From Aciduliprofundum sp. MAR08-339 (GTDB lineage: Archaea > Thermoplasmatota > Thermoplasmata > Thermoplasmatales > Aciduliprofundaceae): DNA of 64,000 nt. A model generated the notes under the pieces. That model was not told where the DNA came from. It worked only from the letters and a program-made list of their open reading frames with translations, and ran no database searches. The stretch covers positions 1,116,001 to 1,180,000 of the forward strand of contig NC_019942.1 in NCBI RefSeq assembly GCF_000327505.1. The letters are read 5' to 3'. The position numbers and the translations under genes are program-made. Positions 1-64,000 of this stretch are shown piece by piece (the first letter of the stretch is position 1; every line of letters begins with the position of its first letter).

Positions 1-466
1 GAAAGTTATGCGGATACTTTTCTTTTTTCAGAGAAAGCAGTTTTTCGAAAAATGCATCAACGCCAACAGGAGCCACTGTGGACAGTGAGGGAAAGAAATT
101 GTCATATCTATCTCCCAGATCTCTCATCACGTCTATTACTGCGGGATTGAAACTTGGCTCCCCCATCCTTGCAAACTGCACCTTGAATTTCTTTGTTTTG
201 GGCTCATTTCCAAATCTCCTCCTTATGGGGTATTCAATCTGCTCCATTATTTCCTCATACGTTAATTTGCCTCTGTAAAACAGGCCTGCATCGCACATTT
301 TGCATCCTACAGGACAGCCGTTTAGAGAGGAGACGATCAAAACCCATTTCTCCTCCGGATTGTATGTGGGTGTGGATTCAACAAACTCCACGATATTTCC
401 CCGGCTCGTCTTTCCTATATATACCCTTGCAACTCGTTCATCACCAATCTCGGCAAGAATCTCCAT
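1..466 (-). CDS. radical SAM protein, RlmN-like (3' end beyond window)
   Basis: The visible 155 N-terminal residues contain the radical SAM iron-sulfur motif CPVGCKMC (CxxxCxxC) near residue 52, followed by an RMGEP segment resembling the GMGEP motif of RlmN/Cfr-type methylases. The short N-terminus lacks the HhH-like domain of true RlmN, so substrate and reaction are unknown. The ATG at 464-466 sits just after a GGAGGTG ribosome binding site and overlaps the end of the upstream flavoprotein gene by 26 nt, so it is the third gene of a tight operon. The C-terminus lies outside the window. Confidence 0.8.
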   Translation of the reverse strand, partial: MEILAEIGDERVARVYIGKTSRGNIVEFVESTPTYNPEEKWVLIVSSLNGCPVGCKMCDAGLFYRGKLTYEEIMEQIEYPIRRRFGNEPKTKKFKVQFARMGEPSFNPAVIDVMRDLGDRYDNFFPSLSTVAPVGVDAFFEKLLSLKKEKYPHNF

Positions 467-1247
467 ACTTCTCACACCTCCATATTTTCATCGCTGCCCT
501 GATCCCGTCCGCTATTGCAAGTGAACTCTGGCGGTATATTCCGTTCCTTGCATCTCCCACAATGAACATCCTATCGGAGGTAATGTGACGGACTATATCT
601 ATATTTGGAACCCTTCCAATGGCCACCAGAATAACATCAACATCAAAAATGCCTGCAGAGGTTACGGCCCTGCTTCCGTTCCATGAGTGAAGCACTCCCC
701 TAACCAGCCTTACCCTGGGATTTTTTTGCACTTCTTCCTGCAATGATGGTATTGCCTTAAGCTCGCTGCGATGCAGAACGATAGCCTCTCCAATCTCAGA
801 GGCACTGAGCGCGTAATCCAGTGCGATATCGCCCCCACCAATTATCATTACTCTCCTCTCATCCTCAATATCGGTTATGTGGTATTTAGCCCCAGGAATA
901 TCCAGTTTCTTCGGCTTGGTGCCCGTGGCCACGATAAGGTAAGAAAACACGTACTCTCCCTCCCGGGTATGAATAATGAATTTTTCATTCTTTTCCACCC
1001 TTAGAACCTCCTCTTTTTTTATATCTATCCTGTATCTTCTTGCATAATCTTCAAGGATTTTAACGAACTCTCTGCCAGAAATTCCGTCTGGATAGAGCAT
1101 TGAGTTATCAATTCTGTACGCGTTTTCAACCAAGCCTCCAATTTTCCTCTTTTCAAATACAGTTGTTGATATGCCATACCTGGTGAGCTGCACAGCGGCG
1201 CTTATGCCCGATGGGCCCGCCCCTATTATTCCCACCTTTTTAGCCAT
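441..1247 (-). CDS. FAD-dependent NAD(P) oxidoreductase, thioredoxin-reductase-like
   Basis: 268 residues with a dinucleotide-binding GAGPSG motif at residues 9-14 (FAD), an ATGTKP segment closing the FAD domain, and a second GGGD motif near residue 138 for NAD(P)H. The C-terminal IVGDAR motif, which contacts FAD in this superfamily, is present. The size and order match thioredoxin reductase, but the redox-active CxxC that normally precedes the second GGGxxA motif is absent (the segment reads ITDIEDERR). It therefore probably passes electrons from NAD(P)H to another acceptor such as ferredoxin or a partner protein; the acceptor is not evident. It overlaps both neighbours (22 and 26 nt). Confidence 0.85.
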   Translation of the reverse strand: MAKKVGIIGAGPSGISAAVQLTRYGISTTVFEKRKIGGLVENAYRIDNSMLYPDGISGREFVKILEDYARRYRIDIKKEEVLRVEKNEKFIIHTREGEYVFSYLIVATGTKPKKLDIPGAKYHITDIEDERRVMIIGGGDIALDYALSASEIGEAIVLHRSELKAIPSLQEEVQKNPRVRLVRGVLHSWNGSRAVTSAGIFDVDVILVAIGRVPNIDIVRHITSDRMFIVGDARNGIYRQSSLAIADGIRAAMKIWRCEKYGDSCRDW

Positions 1248-1858
1248 GATTTCACCTCTTCAAGCGTGGGCACGGGAGCGAAACCGTGGGAAATTGCCCT
1301 TATTGTTCCCTCATGAAGCTCGGAATTCTGCGTGACCGTGCCATCGATGGGAAATATCACATAGAGTCCATGAACGAACGCGGATCTTGCGGAGGTTTCA
1401 CAGCACAGATGAGTCATCACTCCAGTGATGATTACCGTATTCACATTTTTCTCCCTCAAAATATTTTCAAGGTCTGTGCGGTAAAACGCATCGTAGGTTC
1501 TCTTCTCAACAATCTCATCTCCATACTCTCTCATCTCATTAATTATTTCCGTGTCGTGATTGCAGGGCATGGTATCGCCCCACCATCCTTCCATGATGTC
1601 TCCACCATGGCAGTGTCTTGTCATTATTATCGGAATCTCAAGGCCCTTTGCGAATGAATAGAAATCCCGCAGTCTCTGTATCAGCCGTGGGGCGCTGGGC
1701 AGGTATGCCTTTTTATCTCGCTCTAAAAAATAGCGCTGCAGGTCTATGCCAAGAACGGCGATTCCTTTCGGATTTATCCATTCCAATTTTCTGGGCCTGA
1801 AATATCTTTTTCTCATACTTTCAATGAACGATGGGGTGAGATAATCCTCCCTGTGCAT
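1226..1858 (-). CDS. isochorismatase-family cysteine hydrolase
   Basis: 210 residues of the isochorismatase/nicotinamidase fold. The catalytic triad is visible: Asp in VLGIDLQ (about residue 38), Lys in EKRTYDAF (about 119) and the nucleophile Cys in THLCCETSAR (about 153). Members hydrolyse nicotinamide, ureidoacrylate, N-carbamoyl amines or isochorismate; the substrate cannot be read from sequence. A separate nicotinamidase sits beside NAPRT at 18955, so this copy may have another role. It is the first gene of a three-gene overlapping unit with a flavoprotein and a radical SAM protein. Confidence 0.85.
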   Translation of the reverse strand: MHREDYLTPSFIESMRKRYFRPRKLEWINPKGIAVLGIDLQRYFLERDKKAYLPSAPRLIQRLRDFYSFAKGLEIPIIMTRHCHGGDIMEGWWGDTMPCNHDTEIINEMREYGDEIVEKRTYDAFYRTDLENILREKNVNTVIITGVMTHLCCETSARSAFVHGLYVIFPIDGTVTQNSELHEGTIRAISHGFAPVPTLEEVKSWLKRWE

Positions 1859-1903
1859 GACCGGCCATGGCGGTGCGAGATTAAGATTTTTTCCGACGCA
1901 CCA

Positions 1904-1912
1904 TTTTTATAC
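1904..1912 (+). promoter_or_regulatory. TATA box of hutI
   Basis: TTTTTATAC centred about 26 nt before the ATG at 1934, which is the spacing expected for a leaderless archaeal transcript. No ribosome binding site precedes the ATG. This supports starting hutI at 1934 rather than at upstream in-frame codons. Confidence 0.6.
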
Positions 1913-1933
1913 TCTCTTCCCATATCCACCAAT

Positions 1934-3157
1934 ATGCTTCTCATCAAGAACGCTTCGCAGCTTCTCACCCTGCATGGGGGAATAAGAAGGGGAAGTTACG
2001 ATCTGGGGATAATAGAAAATGGAGCAGTGCTTATAGACGGTGACAGAATTGTGGAGGTGGGTGAAACAGGAGAACTGAAGGGAAGTTCTGAGCAGGAAAT
2101 AGATGCATCGGGCAGGGTTGTGATGCCCGGTTTTGTGGACCCTCACACCCATCTTGTGTTTGCAGGAACGCGAGAGAACGAGCTGTACTTGAAATTGCAG
2201 GGTTACTCCTATCTTGAAATTTTAAAGATGGGTGGTGGAATCCTGCGCACCGTTAGGGCCACGAGAAACGCCACAAAAGAAGAACTTATGTATGAGATGC
2301 GAAGGCGCTTGGACTACATGCTCCGGAACGGCACCACCACGGCAGAGGCAAAGAGCGGGTACGGATTGAATTTTGAGACGGAGAAGAAGATGCTTGAGGT
2401 TATAAATGAAGTAGAGCATCCCATGGACCTAGTACCCACATTTCTGGGAGCGCATGCGGTACCTCCTGAATTCAATAATGGGGGAGAGTACATAGAGTAT
2501 CTCAAATCCATAATTCCTGAGATTGCACCTTATGCGAAATTCATTGATGTATTCTGCGAGAAAGGAGTTTTCAGTGCTGAGGAATCAATGGAGTATCTTG
2601 AAGAGGGCAAAAAATACGGGCTTGTGCCGAAGATACACGCAGATGAGATTGAGGATATAGGATGCACGCGTGTTGCTGTGGATGTCGGAGCCATCTCTGC
2701 GGATCATCTTGTGAAAACCAGCGAGGAGAGCTTAGAAAATATGAGAAGAAGTGAGATAATAGCCACGTTGCTTCCCGCCACACCTTACATGCTTTTAAGC
2801 AAGGAATACGCCCCTGCCAGAAAATTCATAGATGCGGAAATACCTGTTGCACTTGCCACTGATCTGAATCCAAATGCGTACACGGAGAGCATGCAGATGG
2901 TGATCTCTCTCGCCATAACACAGATGCGTATGCTTCCGGAAGAGGCAATTGCGGCCAGCACAATAAATGCTGCAGCAGCCATAGGAATGGAAAGCGAAAT
3001 AGGGAGCATTGAGCCAGGCAAGCAGGCAGACATAATAATTATGGACGCTAAAAATTACCAGCAAATTGGCTATCATTTTGGCGTGAATCTAGTGGATAAG
3101 GTTATAAAAAAAGGCCGCATCGTCTGGAGGAAAGGTGATGATATACTTCATACGTAA
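1934..3157 (+). CDS. hutI: imidazolonepropionase
   Basis: 407 residues, the normal length for HutI, of the amidohydrolase superfamily. It hydrolyses 4-imidazolone-5-propionate to N-formimino-L-glutamate in histidine degradation. Metal ligands and catalytic residues are visible: the DPHTHLVFAGTR motif (HxH), KIHADEIED in the middle, ADHLVK, and ATDLNPN near the C-terminus. The cytosolic enzyme is followed by an acetyltransferase gene overlapping by about 20 nt. The other hut genes (hutH, hutU, hutG) are not in this window. Start chosen from the TATA spacing; an in-frame upstream extension to 1853 lacks family similarity. Confidence 0.95.
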   Translation: MLLIKNASQLLTLHGGIRRGSYDLGIIENGAVLIDGDRIVEVGETGELKGSSEQEIDASGRVVMPGFVDPHTHLVFAGTRENELYLKLQGYSYLEILKMGGGILRTVRATRNATKEELMYEMRRRLDYMLRNGTTTAEAKSGYGLNFETEKKMLEVINEVEHPMDLVPTFLGAHAVPPEFNNGGEYIEYLKSIIPEIAPYAKFIDVFCEKGVFSAEESMEYLEEGKKYGLVPKIHADEIEDIGCTRVAVDVGAISADHLVKTSEESLENMRRSEIIATLLPATPYMLLSKEYAPARKFIDAEIPVALATDLNPNAYTESMQMVISLAITQMRMLPEEAIAASTINAAAAIGMESEIGSIEPGKQADIIIMDAKNYQQIGYHFGVNLVDKVIKKGRIVWRKGDDILHT

Positions 3158-3572
3158 GTTTCAGGAGGAGGATCTGCTGGATGTGCTCAACATAGCCAAC
3201 GAATCTCTGACGGAAAATTACATCCCTGAGCTTTTTTTGGATATACACAGGATCTGGCCAGAGGGATTTCTTGTAGCGGTGGCTAGAGATGTGGTGGGCT
3301 TCATAGCGGGGATAAAGCAGAGGACAGGGGCCAGAATTCTTCTTCTTGCGGTTAGGAGTGGGTTCAGAAATAGGGGCATAGGCTCTGCTCTTATGAAGAG
3401 GTTTATCACAATATGTAAATCTGAAGGCATGCTATCCGTGAGACTGGAGGTACGCACAAAAAATCTTAGGGCAATTGAATTTTATAAAAAGTTTGGATTT
3501 AACATAATTTCCTATGTGCCAAATTACTACACAAATGGTGATGATGCCTATATAATGTGGAGGGAAATATGA
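3138..3572 (+). CDS. GNAT family N-acetyltransferase, RimI/Ard1-like
   Basis: About 144 residues spanning a single GNAT domain. The acetyl-CoA pyrophosphate-binding motif RNRGIGSAL (Q/RxxGxG/A) lies near residue 76, preceded by the beta-strand LLLAVRSGFR and followed by the RLEVRTKNLRAIEFYKKFGF segment typical of RimI. Such archaeal enzymes acetylate protein N-termini. ATG at 3138 is preceded by GGAGG with seven nt spacing; an adjacent GTG at 3135 is possible. It overlaps hutI and is probably cotranscribed, without an obvious functional link. Confidence 0.85.
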   Translation: MIYFIRKFQEEDLLDVLNIANESLTENYIPELFLDIHRIWPEGFLVAVARDVVGFIAGIKQRTGARILLLAVRSGFRNRGIGSALMKRFITICKSEGMLSVRLEVRTKNLRAIEFYKKFGFNIISYVPNYYTNGDDAYIMWREI

Positions 3573-3577
3573 AGAAA

Positions 3578-4774
3578 TTAGAAGACGTTTATCTTCCCTT
3601 CCACCAGCATCTCTGTTATCTTTGATATGTTTGCAAGCCATTCGTCTGCAATGTTTCTGAACTCCTCCTTGTACCTGTTTAGATTCACACCCTCCGCTGG
3701 TATTATCTGTATGCTTGCCACCTGGGGCTCATCCACGGGCTTGCCGATCTGTGAAACTATGCGTACATTTACCTCCTTTACATCTCCACCGCCTGCCTTT
3801 GCTATGTCCTCTGCAATTTTGAATGCCAGGATATTGTACAATTTGCCCACATGGGTCACGGGATTCTTTCCCGCAGAAGCCTCCATGCTCATTGGCCTGT
3901 AGGGGGTTATCAATCCGTTTACCCTATTGCCACGACCGACAGAGCCATCGTCCCCGTTTTCCATGCTCAATCCGGTCACAGTGAGGTAGAAAACCTCCTC
4001 ATCAAGGAGATCTCCAGTGTTTATGAAGTAATTCACTTCCTTATCTGTGAATTTGAGCGCAAAATCAGTTAAAATATCCTTGAGTTCATCCTTAACATTA
4101 AGGTAGTGATCCTTATCAGGGGTGTGTTTTCCCACAAAGGCAGCAGCCACTGTTATATTTATTTTCTTCCCTTTTCTGAACCCCATAACCTTTATGTCTT
4201 CGCCTATCTCAGGTAGTTTATCCTTAAGAGGTCCGTTTATGTACCTCTCTGTCTCGTAAACTATCTTTTCAAGATCGCTCATGGGTGCATAGCCCACGCC
4301 GAAGGATGTATCATTTGCCAGATATTTTTGCGTATCGTATAATCCGCGTAGGTCCACAGAGCCCTGGCCGATCATGCAATCTATGATCACATCCTCCTCA
4401 ATGTCCAGATTGCGGTAATGTTTCTTGAGAAAATCCGCTGCAGCCTTCTTTGCTATGGTCCTGTAGGGTATTCTCTCACCGTTTACCATGGTGGTTGCTC
4501 TTCCTGAGAGGAGTATGTAAACGGGTTCCAAAACCTGACCACCACCAAATTTGGGCTTAGCCTGCCCACCCACAATCTCTGCCTGATCAGTGTTGTGATG
4601 CAGAATCCTTCCAAAATGCTCAAGATAATATTTTGACAGAGCCCTGCTTATACTCTCGGCAATGCCATCTGCCACACTATCTGGATGTCCTATTCCTTTT
4701 CTCTCTACGATTTCCACATCCCTCTCTTCAACAGGGGTTGATGTGAATTCCTCTACAACAATGTTTCTTGCCAT
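3578..4774 (-). CDS. mat: methionine adenosyltransferase, archaeal type
   Basis: 398 residues of the archaeal AdoMet synthetase family, which is very divergent from bacterial MetK. It makes S-adenosylmethionine from methionine and ATP. Family landmarks are the N-terminal [17 protein letters not shown] segment, the [21 protein letters not shown] region, and the [14 protein letters not shown] and [12 protein letters not shown] motifs toward the C-terminus. Length is complete. It lies upstream of queA on the same strand region, an enzyme that itself consumes AdoMet. A TATA-like element about 24 nt before the ATG indicates a leaderless transcript. Confidence 0.96.
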
Positions 4775-4787
4775 AGTAATGGAAATC

Positions 4788-4802
4788 TTTAATAATACTA
4801 AA
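4788..4802 (-). promoter_or_regulatory. TATA element of mat
   Basis: On the minus strand TTTAGTATTATTAAA, centred 20-27 nt upstream of the mat ATG at 4774, within the short gap after queA. It suggests mat can be transcribed separately from queA. Confidence 0.45.
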
Positions 4803-4823
4803 AATTTTTTGTAGTTTTAAGCG

Positions 4824-5822
4824 CTACATTTTGAAAATGAGCATTGCATCTCCGAAGCTGTAAAATCTATATCTTTTCTCCACAGCGACCCTGTACGCTT
4901 GCATAATCCGATCGTAGCCACCGAAGGCTGTCACAAGCATTATGAGGGAAGATCTGGGTACATGGAAATTTGTTATTAGAGCATCCACCCCTGCCTGAAA
5001 CTTGTAACCGGGGTAGATGAATATATTGGTGTATCCCTGGGATGCGTAAATCTTTCCTTCCACTGCGGAGCTTTCAAGGGCTCTCATAACCGTTGTGCCC
5101 ACCGCGAATAACCTTCCGCTGCGGTTGTTTATCATGTCCGCAACTTCATCGCTGACCACATAGTACTCCTCGTCCACCCTATGCATTCTTATGTCTTCCG
5201 TTTTAACAGGTTTGAAAGTGCCGTAACTCACATGCAGTGTTATGTATCCCACTTTCACACCCTTCTCCTCTATCTTTTTTAGAAGTTCCGGTGTGAAGTG
5301 CAATCCTGCGGTGGGTGCCGCCACTGCCCCATCCTTCCTCGCAAACACTGTCTGATACTTTTTATCCGCCTCTGGAACCTTCTTCTTTATGTACGGAGGC
5401 AGTGGAACCTCGCCCCTCTTCCTTGCAAGTTCCATTATGTCTCCGCTGAATTCAATGTCACACATGCCCTCATCTTTCCTGTGCACAACTCCTTTTATAT
5501 CCTCAAATATGAGCACAGTGCCTGGGCGGATCTTCTTCCCCTTGACCAGGCAGCGATAGAAATTCTCATCTATTCTCTCCAAAATAAGGATCTCAACCTT
5601 TCCGCCAGTATCTTTTATCCCCTTGAGTCTTGCCCTTATAACACGGGTATCGTTGAGTATGAGCACATCTTCCCTTTCCATGTACTCGGGTAAATCGTAG
5701 AAGAACCTGTGCTCTATGCCCTCATGCAGAACCATAAGGCGGGCGTGGTCCCTTGGCTCTACGGGCTCTTGGGCTATCAGTTCCTCAGGCAGGTGGAAAT
5801 TGTATTTTTGCAGGGAGTACAT
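4824..5822 (-). CDS. queA: S-adenosylmethionine:tRNA ribosyltransferase-isomerase
   Basis: 332 residues with full-length QueA architecture. QueA transfers and isomerises the ribosyl moiety of AdoMet onto preQ1 in tRNA position 34 to give epoxyqueuosine. Conserved segments seen are LIAQEPVEPRDHARLMV near the N-terminus, LILNDTRVIRARL, the VPLPPYIKKK region, AAPTAGLHFT, HVSYGTFKPV, and the C-terminal ITNFHVPRSSLIMLV. Archaea normally make archaeosine at position 15 and not queuosine, so a complete QueA here is unexpected and may reflect transfer from bacteria. Base use is similar to the neighbours. Confidence 0.95.
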   Translation of the reverse strand: MYSLQKYNFHLPEELIAQEPVEPRDHARLMVLHEGIEHRFFYDLPEYMEREDVLILNDTRVIRARLKGIKDTGGKVEILILERIDENFYRCLVKGKKIRPGTVLIFEDIKGVVHRKDEGMCDIEFSGDIMELARKRGEVPLPPYIKKKVPEADKKYQTVFARKDGAVAAPTAGLHFTPELLKKIEEKGVKVGYITLHVSYGTFKPVKTEDIRMHRVDEEYYVVSDEVADMINNRSGRLFAVGTTVMRALESSAVEGKIYASQGYTNIFIYPGYKFQAGVDALITNFHVPRSSLIMLVTAFGGYDRIMQAYRVAVEKRYRFYSFGDAMLIFKM

Positions 5823-5870
5823 CGAGATAGCATTCCATAATCATTGATTAAATTTGCTGTGGGCAAAATT

Positions 5871-5884
5871 AAATAATATAAAAG
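5871..5884 (+). promoter_or_regulatory. TATA region of moaC-moaB
   Basis: AAATAATATAAAAG located 15-28 nt before the possible ATG codons at 5898 and 5904, in the gap divergent from queA. No Shine-Dalgarno sequence is visible, so a leaderless message is likely. Confidence 0.5.
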
Positions 5885-5897
5885 AAGATACGCTCAT

Positions 5898-6332
5898 ATG
5901 GGCATGGTTGACATAAGCGAGAAAAAAGAGGTGCTTCGCATCGCCAGGGCCAGGGGCACGATAGTGCTTAAGAGTACCACTGTGGATGTTATAAAAAAGG
6001 GCGAGGTGAAAAAGGGAGATGTGTTTGAAACAGCAAAGGTTGCGGGAATGCTGGCGGTGAAGAACACACCGAGCATTATACCGCACTGCCATCCGATTCC
6101 GGTGGAGAGCGTGGAGTTCAAATTCAACATGCATGGAAATCGCATTGATGTGGAGTGCGAGGTGAAGGCCCATTACAAGACGGGCGTGGAGATGGAGGCC
6201 CTCACTGGAGTGAGTGTAGCGCTGCTGACAATCTGGGACATGGTGAAGTACCTTGAAAAGGACGAGCATGGTCAGTATCCAATGACTCAGATTCTCGGAA
6301 TTGAGGTTGTGGAGAAGAGAAAGGGTGAGTGA
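5898..6332 (+). CDS. moaC: cyclic pyranopterin monophosphate synthase
   Basis: 144 residues matching MoaC throughout. With MoaA it converts GTP to cyclic pyranopterin monophosphate, the first step of molybdenum or tungsten cofactor synthesis. Diagnostic segments are MVDISEKK at the start, KNTPSIIPHCHPIP in the centre (active-site His and Cys), KTGVEMEALTGVSVALLT, and the DMVK motif with catalytic Lys near the C-terminus. An ATG six nt downstream (5904) is an alternative start. The next gene, moaB, begins two nt after the stop codon. Confidence 0.95.
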   Translation: MGMVDISEKKEVLRIARARGTIVLKSTTVDVIKKGEVKKGDVFETAKVAGMLAVKNTPSIIPHCHPIPVESVEFKFNMHGNRIDVECEVKAHYKTGVEMEALTGVSVALLTIWDMVKYLEKDEHGQYPMTQILGIEVVEKRKGE

Positions 6333-6333
6333 G

Positions 6334-6828
6334 ATGGGTGTGAAAGAGCACAAGAAACATTCTTACAGGCTCAAAATTGGAGTCATCACAGTGAGTTCAA
6401 CCCGCAATGAGGAAACCGACGAATCTGGAAAGATAATAATGGATGAAGTGGAGAAGCATGGGCATGAGGTGTGCGAGTACGCGGTTGTCAAAGATTCAAA
6501 GTTGGAGATCCTTCATGCCCTTTTGAATTTCCTTCCAAAATGCGATGCTATAGTCCTGAATGGGGGCACTGGCATGAGCAGAAAGGATGTTACTGTGGAT
6601 TCCATAGAAGGTATTCTGGATAAAAAATTACCCGGTTTTGGAGAAATCTTCAGATTGAAGAGTTATGAAGAAATAGGCACTGCTGCCATGATGTCCCGTG
6701 CCCTTGCAGGAGTGTGCTGTGGAAAGTTGATATTTGCAATTCCCGGCTCTAAGGGTGCCGCGAAAACAGGATGCCAAGTCATATTCAGTGAGATAAACCA
6801 TATGTGGTACGAAATAAATAGAGATTAA
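6334..6828 (+). CDS. moaB: molybdenum cofactor biosynthesis protein MoaB/MogA
   Basis: 164 residues of the MoaB/MogA fold. In archaea this protein adenylylates molybdopterin before metal insertion. The molybdopterin-binding motifs NGGTGMSRKDVT (near residue 77) and AIPGSKGAAKTG (near 140) are present. ATG at 6334 follows a GGTGAG ribosome binding site inside the end of moaC, so the two are one transcription unit. MoaA, MoaE and MoeA are not in this window. Confidence 0.93.
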   Translation: MGVKEHKKHSYRLKIGVITVSSTRNEETDESGKIIMDEVEKHGHEVCEYAVVKDSKLEILHALLNFLPKCDAIVLNGGTGMSRKDVTVDSIEGILDKKLPGFGEIFRLKSYEEIGTAAMMSRALAGVCCGKLIFAIPGSKGAAKTGCQVIFSEINHMWYEINRD

Positions 6829-6832
6829 AAAA

Positions 6833-8248
6833 TTATTGAGAGAGGAAGACCTTGTAGGCGAGGTAGGAGCTCCATACATCCATCTTGCTCACCAGTTCAA
6901 ATGGTGAGTGCATGCCTATGACGCCTGGACCCATGTCCACCACATCCATTCCATACTTGGCGAAGAACTTGGCTATTGTGCCACCTCCACCTTCGTCCAC
7001 CTTGCCCAGCTCAGCAAGCTGGTAGGGCACTTTGTTATTCTGGAAGAGTGTTAAAATCTCGTGCATGAACTCTGCGGTTGCCTCACTTGAGCCATACTTT
7101 CCTCCATGGCCAGTGTATTTGGATATGACAACTCCATAGCCGGCCTTGGCTGCGTTCTGTACGTCGTGCACACTCTTGAATATGGGGTTAATGGCAGCGC
7201 TTACATCTGCGCTTATGGCCTTTGTCCTGTAAAGTATCTCAAGGAATTCAGGATAGGTGTAGTTTGGCTTTATCATGGCGAGGACCTTGGCAAGCACATA
7301 CTCAAGAAAATTGCTCTGTGCTCCGACGTTTCCGTCACTTCCTATTTCCTCCTTATCGTAAAAGAATGCTATGCTCGTGTAGGTGGGATTTTTAACCTCA
7401 AGTATGGCACGGAATGAGGTATAGGCGCAAATCCTATCGTCCTGCCCATAGGCACCCACAAGACCCCTGTCAAAGCCAACATCCCTGGGATCTTCTGCAG
7501 GTACGATTTCAAGATCTGCAGAGTTGAAGTCCTCCTCAACTATGCCGTATTTCTCGTTGAGGTACTGAAGAACGTGCATCTTTACCTTCTGCTTTATCTC
7601 CTTATCCTCTATGGGTATGTTGCCAACCACAAGCTGCAGTTCCTCTCCCCTTATGCCATCAAACAGCTTTCTCTCTCCCTGTACCTTTCTCGCAAGGTGT
7701 GGAAGCAGATCAGGTATCACGAAAACGGGATCTCTTGGATCCTCGCCGATCCTCAGATTTATTCTCTTTCCATCCTTCGTATACACAATGCCGTGGATAG
7801 CAAGAGGTCTGGAAACCCACTGGTACTTCTTTATACCACCATAATAATGGGTTTTTAAAAGTGCCAGGGAGGAATCTGCATCTTCCCACAGTGGATTGGG
7901 TTTCACATCTATGCGGGGAGCATCAATGTGAGATACAACAAGCCTGAATCCATCAAGGGGCTTTTTACCCACAACACCAAGAGCCAGGGCTTTCTCCCTG
8001 TTTACAACATAGAACTTATCTCCAGGAACAAGTTGATTATTTTTTGACAGGTCCTTGAACCCATACTTTTCTGCAATGGTGAGAAGGTACTCCACAGTCT
8101 CTCTCTCCGTCTTTGCTTCCTTTAAGAATTTCTTGTACTCCTCAGCAAATTTCATTGCTTCTTTGATATCCTTTTTTTTCAGGGTGAGCCACATGCTCTC
8201 CCTCTTCATAGAAAGTTTATCCTCCAGATTATCCTTTTTCTTTGCCAT
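6833..8248 (-). CDS. M18 family metalloaminopeptidase
   Basis: About 471 residues of peptidase family M18 (aspartyl aminopeptidase/LAP4), cytosolic co-catalytic zinc exopeptidases. Metal and catalytic residues are recognisable: His and Asp in VSHIDAPRIDVKPNPL, the DKEEIGSDGNVGAQS segment holding the catalytic Glu pair, an Asp in AISADVSAAINP, and the C-terminal HSPFELVSK His. ATG at 8248 was chosen because AGAGGTGAT precedes it; an in-frame extension to 8275 is possible. It fits the peptide-degrading profile of the window. Confidence 0.93.
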   Translation of the reverse strand: MAKKKDNLEDKLSMKRESMWLTLKKKDIKEAMKFAEEYKKFLKEAKTERETVEYLLTIAEKYGFKDLSKNNQLVPGDKFYVVNREKALALGVVGKKPLDGFRLVVSHIDAPRIDVKPNPLWEDADSSLALLKTHYYGGIKKYQWVSRPLAIHGIVYTKDGKRINLRIGEDPRDPVFVIPDLLPHLARKVQGERKLFDGIRGEELQLVVGNIPIEDKEIKQKVKMHVLQYLNEKYGIVEEDFNSADLEIVPAEDPRDVGFDRGLVGAYGQDDRICAYTSFRAILEVKNPTYTSIAFFYDKEEIGSDGNVGAQSNFLEYVLAKVLAMIKPNYTYPEFLEILYRTKAISADVSAAINPIFKSVHDVQNAAKAGYGVVISKYTGHGGKYGSSEATAEFMHEILTLFQNNKVPYQLAELGKVDEGGGGTIAKFFAKYGMDVVDMGPGVIGMHSPFELVSKMDVWSSYLAYKVFLSQ

Positions 8249-8304
8249 AGTATCACCTCTTGCATCGTAATGCATTAGCCCGATTTAAAATTTTTCCAAG
8301 GTTT

Positions 8305-9120
8305 TTATTTTTCAACCTTAATTGCAGCGTAACCAACAACATCCTGCATAGGCTGTACATCGCCGCTTGTTGCATATTTTAGAAGTGTGGCCTTTCCTCC
8401 TGTGGCTGTGAGCATTGCCGTTATTGGGCCATATCCGCACATGGTTATACTGTGCTTGGCAATCACGTCGTAAAGACCCCTTGTATCGCCCTTCAAGATT
8501 TTCTCAATTGCAAGTGCATCTTTTCTGTACGCATTCTGTCTTGGAATGTAGTGGGAGAAATCTGATGATGCTATGACCACGACATCCTTACCCTCTATGG
8601 CATCCTTTATTATTTTCCCGAGTTCAACGGCTATTTCGTACTCTTGAATGAGCATGGAAATGGGAACGAATTTTATCTCTCTCTTGAAAAACTGTAAAAA
8701 TGGAAGTTGAACCTCTATGCTGTGCTCGTATCTATGTGCGTAATCATCAATATCCACCATTTCCCTTGCTATCTCCTTTGCCAGTTCCCTATCAATCTGA
8801 ACCCTTCCAAGGGGGGTAATGAAATCTTCAAGGGTCACTGCCACACCTGATCCAATTCCATAGTGGTTTGGCCCGATTATTATGAATGTATCCGGAAAAC
8901 CGTCCTTGGCCAACGCGGCGTAAAAATGTGCTGCCACAGGTCCTGAAAATATATAACCAGCATGGGGAACCACGCCACCGATGATCTTTCTGGGCCCATC
9001 TGGTGAGAGAGAAGGAACCTCTCCAGGCCCAAGAGGATGGATAAAAAGTTGATTGAGCATTATCTGCAGTTCTTTCTTCTCACCCGGGTAAAATTGGCCG
9101 GCAACTGCAGGATACCTCAT
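8305..9120 (-). CDS. MEMO1 family protein (AmmeMemoRadiSam system protein B)
   Basis: 271 residues covering the whole Memo family, related in fold to non-heme iron extradiol dioxygenases. Typical segments are [12 protein letters not shown] at the N-terminus, [15 protein letters not shown] with a metal-ligand-type His, [18 protein letters not shown], and the C-terminal [16 protein letters not shown]. Its biochemical role in archaea is not established. The ATG overlaps the rpsB stop (ATGA), giving the order eno-rpsB-memo, which is conserved in many archaea. The AMMECR1 and radical SAM partners are not adjacent here. Confidence 0.93.
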
Positions 9121-9716
9121 AGGGGTGCCTCAAAGTCCTCAATGGTGTACTTGAATTCTTCGTTGCTCTTTATTTCTCCCCTTTCCTTGAGGATCTCTCT
9201 TGCGAGAAGCCAGTATATGAGAGCGAGAGCTCTGCGACCCTTGTTATTCGTTGGTATTACGAGATCTACATAACTTGTACGGTTGTTTGCATCGCATAGG
9301 GCAACAATCGGTATCTTGGATTTAACAGCCTCCTTGAGGGCCTGAGTGTCCGCCGCAGGGTCGTTTATGAGAATGACCTTGGGTTCCATGTATCCTGGAA
9401 GTTTTGGATTTGTGAGTATGCCTGGGATGAATCTACCAGGTACGACCTTCGCTCCACCTATGGCCTCTGCAAATTTTATGGACGGTTTCTGTCCATACTG
9501 TCTCTGGGACACAACAAGGATATCCTCAGGTGCATATCTGGCCAGGAACTTTGCTGCCAGGCGTATCCTTTCATCTGTCTTAGTTATATCCAGTAGGTAT
9601 AGGCCATCGTTGCGAACCTTGTATATGAATTTTATCATATCCCTGTTCTTCACCTGGGTACCTATATGCACGCCCGCCGTGAAGTACGTGTTTTCATCTA
9701 TCAGCAATTCCACCAT
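9117..9716 (-). CDS. rpsB: 30S ribosomal protein uS2
   Basis: About 199 residues of archaeal S2. Recognisable blocks are [14 protein letters not shown], the [15 protein letters not shown] region, [23 protein letters not shown], the [14 protein letters not shown] motif, and [21 protein letters not shown]. The first ATG after a GGTGA ribosome binding site is at 9716; an in-frame GTG at 9725 overlaps the enolase stop. It sits between enolase and memo in a standard archaeal operon, so it is expected to be expressed with translation genes. Confidence 0.97.
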
Positions 9717-9717
9717 A

Positions 9718-10923
9718 TCACTCACCTTTTATCTCCTCTTCAATCCTTATCATCTCGTTCAGTTTGGCTATCCTCTCTCCCCCTATTGCACCAGTCTTTA
9801 TAAACTCTACGCCGAACGCCACACCTATGTGCACTATGGTAGTATCACATGTCTCACCACTCCTGTGGGAGATCATCGTGGCATATCCATTCTCCTTTGC
9901 GAATTTTATCGCCTTAACGGTATCTGTGAGCGTGCCTATCTGATTGGGCTTTATGAGCACCGTGTTGGCAGCGCCCTTGGAGATTCCTATCTTTATGCGC
10001 TCAACATTCGTCACAAATATGTCATCACCCACAATGTATGCGAGATGTCCTATTCTCCTTGTCAATTCTGCGAAACTCTCAAAATCTTCCTCGTCAAAGG
10101 GATCCTCTATTATGTAAACTCCGTAATCTTTAACGATGTCCTCAACGAAATCTATTTGCTCTTCTGGAGTGAGTGCCCTGCTTCTGTAATGGTACTTTCC
10201 GTTGTGGAAGAATGAAGATGCGGCAAAATCCAGCGCGGGTTTTATGTTTACCCCTGTACTCTCACTTGCCTCCTTTACTGATTCAACAACAAGTTCTATG
10301 GCCTCAATGTCGTCCATGGGTGCTATCCAGGCTTTCTCGTCCCCCAATCCAAGGGAGATGTTTGGAAACCTTTCCCTGAGTTTTTTACCCACTATTTTAT
10401 GCACTTCCGCGTTGGCAAACACATTATCCTTGGCGCTTTCCCCCAAACTCACTGCAAGCATCTCCTGAATTGTTGTGCCTCCAACAGCGTGTTTCCCTCC
10501 GCCTAAAACATTACCCACGGGCTTTGGAATGCTTCTCGCGAAGGCACCACCAAGGTACTGGTAGAAGGGCAGGCCGAGAGAATTCGCGGCTGCCTTGGCT
10601 ATGGCAAGAGATACGGCAGTGGCCACATTACCACCAAGCATCGAAAAATTTTCCGTACCATCAATCTCATGGAGTATGGCATCAACATCCTCCTGCTGGG
10701 TTGAATCCATACCTATGAGATTGTCCATTCTCTCCTTGAAATATTTTATTCCAGCGTCTATGCCCCCCGCGGGATATGCCTTGACCTCATGCTTCCCTGT
10801 TGATTTGCCTGCAGGAGCGGCAGCGCGACCGTAGCCATTGAGGGTGTATACCTCAACCTCCACGGTGGCATTTCCACGTGAATCCAGAATTTTGCGCAAT
10901 ACTATATCCTCTATCAGCGTCAT
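9718..10923 (-). CDS. eno: enolase
   Basis: 401 residues. Enolase interconverts 2-phosphoglycerate and phosphoenolpyruvate. Family features are [15 protein letters not shown] at the N-terminus, the [10 protein letters not shown] loop, [22 protein letters not shown] (catalytic Glu region), the metal ligands Asp and Glu in [11 protein letters not shown] and [21 protein letters not shown] with the catalytic Lys, and [12 protein letters not shown]. The start at 10923 follows AGAGGTG at optimal spacing. A TATA box at 10961-10968 gives a leader of roughly 14 nt. It heads the eno-rpsB-memo unit. Confidence 0.97.
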
Positions 10924-10960
10924 ATTTAGCACCTCTTTTAAAGGGGCTATGCCCATAAGA

Positions 10961-10968
10961 TATTTAAA
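10961..10968 (-). promoter_or_regulatory. TATA box of eno-rpsB-memo
   Basis: Minus-strand TTTAAATA about 40 nt before the eno ATG. The predicted start of transcription leaves a short leader containing the AGAGGTG ribosome binding site at about 10929-10935. Confidence 0.5.
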
Positions 10969-11008
10969 GTTTCCAAAAATTATTTTTATTTCACGTGCAT
11001 TCTTATTT

Positions 11009-11407
11009 ATGGATTTGATGAGCACAAACGCCAAGGGGAAAAATGTTCGTGGCAAGAAACTGCTTCTCTACGGCTCATGCCTTGATGAAAGCCCCGAGTA
11101 TCTTGAAAAATTCAAAGATTACACAAAACTTGCATTTTGCCCCGAGAGGGAGCACATAAACATGGCATTTTACAAACTTATGGCTATGCTCTCCGTTGCA
11201 GAGGAACTTGTGGTAATTACCACAGATGGCTCTCCACACTGCGTGCAGATGCATTACATAGCCGAGGAGGTTCTGAGGTATTCTGCCAAGAAATTTCCAC
11301 TTCGCCATTTTGTCGTGAACAATGGAAAGATTATTGAAGTATCTTCTGAGGATGTCAAGATATCGCGGTACCTTTCAAAAATAAAAAAATTGAGGGACTC
11401 TACCTGA
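11009..11407 (+). CDS. conserved hypothetical protein with conserved-looking cysteines
   Basis: About 132 residues, not recognised. After a basic N-terminus there is a beta-strand and cysteine ([13 protein letters not shown]), a second cysteine (FCPEREHIN) and a central [20 protein letters not shown] segment whose Cys-His spacing looks like a metal or cluster site, ending with [11 protein letters not shown]. It looks like a soluble cytosolic alpha/beta protein. The ATG at 11009 has an AT-rich TATA-like stretch (about 10980-10990) at the right distance for leaderless transcription; ATG 11018 is an alternative. It is divergent from eno and overlaps thrS tail to tail by 8 nt. Confidence 0.7.
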
Positions 11408-13238
11408 ATTTTGGTCTCTGGGAGAGCAGCGGGGGTAATGGCAACCTTCTCTTTGGATATCCATCGGTTTTCTCCTTCAATATGTTCAAGAGTTCATCTC
11501 TGCTCATCTCTTCCACCCCTTCTCCGCGTATTCTAACCGTGAGCGTATTTCTTTCCTTTTCCCTCTCACCTATGACTACTATGTATGGAATCCACTCTTT
11601 CTCCGCATCCCTTATCTTGCGGGACACGCTCAGATCACGATCGTCCACATCCACCCTGAATCCCTGCTGCGTGAAGAAATCCATTTCCTGAATTGAGCAT
11701 CCCAGGAAATCGTCCTTAACTGGGATTATGCGCACCTGTGTTGGGCTCAACCACACGGGAAGCATGGGTTTCTTTCCCTTCTTCGCATCCATATCTGCCT
11801 TCTCCAGCATGGCGTAAAGCACGCGCTCAACGGCTCCGCTCGGGGAGCAGTGGAGTATGTACGGATGTCTTTCCTCTCCATTCTCGTCGTAGTAGGTTAT
11901 TCCATATCTCTTTGCATTCTCCACATCTATTTGCACGGTGCTCAAGGCGGCCGCCTTATTGAGTGAGTCAACGAAGTTGAACTCAAATTTGAGAACGAAA
12001 TAGAAGAATCTCTCATCCCACATCTGTACAAGCACGGGCCTGTTTACAAGACGTACAAGTTCCTTTATAAACTCCTTGTTCTTATCGTAAAATTCCCGGG
12101 TGAATCGTATGGCCACCTCATAATCTCCCAGTTCAAGCCCGAAATCCCTCAGCACCTCTATGGCCATCTCATACTGTTTTTTGAACTCCTCCATGGCCTG
12201 GGGCATGTCAGCAGAGAGGGTATGCATATCGGGCATGGTGAAGGCTCTAAGTCTTCTTAGCCCTGATAGCTCTCCCTTCTGCTCCCTTCTGAACGCATAT
12301 TTTGCCATCTCATAGAGTTTTAGGGGTAGATTTCTGTAGGATATTGTGGCATCATGCATCATAAGAAACTGACCGAAGCAGGCGGCGAATCTGAGGAAAT
12401 ACTTATCTTTACCACTCAGAACTATGTACTGCCTTGCAGGGAAGCGATTGAGATAGGATTTCAAGGAAGGATGGTTAAAATCGTACATTATGGGGGTTTC
12501 AACCTGCATGGCACCGTAATCCAGCACCTTTCCCTCAACGTACTCCTCAATTAGTCCCTTTATCAATTTTCCCTTGGGATAATACCGCATGTTGCCGGAG
12601 TCGCTTCCAGGCTCGTAGTCTGCAAGTTCTAGGGCCTGCATGAGTTTCACATGAGGTGGTATCTCCTTGACTGCTCTTGTACCAGATATTTCGTAATCCA
12701 CAAATTTTTTCAGGTTTGGATACTTGGAGTAGTCAAAGTTATCCACATCGTGCAGATCTCCATTTTTATCCATTATGTACCAGTAAGTTGTTCTTTTTTC
12801 TGCCTTGAGGGCTTCGCTCTCCTCCTCCTTTGCCTCTCCACGGATCTCCTTGCTCAACTCACTCAATGGATGGCCCTTGCAGGATATGACAAAACTCTTG
12901 TACCATCCAAAGGGTGCACGGTGCACCTCATACTGATCTTTTAGCATGTTTTCCAGTTCTTTTAGAACCTTTATTGCCTCAGCTGGCCCTGCGAGTTTGC
13001 TGCTCAGATGCGCGTAGGGATATAGCACGATGCGCTCAACGTTAAGTTTCTTGGCCACGTCAACAATTTCGTTCTTTGCACGCTCAACAATACCTGCATC
13101 GCCCTCCTCCATGGAGATAAATGCCACGAGACACTCCTCGTACCTTTCCCTTTTCTTTTCAATTTCCTCAGCATCCTTCATCGCCTTGCTCTTTGACTCA
13201 AACTCTATGTAGTCCGCATGAATGAAGAGAATACGCAT
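11400..13238 (-). CDS. thrS: threonyl-tRNA synthetase, archaeal type
   Basis: 612 residues. The first 140 or so form the archaeal editing domain (starting [13 protein letters not shown]), related to D-aminoacyl-tRNA deacylase, instead of the bacterial N1/N2 domains. The class II catalytic core follows: motif 2 region [25 protein letters not shown], then the Zn-site Cys in FAACFGQF with histidines downstream, and motif 3 [17 protein letters not shown]. The C-terminal anticodon-binding domain runs from about residue 505. A TATA box at 13258-13267 is spaced for leaderless transcription. Confidence 0.96.
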
Positions 13239-13257
13239 AGATGGGGATTTTTGTTAA

Positions 13258-13267
13258 GGTATAAAAG
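13258..13267 (-). promoter_or_regulatory. TATA box of thrS
   Basis: Minus-strand CTTTTATACC centred about 25 nt upstream of the thrS ATG at 13238. Confidence 0.6.
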
Positions 13268-13290
13268 AGTTTTTGCCCCAGTTTGAGAAT

Positions 13291-13299
13291 GTTTATAAT
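13291..13299 (+). promoter_or_regulatory. TATA box of the DUF2721 gene
   Basis: GTTTATAAT centred 26 nt before the ATG at 13321, back to back with the thrS promoter. Confidence 0.6.
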
Positions 13300-13320
13300 T
13301 GAAGATGTCTATATGCTCTT

Positions 13321-13764
13321 ATGGATACAATTCAGATACTTCAGGGTGCCCTTGCTCCCATACTTCTCATCTCCGCGGTTGGGCTTCTGCTTCTGGGACT
13401 TGGAAACAGAATTGGGAGAATAATTGACAGAATAAGAAAATTCTCTGAGGAGGTTCGCAGGGGAGAGGTTGGAGAAGAGCGCATGCGAATCATCCAGGTT
13501 CAAAAAAGCACCCTTGTGAAGCGTCTCAAACTATGTAGAAATGCCATGCTATATTACTATCTTGCCATACTGTTCACCTCCATATCTTCCATAATGTCCT
13601 TTGCCCAGTTTTTCAATCACGTATTTGGATACCTTGCAGTATGGGCCCTTGCCTTCGCCTTAAGCGCCCTGTTCATAGGCATAATTTACGCACTCTATGA
13701 GGTTATATTTACCTACACGGCGGTGTTGAAGGAGGCATCATTCTACTTGGATGAAAATCGTTAA
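13321..13764 (+). CDS. DUF2721 family membrane protein
   Basis: 147 residues. The N-terminal helix (APILLISAVGLLLLGLGN) is followed by the NRIGRIIDRIRKF signature of DUF2721, then a charged cytoplasmic stretch to about residue 65, and two further hydrophobic helices (residues 75-95 and 100-125). Function is unknown in all lineages. A TATA box 26 nt upstream indicates a leaderless transcript. The next gene has its own TATA element, so the two may be separate units. Confidence 0.8.
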   Translation: MDTIQILQGALAPILLISAVGLLLLGLGNRIGRIIDRIRKFSEEVRRGEVGEERMRIIQVQKSTLVKRLKLCRNAMLYYYLAILFTSISSIMSFAQFFNHVFGYLAVWALAFALSALFIGIIYALYEVIFTYTAVLKEASFYLDENR

Positions 13765-13788
13765 ATACTCCATTGGGGATTTAGAATC

Positions 13789-14175
13789 ATGAAAATTTGG
13801 AATAGCCACATCATCATGGAGAAGAGCGTTAAATGGAAAGATCTTGAACAGGTTTGGGGGGATATGCTAAATTTGTTTTTTGAGGAGACAAGGCAGTTCC
13901 GGGACGAACCGGAGCAGAGGGAGATCATAATTCATGAGAACATGGTGGACATAGGGCACGATCGTAAGCCCGAGGGGTTTAACAGGGAAGGGAAAATGAG
14001 AATAGTTGTTCCAATGAGTGATAGGAGGGAGTTTTTCATATATCGGGGAGTTTACAGCGATGATGTGCGCATAGTGACAGAGAAGATAAGCAAGTTTCTG
14101 GCTGAGAAAGGTGTGAAGCACAGGGTTGAGTGGAACGATATGCTCCTGTTCCAAATGAAGAAGAGGCGTAGATGA
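13789..14175 (+). CDS. hypothetical protein
   Basis: 128 residues, not recognised. It is a soluble, charged protein with no signal peptide or membrane helix. A central EIIIHENMVDIGH segment and the RIVVPMSDRREFFIYRGVYS strand region suggest an alpha/beta fold, and the tail is basic (KKRRR). A TTAAATACT element at 13761 lies 26 nt before the ATG, supporting this start; an inner ATG at 13816 is possible. The stop codon overlaps the start of the CBS-domain gene (ATGA), so the two are cotranscribed and perhaps functionally linked. Confidence 0.7.
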   Translation: MKIWNSHIIMEKSVKWKDLEQVWGDMLNLFFEETRQFRDEPEQREIIIHENMVDIGHDRKPEGFNREGKMRIVVPMSDRREFFIYRGVYSDDVRIVTEKISKFLAEKGVKHRVEWNDMLLFQMKKRRR

Positions 14176-14657
14176 TGCAAATTGGCGAGATAATGAACAG
14201 GAACGTTATAACCCTGCGACCGGATATGACGATCAAAGAGGCATCCGAAATTTTCGCAAAGAATGGGATAAGTGGTGCGCCTGTTGTAGATGAAAATGGA
14301 AAATTGCTCGGTATACTCACCATAAAGGATATACTGAAGACTGTGAAGAGTGGGATGGAGAGCGTTGGTCTTTACGTCTTTCCAACCCCCTTCGATTTTA
14401 TGGAAATAATACCCTTTGAAATTCCTGAGGGGCAGGTCAATGTCCTGAAGGAACTTTCCTCCATAAGGGTTGGAGATGTTATGGAGAAAAGGGTCCATTA
14501 TGCGGAACCCGATATGGATATTTACGATGCTCTGAACATCCTGGTGAAAAAGGAAATTTCAAGATTGCCTGTGGTTAAGGACGGAATGGTTGTGGGCATT
14601 GTAACGCGCAGTGATCTCCTACGGGCCATTGCCGGTTCAGATGAAGTTTCCAAGTAG
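14172..14657 (+). CDS. CBS-domain pair protein
   Basis: 161 residues made of two CBS motifs (about residues 5-60 and 95-155), a Bateman module that binds adenosyl ligands and acts as a sensor. Typical segments are MNRNVITLRPDMTIKEAS, GISGAPVVDENGKLLGILT, and RLPVVKDGMVVGIVTRSDLL. There is no attached catalytic domain. An extra 35-residue insert separates the two motifs. It overlaps the previous gene by 4 nt and overlaps the preflagellin peptidase gene tail to tail by 21 nt. Confidence 0.88.
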   Translation: MMQIGEIMNRNVITLRPDMTIKEASEIFAKNGISGAPVVDENGKLLGILTIKDILKTVKSGMESVGLYVFPTPFDFMEIIPFEIPEGQVNVLKELSSIRVGDVMEKRVHYAEPDMDIYDALNILVKKEISRLPVVKDGMVVGIVTRSDLLRAIAGSDEVSK

Positions 14658-15464
14658 GTAGGCCGCAAAAAGCCCGGTGGTTATGAATATGATGAATGGG
14701 ATTTTTGGCTGAACCCAAACCTTGAGCCTCCCAATCTTCTTCAGATTTTCTATATCCTCTGGGCTGTGTTCCTTTGGATGCACGTATAGCACATGCTCTC
14801 CGTTCACAATCCTTTCCATAAGCCAGACCTGTTTCTTGCTAACATCTTCTATGGGTATTCTGTATCCTATGAACATCTCTGGGAATCCGATATCCCCGCG
14901 AATTATGTTGCGAATGAAAATTGCAAATATGAAAATCAGAGAGGCAATGGCGGCGTAAAGAAGTGTGAGAAACGCAAATGGAAATGTGAGTTGCACAATG
15001 TCCACGTAGTTTGGCACAAAAACGGGGAACGAGAGGAAAAATGGATATGTGGGCTGGAGAATGGCGACACTCATAAGAGCACGGGCATCTGCCCTTCCGC
15101 GGATAACTTTAATGGCGTGCAATCCCCTGAAAACCAGCAGCATTATGAACATAACAATTATCACTGGATCTGCCTTTAGAGTTATTGAATATGCGAAAAG
15201 TGCTATGGCAAGGGTCCAGAGGGCGTACTGAATGACCCGTTCCTCCTTCTCCCACTCAAAGAACCACTCGTAGAAAATTATTATTGAAGGTATGATTGCG
15301 ATTATGGATGCTAGAGAGTGATATTGATACAGGTCTATCCCAAATGCGAAGAATCCAAGTATGAACCAAACCATGGGAGATATAAGCCTCTCCTTCCAGT
15401 CACTGTAAGAGGCGTATAGGAAGAACGGTATGGCTATGATGAACCTGAGCAAATCAAGATACAT
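14637..15464 (-). CDS. flaK: preflagellin peptidase (A24 family)
   Basis: About 275 residues, multi-pass membrane aspartyl protease that removes class III signal peptides from archaellins. The first catalytic Asp lies in YASYSDWKERLIS (near residue 20), the motif which also contacts the junction in FlaK; the second is in RGRADARALMS, corresponding to the GxGD/GADAK motif. Six or more hydrophobic helices are visible, the last at the very C-terminus. The archaellin it would process, flaB, is at 28495, 13 kb away. ATG 15464 was preferred over an in-frame TTG at 15506. Confidence 0.82.
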   Translation of the reverse strand: MYLDLLRFIIAIPFFLYASYSDWKERLISPMVWFILGFFAFGIDLYQYHSLASIIAIIPSIIIFYEWFFEWEKEERVIQYALWTLAIALFAYSITLKADPVIIVMFIMLLVFRGLHAIKVIRGRADARALMSVAILQPTYPFFLSFPVFVPNYVDIVQLTFPFAFLTLLYAAIASLIFIFAIFIRNIIRGDIGFPEMFIGYRIPIEDVSKKQVWLMERIVNGEHVLYVHPKEHSPEDIENLKKIGRLKVWVQPKIPFIIFITTGLFAAYLLGNFI

Positions 15465-15516
15465 AGTTTGAAAATATCCAAAGAGTACAAAAAATTTGCC
15501 ACCCAATTTTCAAATT

Positions 15517-16260
15517 TTAAGATTCACATATTGTCCTGAATGGACAGAATCTGCAATACTCTCCAGGAGTGGCTTCGAACTCGTGTTTAATTATTTTATT
15601 GGCTGTTTGGGAAATATCTTTTCTCATATCCCATATTTCATTGTGCGTGAATCGGAAGGTTTTTATTTTTCCGTGTTGAAGATAAAAGAGTTTCGCCGTT
15701 GGAATTATCCCTTTGTTAAGGTAAAAAATAATAGAGTAGAAAAGAACCTGATTTCTATCGGAATCGTTCACCTTCCCTGTTTTCAGGTCTATTATCTCGT
15801 ACTCGGAAACCATGTCAAATCTGCCAAAGATCAGAAAATCTTCAAGGCGGCTGTAGAGCCACTGCTCAGTTTTATAATCCCCTGCATTTATCTCTTCAAT
15901 CAAATTCTGGATGTTTTTGAGCATGGTGTTAATTCTCTTTACATAATCCTCCTCGCTGCTCCACAGAAGAAGTGAGTTGTTGAGGGACAAATAATAATGC
16001 TGCATCTCATCCACACTTTCAAAATCATCTCTGAGACTTCGGGCATCAATAAGATGGTTATTCTCCTTTATGTTTTTCCATAGGCCCTCAGCATCCAAAG
16101 CCATGGGTGGATTTTGGAGCATCCTGTAAAATACTTCGTGCATCAACTTCCCTATCTCGGTATCGGCCGTTTTTGGAGTCACAACGGGTATTGTTTTTGA
16201 GTAATGATACCAAAGTGGGCATTTTTTGAAAAGGGCATACTGGCTGTAACTTAGTCTCAG
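15517..16260 (-). CDS. PD-(D/E)XK nuclease with iron-sulfur cysteines, probable CTG start
   Basis: RecB/Cas4-type nuclease domain. The active-site motif is visible as GRFDMVSEYEIIDLKTGK (Asp, then Asp-x-Lys). The C-terminal CRFCPFRTIC gives three cysteines of the 4Fe-4S cluster seen in AddB/Cas4 proteins. The matching first cysteine lies upstream in SYSQYALFKKCPLWYHY (codon 16219-16221), in frame but before the first usual start codon (GTG 16182). No ATG, GTG or TTG exists between that Cys and the in-frame stop at about 16286. A CTG at 16258-16260 overlaps the thiD stop as CTGA and is the best candidate start, giving 247 residues. Probable DNA-processing exonuclease. Confidence 0.7.
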   Translation of the reverse strand: MRLSYSQYALFKKCPLWYHYSKTIPVVTPKTADTEIGKLMHEVFYRMLQNPPMALDAEGLWKNIKENNHLIDARSLRDDFESVDEMQHYYLSLNNSLLLWSSEEDYVKRINTMLKNIQNLIEEINAGDYKTEQWLYSRLEDFLIFGRFDMVSEYEIIDLKTGKVNDSDRNQVLFYSIIFYLNKGIIPTAKLFYLQHGKIKTFRFTHNEIWDMRKDISQTANKIIKHEFEATPGEYCRFCPFRTICES

Positions 16261-16994
16261 GGTGTTAATGCGTATCCCCCCATATCAACCGAACTCTCAA
16301 TCTCATCCTGCATGAATTTTCTAACGCTTTCAACCGCCTCCTTCATATTCTTTCCTGCTGCAATCTCTGCAAGGAGCGCTGAGGAGTAAATGCACCCTGT
16401 TCCATGCACATTCTTTTTTATCAGGGCCATTGAGGTTGAATGCATAAAATCTGGGCCAAAGAGATAATCGGAGCCATCGAGATGTCCGCCCTTAATAACA
16501 ACGTACCCTCCGTAGATATCCTGAAGGATGTACCCGATCTTTATAATATCAATTGGCTCTTCAATTTTCTTTCCAGAAAGCTGCTCCGCCTCTGGAACAT
16601 TTGGAGTTATCACATCGGCCCTTCTGAGAAGGTTAATTATATCCTCCCTTCTGTTAAGTGTATACCCGTTTTTTGCACTTAGAAGTGGGTCAAACACCAT
16701 GAACCAGTCATACTCGTTTGCAAGCTCTACAATCATATTTGCTGTATCTTTACTTCCCACGAGTCCCACCTTCACATATTTTATTTTGAAAGAATCCAAT
16801 AGCGCGTCAATTTGTTTTCTAACATTCTGTGAAGAGAGCACACTCATGCCGTAAAATCCCTGCGTGTTTTGATAGGTTATTGAAGTTGTGGCCCCAAGCC
16901 CATAAAATCCAAATTTTCTGAACGTGATTATATCCCGTGTTACACCTGCACCGGTGGTAGGATCAAATCCTGCTATGCTCAGGAGATATCTCAT
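16257..16994 (-). CDS. thiD: hydroxymethylpyrimidine/phosphomethylpyrimidine kinase
   Basis: 245 residues of the ribokinase-like ThiD family, which phosphorylates HMP and HMP-P in thiamine synthesis. Characteristic segments are [15 protein letters not shown] at the N-terminus, the [11 protein letters not shown] region, [22 protein letters not shown] and the anion-hole motif [16 protein letters not shown] with the catalytic Cys/Gly region. It lacks the C-terminal ThiN extension found in many archaeal ThiD proteins. Pyridoxal kinase activity is an alternative. The stop overlaps the nuclease gene by 4 nt. Confidence 0.9.
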
Positions 16995-17039
16995 ACAGTT
17001 GCAAACTCCTCAGACTATAAAAACTTGTGTACGAAAAGA

Positions 17040-17049
17040 ATTAAATATC
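17040..17049 (+). promoter_or_regulatory. TATA box of the eL40 gene
   Basis: ATTAAATATC centred 25-26 nt before the ATG at 17070; a leaderless transcript is expected. Confidence 0.6.
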
Positions 17050-17069
17050 TCTTCTCCATACTCCGCACC

Positions 17070-17219
17070 ATGACCTTTCAGGAGGCAGTAAACAGGCTGC
17101 TTAACAAAAAAATTTGCATGAAATGCTACGCTCGAAATCCGCCAAACGCCACTAGATGTAGAAGGTGTGGCAGTCACGACCTCAGGCCTAAGGCCAAGGA
17201 GAGGAGAGGCGGTAAATAA
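17070..17219 (+). CDS. rpl40e: 50S ribosomal protein eL40
   Basis: 49 residues, the normal size of archaeal L40e. A zinc ribbon is formed by four cysteines in [22 protein letters not shown] (CxxC, CxxC), followed by a basic tail KAKERRGGK. The start at 17070 is fixed by the family N-terminus and by the TATA spacing. The last 32 nt overlap the end of pcp on the other strand. Confidence 0.95.
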
Positions 17220-17793
17220 CATCCAAAATTATTTTTGCAGCCATTTTCATTGTTTCATATTCTACATAGGGTACCCTTCTCTTCAGTGCCATTTTCTCTG
17301 TGGATGGGAGATGCACGAATCCCACAGGTATGCTCTTCCCCATCTTCCTGGCGTAATATAGCAGGGAGTAAAACAGGGTGTTGCAAACATACGTACCGGC
17401 GGTATAAGATATGTACGCTGGAATGCCATTCTCGTGCAAAGCATCTAGAATTCTATAAACTGGAAGAGTGGAAGAGTAGGCATCCTCTCCGTCATCGAAG
17501 ATTTTCATTCTGAAAGGTTTAAATCCTGAGTTGTCTGGTGTTGAAGAATCCATGATGTTTACGGCGATTTTTTCTATGGAAATTTGAGGCCTTCCATCGG
17601 CGAGTCCGAATGATATAACCGCCTCTGGATTCTGCCCTATTATTTTTCTCGCATATTCCTTTGCCTCTTCAAATTTAACAGGGACGATTTCAGCCCTGAC
17701 CTCCTTGTATTCCTCCTCAAGATATTTTGCTATCCTCTCTGATGGGTTGCTCTTGAACTTTGCAAATGGCTCAAATCCCGTCACTATGAACAT
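17188..17793 (-). CDS. pcp: pyroglutamyl-peptidase I
   Basis: 201 residues of peptidase family C15, which removes N-terminal pyroglutamate from peptides. The catalytic triad is visible: Glu in [15 protein letters not shown] region, Cys in [11 protein letters not shown] (near residue 138) and His in GFVHLPS (near 161). The N-terminus [17 protein letters not shown] is typical. The gene overlaps the NAPRT gene upstream by 23 nt and eL40 at its 3' end. It suits a peptide-degrading metabolism. Confidence 0.94.
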
Positions 17794-18958
17794 TCATATC
17801 CCTCAACTGTCGAAGCACATAATCCCTTATCTCATCCACTGATGGATACTTGCCCACGGGCTCTCCATTGATGAGCACGGGCTTGAGCATGCTTTCCAAC
17901 TCTCCACCGCATTCTGGGCAGGATTCTAATTTTTCATCCTTGTATGTTACAAAGAATTTTCCGCATTTTCTGCATCTGTAAACGTTCTTTCTTCCGCTGA
18001 ATTTACCCTTTTTGGCCATGGGCCTCCCCTCTATCTCCACAATATCCATTGCGTAGTCAATTGTTTTTGCGTTGCTGAGCGAGGTGCCAACTCCAAACCC
18101 ACTTGCTCCCGCCTCCTTCAACCTTGCCACGCTATCTTCATCAAGTCCCCCTGATACGAATATGCCCACATTCCTATAACCTCGAATATCCAGTTCCCAG
18201 CGGACCTCTCGAATTATGTCCTCGAATCTTCCACGGCGGGAGGAGGGAGTGTCCAGCCGAACGGCGGCCAGGTCCTTGAGGATTTCGGCCGCTTTTATGG
18301 ATTCAAATTTCTCATCACCGAATGTGTCTATAAGTGCTATTCTGGGTACTCCCTCTTCTACGAATTCGTCAAATTTCTTCCAAGCCTCCTCCTCTCCCAG
18401 GGTTAATATGAGTGCGTGGGGCATCGTACCGCTCGGTCTCTTTCCAATATGCTCTGCCCCGATTATGCTTGATACCCCATCGCAGCCTCCTATGTACGAA
18501 CTTCTGTCAATCAGGGGTGCTATGGAGGGATGCATTCTCCTGACACCGAAGGAGAGCACGGGAGAATCCCCTGCCGCAAGGCGAATCCTTGCAGCCTTTG
18601 TGGCAATGCCCGAGGCCTGGCATATGAATCCAAGAATGGGAGTCTCGTAGATTGCAAACTCCATGTAATTACCCTCCACCGCCATAACCGGAATGGGTAG
18701 TCCGCGTGCATCCCTTCTCGGAAATATGGTGCCCTCTGGAAGGGCGTATAGATTCACAGGTTTACCCTTTAAAAGTTCGACTACCTCATCAAGTCCTGCG
18801 AAAACAACCCAGTCGTAGGGAGGATTTGAAACGGTGAATTCTGCGTAAACGTTTCTTTTTATCCCGTTTTTCTCAAGTATTTCTCTTGTTCTGATGAAGT
18901 ACACGTCAGTTGTTCTACCTTCAAGGATATCCCTCTCACTTGCCATATGAAACTTCAT
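17771..18958 (-). CDS. pncB: nicotinate phosphoribosyltransferase
   Basis: 395 residues of the type known from Thermoplasma acidophilum. It makes nicotinate mononucleotide from nicotinate and PRPP. Visible features are the GRTTDVYF segment, SFGVRRMHPSIAP (active-site region), YIGGCDGVSSI, the PRPP-binding FVSGGLDEDS and GFGVGTSLSN motifs, and a C-terminal zinc ribbon CRKCGKFF...CPECGGE at about residues 333-355. Directly downstream of nicotinamidase with an ATGA overlap, so the pair converts nicotinamide to NaMN. Confidence 0.95.
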   Translation of the reverse strand: MKFHMASERDILEGRTTDVYFIRTREILEKNGIKRNVYAEFTVSNPPYDWVVFAGLDEVVELLKGKPVNLYALPEGTIFPRRDARGLPIPVMAVEGNYMEFAIYETPILGFICQASGIATKAARIRLAAGDSPVLSFGVRRMHPSIAPLIDRSSYIGGCDGVSSIIGAEHIGKRPSGTMPHALILTLGEEEAWKKFDEFVEEGVPRIALIDTFGDEKFESIKAAEILKDLAAVRLDTPSSRRGRFEDIIREVRWELDIRGYRNVGIFVSGGLDEDSVARLKEAGASGFGVGTSLSNAKTIDYAMDIVEIEGRPMAKKGKFSGRKNVYRCRKCGKFFVTYKDEKLESCPECGGELESMLKPVLINGEPVGKYPSVDEIRDYVLRQLRDMNVHSDGI

Positions 18959-19473
18959 AATTGCTCACTCTCCTCGATTCTTGCACCGTAAATGCGCTCC
19001 ATATATTTTAAAGCCCTCTCATGCTCCTCCTCGGAGGTGCCTGCGCAGGCATCCTTTATTATGTGTACCTTGAATCCCCTAGCAAAAGCACCGAATGCCG
19101 TGTGCTGCACACATATATCTGTGGCAACCCCACAAATATGAACCTCCTCCACGCCTGCATCTATCAAAATTCTCTCAAGATCCGTGAATAAAAAGCCATC
19201 GTAGGTGTTTTTCTCTATGACCACATCGCCATCCTTAGGCTCTATTTCTTTCACAATCTCTGAGCCCCATGTTCCCTCCATAGCATGCTGGCCCCAGATA
19301 CTCAACTCCGCATCTCCTTTACTGTGAGAATCTTTCAGGTAAATGACCATGCCATCATTTCTGAACTTTTCAATGAGTTTGGCCACAACGGGTACTATGC
19401 TCTTCGCCTTTGCACTTCCAAATTTACCATCAACGAAATCGTGGATCATATCCACAACCAAGAGGGCTCGCAT
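18955..19473 (-). CDS. pncA: nicotinamidase
   Basis: 172 residues of the isochorismatase fold with the catalytic Asp in LLVVDMIHDFV, Lys in VIEKNTYDGF and Cys in VATDICVQHTAF (near residue 122). Metal-binding residues DSH are at about residues 48-50. Adjacent to NAPRT with a 4-nt overlap, which strongly supports nicotinamide deamidation for NAD salvage. A minus-strand TTTAAGTAA element about 26 nt upstream of the ATG suggests a leaderless transcript carrying pncA, pncB and pcp. Confidence 0.92.
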   Translation of the reverse strand: MRALLVVDMIHDFVDGKFGSAKAKSIVPVVAKLIEKFRNDGMVIYLKDSHSKGDAELSIWGQHAMEGTWGSEIVKEIEPKDGDVVIEKNTYDGFLFTDLERILIDAGVEEVHICGVATDICVQHTAFGAFARGFKVHIIKDACAGTSEEEHERALKYMERIYGARIEESEQL

Positions 19474-19508
19474 GGATGAATAATTTATCCCAATTACTTA
19501 AACCTTGC

Positions 19509-19922
19509 CTATTCCAATCTCCACAGGCTAAGATTTCCTTGGGGCACTCTCTCCAGATTCCCTCCAGCGAGTTCTTCAATGTAGAGTTCTGCAACAAATA
19601 CCCTTCCTTTTATGAGGTGCCCTCCTCTAACATTTCCCTTTTCGTCTCCGAGTATGACGTGAACATGGGCAAAGGGCTCACCATCCATCAAACTTATGTT
19701 TCCGGCAGCCATCAGAAGCTCGTGCACGCCCTTTATTTCTATTTCCTCGTACCTGCCAAGTTCAATGCTGTAATATCCTATTTTTGCGTTTTTCAGTGAG
19801 CCAATGGCCTGGAGAATGCCAGTTTTTATTTCATTTTTCTCTGCAAATTGATTTATGAATCCAAGCAAATCCTCATCCTCAGGAACTCTAAGCATAAACG
19901 TTCTTCCCTTTTTGAAATTCAT
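19509..19922 (-). CDS. PPC/DUF296-domain protein
   Basis: About 137 residues comprising one PPC (DUF296) domain, found alone in prokaryotes and attached to AT-hooks in plant DNA-binding proteins. The family core is visible: an alternating strand LQAIGSLKNAKIGYY, the EIKGVHELLMAAGNISLMDGEP region and the HVHVILGDEKGNVRGGHL histidine-rich motif that binds metal in solved homologues. Biological function is unknown. ATG 19922 is preceded by GGTGAGAGG; an in-frame extension to 20000 would run into polB. Confidence 0.85.
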   Translation of the reverse strand: MNFKKGRTFMLRVPEDEDLLGFINQFAEKNEIKTGILQAIGSLKNAKIGYYSIELGRYEEIEIKGVHELLMAAGNISLMDGEPFAHVHVILGDEKGNVRGGHLIKGRVFVAELYIEELAGGNLERVPQGNLSLWRLE

Positions 19923-19962
19923 CCTCTCACCGGGAATAATATGCTCTCGCGCTATAAAGAAT

Positions 19963-22299
19963 TTACTCAAAATCAAACAGGGTTTTCCTCTTCCTCTCAA
20001 ACCTCGTCAGGCTGGCCTGCTTGCTTCCCGTGAGTAAGTTCTCCTCGTCCACACCGAACACTTCGGTTATTCTTGCAAGGGTCTCTGCCACTCTTCTAGC
20101 GTAGTACTTGTAATCTGGTCTTTTATTGAATTCCTTTCCTGGGATGTAGGGTTCAACCTCCTGCTTTGAGCCGCGGGCGTTCACGACTATCCAGGCCACC
20201 TTCATACCTGGGATGAATTCATGTCCCATTTTGATCAGTTTTTTGGCAGCCTGAACGTTTGCCATGCTCTCTGGATTCTTGTAGGATTTAAAATCTCGCA
20301 CAGTACGGGAAATCACAAGGCTCTCAATGGGGACCTTGCCTGAACGGGCCTCTGTCACTATGCTTCTGGCCATTTCAATGGCACCTTCAATATCTCCATC
20401 AAGGATTTTTTCAAACACGGCTCGCTGTGCCTCGCTCTGCAGATCGAAGGAATCTGTGCGGCGAATCTCATAACCTCTAACAATCATCTCACCCCTGCTA
20501 TCCTCAGGCCAGATTATCCTGCCAACGTATCTCTTCTTGGCACCATGGGAGAAGAATGGTTCAAGGATCTTCTCAAATTCAAGCACCAGGGATTCCCTAT
20601 TTGAGATCTCTTCTGCCTTCTTTTTTCCAAATTCTATGGTTTTTTCAAGATTCTCGTAGGGGGACTGAAAGAACACACTGTCCGTGTCTCCGTAAACCAC
20701 CCTTATCCCCTCATTTTCCAGTTCTCCTATTATTCTTTTTATGGTTTCTCTGGCAAACGCTGTTATGCTCGCCCCTATATCTGGATTTGTGAACCTGTAA
20801 AAGGATGATGCAAGAACCCCGTAGAAGGTGTTCATAAGTATTTTCACAGCTTTTTGCAGGCCATCATAGTACCTGCGTTCCTCGTCATTTTTTGCCTCTC
20901 TCATCATTCTCTTCAGGGTATCCCTCTTATCCATTAACTCCTTGAGAATTTTTGGAATTAGCCCCTCTCTTCTCTCCTTGGAGAGAAATCTCACACCCGT
21001 GGGGCTAACTATCTCCCCTTCCCTGCTGAGTGTGGTGAAGCATATGTTGTACTTGATTATGATGCTTGGGTACATGCTCTTGAAATCAAGAACGCATACC
21101 CAGTGGTAGAGTCCCGGCTCTATGGTGTGTACATAGCCTCCTTCAATCTTACCCCTCTTCCTCTCCTGACCCTGAAGGGGTACACCTATGCCGTGCCTAT
21201 CTGCCTCCCTTATGAGCAGAGAATCAACCCATGTGGAGGTGCCTGAATGAATGACATCATCCAGCGGAAATTTTGTAACTGTGGCAAGGTCAAGATACTT
21301 GTCAATTATCCCTATCTTCATAAGAATTCTTAAAGCCAGTTCTGCATCCTTTTTGCAGTACTCCATGACCTTCTCCTTGTCTTTTTTCCATTCCTCGTCT
21401 ATGTTTGTTCTATCAACATCCAATTTACCCTCGCCAAAGAGGTGCATTGCCACCGCCTGCAAAGTTTCCTGCTTTAACCGTAGTTCCTTCTTTACGGCCC
21501 ACCATGCGTCTTCAATTACCCTTCCATGCACCCTCCAGAACTGTCCAACCACTCGCTGAGGCTTTGACCCGTCTCTGCCTATTGAGAACTCCATACCGTA
21601 CTTCTTGTACCTGTCACTTAGAAGTTCAAGATCGTAACCGTCAATGTTGTAGCCCGTTATCACGTCGGGATCCTCGTTCTTTATGACCTCTATGAATTTC
21701 CAGAGTATCTCCTCCTCGTCTCCCTCTATTCCGTATTTTCTTATCTTTCCGTCCCAAACTGCCACGCCTATGGTGAAAATCCTCCCATCAATCATGGAGT
21801 TTTCAATGTCAAAACTCAAAATTTTCAGGGGGGGCTTAAAATCATCAATGTTTTCAAAACTCTCAGCATCTACAACGATCTCCGCGGTGTATTTTGAACT
21901 CTCAATCTCCCTGCCATGGATGCGCACGCATGAGCCAAGGTCAAAATCGTAAATGAAGCGCTGGTGAAATGGTATATCGGCAGCGAGAACATCGCAGAAT
22001 TCCAGAGCCTCACGGCGATAATGCGGAGTTTTCCATGGTGATTGCAGGGTTACCTTTACGCACTGGCGCACCTTCCCCCTGTGCCAGAGTTTAACCTCCT
22101 CCATTCTGTGAATCTCTGGGTCCTTTGAGAATCTCTCAAGTATTGTTGCGGGTGGCTCCACAAGGTAGAAATAGGGCCTGAAACCGTGGTATCTTGCCAC
22201 TATGCTCCTTCCCTCTCTCGTCTTTCCGTACAACTCCACAACGACCCCATCGTCCTCCTTTGAGTAGGAGGCGGTGAGCAGTCTGACATCCCAGTACAC
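19963..22299 (-). CDS. polB: family B DNA polymerase
   Basis: 778 residues, a full archaeal family B replicative-type polymerase. The 3'-5' exonuclease is intact: Exo I SFDIENS, Exo II in VITGYNIDGYDLELL and Exo III in YCKKDAELAL. Polymerase motif A (DFKSMYPSII), motif B (KILMNTFYGVLAS) and motif C (YGDTDSVF) are all present. No intein interrupts motifs A or C, a common insertion site in archaeal polB. GTG start with a minus-strand ATTATATT element 26 nt upstream indicates leaderless transcription. Confidence 0.97.
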   Translation of the reverse strand: MYWDVRLLTASYSKEDDGVVVELYGKTREGRSIVARYHGFRPYFYLVEPPATILERFSKDPEIHRMEEVKLWHRGKVRQCVKVTLQSPWKTPHYRREALEFCDVLAADIPFHQRFIYDFDLGSCVRIHGREIESSKYTAEIVVDAESFENIDDFKPPLKILSFDIENSMIDGRIFTIGVAVWDGKIRKYGIEGDEEEILWKFIEVIKNEDPDVITGYNIDGYDLELLSDRYKKYGMEFSIGRDGSKPQRVVGQFWRVHGRVIEDAWWAVKKELRLKQETLQAVAMHLFGEGKLDVDRTNIDEEWKKDKEKVMEYCKKDAELALRILMKIGIIDKYLDLATVTKFPLDDVIHSGTSTWVDSLLIREADRHGIGVPLQGQERKRGKIEGGYVHTIEPGLYHWVCVLDFKSMYPSIIIKYNICFTTLSREGEIVSPTGVRFLSKERREGLIPKILKELMDKRDTLKRMMREAKNDEERRYYDGLQKAVKILMNTFYGVLASSFYRFTNPDIGASITAFARETIKRIIGELENEGIRVVYGDTDSVFFQSPYENLEKTIEFGKKKAEEISNRESLVLEFEKILEPFFSHGAKKRYVGRIIWPEDSRGEMIVRGYEIRRTDSFDLQSEAQRAVFEKILDGDIEGAIEMARSIVTEARSGKVPIESLVISRTVRDFKSYKNPESMANVQAAKKLIKMGHEFIPGMKVAWIVVNARGSKQEVEPYIPGKEFNKRPDYKYYARRVAETLARITEVFGVDEENLLTGSKQASLTRFERKRKTLFDFE

Positions 22300-22320
22300 G
22301 TTTTAAATATTGCATGGGGG

Positions 22321-22328
22321 AATATAAT
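22321..22328 (-). promoter_or_regulatory. TATA box of polB
   Basis: Minus-strand ATTATATT centred 26 nt before the GTG start at 22299, between flaJ and polB, so polB does not rely on the archaellum transcript. Confidence 0.55.
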
Positions 22329-22336
22329 GGTTGCGA

Positions 22337-24001
22337 TTAGAATGTCAGAACCTTTCCAACTGCCCAGTTGGTAACGTATGCAACTATAATGCCGACCCAT
22401 ACCAGCATGGAGAAGTGGAGGTATATGCTGTGCCTATGCGAACCGCTCACTATTTTTATGATCATGGAGGAAACGAGCGCATGAATTACGAGAAGAAGCA
22501 GAAACACAACGCTTGCAGCCTGGAGCGGGAAATGAGCGGATAGAAGGGGAATGTGTATGTACTTCTGCAGATTCACGGGGTAGTATTTTATCATATTGGC
22601 CATCATCTTCATGAGATTGAGTGTTGTGTAGAGTGTAAATGCCATGCCAACCATCAGACCGTAGAGTATGCCCGTCAGATTTGCAGCGGACTGGTACCTT
22701 TTTTTACGCAACCCTATCATACGCACGTATGACTCGCTTATGATCTTTGAAATTTTTCTAGGGTTTCCCCCCATATCCAGGCCTGTAACGAACATATCTG
22801 TGAACTTGGAAATCAGATTGCTTCCCGTCTCACCGGCAAAGTATCTCCACGCCATTTTCTTATCAATTCTTGTGAGCAATCTCTTGTAAAGTGTATCTAT
22901 GTACTTTGTGAGTTTCCCAAAATCATGCTTTCGCAGCCTTTCCATAGCGGTCACATCACTGCCCTTTGCCTCTATGTAACTTCCAACTGCCCTTATGAAT
23001 GCGTCGTAATTTGTATCACAGTTTATCAAGTCACTCTCTGCGGTGTGCACCAGGTATCCCGGGTAGAACAGTGGAAGTATGGATATTGCCACGACTATGG
23101 GGAGGGGCAGGTTCAGGAAGTAGGTGATGAGGAAAAGAAGGGCCACCATGAGATAGGCGAAGGGAATAACCTTGAGAAGTTTCATCTCGTGGGGTGAACG
23201 GACATCCTTCCTGTTGTGCCATACATCGTCCTCCGGCAGGCGTATTTTTATGGCGTAAAGCATAACAGCCTCAACTGTTATGAACGCCAGAAGCATGAGG
23301 TAGAGGTAGATTGTCATATCTCCCGTGGTGAACATGGGCAGTATGGTTACAAATACGGCGAAGAAGAGCATGGATATCAGCATCGCTACAAAAGTTTCCT
23401 TGTAAACATCCATCTGGTTCAGGGCAGCCTCGTACTTGACGGCATAGGTTTCAAGAACCACCGCACGCTCCTTTTCAAGGAAGACTTCAAAATCCTCGCC
23501 GGCATCTGCACTGTGTGCAATCCTGTCCAGAAAATCTGCGAGTTCAACGCTGGGGCATCTCTTGGCAACTATCCTTGTGGCGTCCGGTAAACTCATGTTC
23601 CAGTACTCCATCAGATGGTAAATCTTTGCAATCTCATCGCTCAGGGCACCGTATTCTTTCACCTCCGAGAGTATTCTGAATATTTCCTTACGGGGCAACC
23701 TGGTGGAAGCCAGAACGGCCATTCTTGTTATGAACAGATGCAGGTACTTCTCAATCTCTTTCTTTCTCTTCTCTCCCTTCAGGAGGGGAAAGAGCATGAT
23801 GGTTAGAATTCCGAATGCGGGTATGGTGTACAGAACCAGGGAGAATGGGAAAATGTTGAAAAATTTGAACGAGATTGATAGATAGAGGGTGATGAATAGG
23901 GTGGTGAATAGTATGGGTAAAGCGTACATCAGGATGTATTTTCTCCACGGGATGTCGAATGAGGTGTAGAGCCTTGCCACTTTCTCCCTTATTCCTGCCA
24001 T
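22337..24001 (-). CDS. flaJ: archaellum assembly membrane protein FlaJ/ArlJ
   Basis: About 554 residues, the polytopic platform protein that pairs with the FlaI motor ATPase and is homologous to the T4P/T2S GspF family. Two T2SF-like cytoplasmic regions alternate with hydrophobic segments: helices at about residues 27-75, 210-260, 285-330 and three near the C-terminus. The MAVLASTRLPRKEIFRIL and RIVAKRCPSVELADFLDRI segments resemble the conserved cytoplasmic domain. ATG 24001 was chosen; a GTG at 24010 overlaps the flaI stop. Last gene of the archaellum locus. Confidence 0.93.
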   Translation of the reverse strand: MAGIREKVARLYTSFDIPWRKYILMYALPILFTTLFITLYLSISFKFFNIFPFSLVLYTIPAFGILTIMLFPLLKGEKRKKEIEKYLHLFITRMAVLASTRLPRKEIFRILSEVKEYGALSDEIAKIYHLMEYWNMSLPDATRIVAKRCPSVELADFLDRIAHSADAGEDFEVFLEKERAVVLETYAVKYEAALNQMDVYKETFVAMLISMLFFAVFVTILPMFTTGDMTIYLYLMLLAFITVEAVMLYAIKIRLPEDDVWHNRKDVRSPHEMKLLKVIPFAYLMVALLFLITYFLNLPLPIVVAISILPLFYPGYLVHTAESDLINCDTNYDAFIRAVGSYIEAKGSDVTAMERLRKHDFGKLTKYIDTLYKRLLTRIDKKMAWRYFAGETGSNLISKFTDMFVTGLDMGGNPRKISKIISESYVRMIGLRKKRYQSAANLTGILYGLMVGMAFTLYTTLNLMKMMANMIKYYPVNLQKYIHIPLLSAHFPLQAASVVFLLLLVIHALVSSMIIKIVSGSHRHSIYLHFSMLVWVGIIVAYVTNWAVGKVLTF

Positions 24002-24006
24002 TTTAA

Positions 24007-25650
24007 TCACACCGTAAAGGGTAATTTTTCCACACCGTACTTCTGGAAATCCACTATGATCTTTACAACGTCTCTGTAGCGGAATATGTTGTGCTCAATC
24101 ATCTTGCGAATTATCTTTGCTCTGAGGAAAAGGTCATCGTATACTTTCCTGGGATCAGCATAGCCGAGAAGTGGAGCTATTTTTTCCTCCAGTATGTATG
24201 AGTTGTTGAGTCCCCTGAATATGTGCTCATCACGAAGTGGGTCCCAAACAAACACGGCCTTTGTCATAACTCCCCCAAGTTCTGCCGAATAACCAAGGAT
24301 CTCCTCCACAGAGAGAACTCTTCTAAGGGTTCTACCTTTCAAATAAACGGCCTGCTGGAACACACCTATGTTTAGATTATCCATGAACGTTACAGGCACG
24401 TTTATCGGAGGAGAACTCAGCCTCTGGATCATCCTTTTTATGGACGATGCGTGAAACGTTGCCATAACGGGATGTCCAGTTTGCATGGCCTGAAATGCAA
24501 CATTACCTTCGGCACCTCTTATCTCACCTACAATTATGTAATTGGGCCTGCTCCTCAGAGCGGCTTTCAAAAGATCGAACATCTCAACCCGTGATTCTTT
24601 TGGTCCAGCCTCCCTTGTGAGCAATCTCTGCCATATCTCGTGTGGCACATGCACCTCTGGCGTATCTTCTGCTGTGAAAACCTTGTAGTTGTACTTGATG
24701 AACGGAATTATTGCATTTAACGTTGTTGTCTTACCGCTTGCAGTCTCCCCGGAGATAAATAGGCTTTTTCCGAACTCTATGGCCATCCATAGATAGGCTG
24801 CTATCTCAGCACTGAATGTTCCCCATTTTACCAGTTGCGTCACGCTCAGAGGCTCTGCGGCGAATTTTCTTATTGTGAATGAGGCGCCCTTTATGCTTAC
24901 ATCATCCGCATAAATTATATTTATTCTTGATCCATCTGGCAGGGCACCATCCACTATGGGACGCCCGGTGCTCACCGGTCTACCCATTCTCTCACTCATA
25001 CCTCTAAGATACGAGTCAAGTTCATCGTAACTTGTAAAATGCACATTTGTCTCCATGGTTTCAAATACCTTGTGGATAAGGTGCACTGGCTCTATCCCTA
25101 TTGCGTGAATATCCTCTATGTATGGGTCCCTGAGAAGGGGTTCAAGAGGACCACTTTCTATTATATCCCTCTTTAAGTAATACTCAATCTTATCGTACTC
25201 CTCCTGCGTGACGGGAATCTTTACCTTTCTGAACATGCTCAGAAATCCCTTCTTCTCTTCAAAGGGTACAGGCTCCTCAACGATCACCGTGGAATCCTTT
25301 AGCAGTCTCTCTATTTGCCTCTCAAATTCTTCCTTGGTTTTATGGGGGGGTTCGTATCCTGCCTTTATGAATATGAGCTCTCTCACCTTGTAGTACTTTA
25401 TCTTCTCCTCTTCGCTCATTTCTGGCTGCACCACAATATACTTTCTATCTCCTCTCCTCCCATATATGTGGATGAAGATTGGGTCTCCAACAGGGTATAT
25501 GAGGTTGACCCAGTCAAGGTCCTTCATATCCCTTGATAATTGCTCGTAGAACTCTGGAGTTTCGTTGAGTTCCCTTCTGACCCTCTCAATGTACCTTCCA
25601 AGATGCGGGTTTCTCTTTATTGCTAGGGCTACCTTGGTTCCCATTGCCAT
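24007..25650 (-). CDS. flaI: archaellum motor ATPase FlaI/ArlI
   Basis: About 547 residues of the secretion-superfamily ATPase that drives archaellum assembly and rotation. The N-terminal domain is followed by a linker and the RecA-like domain with Walker A SGETASGKTTTLNA (near residue 305), an Asp-box (KVFTAEDTPEVHVPH), Walker B IIVGEIRGAEG, and a His-box MATFHASS. ATG 25650 follows GAGGTGAT; ATG 25656 and GTG 25659 are alternatives. Positioned between flaH and flaJ as in other euryarchaea. Confidence 0.95.
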   Translation of the reverse strand: MAMGTKVALAIKRNPHLGRYIERVRRELNETPEFYEQLSRDMKDLDWVNLIYPVGDPIFIHIYGRRGDRKYIVVQPEMSEEEKIKYYKVRELIFIKAGYEPPHKTKEEFERQIERLLKDSTVIVEEPVPFEEKKGFLSMFRKVKIPVTQEEYDKIEYYLKRDIIESGPLEPLLRDPYIEDIHAIGIEPVHLIHKVFETMETNVHFTSYDELDSYLRGMSERMGRPVSTGRPIVDGALPDGSRINIIYADDVSIKGASFTIRKFAAEPLSVTQLVKWGTFSAEIAAYLWMAIEFGKSLFISGETASGKTTTLNAIIPFIKYNYKVFTAEDTPEVHVPHEIWQRLLTREAGPKESRVEMFDLLKAALRSRPNYIIVGEIRGAEGNVAFQAMQTGHPVMATFHASSIKRMIQRLSSPPINVPVTFMDNLNIGVFQQAVYLKGRTLRRVLSVEEILGYSAELGGVMTKAVFVWDPLRDEHIFRGLNNSYILEEKIAPLLGYADPRKVYDDLFLRAKIIRKMIEHNIFRYRDVVKIIVDFQKYGVEKLPFTV

Positions 25651-25660
25651 GGGCATCACC

Positions 25661-26350
25661 TCATGATATTGCCATTATCTCGAGAATTATTCCAGTACCC
25701 GCCTCAACCCTAAAAGCGATTGTATTTTCAATTCTTCCAGCAGCATTGGTGTACCTTCTTATGAATGCTATTCTGTTCACCATGCTTCCTATCTTGTTTA
25801 TGGAGGTCTCTATATACACATTGGCGGCAGCCCTGAATGGGGCAAGTATCTCTTCGCGCATCACCCCCTTCTCCACGTTCAAAATTATGGTTCTATCAAG
25901 AGCCATAAGTCTCTTGAAGAAGGATAGCAACTGAACTGAGCGTGATTCAACATTTAAACTTGCTTTCACAAGCGAAGAAAGAGTGTCAATTATGATTATG
26001 TCCGTCTTGAAAAGTGCTGGAGAGGACATCAATCTTCCAAGGAAGTCCTTGCGATCGCGCATATTTCCTATGATTGGGTAAACAGGTACAAACACGAGTC
26101 TATTGCGAAGCAGAAAATTTGCTATTGGATAGTTCAGGGAGTACATCTGCTTTATGAAGTCCCTCACCGTGAGCTCTGTGGAGATTATTGTGACCGTATG
26201 CCCATTCATCAGGAACCCGTAGGCGAATCTCTGTGTCAATGCACTCTTTCCACTGCCGTTCTCCCCCTCTATGAGCACCAGAGACCCCTCCGGAAATCCT
26301 CCTCCCAGACGCGAATGCAGTTCATCCCTCTCAATTTTTATCTTGTACAT
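25661..26350 (-). CDS. flaH: archaellum ATP-binding protein FlaH/ArlH
   Basis: 229 residues, RecA-like fold related to KaiC. Walker A is EGENGSGKSALTQRF (near residue 30) and Walker B lies in DIIIIDTLSSLV; the family binds but hydrolyses ATP poorly and regulates FlaI. The ribosome binding site GGTGTGA precedes the ATG. It is located between flaG and flaI with very short gaps. Confidence 0.94.
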   Translation of the reverse strand: MYKIKIERDELHSRLGGGFPEGSLVLIEGENGSGKSALTQRFAYGFLMNGHTVTIISTELTVRDFIKQMYSLNYPIANFLLRNRLVFVPVYPIIGNMRDRKDFLGRLMSSPALFKTDIIIIDTLSSLVKASLNVESRSVQLLSFFKRLMALDRTIILNVEKGVMREEILAPFRAAANVYIETSINKIGSMVNRIAFIRRYTNAAGRIENTIAFRVEAGTGIILEIMAIS

Positions 26351-26353
26351 TTT

Positions 26354-26776
26354 TCACACCCTGAAGTAGAACGTATCTGATAATCCGTTTTCAAGCACAA
26401 CCTTCACAACGTGAGTCCCAGGTACAAGATCCACATTTATTGTGAGGACTATTGTCTCTCCAGGTAGCCATGTATCCTGGCTCACAGTGTAATTATCTTG
26501 GGCAGTACCATCGATAAGCACTGTTATGTGGCTTGTGCTAAGTGGAACTTTTCCCGTGTTTTTCAGGTATAGGACGAGTGGATTGTTACTCATTCTCGTA
26601 GGGTCGTTTATTATTTTGAACTCTCCTGAAAGCTGGTTTGCGATCATATCTCCCCTATTTTCTATGCCGTTTGATATGTTGAGAACTGCGCTAGCTGCTA
26701 TGCCAACGAAACTGGCAGCGATTACCACGGAGGCAATGAAGAATATTATGTGGGTTGCACTTGTGCTAAGACCCAT
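26354..26776 (-). CDS. flaG: archaellum stator protein FlaG/ArlG
   Basis: 140 residues: an N-terminal hydrophobic helix (residues 8-32) and a beta-rich extracytoplasmic domain, as in FlaG, which forms filaments capping or anchoring the motor to the envelope. Segments LYLKNTGKVPLSTSHITVLIDG and WLPGETIVLTI match the FlaF/FlaG beta-sandwich. The first five residues (MGLST) are the same as those of the flaF product upstream, suggesting duplication. A GAGGTGATGCT ribosome binding site precedes the ATG. Confidence 0.88.
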   Translation of the reverse strand: MGLSTSATHIIFFIASVVIAASFVGIAASAVLNISNGIENRGDMIANQLSGEFKIINDPTRMSNNPLVLYLKNTGKVPLSTSHITVLIDGTAQDNYTVSQDTWLPGETIVLTINVDLVPGTHVVKVVLENGLSDTFYFRV

Positions 26777-26785
26777 AGCATCACC

Positions 26786-27856
26786 TCACAGATACCCGTA
26801 AACCTCATTTCCATATTCATCAACAATCTTCACCCTATAGCCCATGTTCATACCGAGAACTCCCTGTGCACTGATGTAGATTTTTCCGTATATATCTATG
26901 TTTTCTGCCAGAGAAGTCAGGGGAATTTCTCCTGCAAATGTCCCGTTTTCATAAATTAAAATTTCGTTGTGATTATTCAGAACGAAAATGTATGAGCCCT
27001 GCATGTGCTCATCTGCCCCTATTTTTGTTGCATTTGTGATCCTCCAATCTGTGAATCTCGTAATGTAGTATCCATCGTAGGTATACTCATAGATCTCATT
27101 TCCCTCCAGAACGTACAGGTACTTTCCAACAGTAACATCCCTTGCATTCACTAGGGCAACCTCACTTTCCAAATTCCCCGTGGAGTCGAATATGTATAGG
27201 GTGTCATTGGATATCCCGTAAACGTAATTTTCCGTGGCTGTTATGGCTATTATGCTGAGGTTTGCGGCAAAAGACTTTATGTAATTTCCTGAAAAATCAT
27301 ACATCTCTATTTCTGTGGAATTAAGCACATAGAGATAAGAGCCGCAGGCCACGTCCAGTGGAGATTGAATATTCACACTCCACACTCTCACTCCAAGAAA
27401 GGAGTATGCCGTTATGGACGTTTCATTCAGAACATAGATTTTATCCCTCTCCGCGGTTGCTATTACATGGTCTCCAACATCAATTTTGAACTGCACCTCG
27501 TGGGATGTCCCAAGGGTATAATTTGTGCTTATGTCAAAATTCTCTAGATTTCCGGGAAACCAGTAGGGTGAGTTGAAGGTAAAGTTCATCATTGTACCAT
27601 TCACAATTATTGACATATCGCTGGTGTTCAGGGTTAATGGTCCACGATTGATGGCATAGATCTCAATTTTTGAGGAATTGTAAACCACCCTATCCATTTC
27701 AATCACGTTCTTTGCACTCTCCATAAGCGTGCTTCTGTTTTCCATGCCCTGATTTGTTATAGTGTATGAGTAGATTATACTGCTGAGTACTGTTGCAAAC
27801 ATTATAAGCGAAGCCGTGAACAGTATGCCATATGCTGCTGTTGTGCTCAATCCCAT
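26786..27856 (-). CDS. flaF: FlaF-like archaellum protein with C-terminal beta-propeller-like half
   Basis: 356 residues, more than twice the usual FlaF length. Residues 1-125 match FlaF: an N-terminal helix (8-32), then a beta-sandwich with EIYAINRGPLTLNTSDMS and YWFPGNLENF. Residues about 129-356 contain six units of 35-40 residues with strands such as YLYVLNSTEIEMYDFSGNY and YLYVLEGNEIYEYTYDGYY, which looks like a six-bladed propeller (NHL/PQQ-like). Several N-x-S/T sequons suit an exposed, glycosylated surface. FlaF anchors the archaellum to the S-layer in Sulfolobus; the extra half may extend that contact (inference). Confidence 0.8.
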   Translation of the reverse strand: MGLSTTAAYGILFTASLIMFATVLSSIIYSYTITNQGMENRSTLMESAKNVIEMDRVVYNSSKIEIYAINRGPLTLNTSDMSIIVNGTMMNFTFNSPYWFPGNLENFDISTNYTLGTSHEVQFKIDVGDHVIATAERDKIYVLNETSITAYSFLGVRVWSVNIQSPLDVACGSYLYVLNSTEIEMYDFSGNYIKSFAANLSIIAITATENYVYGISNDTLYIFDSTGNLESEVALVNARDVTVGKYLYVLEGNEIYEYTYDGYYITRFTDWRITNATKIGADEHMQGSYIFVLNNHNEILIYENGTFAGEIPLTSLAENIDIYGKIYISAQGVLGMNMGYRVKIVDEYGNEVYGYL

Positions 27857-28495
27857 TCACATCAACTCCACGTATCTTGATATGTATGGTGAGGGAGTAG
27901 TTATTTCCTTCAAGGTAGAAACCCCATGTTTAGGAATGATCTTTATGCTCAGATACGTCTGCGGCTCCAGGTTAAGTCCGTTGGCGGTGGCGTTGAAGGA
28001 TAGGGATACAATGTCTCCAGAGGTGAGAACATCGTTTTCAAGGGTTTGAGGAGGCAGATCCCTTACAATTTCCATGCCAAATACGCCTGCACCTCCTATT
28101 GGATTTGGACCCCCATCAAATTCCACACTGCTGCTGTAAACGAGGTTTACCGAGGTGTTTCCATCACTCACAATAATTATGACATCCTTCAGGTTGATCG
28201 GTGGACTACCCGAAATCGGGGTTATCATTATGCTCACCCAGTCTATAACATCGTGATATGGAGCCGTGGTGCCCCATGTATTGTTGTACCTGTAGCCGCC
28301 AATGGATATTATCTTCACTCCGGTGGACACATCCTGTATTGCAACGTTTCCAGTGTCTTCCGCCTGCTGCTGAAGTTGATAGGAGATCTGTATCAGCACC
28401 ACAGCCGTCACTGCGGATACTATGATCATGGCGATGAAGATTATCAACGAACCAATACCGAATTCTCCCTGTTCTCTATTCATCACCCTCTTCAT
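27857..28495 (-). CDS. flaB: archaellin (major archaellum filament protein)
   Basis: 212 residues. A class III signal peptide is present: short charged leader MKRVMNREQGEFG followed by the hydrophobic IGSLIIFIAMIIVSAVTAVVL assembly helix core, with cleavage by FlaK expected before the hydrophobic stretch. The rest is a beta-rich outer domain with N-x-S/T sites (for example NNT, NTS, NAT). It is the only archaellin gene here; many euryarchaea have several. The ATG follows AGAGGTGAT with good spacing and a long structured leader. First gene of flaB-F-G-H-I-J; FlaC/D/E and FlaX homologues are absent. Confidence 0.93.
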   Translation of the reverse strand: MKRVMNREQGEFGIGSLIIFIAMIIVSAVTAVVLIQISYQLQQQAEDTGNVAIQDVSTGVKIISIGGYRYNNTWGTTAPYHDVIDWVSIMITPISGSPPINLKDVIIIVSDGNTSVNLVYSSSVEFDGGPNPIGGAGVFGMEIVRDLPPQTLENDVLTSGDIVSLSFNATANGLNLEPQTYLSIKIIPKHGVSTLKEITTPSPYISRYVELM

Positions 28496-28640
28496 ATTTC
28501 ACATCACCTCTGATTATCACCTCCCAGGTGATTTTTGGTGAGGGAGAGCATGGCGCTCTCCCGAGAGAGGCCCGAGGTTAAACTGCTATCACCTGCGGGC
28601 ATTCAGGACCTCTCTCAAAATAAGAAGAATATGGGGTATT
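28496..28640 (-). promoter_or_regulatory. structured 5' leader of flaB mRNA
   Basis: Between the mvk stop and flaB. Three perfect inverted repeats occur on the mRNA strand: 28609-28616 with 28563-28570 (8 bp, extended by CCCG/CGGG at 28571-28574 and 28596-28599), 28555-28562 with 28542-28549 (8 bp, 5-nt loop), and 28526-28532 with 28516-28522 (7 bp, 3-nt loop). The last hairpin contains GGAGGTGAT, an ideal Shine-Dalgarno sequence, and a second AGAGGTGAT lies just before the ATG. AGGTGAT occurs three times. Likely post-transcriptional control of archaellin, but this is inference. Confidence 0.5.
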
Positions 28641-28669
28641 AAAAAATTTTTCACTGAAATTTATAATTT
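28635..28669 (-). promoter_or_regulatory. candidate TATA elements of the archaellum operon
   Basis: Two AT-rich candidates on the minus strand: ATTTTTTAATACC (28635-28647) and AAATTATAAA (28660-28669). The first would start transcription near 28615, exactly at the base of the first leader stem; the second near 28640. Confidence 0.4.
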
Positions 28670-28700
28670 GTTAAACATAACAGATATCCAATAGTGATTT

Positions 28701-29630
28701 TCAAAAATGATTTTCAACTCTAAACCCTTCCTTGCTGATGCTCACCTTATAGGCCCGACCGCCAACCTCCTCAATGGCCCGTGCAACTTCGTCCTGCTCA
28801 TCGGTGAGTGCTATTATGGAACCCCCTCCCCCGGCACCGGTGAGCTTCGCTCCGTAGGAGTGTTTCATTGCAACGTTTATCATTTTCTTTAGCATTGGAT
28901 GGCTCACTCCAAGTATCGTTAGGAGTTTGTTATCCTGGGTCATGAGCTCTCCAATGCGCTCATAATCCTCGTCCTGCAGGGGGCTCAAAGCTTCCAGGGT
29001 TATCCTTCCAATTTCCCTTATCACATCCCTGGCGAATGAGTTCCATGAGTAGAATCTCCGTACCTTTTCAACCATCTCCCTCGTGGAGCCCTTTATGCCT
29101 GAGAATCCAACAACTAAGCGAAGAGAGGGTATTTTGACATGGTGTATGTACCAGACAACTCCGTTTTTCTCTACTTTCCACAGGTAATTTTCTCTCTTTA
29201 CCTTGTGAACGAGTATCCCTTGCCCATGCGTCACTGTGCTGGTATCAATGGGACTTGCCCTCCCCTGAGTTCTGTACTCTACCTCAAAACCCATCTTCGC
29301 AATCTTCTCCTCATCAATCTCCTTTTTCATCGCCAAGAGTGCTGTCAGTGTGGCTACGGTTATGGATGCAGAGGAACCCATACCGGATGCGGAGGGTATT
29401 TGGCTCTTTGTTCTTATACTCAGAGGTTCACCCTCCCAGCAGAGGTCAATGGCGTTTTTTATGTAGGCATGGTATCTGGAGTTCATAGGATATCCATTCA
29501 CACTGTACTCTTCGCTTTTTTCCGCATGCACATAGGTTCTCATATCTATGGCCACTGCTATGGCTGGCTCTCCGTAAACCACAGCATGCTCTCCGAACAA
29601 TATTACCTTGGCCGGGGCAGAAGCAATCAC
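28701..29630 (-). CDS. mvk: mevalonate kinase
   Basis: About 309 residues of the GHMP kinase superfamily. It phosphorylates mevalonate in isoprenoid lipid synthesis. Visible are ASAPAKVILFGEHAVVYGEPAIA at the N-terminus (split here as AKVILFGEHAVVYG), the ATP-binding PSASGMGSSASI loop, the catalytic-base region RTQGRASPIDTSTVTHG and the C-terminal KLTGAGGGGSIIAL motif. The family N-terminus indicates the GTG at 29630; a GTTTATCAT element lies 26 nt upstream, inside the end of the preceding peptidase gene. An in-frame TTG at 29684 is less likely. Confidence 0.94.
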   Translation of the reverse strand: MIASAPAKVILFGEHAVVYGEPAIAVAIDMRTYVHAEKSEEYSVNGYPMNSRYHAYIKNAIDLCWEGEPLSIRTKSQIPSASGMGSSASITVATLTALLAMKKEIDEEKIAKMGFEVEYRTQGRASPIDTSTVTHGQGILVHKVKRENYLWKVEKNGVVWYIHHVKIPSLRLVVGFSGIKGSTREMVEKVRRFYSWNSFARDVIREIGRITLEALSPLQDEDYERIGELMTQDNKLLTILGVSHPMLKKMINVAMKHSYGAKLTGAGGGGSIIALTDEQDEVARAIEEVGGRAYKVSISKEGFRVENHF

Positions 29631-29667
29631 AAAAAGAATAATGGGATTAGAATGATAAACATTTCTC

Positions 29668-30663
29668 TCATAGTGTGAGGTCAACCTTCCCTATATCTTT
29701 TAGGGCCATTTTAATTATATTGACCGTGTTTTCCAGGTCTCTCTTATCGATCATCTCCACGCTGGAGTGCATGTACCTGAGCGGTATGGAAAGAACGAGA
29801 GTTGCCACACCCTCTCTTGAGAGCTGTATTATGTCAGCATCAGTACCGCTTCTTGATGGATTGGGCTCTATTTGGAATGGTAATTCTGTGTGTGTGAAAT
29901 GATGAACGAGTTTTGGATGGGCAGTGGGTCCGACACCTATTGTGGGACCCTTTCCAAGCACGATTGGCACCTCTTCACTTCCAATTCCTGGCATCTTGGC
30001 ATGGGTCACATCTATAGCTATGCCTATATCTGGATTTAACCGAAATCCCGAGATCCTCGCTCCACGGAGTCCCACCTCTTCCTGGACAGTTGCAACAAAA
30101 TAGAGAGTGGCATCACTTTCCACATTCTCCATTGTTTTGAGAAGGGCGTATATTCCAGCCCTATCGTCCAGGGCTGTGGCCACGATCCTGTTCCCCATTT
30201 CCAAGTAATTTGGAACAAAACTTCCAACGGAACCTATTGGTGCAAGTTGCTCTGCCTCATTCCTGCTCTCAACCCCTATGTCCACGCGAAGATCCTTTAT
30301 CTCCTTTTTCTCGGCCTTTTTCTCAATATGCGGAGGCTTCTCACCTATTACACCGTACACAAAGCCATCTTTCCCCCTGATTCTCACGATCCTCGAACGG
30401 AGGGTTATGGGATTTACGCCACCCATGGGAGAGATCACAAGATAGCCATCTTCTGTGATTCCACTGACCATGAATCCTATCTGATCCATGTGGGCTGCGA
30501 GCATGACCTTCCTCTCACCACCGTGCTTTACTCCTATCACATTGCCTAGCATGTCCACATGTACCTCGTCCGCATATTCTTCCATATGCTCTTTTACGAT
30601 GGCTCTGATTTCATCCTCAAATCCGGGCACTCCAAACGCTTTTACAAGTTTTTCAAGAAGCAT
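29668..30663 (-). CDS. M42 family aminopeptidase (TET-like)
   Basis: 331 residues of peptidase family M42, whose archaeal members form dodecameric TET aminopeptidases that trim peptides. Zinc ligands and catalytic residues appear in AAHMDQIGF (His/Asp), ATALDDRAGIYAL (bridging Asp), TVQEEVGLRGA (catalytic Glu pair), AIDVTHA (Asp) and the C-terminal PLRYMHSSVEMID (His). ATG 30663 was chosen because a GTTTAAAATAC element lies about 25 nt upstream; an in-frame GTG at 30678 exists. Divergent from an HTH regulator. Confidence 0.94.
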   Translation of the reverse strand: MLLEKLVKAFGVPGFEDEIRAIVKEHMEEYADEVHVDMLGNVIGVKHGGERKVMLAAHMDQIGFMVSGITEDGYLVISPMGGVNPITLRSRIVRIRGKDGFVYGVIGEKPPHIEKKAEKKEIKDLRVDIGVESRNEAEQLAPIGSVGSFVPNYLEMGNRIVATALDDRAGIYALLKTMENVESDATLYFVATVQEEVGLRGARISGFRLNPDIGIAIDVTHAKMPGIGSEEVPIVLGKGPTIGVGPTAHPKLVHHFTHTELPFQIEPNPSRSGTDADIIQLSREGVATLVLSIPLRYMHSSVEMIDKRDLENTVNIIKMALKDIGKVDLTL

Positions 30664-30739
30664 ATTGGGCCAATGCACTGCCGTATTTTAAACCTTCTTC
30701 CTGGGATTGGGAAAATTAAATAAACCTAAAACTATTACT

Positions 30740-31189
30740 ATGTTTATGTTCGAGATGAATATAACCCTGCTGACCCCGATGGTTCACGAGAGAAATCTGG
30801 ATTATGTTCTTCTCACATTTCTCAGTTCTATAGGGTATATGCCCAGGGTTGATCCTCAGCGGGATTTTGAAAGAGCTATTAAGAGCGTGCCTTACAGGCT
30901 TTTTAAGGAGTGTTTTCTTCTTCATCCGGACCGGGAGTGGAGTGTTGAAGAGTTACTCGCATATCTGGACACAACGAGAACCACGCTTTACAGGCATCTC
31001 AACAAGCTGAAATCTCTGGACATACTGGATGAGCGGCAGGATGGAATGAACAAGATGTACCGTCTCAGGTACGGAGATCTGGCCCGTGCCTGGAACTTTG
31101 TGGAGGCGAATGTGAAACTTGCAATGGAAAATTACAGAATAATGGTGGAGCACATATCAAAACTTGCGGAGGGTGGTAGGTATGAATAA
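30740..31189 (+). CDS. winged-helix transcriptional regulator
   Basis: About 149 residues. A winged helix-turn-helix spans about residues 55-110, with recognition-helix region DTTRTTLYRHLNKLKSLDILDERQDG typical of ArsR/TrmB-like regulators (shown here in part as TTLYRHLNKLKSL). The N-terminal 45 residues and C-terminal helix probably mediate dimerisation. No ligand-binding domain is recognised. An AATTAAATAAAC element lies about 22-26 nt before the ATG. Overlapped by the next gene by 8 nt and divergent from the M42 peptidase; the target is unknown. Confidence 0.78.
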   Translation: MFMFEMNITLLTPMVHERNLDYVLLTFLSSIGYMPRVDPQRDFERAIKSVPYRLFKECFLLHPDREWSVEELLAYLDTTRTTLYRHLNKLKSLDILDERQDGMNKMYRLRYGDLARAWNFVEANVKLAMENYRIMVEHISKLAEGGRYE

Positions 31190-31445
31190 ACTGACAATAG
31201 GGTCAAAATGTGTGGTGTACTCGCTAACAGCGCACAACAGCATAATGAAGAGCAGTGGAACATTCAAGGGGTTCGTGGCCGTTGGTGAAGACACATCCCT
31301 GTGGCTTGAACTTGATGAGAGCCATGGAGAGATGAAGGGAAAGACGAGACTCATACCAATAGGCTCCATCGCGGCCATAGATGTGATTGAATTTGCAGAG
31401 GAAGAGGAGGAAGAGGACGAGGGAGAAAAACTGTACTACAGTTGA
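31182..31445 (+). CDS. small hypothetical protein with acidic tail
   Basis: 87 residues, not recognised. The body alternates short beta-like strands (KCVVYSLTAHNSIMKSSGTFKGFVAVG is partly hydrophobic, then TRLIPIGSIAAIDVIEF), and the C-terminus is highly acidic (EEEEEEDEGE). The pattern is compatible with a small beta-barrel such as an Sm-like fold, but this is a guess. The start ATG overlaps the regulator gene by 8 nt and follows GGAGGGTGGTAGGT, so it is translationally coupled to it. Confidence 0.7.
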   Translation: MNKLTIGSKCVVYSLTAHNSIMKSSGTFKGFVAVGEDTSLWLELDESHGEMKGKTRLIPIGSIAAIDVIEFAEEEEEEDEGEKLYYS

Positions 31446-31951
31446 ATTGTGGCAAGATCCTCATAAACGGGACCATTTGGAGTCAACGTACTCTTTTTTA
31501 TTTTTATCTCCTTAACCTCCATTTCGGCAAATCTCATGTTTTTGAACTTTTCCAGATTCCTTATGGTTATCCTTCCCTTAGCCCTGGCAACCGTAAGATG
31601 GGGCACGTAACTTTTCTCCCTCTGAAATCCTATCTTTCTCAGTTTTTCGTCTATGCACCTTGCCATTCTCTCAATGGGCTCGTAGTTATCCACACCTATC
31701 CACACAACCCTCACGTAACGCTCATTTGGAAAGAAACCAACACCCCTGAGGGTTATCTTGAAACTTCCCACCTTGCAGTCTTCCACAATTTGCCGTACCA
31801 TTTCAAATGTTTTTTCGTCTATCTCTCCCAGGAATTTCAGGGTTATGTGCACGTTTTCCCTCTCAACCAGTTTCACGCGACCATCTATGCTATTCTGCAA
31901 ACTCTCCATCTCCTTGGTGAATGGTACCTCAATTGCTATGAAACTTCGCAT
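31436..31951 (-). CDS. thpR: RNA 2',3'-cyclic phosphodiesterase
   Basis: 171 residues of the 2H phosphoesterase superfamily (formerly LigT). The two HxT/S motifs are visible: HITLKFLGEID near residue 42 and HLTVARAK near 125. N-terminus MRSFIAIEVP is typical. The enzyme hydrolyses 2',3'-cyclic phosphates on RNA; archaeal members also show RNA ligase activity in reverse. A TTTTTAATT element on the minus strand lies 25 nt upstream of ATG 31951. Overlaps its convergent neighbour by 10 nt. Confidence 0.92.
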   Translation of the reverse strand: MRSFIAIEVPFTKEMESLQNSIDGRVKLVERENVHITLKFLGEIDEKTFEMVRQIVEDCKVGSFKITLRGVGFFPNERYVRVVWIGVDNYEPIERMARCIDEKLRKIGFQREKSYVPHLTVARAKGRITIRNLEKFKNMRFAEMEVKEIKIKKSTLTPNGPVYEDLATIQL

Positions 31952-32034
31952 AGATGCAAATGGCATTTGAAATTAAAAATCTTGTCATCGCAATGTTTTT
32001 TACCCTTCAAGCATTTAACCCATCGGTGATAGGT

Positions 32035-32418
32035 ATGAAGATTCCTGAAGATTTGAAATACACAAAGACCCACGAATGGGCGAAGGTTGAAGGAAATAAG
32101 GCGAGGATAGGTATAACCGATGTGGCCCAGGAGCAACTTCACGATATTGTGTATGTGGAACTTCCCGAAGTGGGTGACGAATTTTCAAAGGAGGATACCA
32201 TTGGCGTCATAGAGTCTGTGAAGGCGGCCAGCGATATATATGCCCCCCTCTCTGGAAAGGTTGTGGCGGTAAACAATGCCGTTGTGGATAGCCCAGAACT
32301 GCTTAATCAGGATCCATACGAGAACTGGCTAATTGAAATAGAGATAAAGAATCCTGATGAGATTAAAGAACTTCTAAGTGCGGAAGAGTACAAGAAAGTG
32401 GTAGAGGAAGAGAGTTGA
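32035..32418 (+). CDS. gcvH: glycine cleavage system H protein
   Basis: 127 residues, complete GcvH. The lipoyl-lysine motif GVIESVKAASDIYAP lies near residue 62. Other landmarks are KYTKTHEWAKVEG at the start, GITDVAQEQLHDIVYVELP and NPYENWLIEI-like DPYENWLIEI near the end. It shuttles the aminomethyl group in glycine cleavage or serves as a lipoate carrier; the P and T proteins are not in this window. ATG 32035 follows GGTGATAGGT. Confidence 0.95.
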   Translation: MKIPEDLKYTKTHEWAKVEGNKARIGITDVAQEQLHDIVYVELPEVGDEFSKEDTIGVIESVKAASDIYAPLSGKVVAVNNAVVDSPELLNQDPYENWLIEIEIKNPDEIKELLSAEEYKKVVEEES

Positions 32419-33002
32419 AAAACAGAGATTTTTATTACTGGGAGGCGAAACGGCGCGGCTACAGGAGCCGCGCATCTTTCAAACTTTTGCAGATTAACGA
32501 TAGGTTTTACATAATTCGTCCTGGTTATAGGGTTCTGGATCTTGGTGCCTCTCCCGGGGGCTGGAGCCAGGTGGCTTTAAAGCTCGTTGGAGAGGAGGGT
32601 ATGGTCATAGGGGTTGATGTGAAACCCATAAAGGTGTCTGGTGTGAAATTCGTGCGTGGCAACGTTTATGATGAGGATATTGTGCAGAGAATAATGAGAT
32701 ACACGGATTACGTGGATGTTGTGATTTCCGATATGGCTCCGAACATTTCCGGTGTGGCTTCATGGGATCATGCGAGATCGGTGGACCTGGCAGAGCGTGC
32801 ATTGTTCATTGCGGAGAAAATGCTTCGAGAGCGAGGGCACCTTCTGGTGAAGGTATTTCAGGGAGACATGCTTGAGGGATTCAGGAGGAAATGCAAAAAG
32901 AGATTTGAACTGGTAAAGGTTCATAAGCCAAGGGCTTCAAACAGGGCGAGCCCTGAAGTTTACGTGGTGTGTAAGAGATTCAAATTATCAAGCACACCGT
33001 GA
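32415..33002 (+). CDS. rlmE: 23S rRNA 2'-O-ribose methyltransferase RlmE/FtsJ family
   Basis: 195 residues of the FtsJ/RrmJ Rossmann methyltransferase. The AdoMet-binding motif VLDLGASPGGWSQVAL is near residue 40, and the K-D-K-E tetrad is present: Lys in RASFKLLQI, Asp in VISDMAPNISG, Lys in LLVKVFQGD and Glu in RASPEVYVV. Translation begins with TTG at 32415, overlapping the gcvH stop as TTGA; there is no in-frame ATG before the conserved region. It overlaps the convergent gene by about 43 nt. Confidence 0.93.
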   Translation: MKNRDFYYWEAKRRGYRSRASFKLLQINDRFYIIRPGYRVLDLGASPGGWSQVALKLVGEEGMVIGVDVKPIKVSGVKFVRGNVYDEDIVQRIMRYTDYVDVVISDMAPNISGVASWDHARSVDLAERALFIAEKMLRERGHLLVKVFQGDMLEGFRRKCKKRFELVKVHKPRASNRASPEVYVVCKRFKLSSTP

Positions 33003-33601
33003 AGGCGCTCAAGTTCAATGATGATCATTATTTTTTTCTCGCATCTCTCTTTTAGAAGTTCCTTTATCCTCCTGCTCATATATTTTTCTCTCTCGTTCTC
33101 AATTTTCCGGTACTGGGGAATCTTATTCACCTCTTTGTCCCACATCAATACAAACTCCTCAGGAGTTTCAGCCTCAAATTTTTTACGCCAGATCTTCCGC
33201 TTCCTGAAATTGAAGTGCATCAGATGGAATATGTCAATTGTGTTCACGTAAAGATCTGAAAATTCTTCGTCCGGCATGTCAATGGGAATCATATCCACTC
33301 CGTCTTTTCTGGAGAGAGCAAAGGCCTCAAGGTATGTGGGTACCGGAAGCCCGACCTCTCCGTATCTTTCCAGTTTTAGTCCGTAGATAACCTCATAATC
33401 CTCAGGTTCAATATCAAATGGCTCTTTAAGATACCTTTCAAGGCCCTTCATCTCCTCCGGTGAGATGCCTAGGAACATAACCTCAGGCTTGAACTCGGTA
33501 AAAAGATTGCGCAGTTTTTCACGTTCGCTAACGAGCCCCTTAATTGTTCCCCAGAAGAGAAGCTCCCTGCTCTCCAGTATGAATTTGTACACTCTCTTCA
33601 T
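32960..33601 (-). CDS. hypothetical protein, possible TraB/PrgY-like
   Basis: 213 residues, weakly recognisable. The EREKYMSRRIKELLKE segment followed by strand IMIIIELERLHGVLDNL resembles the C-terminal part of the TraB/PrgY/GumN family, where a His in such a strand-turn is conserved. The N-terminal region has FKPEVMFLGISPEEMKG. It appears soluble, without signal or membrane helix. Overlaps the HTH regulator upstream by 4 nt, so the two are cotranscribed. The family assignment is tentative. Confidence 0.6.
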   Translation of the reverse strand: MKRVYKFILESRELLFWGTIKGLVSEREKLRNLFTEFKPEVMFLGISPEEMKGLERYLKEPFDIEPEDYEVIYGLKLERYGEVGLPVPTYLEAFALSRKDGVDMIPIDMPDEEFSDLYVNTIDIFHLMHFNFRKRKIWRKKFEAETPEEFVLMWDKEVNKIPQYRKIENEREKYMSRRIKELLKERCEKKIMIIIELERLHGVLDNLNLLHTT

Positions 33602-34524
33602 AGGACACTCCTTTCCCTGACTATGCTCTTTATTTCCTCTTTTCTCTCGCTTTCCATAAGTTCGTCCTTCTGTATAAGAGGTATGCCCTCAATCTCCTCG
33701 TATCTAGCCCTATCCACTATGATAAATGCGTTCTTTTCAAGTATTCGTGTCATTATTCTAAGATTCATTGCCTTGTGCCTTATTCTTCTCTCGTTCTTTC
33801 CTATACCCGTTAGAAATATATCCTCTTCATCCTTGCTCAGAGCCTCAAAGGGGCATTTTAGGGTCAAGAACACATCGTATCCCAGTTCCATGAGTTTTCT
33901 GTAAATCTCATCCACATTGTCCATTTTTGGATATCTCTCCTCCTCAAGGCGTGTGAGGTCCATAATGTTTATCGGTTCAATAAGCGGGACCTTCAGGTAC
34001 TCTTCAAGTCTCAACGCGCTGTCTATGGTTGCACTCATTCCCTCCTCATAGAGCTGTATGGCCTTTCGGCTAACTCCTGCAACATTTGCAAGCTCCCCTA
34101 ATGATATGCCCCTAGCCTCCCTTATCTTTTTCAATAGCCAGCCGTTTATATTCACATAGAACCCACCGGGAGAAGCATAAACCATTGGATACTCACCATT
34201 CGTTATGAAGTTCTTGAAAGTATTGAAGGAGAGAATGGGTATACCGTGACGAGAGTAAACCACATCGTCCAGTATGTTGCCCATGGCGCTTCTCTTGCCT
34301 ATCACTATGGGTGCTGCCTTGAGTTCCTTGCCGAGAATCTTCAGTTCTCTGGCAACTTCCGAGCGCAGAGCATCTATGTTTATCAGCGCTTTGAGGATTA
34401 AAATTATGTCTTCCCTTCTTGCTATCATGTCAAAACTTATGCTTTTCAGTATGGGCTCTCCAATCTCAAACTCTTCCCGTCGCAGTAGTTGCCGAATATC
34501 CCTGAGAAGCTTGTCTTTCTCCAT
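33598..34524 (-). CDS. archaeal HTH-type (XRE-like) transcriptional regulator
   Basis: 308 residues matching a family of putative archaeal HTH regulators. The central Cro/CI-type helix-turn-helix is at about residues 128-185 (LLKKIREARGISLGELANVAGVSRKAIQLYEEG is the key stretch; core ELANVAGVSRKAIQLYE). The N-terminal 120 residues resemble a restriction-endonuclease-like or ligand-binding fold, and the C-terminal 100 residues are family specific. A minus-strand ATTTATAGTAAAA element 20-31 nt before the ATG indicates leaderless transcription. Targets are unknown. Confidence 0.85.
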   Translation of the reverse strand: MEKDKLLRDIRQLLRREEFEIGEPILKSISFDMIARREDIILILKALINIDALRSEVARELKILGKELKAAPIVIGKRSAMGNILDDVVYSRHGIPILSFNTFKNFITNGEYPMVYASPGGFYVNINGWLLKKIREARGISLGELANVAGVSRKAIQLYEEGMSATIDSALRLEEYLKVPLIEPINIMDLTRLEEERYPKMDNVDEIYRKLMELGYDVFLTLKCPFEALSKDEEDIFLTGIGKNERRIRHKAMNLRIMTRILEKNAFIIVDRARYEEIEGIPLIQKDELMESERKEEIKSIVRERSVL

Positions 34525-34547
34525 TCTATCTTACGATTACGCTTTTA

Positions 34548-35510
34548 CTATAAATTTTTTTCTCCCACCCTCTCCAGTTCTTGGAATATGTTGTTCATAA
34601 GTTCCACAAAGTACCATGCCACCATGAGCTGGGCTATCTGTATTCCGTTAACGTACTCACTTCTATCAATTATGAAGTTCTCAAATCCTGTGTACTCCAT
34701 TATCCTTCTTTCCAAGGAGTCAATGGCATTGTGTGGGATAAGCCCGTCAAATATTATGCGAGATACCTTCTTCATGTAGTAAAAATCATCGCGATATGAA
34801 ATCATCATCGGTTTTTGTGAGGTATTTATAAGGGAGGATATGCTTAATGGTATCTGTATTCCGCTTAGAGGGAAATCAAGGCGTTTCATTATGGTTTCCA
34901 CAAGGTACGAGTTCTCCTCGTTGAATCGGGAGATATCTATTTTTATCACAATATCAGCGTATATCTTCTGGAAATCAATGTAACGTTTGTAGAAAGGCTC
35001 TCTTTCTCTTATTTCCTTTATGACATCCCGCTCCTCATATCCACGCTCTTTCACATCTCTCTTGATCTTCCATCTCCATTTGATCTCCCGTGATGGGTCC
35101 ACATAGATTTTCAGGTCTATGTACCTGCGCAGTTCATCGTAGAGTGTGTGCAGTCCCTCCACAATGACTATCTTCTTTGGCTCGAAAACCTCAGGGGGAT
35201 CAAATTTTCCCGTGCTATGGTTGTAAACAGGTTTTATGACGGGTTCACCCCTTTGCAGTGTTTTCAAATGCTCCCCCGCAAGTTTCAGGTTGTTTATCTT
35301 TGGATCCAGCGGAAGATGCCCTGTGCGCCTTCTCGTCTCCCTGTCTTCCGTGTGATAATCATCAAGAGAAAAGAAGGATACGAGTTCTTTTCCGAGAAGA
35401 TTTGCAATGCTCTTCGTTAAAGTGCTCTTTCCGCTGCCCGAATCTCCAGCAACGCCGATTATAAGCGAACCTTCGTATTCCTCAAGCCTTTTTCGAAACT
35501 CTCCCAGCAT
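34548..35510 (-). CDS. P-loop kinase of the phosphoribulokinase/uridine kinase family
   Basis: 320 residues. The first 205 or so form the kinase: Walker A GVAGDSGSGKSTLTKS near residue 20, the SLDDYHTEDRETRRRTG substrate region, KPVYNHSTGKFDPP and the Walker B-like strand IVIVEGLHTLYDE. These resemble phosphoribulokinases more than bacterial uridine kinases. The C-terminal 115 residues are not recognised. Archaeal relatives act as ribulose-phosphate kinases in the reductive hexulose-phosphate pathway, but no RuBisCO gene is here, so the substrate stays open. An ATTTTTATTC element suggests leaderless transcription. Confidence 0.82.
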   Translation of the reverse strand: MLGEFRKRLEEYEGSLIIGVAGDSGSGKSTLTKSIANLLGKELVSFFSLDDYHTEDRETRRRTGHLPLDPKINNLKLAGEHLKTLQRGEPVIKPVYNHSTGKFDPPEVFEPKKIVIVEGLHTLYDELRRYIDLKIYVDPSREIKWRWKIKRDVKERGYEERDVIKEIREREPFYKRYIDFQKIYADIVIKIDISRFNEENSYLVETIMKRLDFPLSGIQIPLSISSLINTSQKPMMISYRDDFYYMKKVSRIIFDGLIPHNAIDSLERRIMEYTGFENFIIDRSEYVNGIQIAQLMVAWYFVELMNNIFQELERVGEKNL

Positions 35511-35541
35511 TGTGGAATTAATGTAAAACGAGAATAAAAAT

Positions 35542-35922
35542 TTATGGCAGGATCACACTTTGCACAATGCCCAAGCATGTACGCTCCAATTTTCTTATTC
35601 TGTACTTGGCGAGCCAGTATTTCTCTCCTCTTTTTGATAATTCAATTCCAAGTGCGTTTAGAATTTCAACATCCTTGGAGGAGGTTATGTATCCCTCGTA
35701 TGAGCCGGCAGGAATGAAAAATGTTACGGGCAAAAAAATGTCAGATAGGGGAAGAGTACATCCCCTCGCTATCCTTGCTATGCACTCTTTGCTCACGGGA
35801 ATCTTCATGCTTCCCTCCCTTATGAGCGGATCTTCAAGCAGTTCCCTTATACACACCCTCTTTCTTATTATTTCCCGATTTATCTGCATTATTTCATGCT
35901 GCAGTATGTTCTCAATTACCAT
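35542..35922 (-). CDS. UPF0216 (DUF61) family protein
   Basis: 126 residues resembling the archaeal UPF0216/DUF61 family: N-terminal [21 protein letters not shown], the [14 protein letters not shown] region and the [25 protein letters not shown] segment near residues 64-89. Function is unknown throughout the family. The gene begins 7 nt inside the end of pdxS, so it is translationally coupled to it. Confidence 0.65.
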
Positions 35923-36926
35923 CCTCTCTCCTGAAGTCTCTCGTTGAGTTGGGAAATCTCCTGTCCGTACATTCCCTTTAGACCCTTGGACACTTCCGCT
36001 ATGGTTTCCGGTTCATCGTAATGCATAACTGCCTCAACTATGGCTCTTGCCATCTCTTCGGGATTGGGGGATTTGAATATTCCTGAGCCCACAAAAACTC
36101 CATCTGCACCAAGGTTCATCATCAGGGCAGCATCTGCAGGGGTGGCAATTCCTCCGGCAGCAAAGTTTACAACCGGTAAGCGCTGAAGTTTCCTTATCTC
36201 AATTAACTCCTTGTACAGGCCTTCAATTATGTCATTTAGGGTGTATTTTCCAAAAACGGGCTCATGGGGATCCACTTCTGGAAGCATCCCGTTGAACTCC
36301 TTCACCTGTTTCAGCAGTTTCTCATAAGGTTCTGCATACTTTTTTGCTATCTTGTAGATTTCTGCCTCGTTCTTGTATTTTAACTCTTCAATGCCCCTGT
36401 TTACCAGGCGCATGTGTCTCACGGCTTCAATGACATTGCCAGTGCCTGCCTCTCCCTTGGTTCTTATCATGGCTGCTCCTTCCCATATTCTCCTTACGGC
36501 CTCTCCAAGGTTCCTGGCACCGCAGACAAAGGGTATGGTGAAATCTCTCTTATCTATGTGATAAAATGGATCTGCTGGTGTCAATACCTCGCTTTCGTCA
36601 ATCATATCAACTCCAAGTGCCTGAAGGGCAAGGGCCTCGTTAATATGCCCTATCCTTACCTTTGCCATCACGGGTATGCTAACAGCATCCATTATCTCCT
36701 GAATCTTGTTGGGATCCGCCATTCTTGCAACTCCACCAGCGGCACGGATATCCGCTGGAACACGCTCCAGAGCCATTACGGCCACGGCTCCAGCATCTTC
36801 AGCTATGGCAGCCTGCTCTGCATTTGTAACATCCATTATAACTCCACCTTTCTGCATCTTGGCGAATCCCCTCTTTATTAAATCGCTTCCATATCTTATA
36901 TTCTCCAGATTGAGATTAAATGGCAT
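35916..36926 (-). CDS. pdxS: pyridoxal 5'-phosphate synthase lyase subunit PdxS
   Basis: 336 residues, a TIM-barrel enzyme that condenses ribose 5-phosphate, glyceraldehyde 3-phosphate and ammonia to PLP. Landmarks are [18 protein letters not shown] with the catalytic Asp, [24 protein letters not shown] with the Schiff-base Lys, [21 protein letters not shown] and [21 protein letters not shown] 24-residue archaeal insertion precedes the KYTLND segment. The glutaminase partner pdxT is not adjacent. ATG 36926 follows GAGGTGAG; a TATA-like CCTAAATAAAG lies at 36961-36969. Confidence 0.96.
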
Positions 36927-36996
36927 TTTTCTCACCTCAATTCCGCCATGCCACGCATCTTTATTTAGGTTTCGTTAAAAAATAAAGAAGGAAAAA

Positions 36997-39828
36997 TTAC
37001 CTTTTCCTTCTGACAAAATAAACAACAAGGACGATAAGGAAGACGAGTAAAATTCCGTTTAATTCTGGTATGGGAACCATGGGCTCAGCTCTTGGCAGAT
37101 AATCCTTCGCGATGCCTCCGTCAATCACGTAGGGGTCATCCACGAATCCATCTCCGTTTCTATCCGGCGCAGTCCAGTCGCACCAGAAGTTACCCCCTGC
37201 CGTAGAGTTCCAGTAGTTTTTGTGATAGGAATCCGATGTGGCATCGTAGGCCTGCACATGCGATGCGCTGTAATTCTCCGTGGCGCCGTTGTTGTAGTAG
37301 AAAGAGTTGTCTGTAATGAGTATATTGTTTGCGTAGGGATTCATTATTGCTACGCCATAACCGCCGTTTTCCAGTATGAGATTTTCCTCCATGTATATAT
37401 CGTATGAGTAATCATACTGGGAATATGTGTCATTTATCAGCACTCCCTCATTGCTGTTGTGTGCGATACCATTTCCTATCAAATAAAGATCCCATGAAGT
37501 ATCAATATATGCGCCCACGGCGTTGTAGCTCAGAGTGTTGTTGATTACGGTGACGCTGGAGGATATGTAAATGTTCAATCCGTAGTGGCTGTTGTGGAAC
37601 ATGGTGCTGTTTTTGATTGTAGTATCTTGGATATTGTACAGGTGCACACCGTCCCCATCGTTCCATGATACTTCAGTGTTTACAATCCATGCATCAGCCC
37701 ACGTACTAGCCCCTCTAACCGACACACCGTGGTCATGATTCCCAGTGATTTTGCTGTTGTTAATGATGGAAGTATGTGGGTAGTACAGATAAACGCCGCC
37801 CATGGAATTCCCGTAAATTTCGCTCCAGTTAAGCGTCAGCTCTCGGACAAAGTATCCATATATCCCCGAGTATGCATTGGAGGAGATGTTGCATCTGAGT
37901 ATGCTGTTGTAACTACCCCACACATAAATTCCATCCTTTCCGTTGTGCTTTACTTTTGAGTCCACTATGCTCGTGTGATTTGCGAGATTCTCAAATCTTA
38001 TTCCGTACCCGCTGTTATTTTCCACTGTGGCATTTTCAATCTCCACATACTCCGAGTAATTCAAAGAAATTCCACTTTCGCTGTTGTGATGCGCATAGCC
38101 CCAAACCACGCTGGAGTTGTCCGATTTTTCAAACAGCACACCAATATCGCTGTGGTGGAAAGAGGAATGAAGAAAATTCACCCACGATGATTTATACGCA
38201 ACTGCGCCAACATGGCTGTCATAAAAGCCCAGATAGTGGAAATTCACAACGGATGAGGATGTTACATTCACCCCCTCGGTGCTGTTTGCCACATGCCCGG
38301 CAATCACAAGTACTGTGTGCGACGAAATAATATTCATTCCATGATCGTTATCGTCCAGAAGATTTCCATTGAGATAAATGTGCAAGGAGGAACTTATCTC
38401 CACCCCTATCGCATTGCCAGAGATGCGATTTTTATTGATGTAGAACTCCTCAGAGTTACCCACGCCCAATCCCACGGTGCTTCCATTCCGGAAGGTGTTG
38501 TATGTCACATTCACCCTGTTTCCTGTCAAAAATGCACCGTACTGCGTGTTTTCTATGAATTCATTGCCATTTACAGAAGTGTCGTTTATCAACTGTGCAT
38601 CAATGCCGTAGGAATTGCCCAAGAATTCATTATTTTCCAGCGTCAGATTATCCGAATTGCTTGTCCCGATTCCACGGGTGTTGTGCCAGAGAATATTCCC
38701 CGAAATTTCATCCAGAGTTGAAGCATGCGCAAAGATACCGTACGCTAAATAGGAGCAGTTGTTCCCAGTAATGCTCACAGAATCGGAATCATCCACATAG
38801 ATTCCATCCCTTGTGAATGCGCTTCCATCTCCGCGGCAGGTGTTGTTTTTAACCTCCACATAAGGGGATGTTTTCAGGTATATGCCCTCGTAACTCTTGT
38901 GCACATAATTCTCGGAGATATGATTGTAAGATGATGAGCTGAGATAAATCCCGTACATGCCGCGAATATCATTTCCTCGCAGATATGCGTTCCGAGACAG
39001 ATAGAGGTAAATCCCGTAATCTCCACCAGATACAGTGTTATTTGAGATTGTGTTTGTGTATATGCTACTCTCCACGTGAATGCCATGGCTTGAATCCGTA
39101 ATGGTGTTGTTGTGAATTGTTGAGTATCTCACGCTGTAAACATCAATACCTGAACTGCTGGAATTGTCCACAGTGTTATTCAAAATAATCACATTGCTGG
39201 AATAACTCACATATATACCATTCGCCTGCTGGCCGGAGACATCGTTACCCTCTATTTTTGCATTATCCGAATCCTCAACTCTAATGCCATTGTCCACCAG
39301 AGTATTGTCCAGAATCTCCACATCCGAAGATTTCACATATATCCCGGAGTTTCCATTTGAGTTAGTGGTTGTGCCTTCCGCCAGAATGTTCTGGGAATTG
39401 TAAATGTAAATCCCGGAATACTGATTATCATCGCTCTCCACATCTCTTATGGTTCCGTTGGCGGCGTTCCAGATTATTATTCCTCCGCCGGAGCCATAGG
39501 CGAATCCCCACACAAATTGAGCATTCTTCACGAGACAGTTCTCAATTCTGAAATAAGCGCTCGTGTTCCCAATGTAAATCCCCGCCGGTTTGCCTGATGC
39601 GTCAATCTCCCATCCAGAAATAACATAGGGATCGTTCTCAGTTCCGGAACCATATCTAACCCCGTGGACGGAATCAAAATCACTGTCTCCATCTATCCTT
39701 ATTATCCCTCTCTGTGTATAGGCAAGTGGGTCTTCAATCATGCCCTCCTCTGCACTGCCATAGGGAAACAAAAAAGCCATTCCCGAAAGCAGCAACAAAA
39801 TTGCAATCCCAAATGTATATACATTCAT
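36997..39828 (-). CDS. large secreted parallel beta-helix protein with C-terminal membrane anchor
   Basis: 943 residues. Residues 1-27 are a Sec signal peptide ending near YGSAEE. An N-terminal segment (YGSGTENDPYVISGWEID) is the usual entry to NosD/PbH1 proteins. From about residue 95 to 880 there are some 25-30 right-handed beta-helix coils of 22-24 residues with the pattern NNSSxxGIYVxxSxN, full of N-x-S/T sites. The end is PIPELNGILLVFLIVLVVYF-RRKR, a short proline motif, a helix and basic tail, like archaeal PEF/PGF-CTERM sorting signals. Likely a surface glycoprotein or glycan-binding protein. ATG 39828 follows GGAGGAGGG. Confidence 0.87.
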   Translation of the reverse strand: MNVYTFGIAILLLLSGMAFLFPYGSAEEGMIEDPLAYTQRGIIRIDGDSDFDSVHGVRYGSGTENDPYVISGWEIDASGKPAGIYIGNTSAYFRIENCLVKNAQFVWGFAYGSGGGIIIWNAANGTIRDVESDDNQYSGIYIYNSQNILAEGTTTNSNGNSGIYVKSSDVEILDNTLVDNGIRVEDSDNAKIEGNDVSGQQANGIYVSYSSNVIILNNTVDNSSSSGIDVYSVRYSTIHNNTITDSSHGIHVESSIYTNTISNNTVSGGDYGIYLYLSRNAYLRGNDIRGMYGIYLSSSSYNHISENYVHKSYEGIYLKTSPYVEVKNNTCRGDGSAFTRDGIYVDDSDSVSITGNNCSYLAYGIFAHASTLDEISGNILWHNTRGIGTSNSDNLTLENNEFLGNSYGIDAQLINDTSVNGNEFIENTQYGAFLTGNRVNVTYNTFRNGSTVGLGVGNSEEFYINKNRISGNAIGVEISSSLHIYLNGNLLDDNDHGMNIISSHTVLVIAGHVANSTEGVNVTSSSVVNFHYLGFYDSHVGAVAYKSSWVNFLHSSFHHSDIGVLFEKSDNSSVVWGYAHHNSESGISLNYSEYVEIENATVENNSGYGIRFENLANHTSIVDSKVKHNGKDGIYVWGSYNSILRCNISSNAYSGIYGYFVRELTLNWSEIYGNSMGGVYLYYPHTSIINNSKITGNHDHGVSVRGASTWADAWIVNTEVSWNDGDGVHLYNIQDTTIKNSTMFHNSHYGLNIYISSSVTVINNTLSYNAVGAYIDTSWDLYLIGNGIAHNSNEGVLINDTYSQYDYSYDIYMEENLILENGGYGVAIMNPYANNILITDNSFYYNNGATENYSASHVQAYDATSDSYHKNYWNSTAGGNFWCDWTAPDRNGDGFVDDPYVIDGGIAKDYLPRAEPMVPIPELNGILLVFLIVLVVYFVRRKR

Positions 39829-39900
39829 CAAAGCCCTCCTCCAAACCCTCCATCGGATCTATATCATTTAAACTTTTCTCATCTTCTCTGCTCAGAAACA

Positions 39901-39910
39901 ATTATATAGA
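39901..39910 (+). promoter_or_regulatory. TATA box of grpE-dnaK-dnaJ
   Basis: ATTATATAGA centred about 25 nt before the GTG at 39930, divergent from the beta-helix gene. No heat-shock operator could be recognised around it. Confidence 0.55.
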
Positions 39911-39929
39911 AGGCCCAGTTAGGACGTTT

Positions 39930-40454
39930 GTGAGAGTGTCAGAAAAGGAGGAAAATCTGGAACAAAACGGGAAATATAAAGGATCTGTTGAGAATTCCAA
40001 GAATGAGAATCTTGAAAGACTCCTAAGAGAGAGGGACGAGTTTCGTGATAAGTATCTTCGCAAACTGGCGGAGATGGATAACTATCGAAAGATGATGGAG
40101 CGGGAAATGGCCATGAAACTGGAAAACTGTCGGGCTGAAATTATTAAAGAATTTCTTGAGCCCTATGAGAGCCTTCAGAGGGCCATACAGATGCTACCTG
40201 AGAGGTACAGAGGGGGTGTTGAACTCATAATGAGACAGATGGAAAAGACCCTTAAAAATCTGGGTGTAGAAGAGATTTATGCCAAGGGGGAAAAATTTGA
40301 CCCTATGCTTCACGATGCAATAGGTGTGGTGGATGGCGAGGATGATGATATTGTTGTTGAGGTATATCAGAAGGGATATAGAATGAACGATAAGATTCTG
40401 CGCCATGCCAAGGTTTTAGTTTCAAAAAAGAAGGAGGTAGAGAAAGATGAGTGA
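39930..40454 (+). CDS. grpE: nucleotide exchange factor GrpE
   Basis: About 174 residues. A long N-terminal coiled coil (about residues 22-80, with [21 protein letters not shown]) is followed by the four-helix and beta-wing part, with the [20 protein letters not shown] signature and C-terminal [22 protein letters not shown]. It releases ADP from DnaK. The GTG at 39930 has a TATA box about 25 nt upstream; GTG 39936 is an alternative. The 3' end overlaps dnaK by 8 nt. Confidence 0.93.
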
Positions 40455-42228
40455 GAAGATTTTGGGAATAGATCTGGGAACGAGCAATTCCGCTGCGGCC
40501 GTTTACATCAACGGCTCGGTGAAGATGATACCCAGCGCCGAGGGTAACACCCTTTACGGTAAGGCGTTTCCATCGTATGTTGCCTTCACCAAGGATGGAC
40601 AGCTCTTGGTAGGAGAACCGGCAAGAAGACAGGCGCTCACCAATCCGGAGGGCACTGTTTACGCGTTCAAGCGCAAGATGGGCACAGATTACAAATACAA
40701 AATATACGGCAAAGAATACACTCCTCAGCAGCTCAGCGCGTTCCTTCTGCAGAAGATAAAGAGGGACGCTGAGGCGTTTCTCGGCGAGGAGATCAAGAAG
40801 GCAGTTATCACCGTTCCCGCTTATTTCAACGACAACCAGAGGCAGGCAACCAAGGACGCGGGCGAGATTGCAGGCCTTGAGGTGGTGCGCATAATAAACG
40901 AGCCCACCGCCGCAGCTCTTGCTTATGGAATAGACAAGGAGGACGAGGAACTGAAGATCATGGTTTTTGATTTCGGCGGTGGCACTCTGGATGTGACGAT
41001 AATGGAGTACGGAGGTGGAGTGTTTGAGGTTTTGAGCACCGCTGGAGATACAAATTTGGGTGGCACTGACATGGATAACGCAATAATCAACTGGCTTGTG
41101 GAGGAGTTCAAGAAGCAGGAGGGTGTAGATCTAAGTGACGATAAAAACGCATATATCCGTCTGAAGGAGGCGGCTGAGAAGGCAAAGATTGAACTCTCAA
41201 GTGTTTTGCAGACGGATATCAACTTGCCGTACATAACAGTGGTGAACGGTGAGCCGAAGCATCTCAATGTTACCCTGACAAGGGCAAAACTGGAGGAGCT
41301 TGTACGTCCCCTTGTGGAGAAATGTGGCAGAAGCATTGAAGCCGCGTTGAAGAATGCCGGTATATCAAAGGAAGAGGTTGATAAGATAATTCTCGTTGGC
41401 GGTCCAACTAGGATGCCCATCGTGCAGAAGTACGTGGAGGATTATATGGGCAAAAAAATTGAAAGGGGAATAGACCCAATGGAGTGCGTTGCCACCGGGG
41501 CTGCGATACAGGGCGGTGTTCTCTCTGGCGAGGTGAAGGACATAGTGCTTCTGGACGTCACACCATTAACTCTCGGCGTGGAGGTTCTTGGGGGCTTGGT
41601 TGAGCCCATTATTCCTGCAAACACCACAATCCCTGTGAGAAAGTCAAAGATTTTCACCACCGCCGCGGACAATCAGACCATGGTAACCATTCACATTGTT
41701 CAGGGCGAGCGCCCGATGGCGAAGGACAACGTCTCCCTCGGAATGTTCAACCTCACGGGCATTCCTCCCGCGCCGAGAGGCATTCCACAGATTGAGGTCA
41801 CGTTTGACATAGATGCAAATGGAATACTTCACGTAAGTGCAAAGGATCTGGGCACTGGAAAGCAGACGGGAATAACAATCAGTGCCTCATCAAAACTGTC
41901 CGATGAGGAAATTGAAAAAATGAAGAGAGAAGCGGAAAGATTTGCGGAGGAAGATAGAAAGAGAAGGGAGGAGATACAGAACAGGAATAATCTTGAACAG
42001 CTGATCTATGCAACCAAGCGCTCGCTGGAGGAGTACGGAGAGAAGATTCCCGAGGATGTTAAGAGGGACATTGAAGATGAGGTCAGGAAGGCAGAGGAGT
42101 CCCTGAGTAAGGGTACACCTGAAGAAATAAAGGAAGAACTTGAAACACTTTCAAAGAAGATTGAGAAAATAGGGCAGGCAATATACCAGCAGGGAGATCA
42201 AGGTAAGGGTGAATCCGCTGAGAAGTGA
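40447..42228 (+). CDS. dnaK: molecular chaperone DnaK (Hsp70)
   Basis: 593 residues. The ATPase domain carries [13 protein letters not shown] (phosphate 1), the [21 protein letters not shown] and [12 protein letters not shown] segments, [14 protein letters not shown] (phosphate 2) and [13 protein letters not shown]. The linker reads [15 protein letters not shown], and the substrate-binding domain and helical lid end in a short tail. It is slightly shorter than bacterial DnaK (about 610-640) and lacks a long C-terminal disordered tail. Part of a grpE-dnaK-dnaJ operon; such operons in archaea derive from bacteria. Confidence 0.98.
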
Positions 42229-42233
42229 CATCA

Positions 42234-43346
42234 ATGGGCAAGGATTACTATGAGATACTTGGCGTTTCAAGAAACGCCAGCAAGGAAGAGATAAAGAGGG
42301 CATACAGAAAACTGGCAAAGAGGTATCATCCTGATCTCAATCCAGAGAACAGGGAGGAGGCGGAGGAGAAATTCAAGGAGATCAGCGAGGCCTACGAGGT
42401 TTTAATGGATGATGAGAAACGAGCCATATACGATAGGTATGGTGAGGATGGATTGAAGGGAAGAGTATTTGGACAGGGCGGATTTTCTTGGAACGATTTT
42501 ACCCATTTTTCTGATCTCAATGACATATTTCAGGGATTTGACGAGTTTCTACGCAATATTTTTGGATTTTCCTACGGCAGTGAGAGGCACAGGGGCAGGG
42601 ATATATCGGCCAGGGTTAGCATATCCCTTAACGAGGTTGTAACTGGAACGGAGAGGGAGGTAAGGGTTAAGACCCATTTAACCTGTCCTGTGTGTCATGG
42701 TACGGGGGCCTCTCCAGGTTCGCGACCAAGAACATGTCCGGCCTGCGGAGGCACTGGTCAGAGGAGAAAGGTCCATCAAATGGGACCTGTTCAGTTCGTC
42801 TCGGTATCCACCTGTGATGTTTGCCATGGCAAGGGTGTGATCATAGACAAGCCCTGCTCAGAGTGCAGGGGAACCGGATTTGTTCTGGGCGAGAAAACAT
42901 ACAGGGTGAGCATACCCCCCGGAATGGAGGATGGGGGAGTTATTAAACTTTCCGGAAAGGGAGAGCCATCTCCAGATGGGGGGCCACCGGGGGATCTCTA
43001 TGTGCATGTGTCCGTTGATATGCCAGACTGGGTATGGCGAGAGGGTCTCGATCTGCATACACGCATAAAGATTCCCTATCCAGTGGCGGTTTTGGGAGGC
43101 GAGGTTGAGATAAGGACCCTTGAGGGCTTGGAGAAATTGAAGATTCCACCGGGAACGGAGAGCGGAAGCACCTTTGTGCTCAAGGGAAAAGGTTTACCTC
43201 CAAAGGGCGGAGGAAAAAGGAAAAACATGGTTGTGCACATTGAAATAGAGGTTCCAAAAAAGCTTAGCAAGAGGGGTAGAGAATTGGTAATGGAGTTGGG
43301 GAAGGAATTGAATGCAGAGACCAAGAATAGATGGTTCTCAAGGTGA
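42234..43346 (+). CDS. dnaJ: molecular chaperone DnaJ (Hsp40)
   Basis: 370 residues with full type I architecture: J domain (residues 1-70) with the HPD motif in RYHPDLNPE, a short G/F-rich region, four CxxCxGxG zinc repeats ([32 protein letters not shown] at about residues 152-218), and the C-terminal beta-domains. It delivers substrates to DnaK and stimulates its ATPase. ATG 42234 was chosen over GTG 42225, which overlaps the dnaK stop. Confidence 0.97.
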
Positions 43347-43366
43347 CCAATGATGACTTCTTGGTT

Positions 43367-44461
43367 CTAAAGAACTCCAATGAGCATGACAATCAAGAGT
43401 GTTATGATAAAATAGGGTAGCGAGTACTTGTGAAATTGAAGCATCCACCTTCTATCCTTCACGAATCTCAGGGCTATCAGGTTTGCCAGGGATGCTATAA
43501 TGGTGCCGTTACCTCCAATGTTTACTCCGTATATCAATTCCTTGAAATCCGTGGTGAAATTTCCAAGGAGAATCGCGGAGGGTACGTTGCTCATAAACTG
43601 GGAGAATAGAGCTCCATAGAGAAACGCATTTACACCGCTCATCTTTTGGGCACTCAGAAAATTGTTGATAATGGATATATGGCCCAGCGCGTTGAAATCT
43701 ATGAAGAAGAGAAGGAATATGATTAGCAATGCCCAATCCACATGCATATAGGATTTTTTTCCGTAAATCAGATAAACCAAGAATACCAAGGGAATGAGAT
43801 ACATCTCAAGACGCAGATCCATAAAGACCACGAGCAAAATCAAAAGTGAAATTGAAATGATTCCCAGGGACCTGTCTTTTTCCCACAGCTCCTGCACATT
43901 CAATTTTTTCATGCATTTTGTGGGAAAGGAGAAAAATGCAAAGATTAGAAGAACCACAAGCATAAGTGTGCTTAGGGGTAACAGATAGTATATGAACTCT
44001 AAAAATCCAACACCCCATATCTGCCATAGATACAGGTTTTGGGGGTTTCCTATCGGGGTCAGGGCAGATCCGGCGTTGACTGCAAGTGCCTCAAAAATGA
44101 TCATCTTTCTTATGTCCTTTGCTATATATTTTTGTAGGGAGAGGGTTAGAGGAACAAGCACGAGAAGTGTCACATCGTTGGTCACAATCATTGATAGGAA
44201 GAAGGAGATTATTATGAGAATGACTGCGAGATTCCTCTCCTTTTTGACCTTTCCGATCATTTTTGATGCAACGATGTCAAGGTATCCACTATCCCTCATC
44301 GTGGTGGTTATCAGAAACAGGGCTGCCAGAGTGAGCCAGGTATTCCAATTGATAAAGTAGGGGTATTGGGAAATTAGGTTTGGAGCGATGAGCGTGATGA
44401 TCAGCAAAAGCAGGAGTGATGCGATTAGAGTGTAATCCTTTTTCAAGGATTTAAATTCCAT
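43367..44461 (-). CDS. ArsB/NhaD-superfamily permease
   Basis: 364 residues, about ten membrane helices over the whole length. The ion-transporter superfamily motifs are visible: the first repeat SMIVTNDVTLLVLVPL and AVNAGSALTPIGNPQNLYLW, and the second SQFMSNVPSAILL followed by GVNIGGNGTIIASLANLIAL. Members export arsenite or exchange sodium, anions or dicarboxylates; the substrate cannot be inferred. There is no ArsR or ArsA neighbour. A minus-strand ATTTTATTT element at 44485-44493 suggests a leaderless transcript. Confidence 0.9.
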   Translation of the reverse strand: MEFKSLKKDYTLIASLLLLLIITLIAPNLISQYPYFINWNTWLTLAALFLITTTMRDSGYLDIVASKMIGKVKKERNLAVILIIISFFLSMIVTNDVTLLVLVPLTLSLQKYIAKDIRKMIIFEALAVNAGSALTPIGNPQNLYLWQIWGVGFLEFIYYLLPLSTLMLVVLLIFAFFSFPTKCMKKLNVQELWEKDRSLGIISISLLILLVVFMDLRLEMYLIPLVFLVYLIYGKKSYMHVDWALLIIFLLFFIDFNALGHISIINNFLSAQKMSGVNAFLYGALFSQFMSNVPSAILLGNFTTDFKELIYGVNIGGNGTIIASLANLIALRFVKDRRWMLQFHKYSLPYFIITLLIVMLIGVL

Positions 44462-44540
44462 CGCATGGTATATGTTTTTGAAGCAAATAAAATCATCTGT
44501 GTTCCCAAAAATTAAAAATCCCCGATATCATGTCCTTTTT

Positions 44541-45107
44541 ATGTGGCAGGAAATAGCCAAATTTGGGCGCAAGCTTGTGGAGCAGGGCCTCGTGAGTTCA
44601 CATTTCGGCAATATAAGCGTAAGAGTTGGGGATTATATGTACATAACGCGCTCTGGAAGCATGCTTGATGAGATAACCAAGGATGATGTTGTTCGTGTTT
44701 CTGTGTACGAGCCCACATCGCTGGATCTCATTGCATCCTCGGAGGTCACGGCCCACAGGATGATATACCAGAACACATCCGCGCTTGCCATAATTCATGA
44801 CCACTCTCCCTTTGCCGTTGTGGAGTCCCTAATCCACAGGGAAATGGGAAGGGATAGAATTGTGCCAATAGATTCTGAGGGTTCTTATTTCCTGCATGAC
44901 ATACCAATAGTGGATGGTGGCATAGGTACTGAGAGGATGGCAAGGAATCTAGCGGAGGCATTGCAGCAGAGAAAGGCGGCGGTGGTGTACTCCCATGGGG
45001 TTTTTGCCCGTGGAAGCATACTTGAGGATGCCTATGTGGTAGCAAGTATGGTGGAGCACTCCTGCAAGATGCTCTACTATTTTGATATGTTGAAGAGCCA
45101 CAAGTGA
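44541..45107 (+). CDS. class II aldolase/adducin family protein
   Basis: 188 residues, similar in size to fuculose-phosphate aldolase. Visible are LVSSHFGNISVRVGDYMYITRSG, the ASSEVTAHRMIYQ region with the catalytic acid, and the zinc histidines in AIIHDHSPFAVV and VVYSHGVFARG. Archaeal relatives act on L-fuculose 1-phosphate, ribulose phosphates or in riboflavin and methionine-salvage side pathways. The start is supported by an ATTAAAAAT element 26 nt upstream. Confidence 0.87.
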   Translation: MWQEIAKFGRKLVEQGLVSSHFGNISVRVGDYMYITRSGSMLDEITKDDVVRVSVYEPTSLDLIASSEVTAHRMIYQNTSALAIIHDHSPFAVVESLIHREMGRDRIVPIDSEGSYFLHDIPIVDGGIGTERMARNLAEALQQRKAAVVYSHGVFARGSILEDAYVVASMVEHSCKMLYYFDMLKSHK

Positions 45108-45111
45108 AAGT

Positions 45112-45528
45112 ATGTGGGAAGAACTACTGATGATGTTTGCATTTACTTTCTTTGTACTCTTCATTCCCATTTTTTTATTCGTATTTTTTATGCCTGCAAT
45201 TTTCGTACATCTTCACCCGTGGATTTGTAATAGAAGTATTAAGGATTTTGAGTATCCTGCAGGTCTGCGTTGGTATGTCAATTGGATCTATAGAGTATCC
45301 CATTATAGATGCAAGGTTCCTAGAGACTATTTCAACATGGTATGGTTTATCTATTCGCTTTTTGCAACGTTGATTGTAGCCTACTTTCCTTTATTAATAG
45401 TCTTGGGCAGAACGTGGATAGTGTGTTTAGTTTTTGCAATTCCCCTGCTTATTGCAGGGTACATTACATTGTATAGATGGGTGGACCACTCTCTCAAGAG
45501 GAAATATCTGTTGATAGGAGATAAATAA
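45112..45528 (+). CDS. hypothetical membrane protein
   Basis: 138 residues, not recognised. Three hydrophobic segments are visible: residues 8-35 (very Phe-rich), 77-97 and 100-120, with a central soluble loop containing tryptophans, tyrosines and two cysteines. The gene begins 4 nt after the aldolase stop, so it is probably cotranscribed, although nothing links the functions. Its base use is somewhat more AT-rich than its neighbours. Confidence 0.65.
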   Translation: MWEELLMMFAFTFFVLFIPIFLFVFFMPAIFVHLHPWICNRSIKDFEYPAGLRWYVNWIYRVSHYRCKVPRDYFNMVWFIYSLFATLIVAYFPLLIVLGRTWIVCLVFAIPLLIAGYITLYRWVDHSLKRKYLLIGDK

Positions 45529-45547
45529 GGTGCTATTTGAACGAAAT

Positions 45548-45557
45548 TATTATATTC
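45548..45557 (+). promoter_or_regulatory. TATA box of the coiled-coil gene
   Basis: TATTATATTC about 36 nt before the ATG at 45589; this would give a leader of about 10 nt that includes the GTGAT sequence. Confidence 0.45.
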
Positions 45558-45588
45558 TTTTTCCCTTATCCCGTGGCAGTGATTTCCT

Positions 45589-46473
45589 ATGCCTGAACTT
45601 TTGGAAGAGTTGGAAGCAAGATACGAGAAGAGAAAGCGCGAGATGGAACTGCACAGGATGCTCAGAGATAAGCATAACAAAGAGGCCAGGGAATGGGCAG
45701 ATAAGAGAGACGAGCTTAACAAGCAGGTAAAAGAGATGCTTGCGGAAGCAAAGGAGCATAAGGCCAAAAGGGACGAACTTAACGAGAAGGTTAAGGAACT
45801 GAAAGAGAAGCGCAAGGAGTGGAATGAGAAGGCCAAGGAACTTGCAACCAAGTTCAAAGAGGCACGTTCAAAGTACATGCCGAGGAAGGATCTGCCCAAT
45901 ATCGGCAAGTTGAGAAAGAGGTTGAAGGAACTTGAGTTCAAGCAGCAGACAATGGTTCTTACGCCTGAGAAGGAGAGAGAGCTTGTGGAATTGATAGATT
46001 CCCTTTACAAGAAAATCACAGAGTACGAGAAAATAATAGAGGATGAAACAAAGAAAAACAAGGAACTCAACGAGTTACGTGTCAAACTTCAAGAGGCTAG
46101 GGCAAACGCTGAGAAGTACCATCAGGAGATAGAGAAACTCGTGGCGGAGGCACAGGAGCATCACAACAAGATGGTGGAGCTATTTGAGAAGATTGATGAG
46201 TTGCGCAAGCAGGCAGATGAGGCCCATAGATTGTTCCTTGAGAACAAGAAAATCGCCGATGAGGAGCATGAAGAGTTCATACAGGCTGCCAGAGATGTGC
46301 GTGACTTTGAGAAGATTCTTGCAGGTTTGAGGCAGAAGAGAATTGCAAGCAAGAAGAAGCAGGAGAAAACCGAGATAAAGAAGAAGGCTGAGGAAATTTA
46401 CGAGAGATTCAAGCGTGGAGAGCCACTTACCACGGAGGACATACTGATACTGCAGAAAGCTGGGTTGTTATGA
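45589..46473 (+). CDS. coiled-coil protein of the COG1340 type
   Basis: 294 residues, almost entirely coiled coil: about residues 1-98 and 105-265 are charged heptad-like helices rich in Glu, Lys and Arg. A break occurs at KYMPRKDLPNIGKLRKRLKE. The C-terminus is a compact segment, FKRGEPLTTEDILILQKAG, that recurs in archaeal proteins of this kind. Role is unknown; such proteins are abundant in archaea and may be structural or chaperone-like. The stop overlaps the next gene (ATGA). Confidence 0.85.
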   Translation: MPELLEELEARYEKRKREMELHRMLRDKHNKEAREWADKRDELNKQVKEMLAEAKEHKAKRDELNEKVKELKEKRKEWNEKAKELATKFKEARSKYMPRKDLPNIGKLRKRLKELEFKQQTMVLTPEKERELVELIDSLYKKITEYEKIIEDETKKNKELNELRVKLQEARANAEKYHQEIEKLVAEAQEHHNKMVELFEKIDELRKQADEAHRLFLENKKIADEEHEEFIQAARDVRDFEKILAGLRQKRIASKKKQEKTEIKKKAEEIYERFKRGEPLTTEDILILQKAGLL

Positions 46474-47291
46474 AAATATACCCGGTTGCCTCGGACTCTT
46501 TGGGAGTTCGCTCATTATCTCTTTTTATTGAATCTCGCATAAATATTTTTATAGATCCATCTGCTGCCCTCGGTCCCTACAGGTATGGATTGCCACCCAA
46601 GCCTCCCGAAATTGAAGCGTTGGCAAGATACAAGGAGGAGATAAGGAGGTTGGCGAATGAAACCGATGTGTTTGTGATATCCCATTATCACTATGATCAC
46701 TACGATCCAGATGAGGAGTTTTACACGGGAAAAATCGTTCTTGCAAAGCACTGGAAAGAGAAGATAAATTACAGCCAGAAAAAGAGGGCATATGTGTTTC
46801 ACGAGAAATTTGCGGATAAATGTGATCTGCGCTATGTGGATGGAGGGAGATACGAGTTTGAAGGCGTGAACATAAAATTCTCACAGCCATTCCCCCACGG
46901 AAACGAGAGAACCCGCCTTGGATTTGTGATAATGACCACGGTGGATGATGGAGATATGTGTGTTCTCCATGCCTCCGATGTCGAAGGCCCCATTGTGGAG
47001 GAGGCAGCGGATTATATAATCTCTGAAAATCCGGATATTGCCGTAATCGATGGTCCGGCCACGTATTTCTTGGGATATCGCTTTTCCCATGTGGATCTTG
47101 AGAGGAGCATAAAAAATCTTGTTAGGATAGCTGAGAATGTGCCCAGAGTGATTCTTGATCATCATCTTCTCAGGGATCTGAAGTACAGGGAAAGGTTGAA
47201 TGAAGTTTACGAGTATGATAACGTGCTTACATTTGCGGAGTTCAAAGGCGAGCCAATAAACATGCTGGAGGCACACAGGAAGGATCTGTGA
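46470..47291 (+). CDS. UPF0282 metallo-beta-lactamase-fold hydrolase
   Basis: 273 residues of an archaeal metallo-beta-lactamase-fold family (UPF0282). The metal-binding motif is SHYHYDHYDPDE (HxHxDH type, near residue 72), further ligands in FPHGNERTR, HASDVEG and the C-terminal LDHHLLRD. The substrate is unknown; related proteins cleave nucleic acids or small esters. It overlaps the coiled-coil gene by 4 nt, a pairing that suggests a shared task. Confidence 0.88.
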   Translation: MKIYPVASDSLGVRSLSLFIESRINIFIDPSAALGPYRYGLPPKPPEIEALARYKEEIRRLANETDVFVISHYHYDHYDPDEEFYTGKIVLAKHWKEKINYSQKKRAYVFHEKFADKCDLRYVDGGRYEFEGVNIKFSQPFPHGNERTRLGFVIMTTVDDGDMCVLHASDVEGPIVEEAADYIISENPDIAVIDGPATYFLGYRFSHVDLERSIKNLVRIAENVPRVILDHHLLRDLKYRERLNEVYEYDNVLTFAEFKGEPINMLEAHRKDL

Positions 47292-47518
47292 GATTCTCAT
47301 CAAATGCTCGGCATGAGCTTTTTGTGTGTCAGTACCAATGGCATCCGTCTTAATTTTCACAGCAACGAATATTTGTTAAAAATCACCCTGGGCGAATTGA
47401 ATAAAAAAGTTAATAAATGAGAGGTAAAATTTCAAACTGCCCTCAGAATTCACGATGACCCACCCTCCCCCTTTTTTATTTGGAAATTTTTAATATGGAG
47501 TTTTGAGATATGGGGCAC
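47292..47518. other. intergenic region without recognised gene
   Basis: 227 nt with no convincing open frame or tRNA-like fold. A pyrimidine-rich CCCACCCTCCCCCTTTTTTA stretch at about 47460-47479 could serve as a transcription terminator, and a TTTTTAATA element at about 47488 is the likely TATA box of the following gene. Confidence 0.5.
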
Positions 47519-48190
47519 ATGGGCATTTCTGAGAATGTTATGAACATACTTAAATCCCTCCCTCCGGGAGTCAGACTTCTTGCCGCCACAAAATCAAGGA
47601 GTGTGGATGAGATTCAAGAGGCCATTGATGCAGGTGTGGATCTTATAGGAGAGAACTATGTGCAGGAGGCTGCAAAAAAATTTGAAAAAATAGGAAGGAG
47701 GGTTGAATGGCATTTCATAGGACATCTGCAGAAAAACAAGGTTAAAAAAGCCCTGCAAATTTTTGACGTTATAGAAACTGTTGATTCTCTGGATATCGCC
47801 AGGGAGATAAATAAGAGAGCAGAGAGTATGGGAAAAATAGCCTTTGTAATGATCGAAATAAATTCAGCCAGAGAGCCACAGAAATTTGGAGTCATGCCCG
47901 AAAATGCTCTTGACCTTGCAGATGAGATTTTCTCTTTAGAGAATTTACAGCTCATAGGTGTAATGACCATGGGCCCAACTGTGAGCAAGCCGGAGGATAT
48001 ACGACCCTATTTTAGCCTCACAAGGAAGATATTTGACGAACTCAGGTACATTTACGGAGATGAGCAAATTCGTTACCTTTCCATGGGTATGACAGATACA
48101 TGGCGCATTGGTGTCCAAGAAGGGGCAAATATAGTCCGCATAGGTACGGGTATATTCGGTCCAAGGGGTGAGCAAGGAAAATTATTATAA
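47519..48190 (+). CDS. YggS/PLPBP family PLP homeostasis protein
   Basis: 223 residues of the alanine-racemase-like fold. The PLP lysine is in LLAATKSRSVDEI near residue 26. Other family segments are IGENYVQEA, WHFIGHLQKNKVK, IETVDSLDIA, LIGVMTMGP, LSMGMTDTWRIGVQEGAN (SMGMSxD motif) and VRIGTGIFGPR. It controls PLP availability rather than catalysing a fixed reaction. A TATA-like element 26 nt upstream favours ATG 47519; ATG 47510 is an alternative. Confidence 0.93.
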   Translation: MGISENVMNILKSLPPGVRLLAATKSRSVDEIQEAIDAGVDLIGENYVQEAAKKFEKIGRRVEWHFIGHLQKNKVKKALQIFDVIETVDSLDIAREINKRAESMGKIAFVMIEINSAREPQKFGVMPENALDLADEIFSLENLQLIGVMTMGPTVSKPEDIRPYFSLTRKIFDELRYIYGDEQIRYLSMGMTDTWRIGVQEGANIVRIGTGIFGPRGEQGKLL

Positions 48191-48192
48191 AT
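48182..48192 (+). promoter_or_regulatory. TATA box of the A-type ATP synthase operon
   Basis: TTATTATAAAT centred 28-32 nt before the ATG of atpH at 48219, overlapping the last codons of the upstream gene. Confidence 0.5.
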
Positions 48193-48218
48193 GTAAATGC
48201 AATTTCCCGCTGAGTTTT

Positions 48219-48530
48219 ATGATTCAGGACGAGATTAAAAGAATCAGAGAGGCCGAGAGTGACGCACTTCGCAGGATAGAGGAGGCAGAGAAGGACAGTA
48301 AGGAACGAATAGAACAGGCAAAGAAGGAGATAAGAAGGAGCATAGAGATAGAGCGTGAGGAGATTTTGAAGGCCATAGAGGAGTGGAAAAGGAACGCGGA
48401 AGAAGAGGGCAGGAAAGAGGCAGAGCGTATAATCTCGGAGTACAGGGAGAAGGTGAAGGAGATTGAAGCCATAGAGGAGTCCAAGATAAAAGAAGTGGCC
48501 TCAAAGGTTCTTGGAGAGATATTTGGGTGA
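48219..48530 (+). CDS. atpH: A-type ATP synthase subunit H
   Basis: 103 residues, a single long charged alpha-helix (Glu/Lys/Arg rich, with heptad pattern) with start MIQDEIKRIREAESDALRRI. Subunit H pairs with subunit E to form the peripheral stalks. The family consensus start and a TATA box support ATG 48219. It is first in the operon H-I-K-E-C-F-A-B and ends in a 3-nt overlap region before subunit I. Confidence 0.85.
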   Translation: MIQDEIKRIREAESDALRRIEEAEKDSKERIEQAKKEIRRSIEIEREEILKAIEEWKRNAEEEGRKEAERIISEYREKVKEIEAIEESKIKEVASKVLGEIFG

Positions 48531-48535
48531 AATGC

Positions 48536-50677
48536 ATGCTGTTTCCATCAAAGATGGTGGAAGTCGAAATTCTCGTGCACAATTCCGTTAAATACAATGT
48601 GCTAAAGACAATGCAGAGGAACGGATTTATGCATATAACCCAGCACAACGTTGAGGGCCTTGAAAATGCTGCCCCATCCGATGTTGCCACGGAGATTGTT
48701 GATTATGAGTTTCGGGTTGGCAAGTTAATTGAGATTCTGAATATAGCAAAGGAGAGAAAGAAGACCGGTCTTCTTGCGTCCCTGCAGACAGAGCCACCGG
48801 AGAGATTTCCAGCAAGGCCAAGGGATAGAGAGGAGATTTTGAAGGATGCTGAGTCCACACTTCGAAAAATAGAACCCCAGATTTTAACACTCTATTCCAG
48901 ATGGGAGGGCGTAAATGGAGAGATTGAGAGAATAAAGATCCAGAGATTGCAGGTTGAGAAGTTGAAGAACATACCAATAGATATCTCTTATCTTGGGGAA
49001 GGTCCCTACGCTTACATTGTTGCAGGTACGGCAAAAAATCTGGAGCGTCTTGAGAAACTAAAGAAGGAGGGAAAAATTGCGCTGTGGAGCTTCACGGAAG
49101 GCAAGAAGAAGGATGTTACATATACCATTGTTTTGGCATCTCACATGAAGGATAAGAAGGACGTAGAATCTGCCCTTAGATTTGCCGGATTCTCTGAATT
49201 TGAACTTGGAGGGTGGAGTGGCTTACCAAATGAGGTTCTCAAAGCCATGGATAAAAAGATTGGGGAGCTCAGGAAGGAAAGGGATAAAATAAGAAATGAG
49301 TTGGGAGTTTTCAGAAGAAAGTACTACCCCTACCTATCTGTGTTAAAGGATGACCTCTACAATGAGAAGGTAAAGGAGGAAATTCACTCGAAGTTTGGGA
49401 GGACTCATTACACCACGCTTGTAAGGGGATTCATCCCGAAGAAGGATTTTGATAGGGCCAAGAATGCTATAGAATCCGTATCTCGCGGGTTGGCCTATAT
49501 AAAATGGAGAGATGCCCAGGGAGACGATGTTCCTGTAAAATACAATAATGCTAAAATCTTCAGGCCGTTTCAGGCCTTTGTGGACATGTACTCTACTCCG
49601 AAGTACGGGCATATTGACCCAACTGTTATAATCGCACCCCTCTTTGTTATATACTTTGGCCTGACTCTGGGAGATGCCGGATACGGTATGATAATGGCCG
49701 TTCTCGGCTTCATAATGTGGAAGCCCCTTGGCAAGTACAACTGGACCAACAGAACTCTTGGCTCCATACTCTTCGTTTCCGGGCTATCTGCAGTGGTGTT
49801 TGGTCTCTTGCAGGGGGGAATATTTGGCCCGTTGAACGAATCAAATCCCCTATACCCGCTTGTGCACTACAAGCCGGTGCTGGATCCTATGCAGGATCCA
49901 ATAACCCTTCTTGTGATATCGCTTATTGTTGGTGTTTTCCAGCTAAGCCTTGGGCTTGCGCTCGGTGCGTTTCACCATCTCAAGGATAAGAATTATGCGG
50001 AATTCCTACAGGCTGAGGTTTCATGGTTTGTCCTGTTCCCGGCTGGGGGCGCCTTAATAGGGTATTATTTTGGATGGTGGCCTCTTCAGGGTACATATCT
50101 AACCTTGGCATGGATTTTCACCGTAATTGGCCTGTTCCTATTTCTGCCGGGAGTGGCAAGCAAGATGGTGGATAGAAAAGCATCCATAAATGGACTCTTC
50201 TTCTTTGACATTACGGGCATGATTGGTGATTGGCTCTCATACTCCCGCCTGCTTGCCCTTGATCTAGCCACATCAGGTCTCGCATTGACAATAAACATTC
50301 TTGCAGGTATAATATGGAGCATGACCAAGGGTGCAAGCAGCATGGTTTGCTGTCTACCTGTGCTTCTTGCAGGTGTTGCTCTTGCATTGCTTTGGATGAG
50401 GAAAAAGGATCCTATGAAGAAGGGCATAATAATCCTGCTTCTCATATTCGGCATAGTTGGAATGGTGAATCTCCACGCTGCAATATGGTTATTTGTTGGA
50501 ATATTCCTCGTGGTTGGGCATATAGGAAACTCAATGCTTCAGGCCCTAGGCTCCTTTGTTCACTCCCTACGTTTGCAGTATGTGGAGTTCTTCTCAAAGT
50601 TCTATGAGGGTGATGGCGTGAAATTCGAACCTTTTAGAGAGATTAGGAAGCACAGCCGTTTGGAGGTGAAAGAATAA
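48536..50677 (+). CDS. atpI: A-type ATP synthase subunit I (a)
   Basis: About 713 residues. The N-terminal 330 residues are the cytoplasmic stalk domain (MVEVEILVHNSVKYNVL, then coiled coils at 85-125 and 240-270); the C-terminal half has about eight membrane helices forming the ion half-channels. The conserved helix around DWLSYSRLLALDLATSGLA contains the essential Arg, and the last helix HSLRLQYVEFFSKFYEGDG is characteristic. ATG 48536 follows GGGTGA; a GTG at 48527 overlaps atpH. Confidence 0.95.
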   Translation: MLFPSKMVEVEILVHNSVKYNVLKTMQRNGFMHITQHNVEGLENAAPSDVATEIVDYEFRVGKLIEILNIAKERKKTGLLASLQTEPPERFPARPRDREEILKDAESTLRKIEPQILTLYSRWEGVNGEIERIKIQRLQVEKLKNIPIDISYLGEGPYAYIVAGTAKNLERLEKLKKEGKIALWSFTEGKKKDVTYTIVLASHMKDKKDVESALRFAGFSEFELGGWSGLPNEVLKAMDKKIGELRKERDKIRNELGVFRRKYYPYLSVLKDDLYNEKVKEEIHSKFGRTHYTTLVRGFIPKKDFDRAKNAIESVSRGLAYIKWRDAQGDDVPVKYNNAKIFRPFQAFVDMYSTPKYGHIDPTVIIAPLFVIYFGLTLGDAGYGMIMAVLGFIMWKPLGKYNWTNRTLGSILFVSGLSAVVFGLLQGGIFGPLNESNPLYPLVHYKPVLDPMQDPITLLVISLIVGVFQLSLGLALGAFHHLKDKNYAEFLQAEVSWFVLFPAGGALIGYYFGWWPLQGTYLTLAWIFTVIGLFLFLPGVASKMVDRKASINGLFFFDITGMIGDWLSYSRLLALDLATSGLALTINILAGIIWSMTKGASSMVCCLPVLLAGVALALLWMRKKDPMKKGIIILLLIFGIVGMVNLHAAIWLFVGIFLVVGHIGNSMLQALGSFVHSLRLQYVEFFSKFYEGDGVKFEPFREIRKHSRLEVKE

Positions 50678-52488
50678 TGAAAAAAGTCATTCCGCTTGTG
50701 TTTCTGGGCGCGATACTCCTGCTCCTTGCGGGCTCCCTGCCCGCACATGCGCAGGGTGTTGAACCCACTGTGGCGTATGAGATGAATGGTAAACTTGTTG
50801 AAAAACCGTTGAGCGAGGTAAATTCCTCCGGCGCATTTGAAATAGGCAAGGAGTACACATTTAAGTGGAGTTCCAGTGTAACATGGATATTGAGCAATGG
50901 CAAACAGAATCTCACTGCAACTGGTGAAACTTTCAAATTCATGCCGGAGGGTAGTGGAACCTACAAATTAACGGTCATTGAAAATTCAACCCAATACACA
51001 TACACATTTGTGGTGGGTGAGGGTCCTCTTGGAGGCTACCTAGCTTTGATAGGTGCTGGACTTGCTGTCGGGTTATCTGCCATTGGCTCCGGTGTTGGGG
51101 TTGGAATCACGGGAGCGAGCGGTGCGGCTGCGATAGGGAGCAACCCCAAGAGCAAGTTTGGAAGAATTCTCATATTTCAGGCATTTCCACAGACCCAGGC
51201 AATTTACGGTTTTCTCATAGCGATAATCATAATGATGGGAATTGGTGCGTTCTCAGGTAATATTGAAAATGTGCCCATATCAATAGGTCTTGCCGCCATA
51301 GGTGCTGGCATATCTGTGGGCCTCGCCGGATTGAGTGCCATTGGTCAGGGTATAGTTGCTGGCACGGGTATAGGCACAACGCAGCATGATAGGGTCTCCT
51401 ATGGTAAGGCGGTTGTGTTCTCCATTCTTCCAGAGACACAGGCAATTTACGGTCTACTTATAGCCATACTCATACTTTACGGCTCAGGTATGTTCGGTGG
51501 CGGTGTTAAGCACTACTCCATCGGGGTTGGTCTTGCAGCCATTGGTGCCGGTCTTGCCATGGGAGTTAGCGGTCTCACGGCCATAGGTCAGGGCATAGCT
51601 GCTTCAAGTTCCTGCGCAGCCACGGCTGAGAATCCAAAGGCATTTACGAAGGGTATGATCTTCTCCGTCATTGCAGAAACACCGAGTATCACCGCTTTGA
51701 TCATCGCTATAGTTGTTCTGAGCGCCACCGGTTTACTGAGTGGTGGAAACTTTATGGGTGGGGATGCCGCCATGTTTGTTGGTCTTGCAGCCATCGGTGC
51801 AGGTCTCGCTGTTGGTTTTGCCGGTCTAAGCGGTATAGGTCTTGGAATTGCCGCTGGAAGCAGCGTGTATGCAAGTATGCGTGAGAAAGCATCCTTCGGT
51901 AAGATCATGGTGTTTGCCATAATGCCAGAAACCCAGGTTATTTACGGATTGCTTGTTGCCATATTCATTGTCAATGGAGCGGGGTTGTTCGGTTCAACTC
52001 CACAGGTATTCCCTCTGGGAGTTGGTCTTGCAGCCATCGGTGCCGGTCTCGCAATAGGGGTCAGTGGTATGACCGCCATAGGTCAGGGTATTGCTGCGGG
52101 AAGCGGTGCTGCTGCATCCACTGAGAAGCCAAGTGCATTTTCAAAATCCATAATATTTTCCGTTCTTCCTGAGACGCAGAGTATATACGCTCTCATAGTG
52201 TCCATAATAATACTCTATGCCGTTGGCCTGCTTGGTGGAGGTATGCAGATACCGAAATCCATGGCCATGTTTGTGGGTATAGGGGCCATAGGTGCCGGTC
52301 TTGCGATAGGATTTGCAGGCCTGAGCGGTATAGGCCAGGGTATAACTGCCGCAATGGGTGTGGGTGCATTCACCCGTAGACCAGAGAGTTTCGGAAAGAG
52401 TATGATGCTATCCGTGATGAGCGAGACATTCGCAATATTTGGACTTCTGGTAGCCATACTGCTGCTTATGGCCATAGGGGTGTTCTAA
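50677..52488 (+). CDS. atpK: A-type ATP synthase rotor subunit K (c), six-hairpin form
   Basis: 603 residues versus about 70-220 in most archaea. Residues 1-25 are a signal peptide (cleavage after AHA); 26-115 form a beta-rich extracytoplasmic domain; six two-helix hairpins follow. The ion-binding position reads Gln in hairpin 1 (FPQTQAIYG) and Glu in hairpins 2-6 (LPETQAIYG, IAETPSITA, MPETQVIYG, LPETQSIYA, MSETFAIFG). A Gln in helix 1 (AIGQGI) is present in hairpins 2, 3, 5 and 6, Leu in 4 and Ser in 1. It forms the membrane rotor ring, five carboxylates per chain. Confidence 0.93.
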   Translation: MKKVIPLVFLGAILLLLAGSLPAHAQGVEPTVAYEMNGKLVEKPLSEVNSSGAFEIGKEYTFKWSSSVTWILSNGKQNLTATGETFKFMPEGSGTYKLTVIENSTQYTYTFVVGEGPLGGYLALIGAGLAVGLSAIGSGVGVGITGASGAAAIGSNPKSKFGRILIFQAFPQTQAIYGFLIAIIIMMGIGAFSGNIENVPISIGLAAIGAGISVGLAGLSAIGQGIVAGTGIGTTQHDRVSYGKAVVFSILPETQAIYGLLIAILILYGSGMFGGGVKHYSIGVGLAAIGAGLAMGVSGLTAIGQGIAASSSCAATAENPKAFTKGMIFSVIAETPSITALIIAIVVLSATGLLSGGNFMGGDAAMFVGLAAIGAGLAVGFAGLSGIGLGIAAGSSVYASMREKASFGKIMVFAIMPETQVIYGLLVAIFIVNGAGLFGSTPQVFPLGVGLAAIGAGLAIGVSGMTAIGQGIAAGSGAAASTEKPSAFSKSIIFSVLPETQSIYALIVSIIILYAVGLLGGGMQIPKSMAMFVGIGAIGAGLAIGFAGLSGIGQGITAAMGVGAFTRRPESFGKSMMLSVMSETFAIFGLLVAILLLMAIGVF

Positions 52489-53073
52489 ATGGACGCCATT
52501 GAAAATATAATAAAGAGAATCCGCGAGGATGCAGATTGGAAGATCAAGGAGTACTACGAGAAAGCGGAGAGGGAAATAGAAAAGATAAAAAATGCAGAGC
52601 AGGGAAAATGGGAAAGGGAAAAGGAGAAACTCGAATCCTCCGGAAAAAGAGAGGCTGAAACGATAAAGCAGATGCACATATCCAAGGCGCACCTGGATGG
52701 CAAGAAGATGCTAATGAATGCTAGGGAATGGATAATACATATGATCATTGAAGAAATGCTCATGAATTTCAGGGATTATGTGGATTATAGGAAATACATT
52801 GAGAACTCCATAAAGGATGCTGCCGATTTGCTGGGCAATAGATTCGAAATTCTGTGTAAAAAAGAAGATATTGGGCTAATTGAAGGTATGGTTAAGGATA
52901 TGGGTCTTCAGGTGAATGTGCAAGAGGGTGATGTAGAGTACGGTGGGTTTCTGGCAGTGAGCACTGATGGATTGAAGAATGTGGATTACTCTGCTAGGGC
53001 ATTTGTTGATAGGAATATGGGGGATATTAGGAAGAAGATATATTTGAGGCTATTCGGTGAAGAACATGCTTGA
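52489..53073 (+). CDS. atpE: A-type ATP synthase subunit E
   Basis: 194 residues. The N-terminal 75 residues are a charged helix (IIKRIREDADWKIKEYYEKA) that pairs with subunit H in the peripheral stalk; the C-terminal half is the globular head, with VDYRKYIENSIKDAADLLG and GGFLAVSTDGLKNVDYSARAF. Starts one nt after the atpK stop and overlaps atpC. Confidence 0.92.
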   Translation: MDAIENIIKRIREDADWKIKEYYEKAEREIEKIKNAEQGKWEREKEKLESSGKREAETIKQMHISKAHLDGKKMLMNAREWIIHMIIEEMLMNFRDYVDYRKYIENSIKDAADLLGNRFEILCKKEDIGLIEGMVKDMGLQVNVQEGDVEYGGFLAVSTDGLKNVDYSARAFVDRNMGDIRKKIYLRLFGEEHA

Positions 53074-54154
53074 TTCCACGGCAATAATCCTGGCAATTAC
53101 GATTTCGTTTCTCGCCATCTTTGTTACAATAGCCTTCCTTATGGGCTTTTTCAGAAAGATGCTGAATATCGGGGCCTACATGGGCCCCAATGCGACCATA
53201 TTCGCCATAGGTGCAAAATACACTGAGAAAGAAAACATTGAAAAGCTGCTCAACTACACGAATTTGACTGAGGTTATATCAGACATAGGAAAGGAGGGCT
53301 ATAACATTGAGGATTTGAAGAAGTACGACATTGAGTTGGAGAAGAGCATGCTTGCCATGGTGCAGAGAGTAGTGGAAATGTTACCGGACGAGGGTAAGAG
53401 CTTTGCTGAAGCCTATATGCTTAAATACGATGCAAATATGATCAAGAGGATTCTGAGGGCCAAGTATGCAGGGGTGTCAAAGAATAGAATCTATGAGGAA
53501 GTTTATGAAGGTCGCTTTATATCAAAATTGATAATTCAGCACATGGTTGAGGCTACCAGTATGGAGGATGCAATAACGGCCTTAGATGCCACGCCCTTTG
53601 CCGAAGTAATAAAGGTATGGAACGAATCCAACGATATCTACAAGGTGGATGTTGCCCTTGATCGGATAGTCCTGAAAAACCTCGTAGAGTCTAAGAGAAT
53701 GCTCGATGAGAACTCAATGGAACCCATAAACATAGTTATCCCAATGTTTGTGGATGTATTCAACATAAAGACCATAGTCCGAGCCAAGAGTGCGGGTATT
53801 GAGGACATAGGAAACCTGCTTCTTGACGGGGGCTACCAGTTGAGTGACTGGAAGGTTCGAAGTATGGCAAATGCAAGAACTCTTGATGAGGCTCTTTCCC
53901 AACTTGAAGGCACAGATTACGCATTTTTGAGGGATGTTGAAGATCCATTCATTGTAGAACTTGAACTGGATAAGATGCTTCTCAGGAAGGTCAATGAGAT
54001 TGGTTTAACCTTTGCCACCACAGCCGGGCCGCTCATAATGTTCCTAGTATCCAAGGAGTATGAGGTGAGAAATCTGAAAGGGATCATTAAGGGTTTTATG
54101 GAGGATTTGCCCAAGGACAGGATCAGGGGCTTGCTGGTGGGTGATGTGGCATGA
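53066..54154 (+). CDS. atpC: A-type ATP synthase subunit C with N-terminal membrane segment
   Basis: About 362 residues, homologous to subunit C/d, which couples the central stalk to the rotor ring. Family segments are IGKEGYNIEDLKKYDIELEK, LKYDANMIKRILRAKYAG, FVDVFNIKTIVRAKSAG and FLVSKEYEVRNLKGIIKGFMEDLP. Unusually the first 35 residues contain a clear hydrophobic helix (AIILAITISFLAIFVTIAFL), whereas the subunit is normally soluble. ATG 53066 follows GGTGAAG; a GTG at 53057 overlaps atpE. Confidence 0.9.
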   Translation: MLDSTAIILAITISFLAIFVTIAFLMGFFRKMLNIGAYMGPNATIFAIGAKYTEKENIEKLLNYTNLTEVISDIGKEGYNIEDLKKYDIELEKSMLAMVQRVVEMLPDEGKSFAEAYMLKYDANMIKRILRAKYAGVSKNRIYEEVYEGRFISKLIIQHMVEATSMEDAITALDATPFAEVIKVWNESNDIYKVDVALDRIVLKNLVESKRMLDENSMEPINIVIPMFVDVFNIKTIVRAKSAGIEDIGNLLLDGGYQLSDWKVRSMANARTLDEALSQLEGTDYAFLRDVEDPFIVELELDKMLLRKVNEIGLTFATTAGPLIMFLVSKEYEVRNLKGIIKGFMEDLPKDRIRGLLVGDVA

Positions 54155-54468
54155 AGATACTTGTTATTGGAGACAGGGATATGGTCAACGGGTTCCAGCT
54201 TGCAGGCATAAAGGATGTCTATGAGGCAAATGACCCCTGGAAAATCAAGGAAATCCTTGATGATGTTAAATTTATGAAAGATGTGGCAATTGTCATAATA
54301 TCCAGAAGAATGGCCCAGGAGATTAGGGATTTTCTGGATGAATGGAAAAGGGAAAAAGGCATATACCCCATAATATTGGAAATTCCCGATAAGAAAGGTG
54401 GAGAGTTTGAAGATCCTATGAGGAGTCTGGTTAAGAGAGCCATAGGTGTGGATATATTGAAGAGGTGA
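54151..54468 (+). CDS. atpF: A-type ATP synthase subunit F
   Basis: 105 residues with the Rossmann-like fold of subunit F: ILVIGDRDMVNGFQLAGI at the N-terminus, VAIVIISRRMAQEIRDF in the middle and PIILEIPDKKG near the end. Part of the central stalk. Overlaps atpC by 4 nt (ATGA). Confidence 0.94.
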   Translation: MKILVIGDRDMVNGFQLAGIKDVYEANDPWKIKEILDDVKFMKDVAIVIISRRMAQEIRDFLDEWKREKGIYPIILEIPDKKGGEFEDPMRSLVKRAIGVDILKR

Positions 54469-54474
54469 AAGAAA

Positions 54475-56223
54475 ATGGGAAAGATAATTAGAGTAGCAGG
54501 TCCAGTGGTCGTTGCGGATGGAATGAAGGGCAGTGAAATGTACGAAGTGGTGCATGTTGGCGAAGAGGGACTGATAGGTGAGATAATAGGATTGTACGGA
54601 GATACCGCTACAATCCAGGTTTACGAGGAAACTTCAGGCATAAGGCCAGGAGAGCCCGTCAAACGCACAGGAGCTCCCCTGTCGGTCATGCTCGGACCGG
54701 GTATAATATCTCAGATTTACGATGGTATCCAGCGTCCATTGCCTCAAATAAAGGATATGATGGGCGATTTCATAAAGAGGGGTGCAAGTGCATCCCCATT
54801 GGATACCAATAAAAAATGGCATTTTGTACCCAGAGTAAAGAAGGGCGATAGGGTGACCGGTGGAGATATACTCGGCACCGTGCAGGAGACAAAAATTGTA
54901 GAGCATCGCATAATGGTACCTCCTGAAAAAGAAGGTAAGATTGAATGGATTGCGGAGGAGGGCGATTACACAATAGAAGAGCCAATTGCAAGGATAAATG
55001 GAGAGGATATAAAGATGTATCAGCGCTGGCCAGTGCGCAGACAGAGACCCTTCCGTGAGAAAATGGACCCAATTCAGCTGCTGGTAACTGGACAGAGGGT
55101 TCTGGATACATTCTTCCCAATAGCCAAGGGCGGTACGGCTGCAATACCCGGAGGATTCGGAACGGGGAAAACGGTGACACAGCATCAACTTGCCAAGTGG
55201 AGCGATGCGGATATTGTTGTGTATGTGGGTTGTGGAGAGCGCGGCAACGAGATGACCGAAGTGCTTGAAGATTTTCCCAAACTCAAGGATCCTCGCAGTG
55301 GAGAGCCCCTTATGAATCGTACAGTTTTAATCGCGAACACATCAAATATGCCGGTGGCTGCAAGGGAAGCATCAATTTATACGGGAATTACCATCGCAGA
55401 GTACTTCAGGGATATGGGCTACCATGTTGCTCTGATGGCTGATTCCACATCCCGCTGGGCCGAGGCTTTAAGGGAAATATCTGGAAGGTTGGAAGAAATG
55501 CCGGGAGAGGAAGGTTATCCTGCCTATCTCGCATCGCGTCTTGCTGAATTCTACGAGCGTGCCGGCTATGTTGAGGTTCTCGGCTCTGAAAAGAAGTATG
55601 GCTCTGTCACTGTGGTGGGTGCCGTATCCCCTCCAGGTGGTGATTTCTCCGAGCCTGTCACGCAGAACACTCTCCGCATAGTCAAGGTGTTTTGGGCCCT
55701 TGATGCAGACCTTGCCCACAAAAGGCATTTTCCGTCAATACACTGGCTTCGCTCATATTCTCTTTACCTCAATTCTGTTCGCCACTGGTGGGAGAATAAC
55801 ATTGCCAAGGACTGGTACGATCTGCGTCGTGAGGCCATGGGCATATTGCAGAGGGAAGCGGAGCTGCAGGAAATAGTTCAACTGGTGGGTCCAGATGCCC
55901 TGCCTGCAAAGGAGCAGGCATTGCTGGAGACAGCCCGTTCAATAAGGGAGGACTTTCTGCAGCAGAATGCTTTCCATGATGTTGATACCTATTGTCCCGC
56001 TGATAAGCAGTACTTGATGCTCAAATTGATACTGAAGTTCCATAAACTAATAACGGACGCCGTTGAGCTTGGTGTGAGCATGGATAAGATCAGAAAATTG
56101 AGCATTAAGGAAGACCTTGCCTATATGGGTAGAATACCCAACGAGACCTACAAGGATGAGTTCAAAAACATTGAGGCAAAGATGGAAAATGAGATAGAGA
56201 ATCTCATAAAAGAGGTGAAGTAA
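54475..56223 (+). CDS. atpA: A-type ATP synthase catalytic subunit A
   Basis: 582 residues, full catalytic subunit. N-terminal barrel ([18 protein letters not shown]), bulge domain, then the nucleotide-binding domain with Walker [14 protein letters not shown] near residue 233, catalytic Glu in [13 protein letters not shown], Walker [22 protein letters not shown] and [13 protein letters not shown]. The usual archaeal P-loop is GPFGSGKT; here Pro is Gly and Ser is Thr. No intein is present at this site, although Thermoplasma species carry one. A GGTGAAAGAA ribosome binding region precedes the ATG. Confidence 0.98.
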
Positions 56224-57603
56224 ATGGAGGTTGAATACCGCACAATTAGAGAAATTAAAGGTCCTTTGCTCATTGTGGAAAATACCAAGGACGTTGCCTA
56301 CGGCGAAGTGGTCAAGATTCGCGGTCCAGACGGTAAGGAACGTCTCGGTCAGGTGCTTGAAGCAAGGGAAAATATGGCTGTTGTTCAGGTTTTTGAAGGT
56401 ACCAGAGGTCTGGATGTTAAATCCACATCCGTGAAATTTTTGGGCGATACCCTGAAAATAGGTGTTTCTTTGGATATGCTCGGCCGCGTGTTTGACGGCA
56501 CGGGTAGGCCCATTGATGGAGGCCCCGATATCATACCTGAGGAGATGAGAGACATAAATGGGTACCCCATTAATCCAGCTGCGAGGGAGTATCCAAGGGA
56601 ATTCATACAGACTGGTATATCCACCATTGATGGAATGAACACATTGGTTAGGGGCCAAAAATTGCCCATATTCAGCGGTTCAGGTATGCCCCACAATGAA
56701 ATAGCGGCCCAGATTGCAAGGCAGGCGAAATTGAGAGGTAAGGGTGAAAAATTTGCGGTTGTGTTCGTTGCCATGGGTATAACTGCTGAGGAGGCAAATT
56801 TCTTCCGCAAGGAGTTTGAACGCACGGGTGCGCTTGAGCGTACGGTTCTGTTCCTCAATTTAGCCAATGATCCTGCTATAGAGCGTATTGTTATACCGAG
56901 GATGGGATTGACAGTGGCCGAATATCTTGCCTACGATAGGGATATGCATGTTCTCGTCATCTTGACGGATATGACCAACTACTGCGAGGCTTTGAGAGAA
57001 ATATCTGCTGCCCGTGAGGAGGTTCCTGGTCGTCGCGGTTATCCTGGCTACATGTACACTGATCTTGCTACCATATATGAACGCGCAGGAAGAATAAGGG
57101 GGAAGAAGGGAAGCATTACCCAGATACCCATACTCACAATGCCAGATGATGACATGACCCATCCAATTCCGGATCTCACAGGATACATAACGGAGGGGCA
57201 GATTGTGCTTAGCAGAGCTCTGCACCGTCGTGGAATATATCCCCCCATAAATCCCCTCCTTTCACTTTCAAGGCTTATGAAGGAGGGCATTGGCGAAGGT
57301 AGAACCCGAGAGGACCATGCAGGTGTGGCAAACCAGTTGTACGCTGCATACGCAGAGGGTCTAAGATTGAGGGACCTTGTTGCTGTGGTGGGTGAAGAGG
57401 CCCTTGGTGAGGAGGACAGAATATTGCTTAAATTTGCCGATGCATTCGAGGAGAGATTCATAACTCAAGGAAGGGATGAGGATAGAAGTATAGAGGATAC
57501 TCTGGGCATAGCATGGAATCTCCTTGCCCTGCTTCCAAAAAGTTATCTTAAGAAGATAGACAGAAAGTACATTGAAAAGTATTTGCCGAAGGTTACAAAA
57601 TGA
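56224..57603 (+). CDS. atpB: A-type ATP synthase regulatory subunit B
   Basis: 459 residues, the non-catalytic nucleotide-binding subunit. Typical are the degenerate P-loop [78 protein letters not shown] and [23 protein letters not shown]. Starts immediately after atpA with GAGGTGAAGTAA before it. It is the last gene of the operon; subunit D does not follow, the next gene being convergent with an 11-nt overlap. Confidence 0.98.
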
Positions 57604-58474
57604 GGTCCATAAGGGAAGAGTAGCGTACTATGGAATCAGCAACTATGGTTGCAACCTTACAATCTCTTTCTTTTGATATTTTTAAAGCGTGGTAGTAATT
57701 GGCTCCGGAGGTGAATCCACCAGGAATTCCCGCAGAGAGGAGGGCCTTTACTCCCTTTATACTCATCTCAGAATCCACAACGACTATCTCGTCTATTATA
57801 TTTTCATCAAAGGCCATTTTCAGAAGTTCTGTGAATGAATGGTATGAAAAACCTTCAAGAATAGGAGCATCCTCCTCAACCTCATCAAACAGTTCTTTTT
57901 GAAGTTCAGAGCCTTTTGGTATGAGGAGTACGATTTTTATTTTTTCATTTCTCTCTTTGAGGTATTTTCCTATTCCGTAAATGGTGCCACCTGTTCCCGC
58001 ACCCATGACAAAGCAATCAAGGTCCTCCGCCTGTGAGAGTAATTCAGGGCCAGTTGTTTCGTAATGGGCCCTGAAATTTGCCCTATTCTTTGTTTGTTCA
58101 AGATAAAACCCATTTATTTCCTCTGCCAATTTTTCCGCAAGTATATGCCCATCCTCTTCAGGAGGCACGATTATTGTCTCTGCTCCAAGGGCCCTTATCA
58201 TGTTCACCTTTTCCTTGGAGGTTCCCTGAGGAACGAAAATTACAGGCTTGTATCCGAAAAATTTGGAAGCCCATGCGACTGAAATGCCAGTATTTCCTGA
58301 GGTGTATTCAATTACAGGAGTGCCCTTCGCATATCCTTTATTCTCAACGTCTCTGAGCATGTACAGCGCAATTCTATCTTTGTGACTTCCCGTGGGATTC
58401 AGGTACTCCAGTTTGAGATACACATTATCAATTTTAACAAGTGGGGTATTACCCACGAGATCTTTGATCTCCAT
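57593..58474 (-). CDS. cysteine synthase-like PLP-dependent enzyme
   Basis: About 293 residues of the fold-type II PLP family (CysK/CysM/cystathionine beta-synthase core). The PLP lysine is in [14 protein letters not shown] near residue 31, the substrate-loop motif is [14 protein letters not shown], and the phosphate-binding glycines are [13 protein letters not shown]-terminal [16 protein letters not shown] matches the family. The substrate may be O-acetylserine, O-phosphoserine or another. ATG 58474 follows GGTGATTAG and overlaps the ftsY end by 1-2 nt. Confidence 0.9.
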
Positions 58475-58475
58475 G

Positions 58476-59399
58476 CTAATCACCGAAAACCCTTTTCAAG
58501 AACCAGTTAACATCAAATTTCATCAAATCCTCATAGTTCTGTCCGTTTCCAAAAAATATTATGGGTTTTTTGAGTTCGTATGCTATGCTGATGGCAGCCC
58601 CACCCTTCGCATCTGCGTCTATCTTTGTAAGTATTATGGCATCTACTCCCACTTCCCTATCGAAAATCTTTGCCTGCTCGATGGCATCGTTTCCGGCAAG
58701 AGAATCTCCAACAAATATTGTTAGATGGGGTTTTGCCACACGCTTTATCTTTTTCATTTCTTCCATTAGGTTCCTATTGGTCTGCATTCTTCCAGCGGTG
58801 TCTATCAGCACAAAGTCCTTTCTTTTTGCCTTTGCATGTTTAATTGCATCGTAGGCCACCGCGGCTGGGTCCCCTCCCGCTTGGTGCTTTATCACCTTCA
58901 CTCCAAGGTTCTTTCCGTGCACATCCAGTTGTTCAATAGCTCCGGCTCGGAATGTATCCGCAGCTGCCAGCACCACAGTGTGGTTCTTGTCCATAAGGTA
59001 CTTTGCAATCTTTGCTATCACTGTGGTTTTTCCTGTGCCATTTACACCGAGAAACATGATCACCGTTGGCCTAGGGGAATTTTCCACAAAGGAGTCAAAA
59101 TCAAAATCTGTACGAAATATGTCCCCTATGGAGTTTTTAAGGGTGTCTTCCACAATTTTTCCTAGATCTGCACGGAGTTTGACCTTCTTTCCCACGAGGG
59201 CCCTTTTCAGATCCCCCTTTATCTTCTCAATGACATCAACAGCGACATCTGCCTCCATCAGCGCTATTTCGATATCCCACAGAAAATCCTCAATTTTCTC
59301 CTCTGTGATCTTCTTCCCCAATCCGGATGTGAATTCCTCGTCCATGCTCTGGGCTTTTTTCCTTATGAACCCAAGTTTTTCCTTAAGGCCCCTGAACAT
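58476..59399 (-). CDS. ftsY: signal recognition particle receptor FtsY
   Basis: 307 residues with the N domain (about 20-100) and SRP-type GTPase G domain: G1 FLGVNGTGKTTVIAKIA near residue 118, the AADTFRAGAIEQL insertion, DTAGRMQTNRNLMEEMKK, the specificity motif TKIDADAKGGAAISI, and the C-terminal FFGNGQNYEDLMKF. The short N-terminal acidic region is typical of archaea. Last gene of eL20-pfdA-ftsY, a conserved archaeal order; overlaps pfdA by 17 nt. Confidence 0.97.
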   Translation of the reverse strand: MFRGLKEKLGFIRKKAQSMDEEFTSGLGKKITEEKIEDFLWDIEIALMEADVAVDVIEKIKGDLKRALVGKKVKLRADLGKIVEDTLKNSIGDIFRTDFDFDSFVENSPRPTVIMFLGVNGTGKTTVIAKIAKYLMDKNHTVVLAAADTFRAGAIEQLDVHGKNLGVKVIKHQAGGDPAAVAYDAIKHAKAKRKDFVLIDTAGRMQTNRNLMEEMKKIKRVAKPHLTIFVGDSLAGNDAIEQAKIFDREVGVDAIILTKIDADAKGGAAISIAYELKKPIIFFGNGQNYEDLMKFDVNWFLKRVFGD

Positions 59400-59817
59400 T
59401 TTGCCTCTCCTCTACATACTTCGCGTAGTCCTGCTCAACCTTTGCGCTTAGAATCGCATAATTCTCCTGGAGCTTTTTGATATCTGTAGAGAGCTTGAGT
59501 TCCAAGTTTTCCAGATCTTTCCTGCGCTCGTCTATTCTCTCAATGATTTTTTCCAGTGGCATTTCGGTGTAAATCTCGTTGCCTATTGTGACGAGCCCCT
59601 TTTTCTCTTCAACCTTTGCAGATATGAGCACCCCTGCGCCTATAGGCACAAGAATCTCCTCGTCTTCCATGTTCAGATATCCCTCCAGAGTCTCCTTTGC
59701 CCTTTTATGCTCTCTGATGGAATTTTCAAGGGCCTCAATCTGTTTCTGCAGGTTGGTTATCTGAGCCTTCAGAATCTCAAGTGTGGCCAGATTTCTCTCC
59801 AGCTCCTCCTCATTCAT
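59383..59817 (-). CDS. pfdA: prefoldin alpha subunit
   Basis: About 144 residues: two long coiled-coil helices (about 5-60 and 100-140) linked by a beta-hairpin with ILVPIGAGVLISAKVEE, GLVTIGNEIYTE. Prefoldin alpha and beta form the hexamer that hands unfolded proteins to the thermosome. ATG 59817 follows GTGAT; ATG 59823 is an alternative. Located between eL20 and ftsY. Confidence 0.93.
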   Translation of the reverse strand: MNEEELERNLATLEILKAQITNLQKQIEALENSIREHKRAKETLEGYLNMEDEEILVPIGAGVLISAKVEEKKGLVTIGNEIYTEMPLEKIIERIDERRKDLENLELKLSTDIKKLQENYAILSAKVEQDYAKYVEERQNVQGP

Positions 59818-60046
59818 TTTCATCACGCATCAGGTATCTTACCATGGGATCGTGGGATTCCTCTGGATTTATCTCCTTTATCTCTTTTATGTCAATGAGT
59901 CTTCTCTTTATTCCATACTTGCTGCCCACTATTGAGTATATTTTTTCCTTGGCTGCCTCCTCTTCATAGGCCACAACATCCTTCGTGAACTTGAACCACT
60001 TCTTGCCCTTTGGTGAGTATAGACCTGCAACACGGTACACTTTCAT
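59810..60046 (-). CDS. rplX: 50S ribosomal protein eL20 (LX/L18a)
   Basis: 78 residues matching archaeal LX: MKVYRVAGLYSPKG, FTKDVVAYEEEAAKEKIYS and KRRLIDIKEIKEI. Preceded by AGAGGTGATAGC. First gene of the eL20-pfdA-ftsY unit. Confidence 0.94.
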   Translation of the reverse strand: MKVYRVAGLYSPKGKKWFKFTKDVVAYEEEAAKEKIYSIVGSKYGIKRRLIDIKEIKEINPEESHDPMVRYLMRDENE

Positions 60047-60105
60047 GCTATCACCTCTACCCCCATGGCATACTAAATTAATAATTTGCGCTCCGGCAAG
60101 GAAAA

Positions 60106-60114
60106 GTTTATATG
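60106..60114 (+). promoter_or_regulatory. TATA box of the 53-residue protein gene
   Basis: GTTTATATG about 37 nt before the ATG at 60147, giving a leader of about 11 nt that contains AGAGGTGAT. Confidence 0.5.
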
Positions 60115-60146
60115 CTGAATGTTATCCACCTTTAAGAGGTGATACA

Positions 60147-60308
60147 ATGAGCAAACTTGCAGATGTTGAAATTGTGCGCGAGGGCGATATATTTTATGCT
60201 CGTATAATGCTCCCCGATGGGTCTGTAACGAAGATAGAGAGTGAGAGTTTTGAGGAGATTCTCAACCAGGTTGCCACTGAGTTGCAAGACAGATTCGGCT
60301 TTTTATAA
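60147..60308 (+). CDS. small conserved-looking hypothetical protein
   Basis: 53 residues, too short for a confident family. It reads like a small beta-alpha unit: VEIVREGDIFYARIMLPDGSVTKIE forms probable strands, followed by an amphipathic helix ESFEEILNQVATELQDRFGF. A strong promoter and an ideal AGAGGTGATACA ribosome binding site support real expression. Divergent from eL20. Confidence 0.75.
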   Translation: MSKLADVEIVREGDIFYARIMLPDGSVTKIESESFEEILNQVATELQDRFGFL

Positions 60309-60342
60309 ATTTTATTTTGGAACAATTATCAAATATCAAAAA

Positions 60343-60353
60343 ATTTATATATC
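60343..60353 (+). promoter_or_regulatory. TATA box of the peptide-transporter gene
   Basis: ATTTATATATC about 52 nt upstream of the ATG at 60400. The predicted leader is about 25 nt and contains GGGAGGTAG at 60387-60395. Confidence 0.55.
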
Positions 60354-60399
60354 TGCGTTTTAATTATCTCTACGCCCAAAAAGTATGGGAGGTAGTTAA

Positions 60400-62091
60400 A
60401 TGAAGAAGAGTGCAATATATGGAATAATTGCTGTGGTGGTGATAATAATTGTGGTGGTCGCCGCGTGGGCGGTGATGACAGCGCCACCCAGCAAGACAAA
60501 ACCCCAAGTGAAGAACCCCGATACCTTTGTGTGGGACACAATAGGTGACCCACAGACATTGGATCCAGCAGAAGCGTACGATACGGCCTCGGGTGTAGTG
60601 ATACAGAATGTTTATCAGACACTGGTTACCTATCATGGCACGGATACCAAGACCATATACCCGCTTCTTGCAACACACTGGACTGTGGATAAAACTGGAA
60701 AGAACTGGACATTCTATCTCAGAAAGGATGTGAAGTTCTCCAATGGTGATCCATTCAATGCTACAGCAGTTAAATTCTCCTTCGATCGCGTTCTTATAAT
60801 GAATTCTCCGCAGACCGGTGTGTCTTGGATTTTGAGCCAGTTTATGTACACCTACAACGCCACTGCCAAGAAGTGGAACAGCCCAGATGGAAAGAGCAGT
60901 GTGCAGGTTGTGGGTCCATACACTGTGGAGTTCCATCTCAGAGAGGCCTATGGTGGTTTCTTGCCAGCCATAGCGTTCACCGTGGCATCCATCGTTGATC
61001 CAAAGGTCGTGAATGCTCACGGCGGAGTTGTTCCAAATAAGGATAATAGCTGGATGAGCCAGAACATGGTTGGAACCGGCCCGTACAAGCTCGTGGAGTG
61101 GCAGCACAATGCCTTTATAAAGCTTGAGTGGAACCCCAATTACTGGGGTGGCTGGAGTGGACATCATGTCAAGTACATAATAATAAGGAACATACCCTCA
61201 CTGGCAACCAGGGAGCAGGAACTTGTGAAGGGAGATGCGGATATGGCCTACATTCCTGTGAATCACCTTAATGATACAATTCTGACCAATGACAAGTACA
61301 TCAAGATAGATACTGGCGGACTCACGTTTGATGTGGATATGATCGAAATGAACTGCAGAAAGACCTACCAGAACGAGACAAATCCACTTTACTACAAGGA
61401 GGTCAGGCAGGCCATATCCTACGCTGTGCCATACGATACTATCATAAAGGAGGTGTACAAGGGCTATGCAATAAGGCTTCAGGGCCCAATACCAAAGGGT
61501 ATGCCCGGTCACGACAACAACCTGTTTATGTACCCCTATGATATAAAGAAGGCTCAGCAGTTGATGAACGATGCAAGGCAGAAATACGGACTTCCACAGA
61601 CCATCAAGTTAACCATACTCTACAACCAGGGTAACGCGGTTCGAGCCCACATAGCCGAAATTCTCAAGGGTTCATTGCTGAACATAGGCATACAGTTAAC
61701 CATTCAGGAACTCTCATGGCCAACTCTCCTGGACAAGATGGATAGGGGAGATTACAGCATGATCATAGTTGGCTGGGCACCGGATTACAACGATCCTGAT
61801 GACTACGCATTCCCATTCCTTGGCTCTGCCGCCATAGGTGGAGATACCTATGAGACCGGATGGCACAATGCCACTGTTGATAAACTGCTTCTGGAGGCAA
61901 AGTACTGTGTGAATCAGACCAAGAGAGAGCAGCTCTATTATGAAATCCAGAAGATAGCAATGGAGGACCCATCCTTCATCTATATCGCTCAGAACAAGCA
62001 CGTTGCAGTTTACAGAACTTGGCTTCAGGGTTACTACTACAATCCAGTGATGATGCTGAACTTCTACAGCCTGTACAAGGCTTATTCCTAA
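60400..62091 (+). CDS. ABC transporter substrate-binding protein, oligopeptide family 5
   Basis: 563 residues of the DppA/OppA family. The N-terminus is a signal or anchor helix (IYGIIAVVVIIIVVVAAWAV, residues 6-26) without a lipobox cysteine, so it is held in the membrane by its helix. Family features are TFVWDTIGDPQTLDPAEAYD, LRKDVKFSNGDPFNATAVKFS, NMVGTGPYKLVEW and IIVGWAPDYNDPDDY. The binding site would accept peptides, sugars or nickel in different members; peptides fit the window best. It is followed by two permease genes. Confidence 0.93.
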   Translation: MKKSAIYGIIAVVVIIIVVVAAWAVMTAPPSKTKPQVKNPDTFVWDTIGDPQTLDPAEAYDTASGVVIQNVYQTLVTYHGTDTKTIYPLLATHWTVDKTGKNWTFYLRKDVKFSNGDPFNATAVKFSFDRVLIMNSPQTGVSWILSQFMYTYNATAKKWNSPDGKSSVQVVGPYTVEFHLREAYGGFLPAIAFTVASIVDPKVVNAHGGVVPNKDNSWMSQNMVGTGPYKLVEWQHNAFIKLEWNPNYWGGWSGHHVKYIIIRNIPSLATREQELVKGDADMAYIPVNHLNDTILTNDKYIKIDTGGLTFDVDMIEMNCRKTYQNETNPLYYKEVRQAISYAVPYDTIIKEVYKGYAIRLQGPIPKGMPGHDNNLFMYPYDIKKAQQLMNDARQKYGLPQTIKLTILYNQGNAVRAHIAEILKGSLLNIGIQLTIQELSWPTLLDKMDRGDYSMIIVGWAPDYNDPDDYAFPFLGSAAIGGDTYETGWHNATVDKLLLEAKYCVNQTKREQLYYEIQKIAMEDPSFIYIAQNKHVAVYRTWLQGYYYNPVMMLNFYSLYKAYS

Positions 62092-62115
62092 ACCCTTTCT
62101 TCTTTTTATCCTAAA

Positions 62116-62125
62116 TTTTTAAGTA
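62116..62125 (+). promoter_or_regulatory. TATA box of the dppB-type permease gene
   Basis: TTTTTAAGTA centred 27 nt before the ATG at 62148; the permease may be transcribed independently of the binding protein. Confidence 0.5.
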
Positions 62126-62147
62126 TTGGTTAGGTATTCTCCTTTCA

Positions 62148-63155
62148 ATGAAACTCTGGCAATATATTGTTAGAAGACTAATACTGCTTTTCCCGGTTAT
62201 AATCGGTGTGACTCTGATAACATTTGCCGTGTCTTTTGTAATCCCTGCGAATCCTGCAAGAGCTTGGGCAGGTCCAAAGGCACCACCTTCAACTGTTGAG
62301 GAGATAAAGGAAAAATACCATCTAAACGATCCTTTGTATGTTCAGTACTATTATTACATCACAGGGGTGTTTACGGGTAACTGGGGATACTCTCATTCTC
62401 AAAAGAGGCCTGTAGCTGCATGTCTTGCAGATTTCTTTCCTGCAACCTTTGAATTAACTTTATGGGCGATGATGATAGCTATTCCTACTGGAATATATCT
62501 GGGTGTTGTTTCGGCAGTAAAGAGAAACAAAATTCCTGACCATCTTTCAAGGATATTTGCCCTGAGCGGAGTTTCTATGCCAATATTCTGGCTTGGTTTG
62601 CTGTTGATCCTTCTGTTCTATACATATCTGGGCTGGTTCCCTGCAAGTGGGAGAGGAATTCCACCATCACATATTTACACTGGACTTTACATCTTGGATA
62701 GCATACTTTCCTTGGACTGGACATCCTTGGTATCGGATGTATGGCACATAATACTTCCTGCAGTTACTTTGTCATATGCAACTCTTGCAGTGATAACAAG
62801 GATGACTCGATCTAGTATGCTTGAGGTCCTGAGACTTGATTACATAAAAACAGCCAAGGCAAAGGGCCTATCCGATAAGGTTGTGATATACAGACATGCG
62901 CTGAGAAATGCTCTGATTCCAACCCTAACAGTGTCTGGTCTTGCCTTTGCTGGGTTGCTTGGAGGTGCAGTTCTCACTGAAACAATTTTCGCGTGGCCTG
63001 GAATGGGTAGATACGCCTATCAAGCTATATCTTCCCTTGATTACCCTGCGATTATGGGAGTGACATTACTCATGGCTATAATCTTTGTGATTGGCAATTT
63101 GATAGTTGATATAATGTACGCATACCTTGATCCAAGAATAAAGTTGGGAGAGTGA
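62148..63155 (+). CDS. ABC transporter permease, DppB type
   Basis: 335 residues with six membrane helices. N-terminal WQYIVRRLILLFPVIIGVTLITF and the EIKEKYHLNDPLYVQYYYY region are typical of DppB/OppB. The EAA-like loop that contacts the ATPase is KTAKAKGLSDKVVIYRHALRNALIP near residue 225. C-terminal FAWPGMGRYAYQAISSLDYP matches the family. Pairs with the next permease. Confidence 0.95.
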   Translation: MKLWQYIVRRLILLFPVIIGVTLITFAVSFVIPANPARAWAGPKAPPSTVEEIKEKYHLNDPLYVQYYYYITGVFTGNWGYSHSQKRPVAACLADFFPATFELTLWAMMIAIPTGIYLGVVSAVKRNKIPDHLSRIFALSGVSMPIFWLGLLLILLFYTYLGWFPASGRGIPPSHIYTGLYILDSILSLDWTSLVSDVWHIILPAVTLSYATLAVITRMTRSSMLEVLRLDYIKTAKAKGLSDKVVIYRHALRNALIPTLTVSGLAFAGLLGGAVLTETIFAWPGMGRYAYQAISSLDYPAIMGVTLLMAIIFVIGNLIVDIMYAYLDPRIKLGE

Positions 63156-63159
63156 TAGT

Positions 63160-64000
63160 GTGGCAGAGATTAGCACCACAAAAAAATTTATGAAGGAGCA
63201 CGAATCCCAAATCAAAGAGTTCAAATATACTTTGCATCTTATGAGGAGAAGCCCACTAACTCTTGTGGGTCTCGGGCTTCTGATTTTTATATTTCTCGTT
63301 GCAATATTTGCACCCTGGATTGCTCCGTATCATCCTGAGAATGTGGGCGGTCAGCAGTACTGGCCTTACAATTTCTCCCAAGCACTTCAGCCCCCTAGTT
63401 GGAAACATCCTTTCGGGACAGATGATATGGGTCACGACCTGTACAGTATGGTCATCTACGGCACTCGAGAGGCACTTTACATAGGGTTTATTGTGGTAAT
63501 GGTGGCTATGCTCATAGGAGTTCTCCTTGGAGCCTACGCGGGATACATAGGAGGATGGTTTGATGAGATCATGATGAGAATCTGTGACATGTTCTTTGCA
63601 TTTCCAGGTCTTGTGCTTGCCATGGCCATAACTGCTGCTCTGGGCCCCGGACTTCAAAATGTCATGTACGCTTTGATGATCGTGTGGTGGCCCGGATATA
63701 CTAGGATAGTGAGGGGTCAGGTGCTCTCTGTAAAGCAGAATCAGTATGTGGAGGCTGCCAGGGCAATTGGAATAAGCAGATTCAAGATCATATGGAAGCA
63801 TGTGATACCAAATTCTTTACCTCCAATTCTGGTTCAGGCCACGATGGACCTCGGAAACGTGATTTTGACCGCCGCGGGCCTAGCGTTTCTTGGGTTGGGT
63901 GCAGCGGCCTATACTGCTGACTGGGGAGTAATGGTCAGTCAGGGAAGAACCTGGCTTGTTGCTGGATACTGGTGGTGGTCAACATTTCCAGGGTTGGCCA
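63160..64000 (+). CDS. ABC transporter permease, DppC type (cut by window end)
   Basis: About 280 visible residues of a DppC/OppC permease. The N-terminal helix (LVGLGLLIFIFLVAIFAPWIAP) is followed by HPFGTDDMGHDLYSMVIYGTR (the DppC signature HPFGTD-x-x-G-R/HD) and the EAARAIGISRFKIIWKHVIPN loop. GTG 63160 follows GGGAGAGTGAT, five nt after the previous stop. The ATPase genes are expected beyond 64000. Confidence 0.93.
   Translation, partial: MAEISTTKKFMKEHESQIKEFKYTLHLMRRSPLTLVGLGLLIFIFLVAIFAPWIAPYHPENVGGQQYWPYNFSQALQPPSWKHPFGTDDMGHDLYSMVIYGTREALYIGFIVVMVAMLIGVLLGAYAGYIGGWFDEIMMRICDMFFAFPGLVLAMAITAALGPGLQNVMYALMIVWWPGYTRIVRGQVLSVKQNQYVEAARAIGISRFKIIWKHVIPNSLPPILVQATMDLGNVILTAAGLAFLGLGAAAYTADWGVMVSQGRTWLVAGYWWWSTFPGLA

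Follow-up and report, generated by a model that had tools for sequence, protein, structure and literature searches.

In Sulfolobus, ArlF (FlaF) caps ArlG (FlaG) and binds the S-layer; mutants affected in the S-layer are unable to swim (PMC8667602, PMC12448462). ArlF is thought to be an S-layer-binding protein, yet Thermoplasma, which has no S-layer, swims (PMC12448462). ArlF models from S-layer-less and S-layered archaea, Aciduliprofundum not among them, differ in minor ways only and reveal no distinct binding motif (Gaines et al. 2025, PMC12448462). The locus described here, in which a beta-propeller is found within the frame of ArlF, touches the question of what keeps the archaellum motor in place against its own torque. 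No description of a propeller in ArlF was found in the open-access literature, and this variant of the motor anchor appears to be undescribed. An archaellum clade with a large, clearly bounded domain inside ArlF would offer a ready-made test of motor anchoring in the envelope.

The ArlF gene and its operon

The window analysed, a stretch of 64,000 nucleotides from the 1,437,090-base genome of the deep-sea vent archaeon Aciduliprofundum sp. MAR08-339, carries an archaellum operon on its minus strand in the gene order ArlB-F-G-H-I-J (Table 1). The ArlF frame has 356 codons, an ATG start and zero internal stops. Its start abuts the ArlB stop directly, and 9 nt separate its end from the ArlG ATG. 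Residues 1-110 matched the NCBIfam ArlF profile (NF052590) at 37 bits, better than the ArlG profile; the curated cut-off of 110 bits lies above this score, and among 400 class genomes it is passed by only 4 of the 69 that have a match. Within its own genome, the ArlF profile matched this protein and ArlG only. Operon place, between the archaellin ArlB and ArlG, together with this sub-cut-off profile match, identifies the gene as ArlF. The original prediction, made from the letters of the window, had described a single open frame with a recognisable FlaF start beside a FlaG that begins with the same MGLST and has no extension, and all of this was found in the operon.

Other archaellum parts were seen away from the main operon. 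One is a second archaellin, which adjoins a 342-aa ArlC/D/E-like protein (G000:C1, about 807.6-809.3 kb; L176:7596-9305). A 289-aa archaellin with an internal insert, matched by Arch_flagellin in two separate stretches, adjoins a 114-aa ArlE-like protein (G000:C1, 338.2-339.5 kb; L177:8244-9469).

Table 1. Archaellum genes of the window and the parts of its ArlF protein (window positions; blades and parts are given in residues of ArlF).
Feature	Position	Strand	Basis
ArlJ platform protein	22337..24010	-	Pfam T2SSF E 2e-21
ArlI motor ATPase	24007..25659	-	Pfam T2SSE E 3e-34; basis of operon tree
ArlH	25661..26350	-	NCBIfam ArlH E 2e-76
ArlG (FlaG), 140 aa, ordinary length	26354..26776	-	NCBIfam ArlG E 5.4e-28
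ArlF (FlaF) with inserted propeller, 356 aa	26786..27856	-	frame; ArlF profile E 2.6e-9; length kept in all 14 complete genes of the family
ArlF part 2: last strand or strands of the sandwich, residues 339-356 (GYRVKIVDEYGNEVYGYL), most conserved stretch	26789..26842	-	best profile completion, 0/1000 shuffles; 71% mean pairwise identity
Blade 6, residues 319-336, 3 strands; fourth probably from 121-125	26849..26902	-	AlphaFold2/DSSP
Blade 5, residues 276-312, 4 strands	26921..27031	-	AlphaFold2/DSSP
Blade 4, residues 238-269, 4 strands	27050..27145	-	AlphaFold2/DSSP; invariant D240, G262
Blade 3, residues 204-234, 4 strands	27155..27247	-	AlphaFold2/DSSP
Blade 2, residues 166-196, 4 strands	27269..27361	-	AlphaFold2/DSSP; invariant P166, D168, G190
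Blade 1, residues 131-162, 4 strands	27371..27466	-	AlphaFold2/DSSP
Conserved strand before blade 1, residues 119-127 (HEVQFKIDV), likely velcro strand closing blade 6 (inferred)	27476..27502	-	strand 121-125; both models
ArlF part 1: N-terminal hydrophobic helix (5-47) and first archaellin-type sandwich strands (52-110)	27518..27856	-	AlphaFold2/DSSP; ArlF profile 1-110
ArlB archaellin, 212 aa	27857..28495	-	Pfam Arch_flagellin E 4.4e-28

Fold of the propeller domain

The protein was modelled with AlphaFold2 from 12 homologous sequences, and strands were assigned by DSSP. Mean pLDDT was 85.4, with values of about 86-97 across residues 141-280. The pTM of 0.70 leaves the orientation of the domains uncertain, and the sandwich was modelled less well than the propeller. 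DSSP placed the N-terminal helix and the sandwich strands as listed in Table 1, then a lone strand at 121-125. Next come five four-stranded groups (131-312) and a three-stranded one (319-336), and the strands 341-345 and 351-355 end the chain. A second model, of a homologue from another family that is 26% identical, showed an identical strand order of 1 + 5x4 + 3 + 2; the two models share their 12 input sequences and are independent only in part. The lone strand lies in the segment HEVQFKIDV, where H119, Q122 and F123 are conserved, and by its position and the strand count it is likely to be the fourth strand of blade 6. The models thus hold five complete blades and a three-stranded sixth; a single candidate strand is available to complete it, and with this strand the ring would probably close.

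Foldseek searches with the window model returned the six-bladed Brat NHL domain first (E 8.4e-12, TM 0.65 of the target, 270 columns), and a Brat NHL chain was also first for the 26%-identical homologue (E 1.3e-10, TM 0.69); over both models, full-length matches to six-bladed Brat NHL had TM values of 0.65-0.70. A profile of 18 homologues, which does not depend on the models, was searched against PDB sequences and again found Brat NHL first (E 8.8e-6), followed by the NHL domains of Thin and TRIM2/TRIM3. The Pfam NHL repeat (PF01436) matched only 1 of the 18 members, at E 0.16. We therefore assign residues ~119-336, with high confidence, to a predicted six-bladed propeller that is NHL-type by fold and is not classed here as a member of the NHL family. 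Searches with the window ArlF as a single sequence found nothing, whether by phmmer against PDB, by tblastn against phages or by a scan of genome contigs; Pfam gave sub-threshold matches only (CARDB E 0.0027), and the genome of origin held no convincing propeller paralogue (next best E 0.14). The six repeat units of the original prediction were recovered by structure prediction over residues 1-356, and its reading of them as a propeller agrees with the profile search as well. The domain begins earlier than had been proposed, at residue ~119 rather than 129, and residues 339-356 belong to FlaF again.

Position of the propeller within ArlF

The place of the insertion was examined with a profile of 17 ordinary ArlF proteins, by scoring 24-residue windows of the remainder of each long protein for how well they complete its N-terminal part. 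In the window ArlF, the stretch from residue 339 to the end completed the ordinary profile best (+13 bits), and 0 of 1000 shuffles of the tail did as well. The extreme C-terminal stretch ranked first in 8 of 9 long ArlF proteins from four families. The tail GYRVKIVDEYGN corresponds to the VKVV..NG strand that ends ordinary ArlF, and its mean pairwise identity is 71%, compared with ~45% for the propeller. Pairing of residues 341-355 with the ArlF sandwich would be expected from this correspondence. The C-terminal strand was also considered as the last strand of the propeller itself, a reading that was provisionally rejected because no other stretch completes the ArlF profile as well as this one does.

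ArlF is thus represented on both sides of the propeller, by the N-terminal helix and sandwich strands in the model and by residues 339-356 through profile completion. Because the last FlaF strand is the extreme C-terminus, profile completion and the models place the propeller as an insertion and not as a tail fusion: it sits inside the FlaF sandwich, before the final strand or strands, in the order sandwich, propeller, sandwich. This revises the layout first proposed, FlaF with a C-terminal propeller.

Distribution and origin

All 14 complete ArlF genes of the source family encode 352-357 aa. ArlF of families f5 (7 genomes) and f20 (1 genome) is 396-399 aa long, one copy lacking its start because the contig ends there, and is homologous to the window ArlF over its full length (full-length alignment, and blastp E values down to 1e-24 in a small sequence set). 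A fourth family (f56, genome G260) has a more diverged propeller ArlF of 398 aa. Presumably the genome of the cultured Aciduliprofundum boonei is among those with the insert. By hand count, ~43 genomes of the class have an ordinary ArlF, including Thermoplasma (families f2, f8, f9, f21, f26, f29 and f30), and ordinary ArlF in the census measured about 137-190 aa. No propeller ArlF was seen among the ArlF matches of 247 Halobacteriota and 115 Thermococcus-phylum genomes, as judged by frame length; two of the Halobacteriota frames, in G686 and G746, are long and were likewise assessed by length alone. The original prediction that such a layout was unheard of is supported as far as the literature search goes; the layout is not unique to this genome and marks an archaellum clade of the Thermoplasmatota.

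In a tree of ArlI, all propeller operons grouped as a single clade (SH-aLRT 98). G260 has a second ArlI, at a locus with a 144-aa ArlF-like frame of ordinary length, and this copy lay outside the clade. Because the ArlI ATPases of propeller operons form one clade, a single origin is likely, and the simplest reading of the tree is that the insertion happened once, in an ancestral archaellum operon, and has been retained ever since. By the same simplest reading, the Thermoplasma archaellum belongs to another branch, though the Thermoplasma family is in the same order.

Several other features of these operons were recorded. G260 has two archaellum loci, on C14 and C117 (L105, L171); the propeller ArlF is at one of them, and the ArlF-like frame at the other is ordinary in length. 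Archaellum operons with two tandem ArlI ATPase genes were seen in f5 and f20 (L166-L170) and also in G270 and G339 (f45); in f5 and f20, by the ArlI tree, both copies are older than the split of the two families. Within the Halobacteriota, an ArlF of ~265 aa (G555:C7:142464-143201) gave two matches to the ArlF profile (1-137 and 53-137), which hints at a duplicated sandwich, and G600:C1:366694 is possibly similar by frame length.

Further variants were found in other Thermoplasmatota. G222 (f41) encodes an ArlF with three C-terminal PKD domains (L107:1868-3115; Pfam PKD_4 E 1.5e-49), followed by a 349-aa ArlG that looks like three tandem sandwiches (L107:3105-4151). In G270, an ArlF-like protein split over two contig ends apparently carries a LamG-type domain (L109:1-368 and L106:409-1212; Laminin_G_3 E 2.4e-14). 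In G091, which we take to be T. acidophilum, an ArlG-like gene of 147 aa directly follows ArlF (L110:9761-10204; ArlF-profile E 1.3e-6). This contrasts with the statement by Gaines et al. (2025; PMC12448462) that an ArlG homologue is lacking in T. acidophilum.

Possible role of the propeller

The window ArlF contains 12 N-glycosylation sequons, against 4.9 expected by shuffling, an enrichment that agrees with a location outside the cell. Conserved propeller residues lie mostly in the core, while the outer strands and connecting loops vary. We found no conserved surface patch on the propeller, and conservation of top and bottom loops did not differ significantly (p 0.14); the d-a loops were the least conserved loop class. 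This lends no support to a conserved small-ligand site.

We consider it somewhat more probable than not that propeller ArlF acts as a larger form of the stator cap, through which the motor is docked onto the protein coat of the cell surface. The ArlF framework would still pair with ArlG and with ArlF, as in Sulfolobus. With two polypeptide connections to hold it instead of one, the propeller would project from the stator cap. There it may dock onto or into the coat, replacing or enlarging the ordinary ArlF contact with the S-layer and providing a broad, rigid anchor with which the motor would resist torque. A larger docking head seems the likeliest role because the ArlF framework is intact and the propeller is inserted by two connections. 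Its partner is probably not the same in every lineage, because the blades vary in their exposed outer parts and keep their core. Beta-propeller and PKD domains are described as typical of archaeal surface-layer proteins (Jing et al. 2002, as cited in PMC10354927 and PMC2447325), which by analogy gives indirect support to the idea of coat-type modules on ArlF. The PKD and LamG-type domains on ArlF of other Thermoplasmatota and the enriched sequons likewise speak indirectly for the docking head.

The propeller might instead serve as a bearing or spacer that packs against ArlG, other ArlF subunits or the rotating ArlB filament, forming a guiding collar for the filament where it crosses the coat. 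This role is unlikely, but it draws some support from the insertion point, which adjoins the most conserved ArlF stretch (339-356) and so may be near the ArlF-ArlG interface, as well as from an ordinary ArlG. A conserved partner such as ArlB or ArlG should have left a conserved surface patch, and none was found; lineages without the propeller, moreover, have the same ArlB and ArlG. Propellers are common as protein-protein platforms, which suits such a collar, and NHL and YWTD propellers often bind ligands. The latter property would fit a surface adhesin or sensor for an external ligand (a glycan, a mineral or other cells), with the motor base as a mere mount, and the PKD and LamG-type domains on ArlF of G222 and G270 show that other Thermoplasmatota attach adhesion-type modules to ArlF. 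We regard this as rather improbable, since no Pfam enzyme or lectin family scored above cut-off and the varying exposed loops, the d-a loops most of all, show no shared ligand site.

It is more doubtful still that the propeller is a neutral elaboration, an old, tolerated and folded insertion that rides along without a role. A single origin in one operon clade would suit a passenger, as would a propeller whose conservation is a little below that of the remaining ArlF. Such a passenger is at odds with the constant length, the ~45% mean identity and the blade cores, which are intact throughout the 14 complete genes of the family and in four families overall; no reduced copies were seen in the propeller operons of these families. 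The unusual length for an ArlF could raise the suspicion that an error of sequencing or assembly has fused two genes, and we give it practically no credence: 14 complete genes of the family have this layout independently, 8 full-length homologues from other families share it, and the final ArlF strand lies beyond the propeller. The frame join that would have undone the original prediction is thereby ruled out.

Beyond the enlarged stator cap, a wider view of ArlF as a modular docking platform is plausible, and we offer it tentatively. The Thermoplasmatota sandwich may repeatedly have been given coat-type domains (an NHL-like propeller, PKD arrays, a LamG-type domain), each fitting the motor anchor to another coat. 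The propeller, inserted once in an ancestral operon and present in at least four families, would then be the coat-binding head of the stator.

Comparison with known systems

Propeller ArlF resembles the ordinary ArlF of Sulfolobus acidocaldarius, Pyrococcus, Haloferax and Thermoplasma in its place beside ArlG, its MG[LF]S N-terminus and hydrophobic helix, its archaellin-type sandwich and its final VKVV..NG strand. Ordinary ArlF differs in having no insert and a correspondingly shorter chain. ArlF of G222 and G270 likewise bears extra extracellular modules, but these are other domains and belong to other operon clades. With the NHL propellers of Brat, Mei-P26, TRIM2/3 and Thin, the inserted domain shares six blades, the strand order and the top structural and profile matches, whereas sequence similarity is weak and the ArlF propeller is nested in an archaellin-type sandwich at the archaeal surface. 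Archaeal surface-layer proteins with propeller and PKD domains show that such extracellular modules occur in the archaeal coat; those are coat proteins, however, and not parts of a motor.

Follow-up and report, generated by a model that had tools for sequence, protein, structure and literature searches.

A six-hairpin rotor subunit K of an archaeal A-type ATP synthase, with predicted ion sites shared between consecutive hairpins and a probable twelve-hairpin ring

How the ion-to-ATP ratio of rotary ATPases changes is an open question, ring size usually being what varies. Known ratios span 2.7 to 5.7 ions per ATP (PMC12018189). Subunit NtpK of Enterococcus hirae (2bl2) comprises two hairpins with one Na+ site, and a bacterial V/A-type enzyme, that of Thermus, has a 12-hairpin ring (PMC5758568). 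Among archaea, duplicated, triplicated and 13-hairpin K subunits are already known, as is ligand loss after duplication (PMC2359735): the hairpin is triplicated in Methanocaldococcus jannaschii K (PMC2359735), while Methanopyrus kandleri K has 13 hairpins (Lolkema and Boekema 2003, as cited in PMC2359735), all of them with complete Na+ ligands (PMC2359735).

Within the window analyzed here (the whole 64,000-nucleotide stretch, from Aciduliprofundum sp. MAR08-339), an ATG-initiated open reading frame of 603 aa in the atpK position (50677..52488, +) encodes a rotor subunit K in which a Pfam search finds six PF00137 stretches (E 4.8e-89). These same six account for every PF00137 match across the complete 1,437,090-bp genome, so the ring must consist of the 603-aa K chain, no second K gene that might supply extra hairpins having been found by this genome-wide search. 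The operon runs in the order I-K-E-C-F-A-B, with atpI upstream (48527..50677, +; stator subunit I (a), conserved membrane arginines R574 and R682) and atpE (52489..53073, +; PF01991), atpC (53057..54154, +; PF01992), atpF (54151..54468, +; PF01990), atpA (54475..56223, +; PF00006 and neighbours) and atpB (56224..57603, +; PF00006 and neighbours) downstream. Ahead of atpI lies a probable atpH (48219..48530, +), a coiled coil with no Pfam match whose assignment draws on its location, its pattern of charges and synteny with the relatives; subunit D is encoded outside the operon, approximately 150 kb away. Two Mrp-type MnhE genes are also present in the genome. The K reading frame is intact and conserved, with dN of 0.07 far below a (saturated) dS of 2.7 in comparison with the six-hairpin K of the nearest relative, ruling out a chance open reading frame or a pseudogene.

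The N-terminus of K (MKKVIPLVFLGAILLLLAGSLPAHA, followed by QG) resembles a Sec signal peptide as judged by inspection, spanning residues 1-25 (50677..50751, +) with cleavage predicted between AHA and Q, and a hydrophobic N-terminal segment is common to all complete relatives. Approximately 90 residues then precede hairpin 1, of which residues 27-115 (50755..51021, +) form a PKD/Ig-like, presumably extracytoplasmic domain with an all-beta AF2 model (pLDDT 93). This domain is sub-threshold against Pfam PKD (17.8 bits versus a cut-off of 23.5, E 0.0034; families PF00801/PF18911), whereas the equivalent N-terminal domains of four relatives (G103, G235, G232 and G142) exceed the cut-off; Foldseek returned weak matches (best E 0.014), several PKD domains among them. 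Since G230, a relative with four hairpins, bears nothing but a signal peptide at its N-terminus, the domain is dispensable, and our guess as to its role is that it fixes an N-out topology on insertion and caps the outer ring face.

Glutamate occupies the ion-binding position in hairpins 2 to 6 (E253, E334, E418, E499 and E583). Hairpin 1 (residues 116-196; 51022..51264, +) has neither a carboxylate nor a helix-1 Gln, its ion-binding position being taken by Gln172 (codon 51190..51192, +) in a QTQ motif whose T173 and Q174 would serve the hairpin 2 site. Hairpin 2 (residues 199-278; 51271..51510, +) contributes Q224, with T254 and Q255 serving hairpin 3; hairpin 3 (residues 279-359; 51511..51753, +) contributes Q305 and T335, the latter followed by P336 in place of Gln; hairpin 4 (residues 364-443; 51766..52005, +) has L389 in place of Gln and retains its Glu; hairpin 5 (residues 446-524; 52012..52248, +) contributes Q470; and hairpin 6 (residues 529-603; 52261..52485, +) contributes Q554 and ends in a SETF motif (F585 replacing Gln) that faces a dead junction. 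Each chain here has four sites with the complete NtpK-type set, a fifth at the hairpin 3/hairpin 4 interface where the carboxylate site is degenerate (the E418 site, possibly H+-type) and one dead junction.

In phmmer alignments, Q172, T173 and Q174 align with G63, T64 and Q65 in the first NtpK hairpin, and Q554 and E583 with Q110 and E139 in the second (NtpK residue numbers counted off the printed alignment), so that hairpin 1 corresponds to NtpK's site-less first hairpin and hairpin 6 to its second. Together with the ligand table described below, this alignment ruled out a position for Gln172 away from the ion-binding site. Gln also replaces Glu in hairpin 1 of M. jannaschii K, a precedent for the substitution. 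The full-length AF2 model, which is weak (pLDDT 69, three sequences), has six helix pairs, and its best match among solved structures is NtpK 2bl2 (TM-score 0.85 by target length). The anatomy proposed in a preliminary description of this DNA, made from its letters and reading frames, therefore stands: six hairpins preceded by a signal peptide and an extracytoplasmic domain, NtpK-like ligands, and an ion-binding position held by Gln in hairpin 1 and by Glu in hairpins 2 to 6.

To characterize ligand pairing across interfaces, we compiled a ligand table of 36 multi-hairpin chains with 192 interfaces, closing each ring from last to first hairpin, and scored at every interface the helix-1 Gln of hairpin i+1 against the Gln after the Thr of hairpin i. 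Both members of this NtpK-type glutamine pair are present at 150 of the 192 interfaces and both are absent at the other 42, with none discordant; the shared-site rule, by which T and Q of one hairpin go with Q and E of the next, is concordant at 192/192. Pairing within one hairpin was ruled out, because first hairpins have Gln after Thr and no helix-1 Gln while last hairpins show the reverse. All 36 first hairpins carry Gln in place of Glu, each facing a last hairpin that has lost its Gln (motifs SETF, SETY, SEIS or SEIF). The Glu-to-Gln change is confined to such chain junctions and to hairpin 7, a fossil junction, of two 6+6 fusions (G121 and G221), in which a second dead interface persists within the chain; another twelve-hairpin chain (G226) has a single dead site. 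At the hairpin 3/hairpin 4 interface, four Aciduliprofundum-type genomes, including that of the window, have lost both glutamines (P336 and L389 here) and kept E418, with both glutamines retained in the more distant G045. Only a handful of independent events—an ancestral dead junction, the joint loss between hairpins 3 and 4, and the fusions—account for the 192 interfaces, but the position of every one is that expected from a shared site. Joint ligand loss across hairpin borders supplies sequence evidence for an NtpK-type shared site in a large family.

The six-hairpin form is not an isolated one: K chains of four, six and twelve hairpins occur in several families of the same class. The six-hairpin form is kept in relatives at 92, 83, 82 and 70% identity; within the family, five genomes have a six-hairpin K and ten a four-hairpin K (G005 of a neighbouring family included). 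Elsewhere in the class, six-hairpin chains were found in seven genomes (G103, G135, G142, G148, G153, G225 and G235), four-hairpin chains in G101, G112, G114, G128, G158, G224, G228, G230, G232, G234 and G422 (the last taken from the phylum sample), and twelve-hairpin chains in G121 (1120 aa), G221 (1129 aa) and G226 (1190 aa), with one or two hairpins in most of the phylum. Leaving aside chains cut at contig ends and lone c-like proteins encoded away from the ATPase operon, the intact K chains that we examined across the phylum have 1, 2, 4, 6 or 12 hairpins, and no intact chain of 3, 5 or 7-11 was found among those examined in the sampled phylum. We ruled out a 13-hairpin chain in G121, whose 13 PF00137 matches comprise 12 in K and one in a solitary c-like gene.

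In a hairpin tree, hairpin 4 clusters with hairpin 2 of the four-hairpin relatives and hairpin 5 with their hairpin 3 (branch support moderate), indicating that the six-hairpin chain here is one in which the pair of hairpins 2 and 3 was duplicated. Hairpins 3-5 cluster in G235, as do hairpins 4 and 5 in G103, suggesting that six was reached there by different routes. Twelve-hairpin chains, too, appear to have more than one origin, G121 and G221 being 6+6 fusions and G226 having just a single dead site.

Six hairpins are fewer than in any known ring, and with Gln172 and no helix-1 Gln in hairpin 1, this K does not fit a Methanopyrus-type monomeric rotor, in which one chain is the ring and every hairpin has a site. 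Taken as a whole, the explanation we think probable is that the cell's A-type ATP synthase has K as its one rotor subunit, that K has NtpK-like shared sites with n-1 carboxylates per chain, and that two chains assemble into a 12-hairpin ring. Under this explanation, the signal peptide would be cut off with the PKD-like domain staying outside, so that twelve helices would insert with both ends extracytoplasmic. An ion site would be made up of helix-2 Thr and Gln of hairpin i and helix-1 Gln and helix-2 Glu of hairpin i+1. The hairpins at the two chain ends would correspond to the two of an NtpK-like chain, and the internal hairpins would be insertions with complete ligand sets, such that a chain of n hairpins would possess n-1 carboxylate sites and one dead site at its junction.

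Two chains, which would yield twelve hairpins as previously proposed, would provide ten carboxylates (eight with complete Na+ ligands, two degenerate Glu418) and two dead junctions, with two copies of the PKD-like domain at the ring's outer face close to the chain junctions. Such a ring would move approximately 3.3 ions per ATP, or 2.7 if Glu418 carries none. Whether the five carboxylates per chain change the ion-to-ATP ratio, as previously suggested, hinges on ring size, which we infer to be 12 hairpins. Chains of 4, 6 and 12 hairpins all fit evenly into a ring of 12, the lowest number for which this is so, and a V/A ring of that size has a precedent in Thermus c12 (PMC5758568), pointing to a 12-hairpin ring throughout (3x4, 2x6, 1x12). 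Site counts would then be 9 (3x4), 10 (2x6 and the 6+6 fusions) and 11 (G226), or 3.0-3.67 ions per ATP, which fits within the known range (PMC12018189).

Other ring sizes have to be weighed against this. Three chains could instead form an 18-hairpin ring with 15 carboxylates and 5 ions per ATP, its circumference near that of a 20-hairpin NtpK-type ring, with five chains (20 hairpins, 15 carboxylates) in the four-hairpin relatives; a 24-hairpin ring is possible besides. NtpK is the closest solved relative in both sequence and fold, its ring has ten two-hairpin chains (PMC12018189), and the 15 carboxylates in both forms make a tidy coincidence. Twelve-hairpin chains, however, would need 24 hairpins or leave the ring incomplete, and 12 is the smallest common multiple of the three chain lengths; we regard the 18-hairpin ring as decidedly unlikely. 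It is also conceivable, if very improbable, that the chain, once inserted, is cleaved into its individual hairpins, giving a single-chain or mixed ring with size decoupled from chain length: inter-hairpin linkers are short, extracytoplasmic and variable, and cleavage would be invisible in sequence, but no recurring cleavage motif was noticed in the linkers, and ligands are lost only at chain ends or jointly over one interface, as the order of an intact chain predicts.

Hairpin number might, moreover, be neutral, drifting by unequal recombination between near-identical repeats with ring size no constraint. The internal hairpins are highly alike, making expansion easy, the events are few, and with the even divisors of 12 being 2, 4, 6 and 12, the conspicuous gaps are just 8 and 10, so that paired duplication could explain much of the series. 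Set against this, 6 and 12 were each reached through different mutational routes and intact chains of 3, 5 or 7-11 hairpins are absent from the sampled phylum, which leaves neutrality an unlikely account in our estimation.

Regarding the coupling ion, the Na+ use suggested in the preliminary description is upheld only in part, by the full NtpK ligand set at 4/6 interfaces but not by the hairpin 3/hairpin 4 interface, which lacks both glutamines, nor by the junction, which lacks a carboxylate; a complete set is thus not found at every site. A dedicated Na+ machine, which the complete sites and the two MnhE genes would favor, is in our view possible but doubtful: Glu is kept where both glutamines have gone in four genomes, with distant G045 retaining them, and H+ use is compatible with full ligand sets. 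Known Aciduliprofundum are acidophiles, in which H+ competes strongly.

Four-hairpin K chains occur even in G033 and G039, which belong to the same genus, and in G030 from the next genus. In G039, identity to G004, the nearest relative of the window's genome, is 96% for subunit A and 98% for subunit B, and the flanking ftsY and cysM likewise follow the genus, while K, E, C and F resemble those of G030 (95, 89, 89 and 85%). Subunit I of G039 is a mosaic, its first ~420 residues matching G004 (78-90%) and its membrane half matching G030 (87-92%); a similar picture is found for G033, on a contig of its own. By sequence identity, the membrane half of I and K-E-C-F appear to have been swapped as a block in these sister genomes with A and B inherited vertically, subject to the caveat of chimeric assembly, since G033, G039 and G030 are MAGs. 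The Thermus equivalents of the stator membrane half and of subunit C contact the ring (PMC5758568), such that the exchanged block includes the ring-touching parts and shows which subunits must match the ring.

Extending the twelve-hairpin reading, we judge the chances evenly balanced that the 12-hairpin circumference has stayed constant through 3x4 to 2x6 to 1x12 fusion, and that the rotor-facing parts (K, E, C, F and the membrane portion of I) have spread between lineages as a single gear cassette, the A3B3 head above them being conserved. As every junction between chains costs one ion site, fusion by itself would raise the number of active sites per turn from 9 through 10 to 11, corresponding, if true, to 3.0, 3.33 and 3.67 ions per ATP. 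A constant ring would provide a natural series varying only in chain fusion, making the ratio measurable among close relatives.

Our literature search found no paper on 4-, 6- or 12-hairpin K, on PKD-bearing K or a PKD domain fused to a rotor chain, or on a joint-loss rule, although key archaeal-rotor reviews lie outside its coverage, making the lack of a prior report weak evidence. With that reservation, the hairpin-number series, the paired-glutamine rule, the fossil junctions in 6+6 fusions and the block exchange may be new.

Compared with known systems, this K shares with NtpK an inter-hairpin site (L61, T64, Q65 with Q110, E139) and a first hairpin without carboxylate, but has six hairpins and five carboxylates per chain versus exactly two hairpins with one site, adding four internal hairpins with complete or nearly complete sites, a PKD-like domain—a domain here joined to a rotor chain—and a signal peptide; the NtpK ring, moreover, is made of ten chains. 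Like Methanopyrus K, it belongs to an A-type ATP synthase and has its hairpins joined covalently, differing in having 6 hairpins and one dead junction per chain rather than 13 all-complete hairpins, and M. jannaschii K, whose sequence lies outside this comparison, has three hairpins rather than six. The c12 ring of the Thermus thermophilus V/A-ATPase has the 12 hairpins proposed here, and its c subunit, deposited as a 99-aa chain with a signal-peptide-like N-terminal segment and as a 74-aa chain in other entries, differs in forming that ring from twelve single-hairpin chains with twelve sites for H+.

Across genera of Aciduliprofundaceae, the membrane half of subunit I and the K-E-C-F genes of the A-type ATP synthase have been swapped as a block (loci L096, L097 and L098), while A, B and the flanks at these loci are vertical and lie outside the exchanged block. 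In Aciduliprofundum sp. MAR08-339 itself, the ATPase operon lacks the gene for subunit D, which is found some 150 kb from it (genome C1:1333723-1334292); a cysteine-synthase-like gene (window 57593-58483), on the strand opposite to atpB, overlaps the end of atpB. The genome also carries two genes for the Mrp antiporter subunit MnhE (C1:570158-570631 and C1:1035897-1036331), which are relevant to Na+/H+ exchange in this organism.

We also observed c-like membrane proteins of 210-280 aa that stand alone, at L149:5615-6370 (in G128, a genome with a four-hairpin K) and at L063, L072, L073, L075-L079, L086 and L087. These have a single hairpin with a PET-type carboxylate, the L149 protein matches PF00137 barely above the cut-off, and no A-type ATPase subunit genes adjoined them at the four loci examined.

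K chains with extracytoplasmic domains are recurrent across the phylum. A PKD-like domain is found at the N-terminus of two-hairpin K chains from other classes (L139, L141, L143); among these, the domain in G427 matches PF18911 (E = 4e-15). Where the PKD domain would be, two-hairpin K chains from another class (L135, L136, L137, L142, L148) instead bear a DxDxDGMDD...DxDxDGMTNIEE repeat, which had no Pfam match in the one chain tested and resembles calcium-binding repeats.
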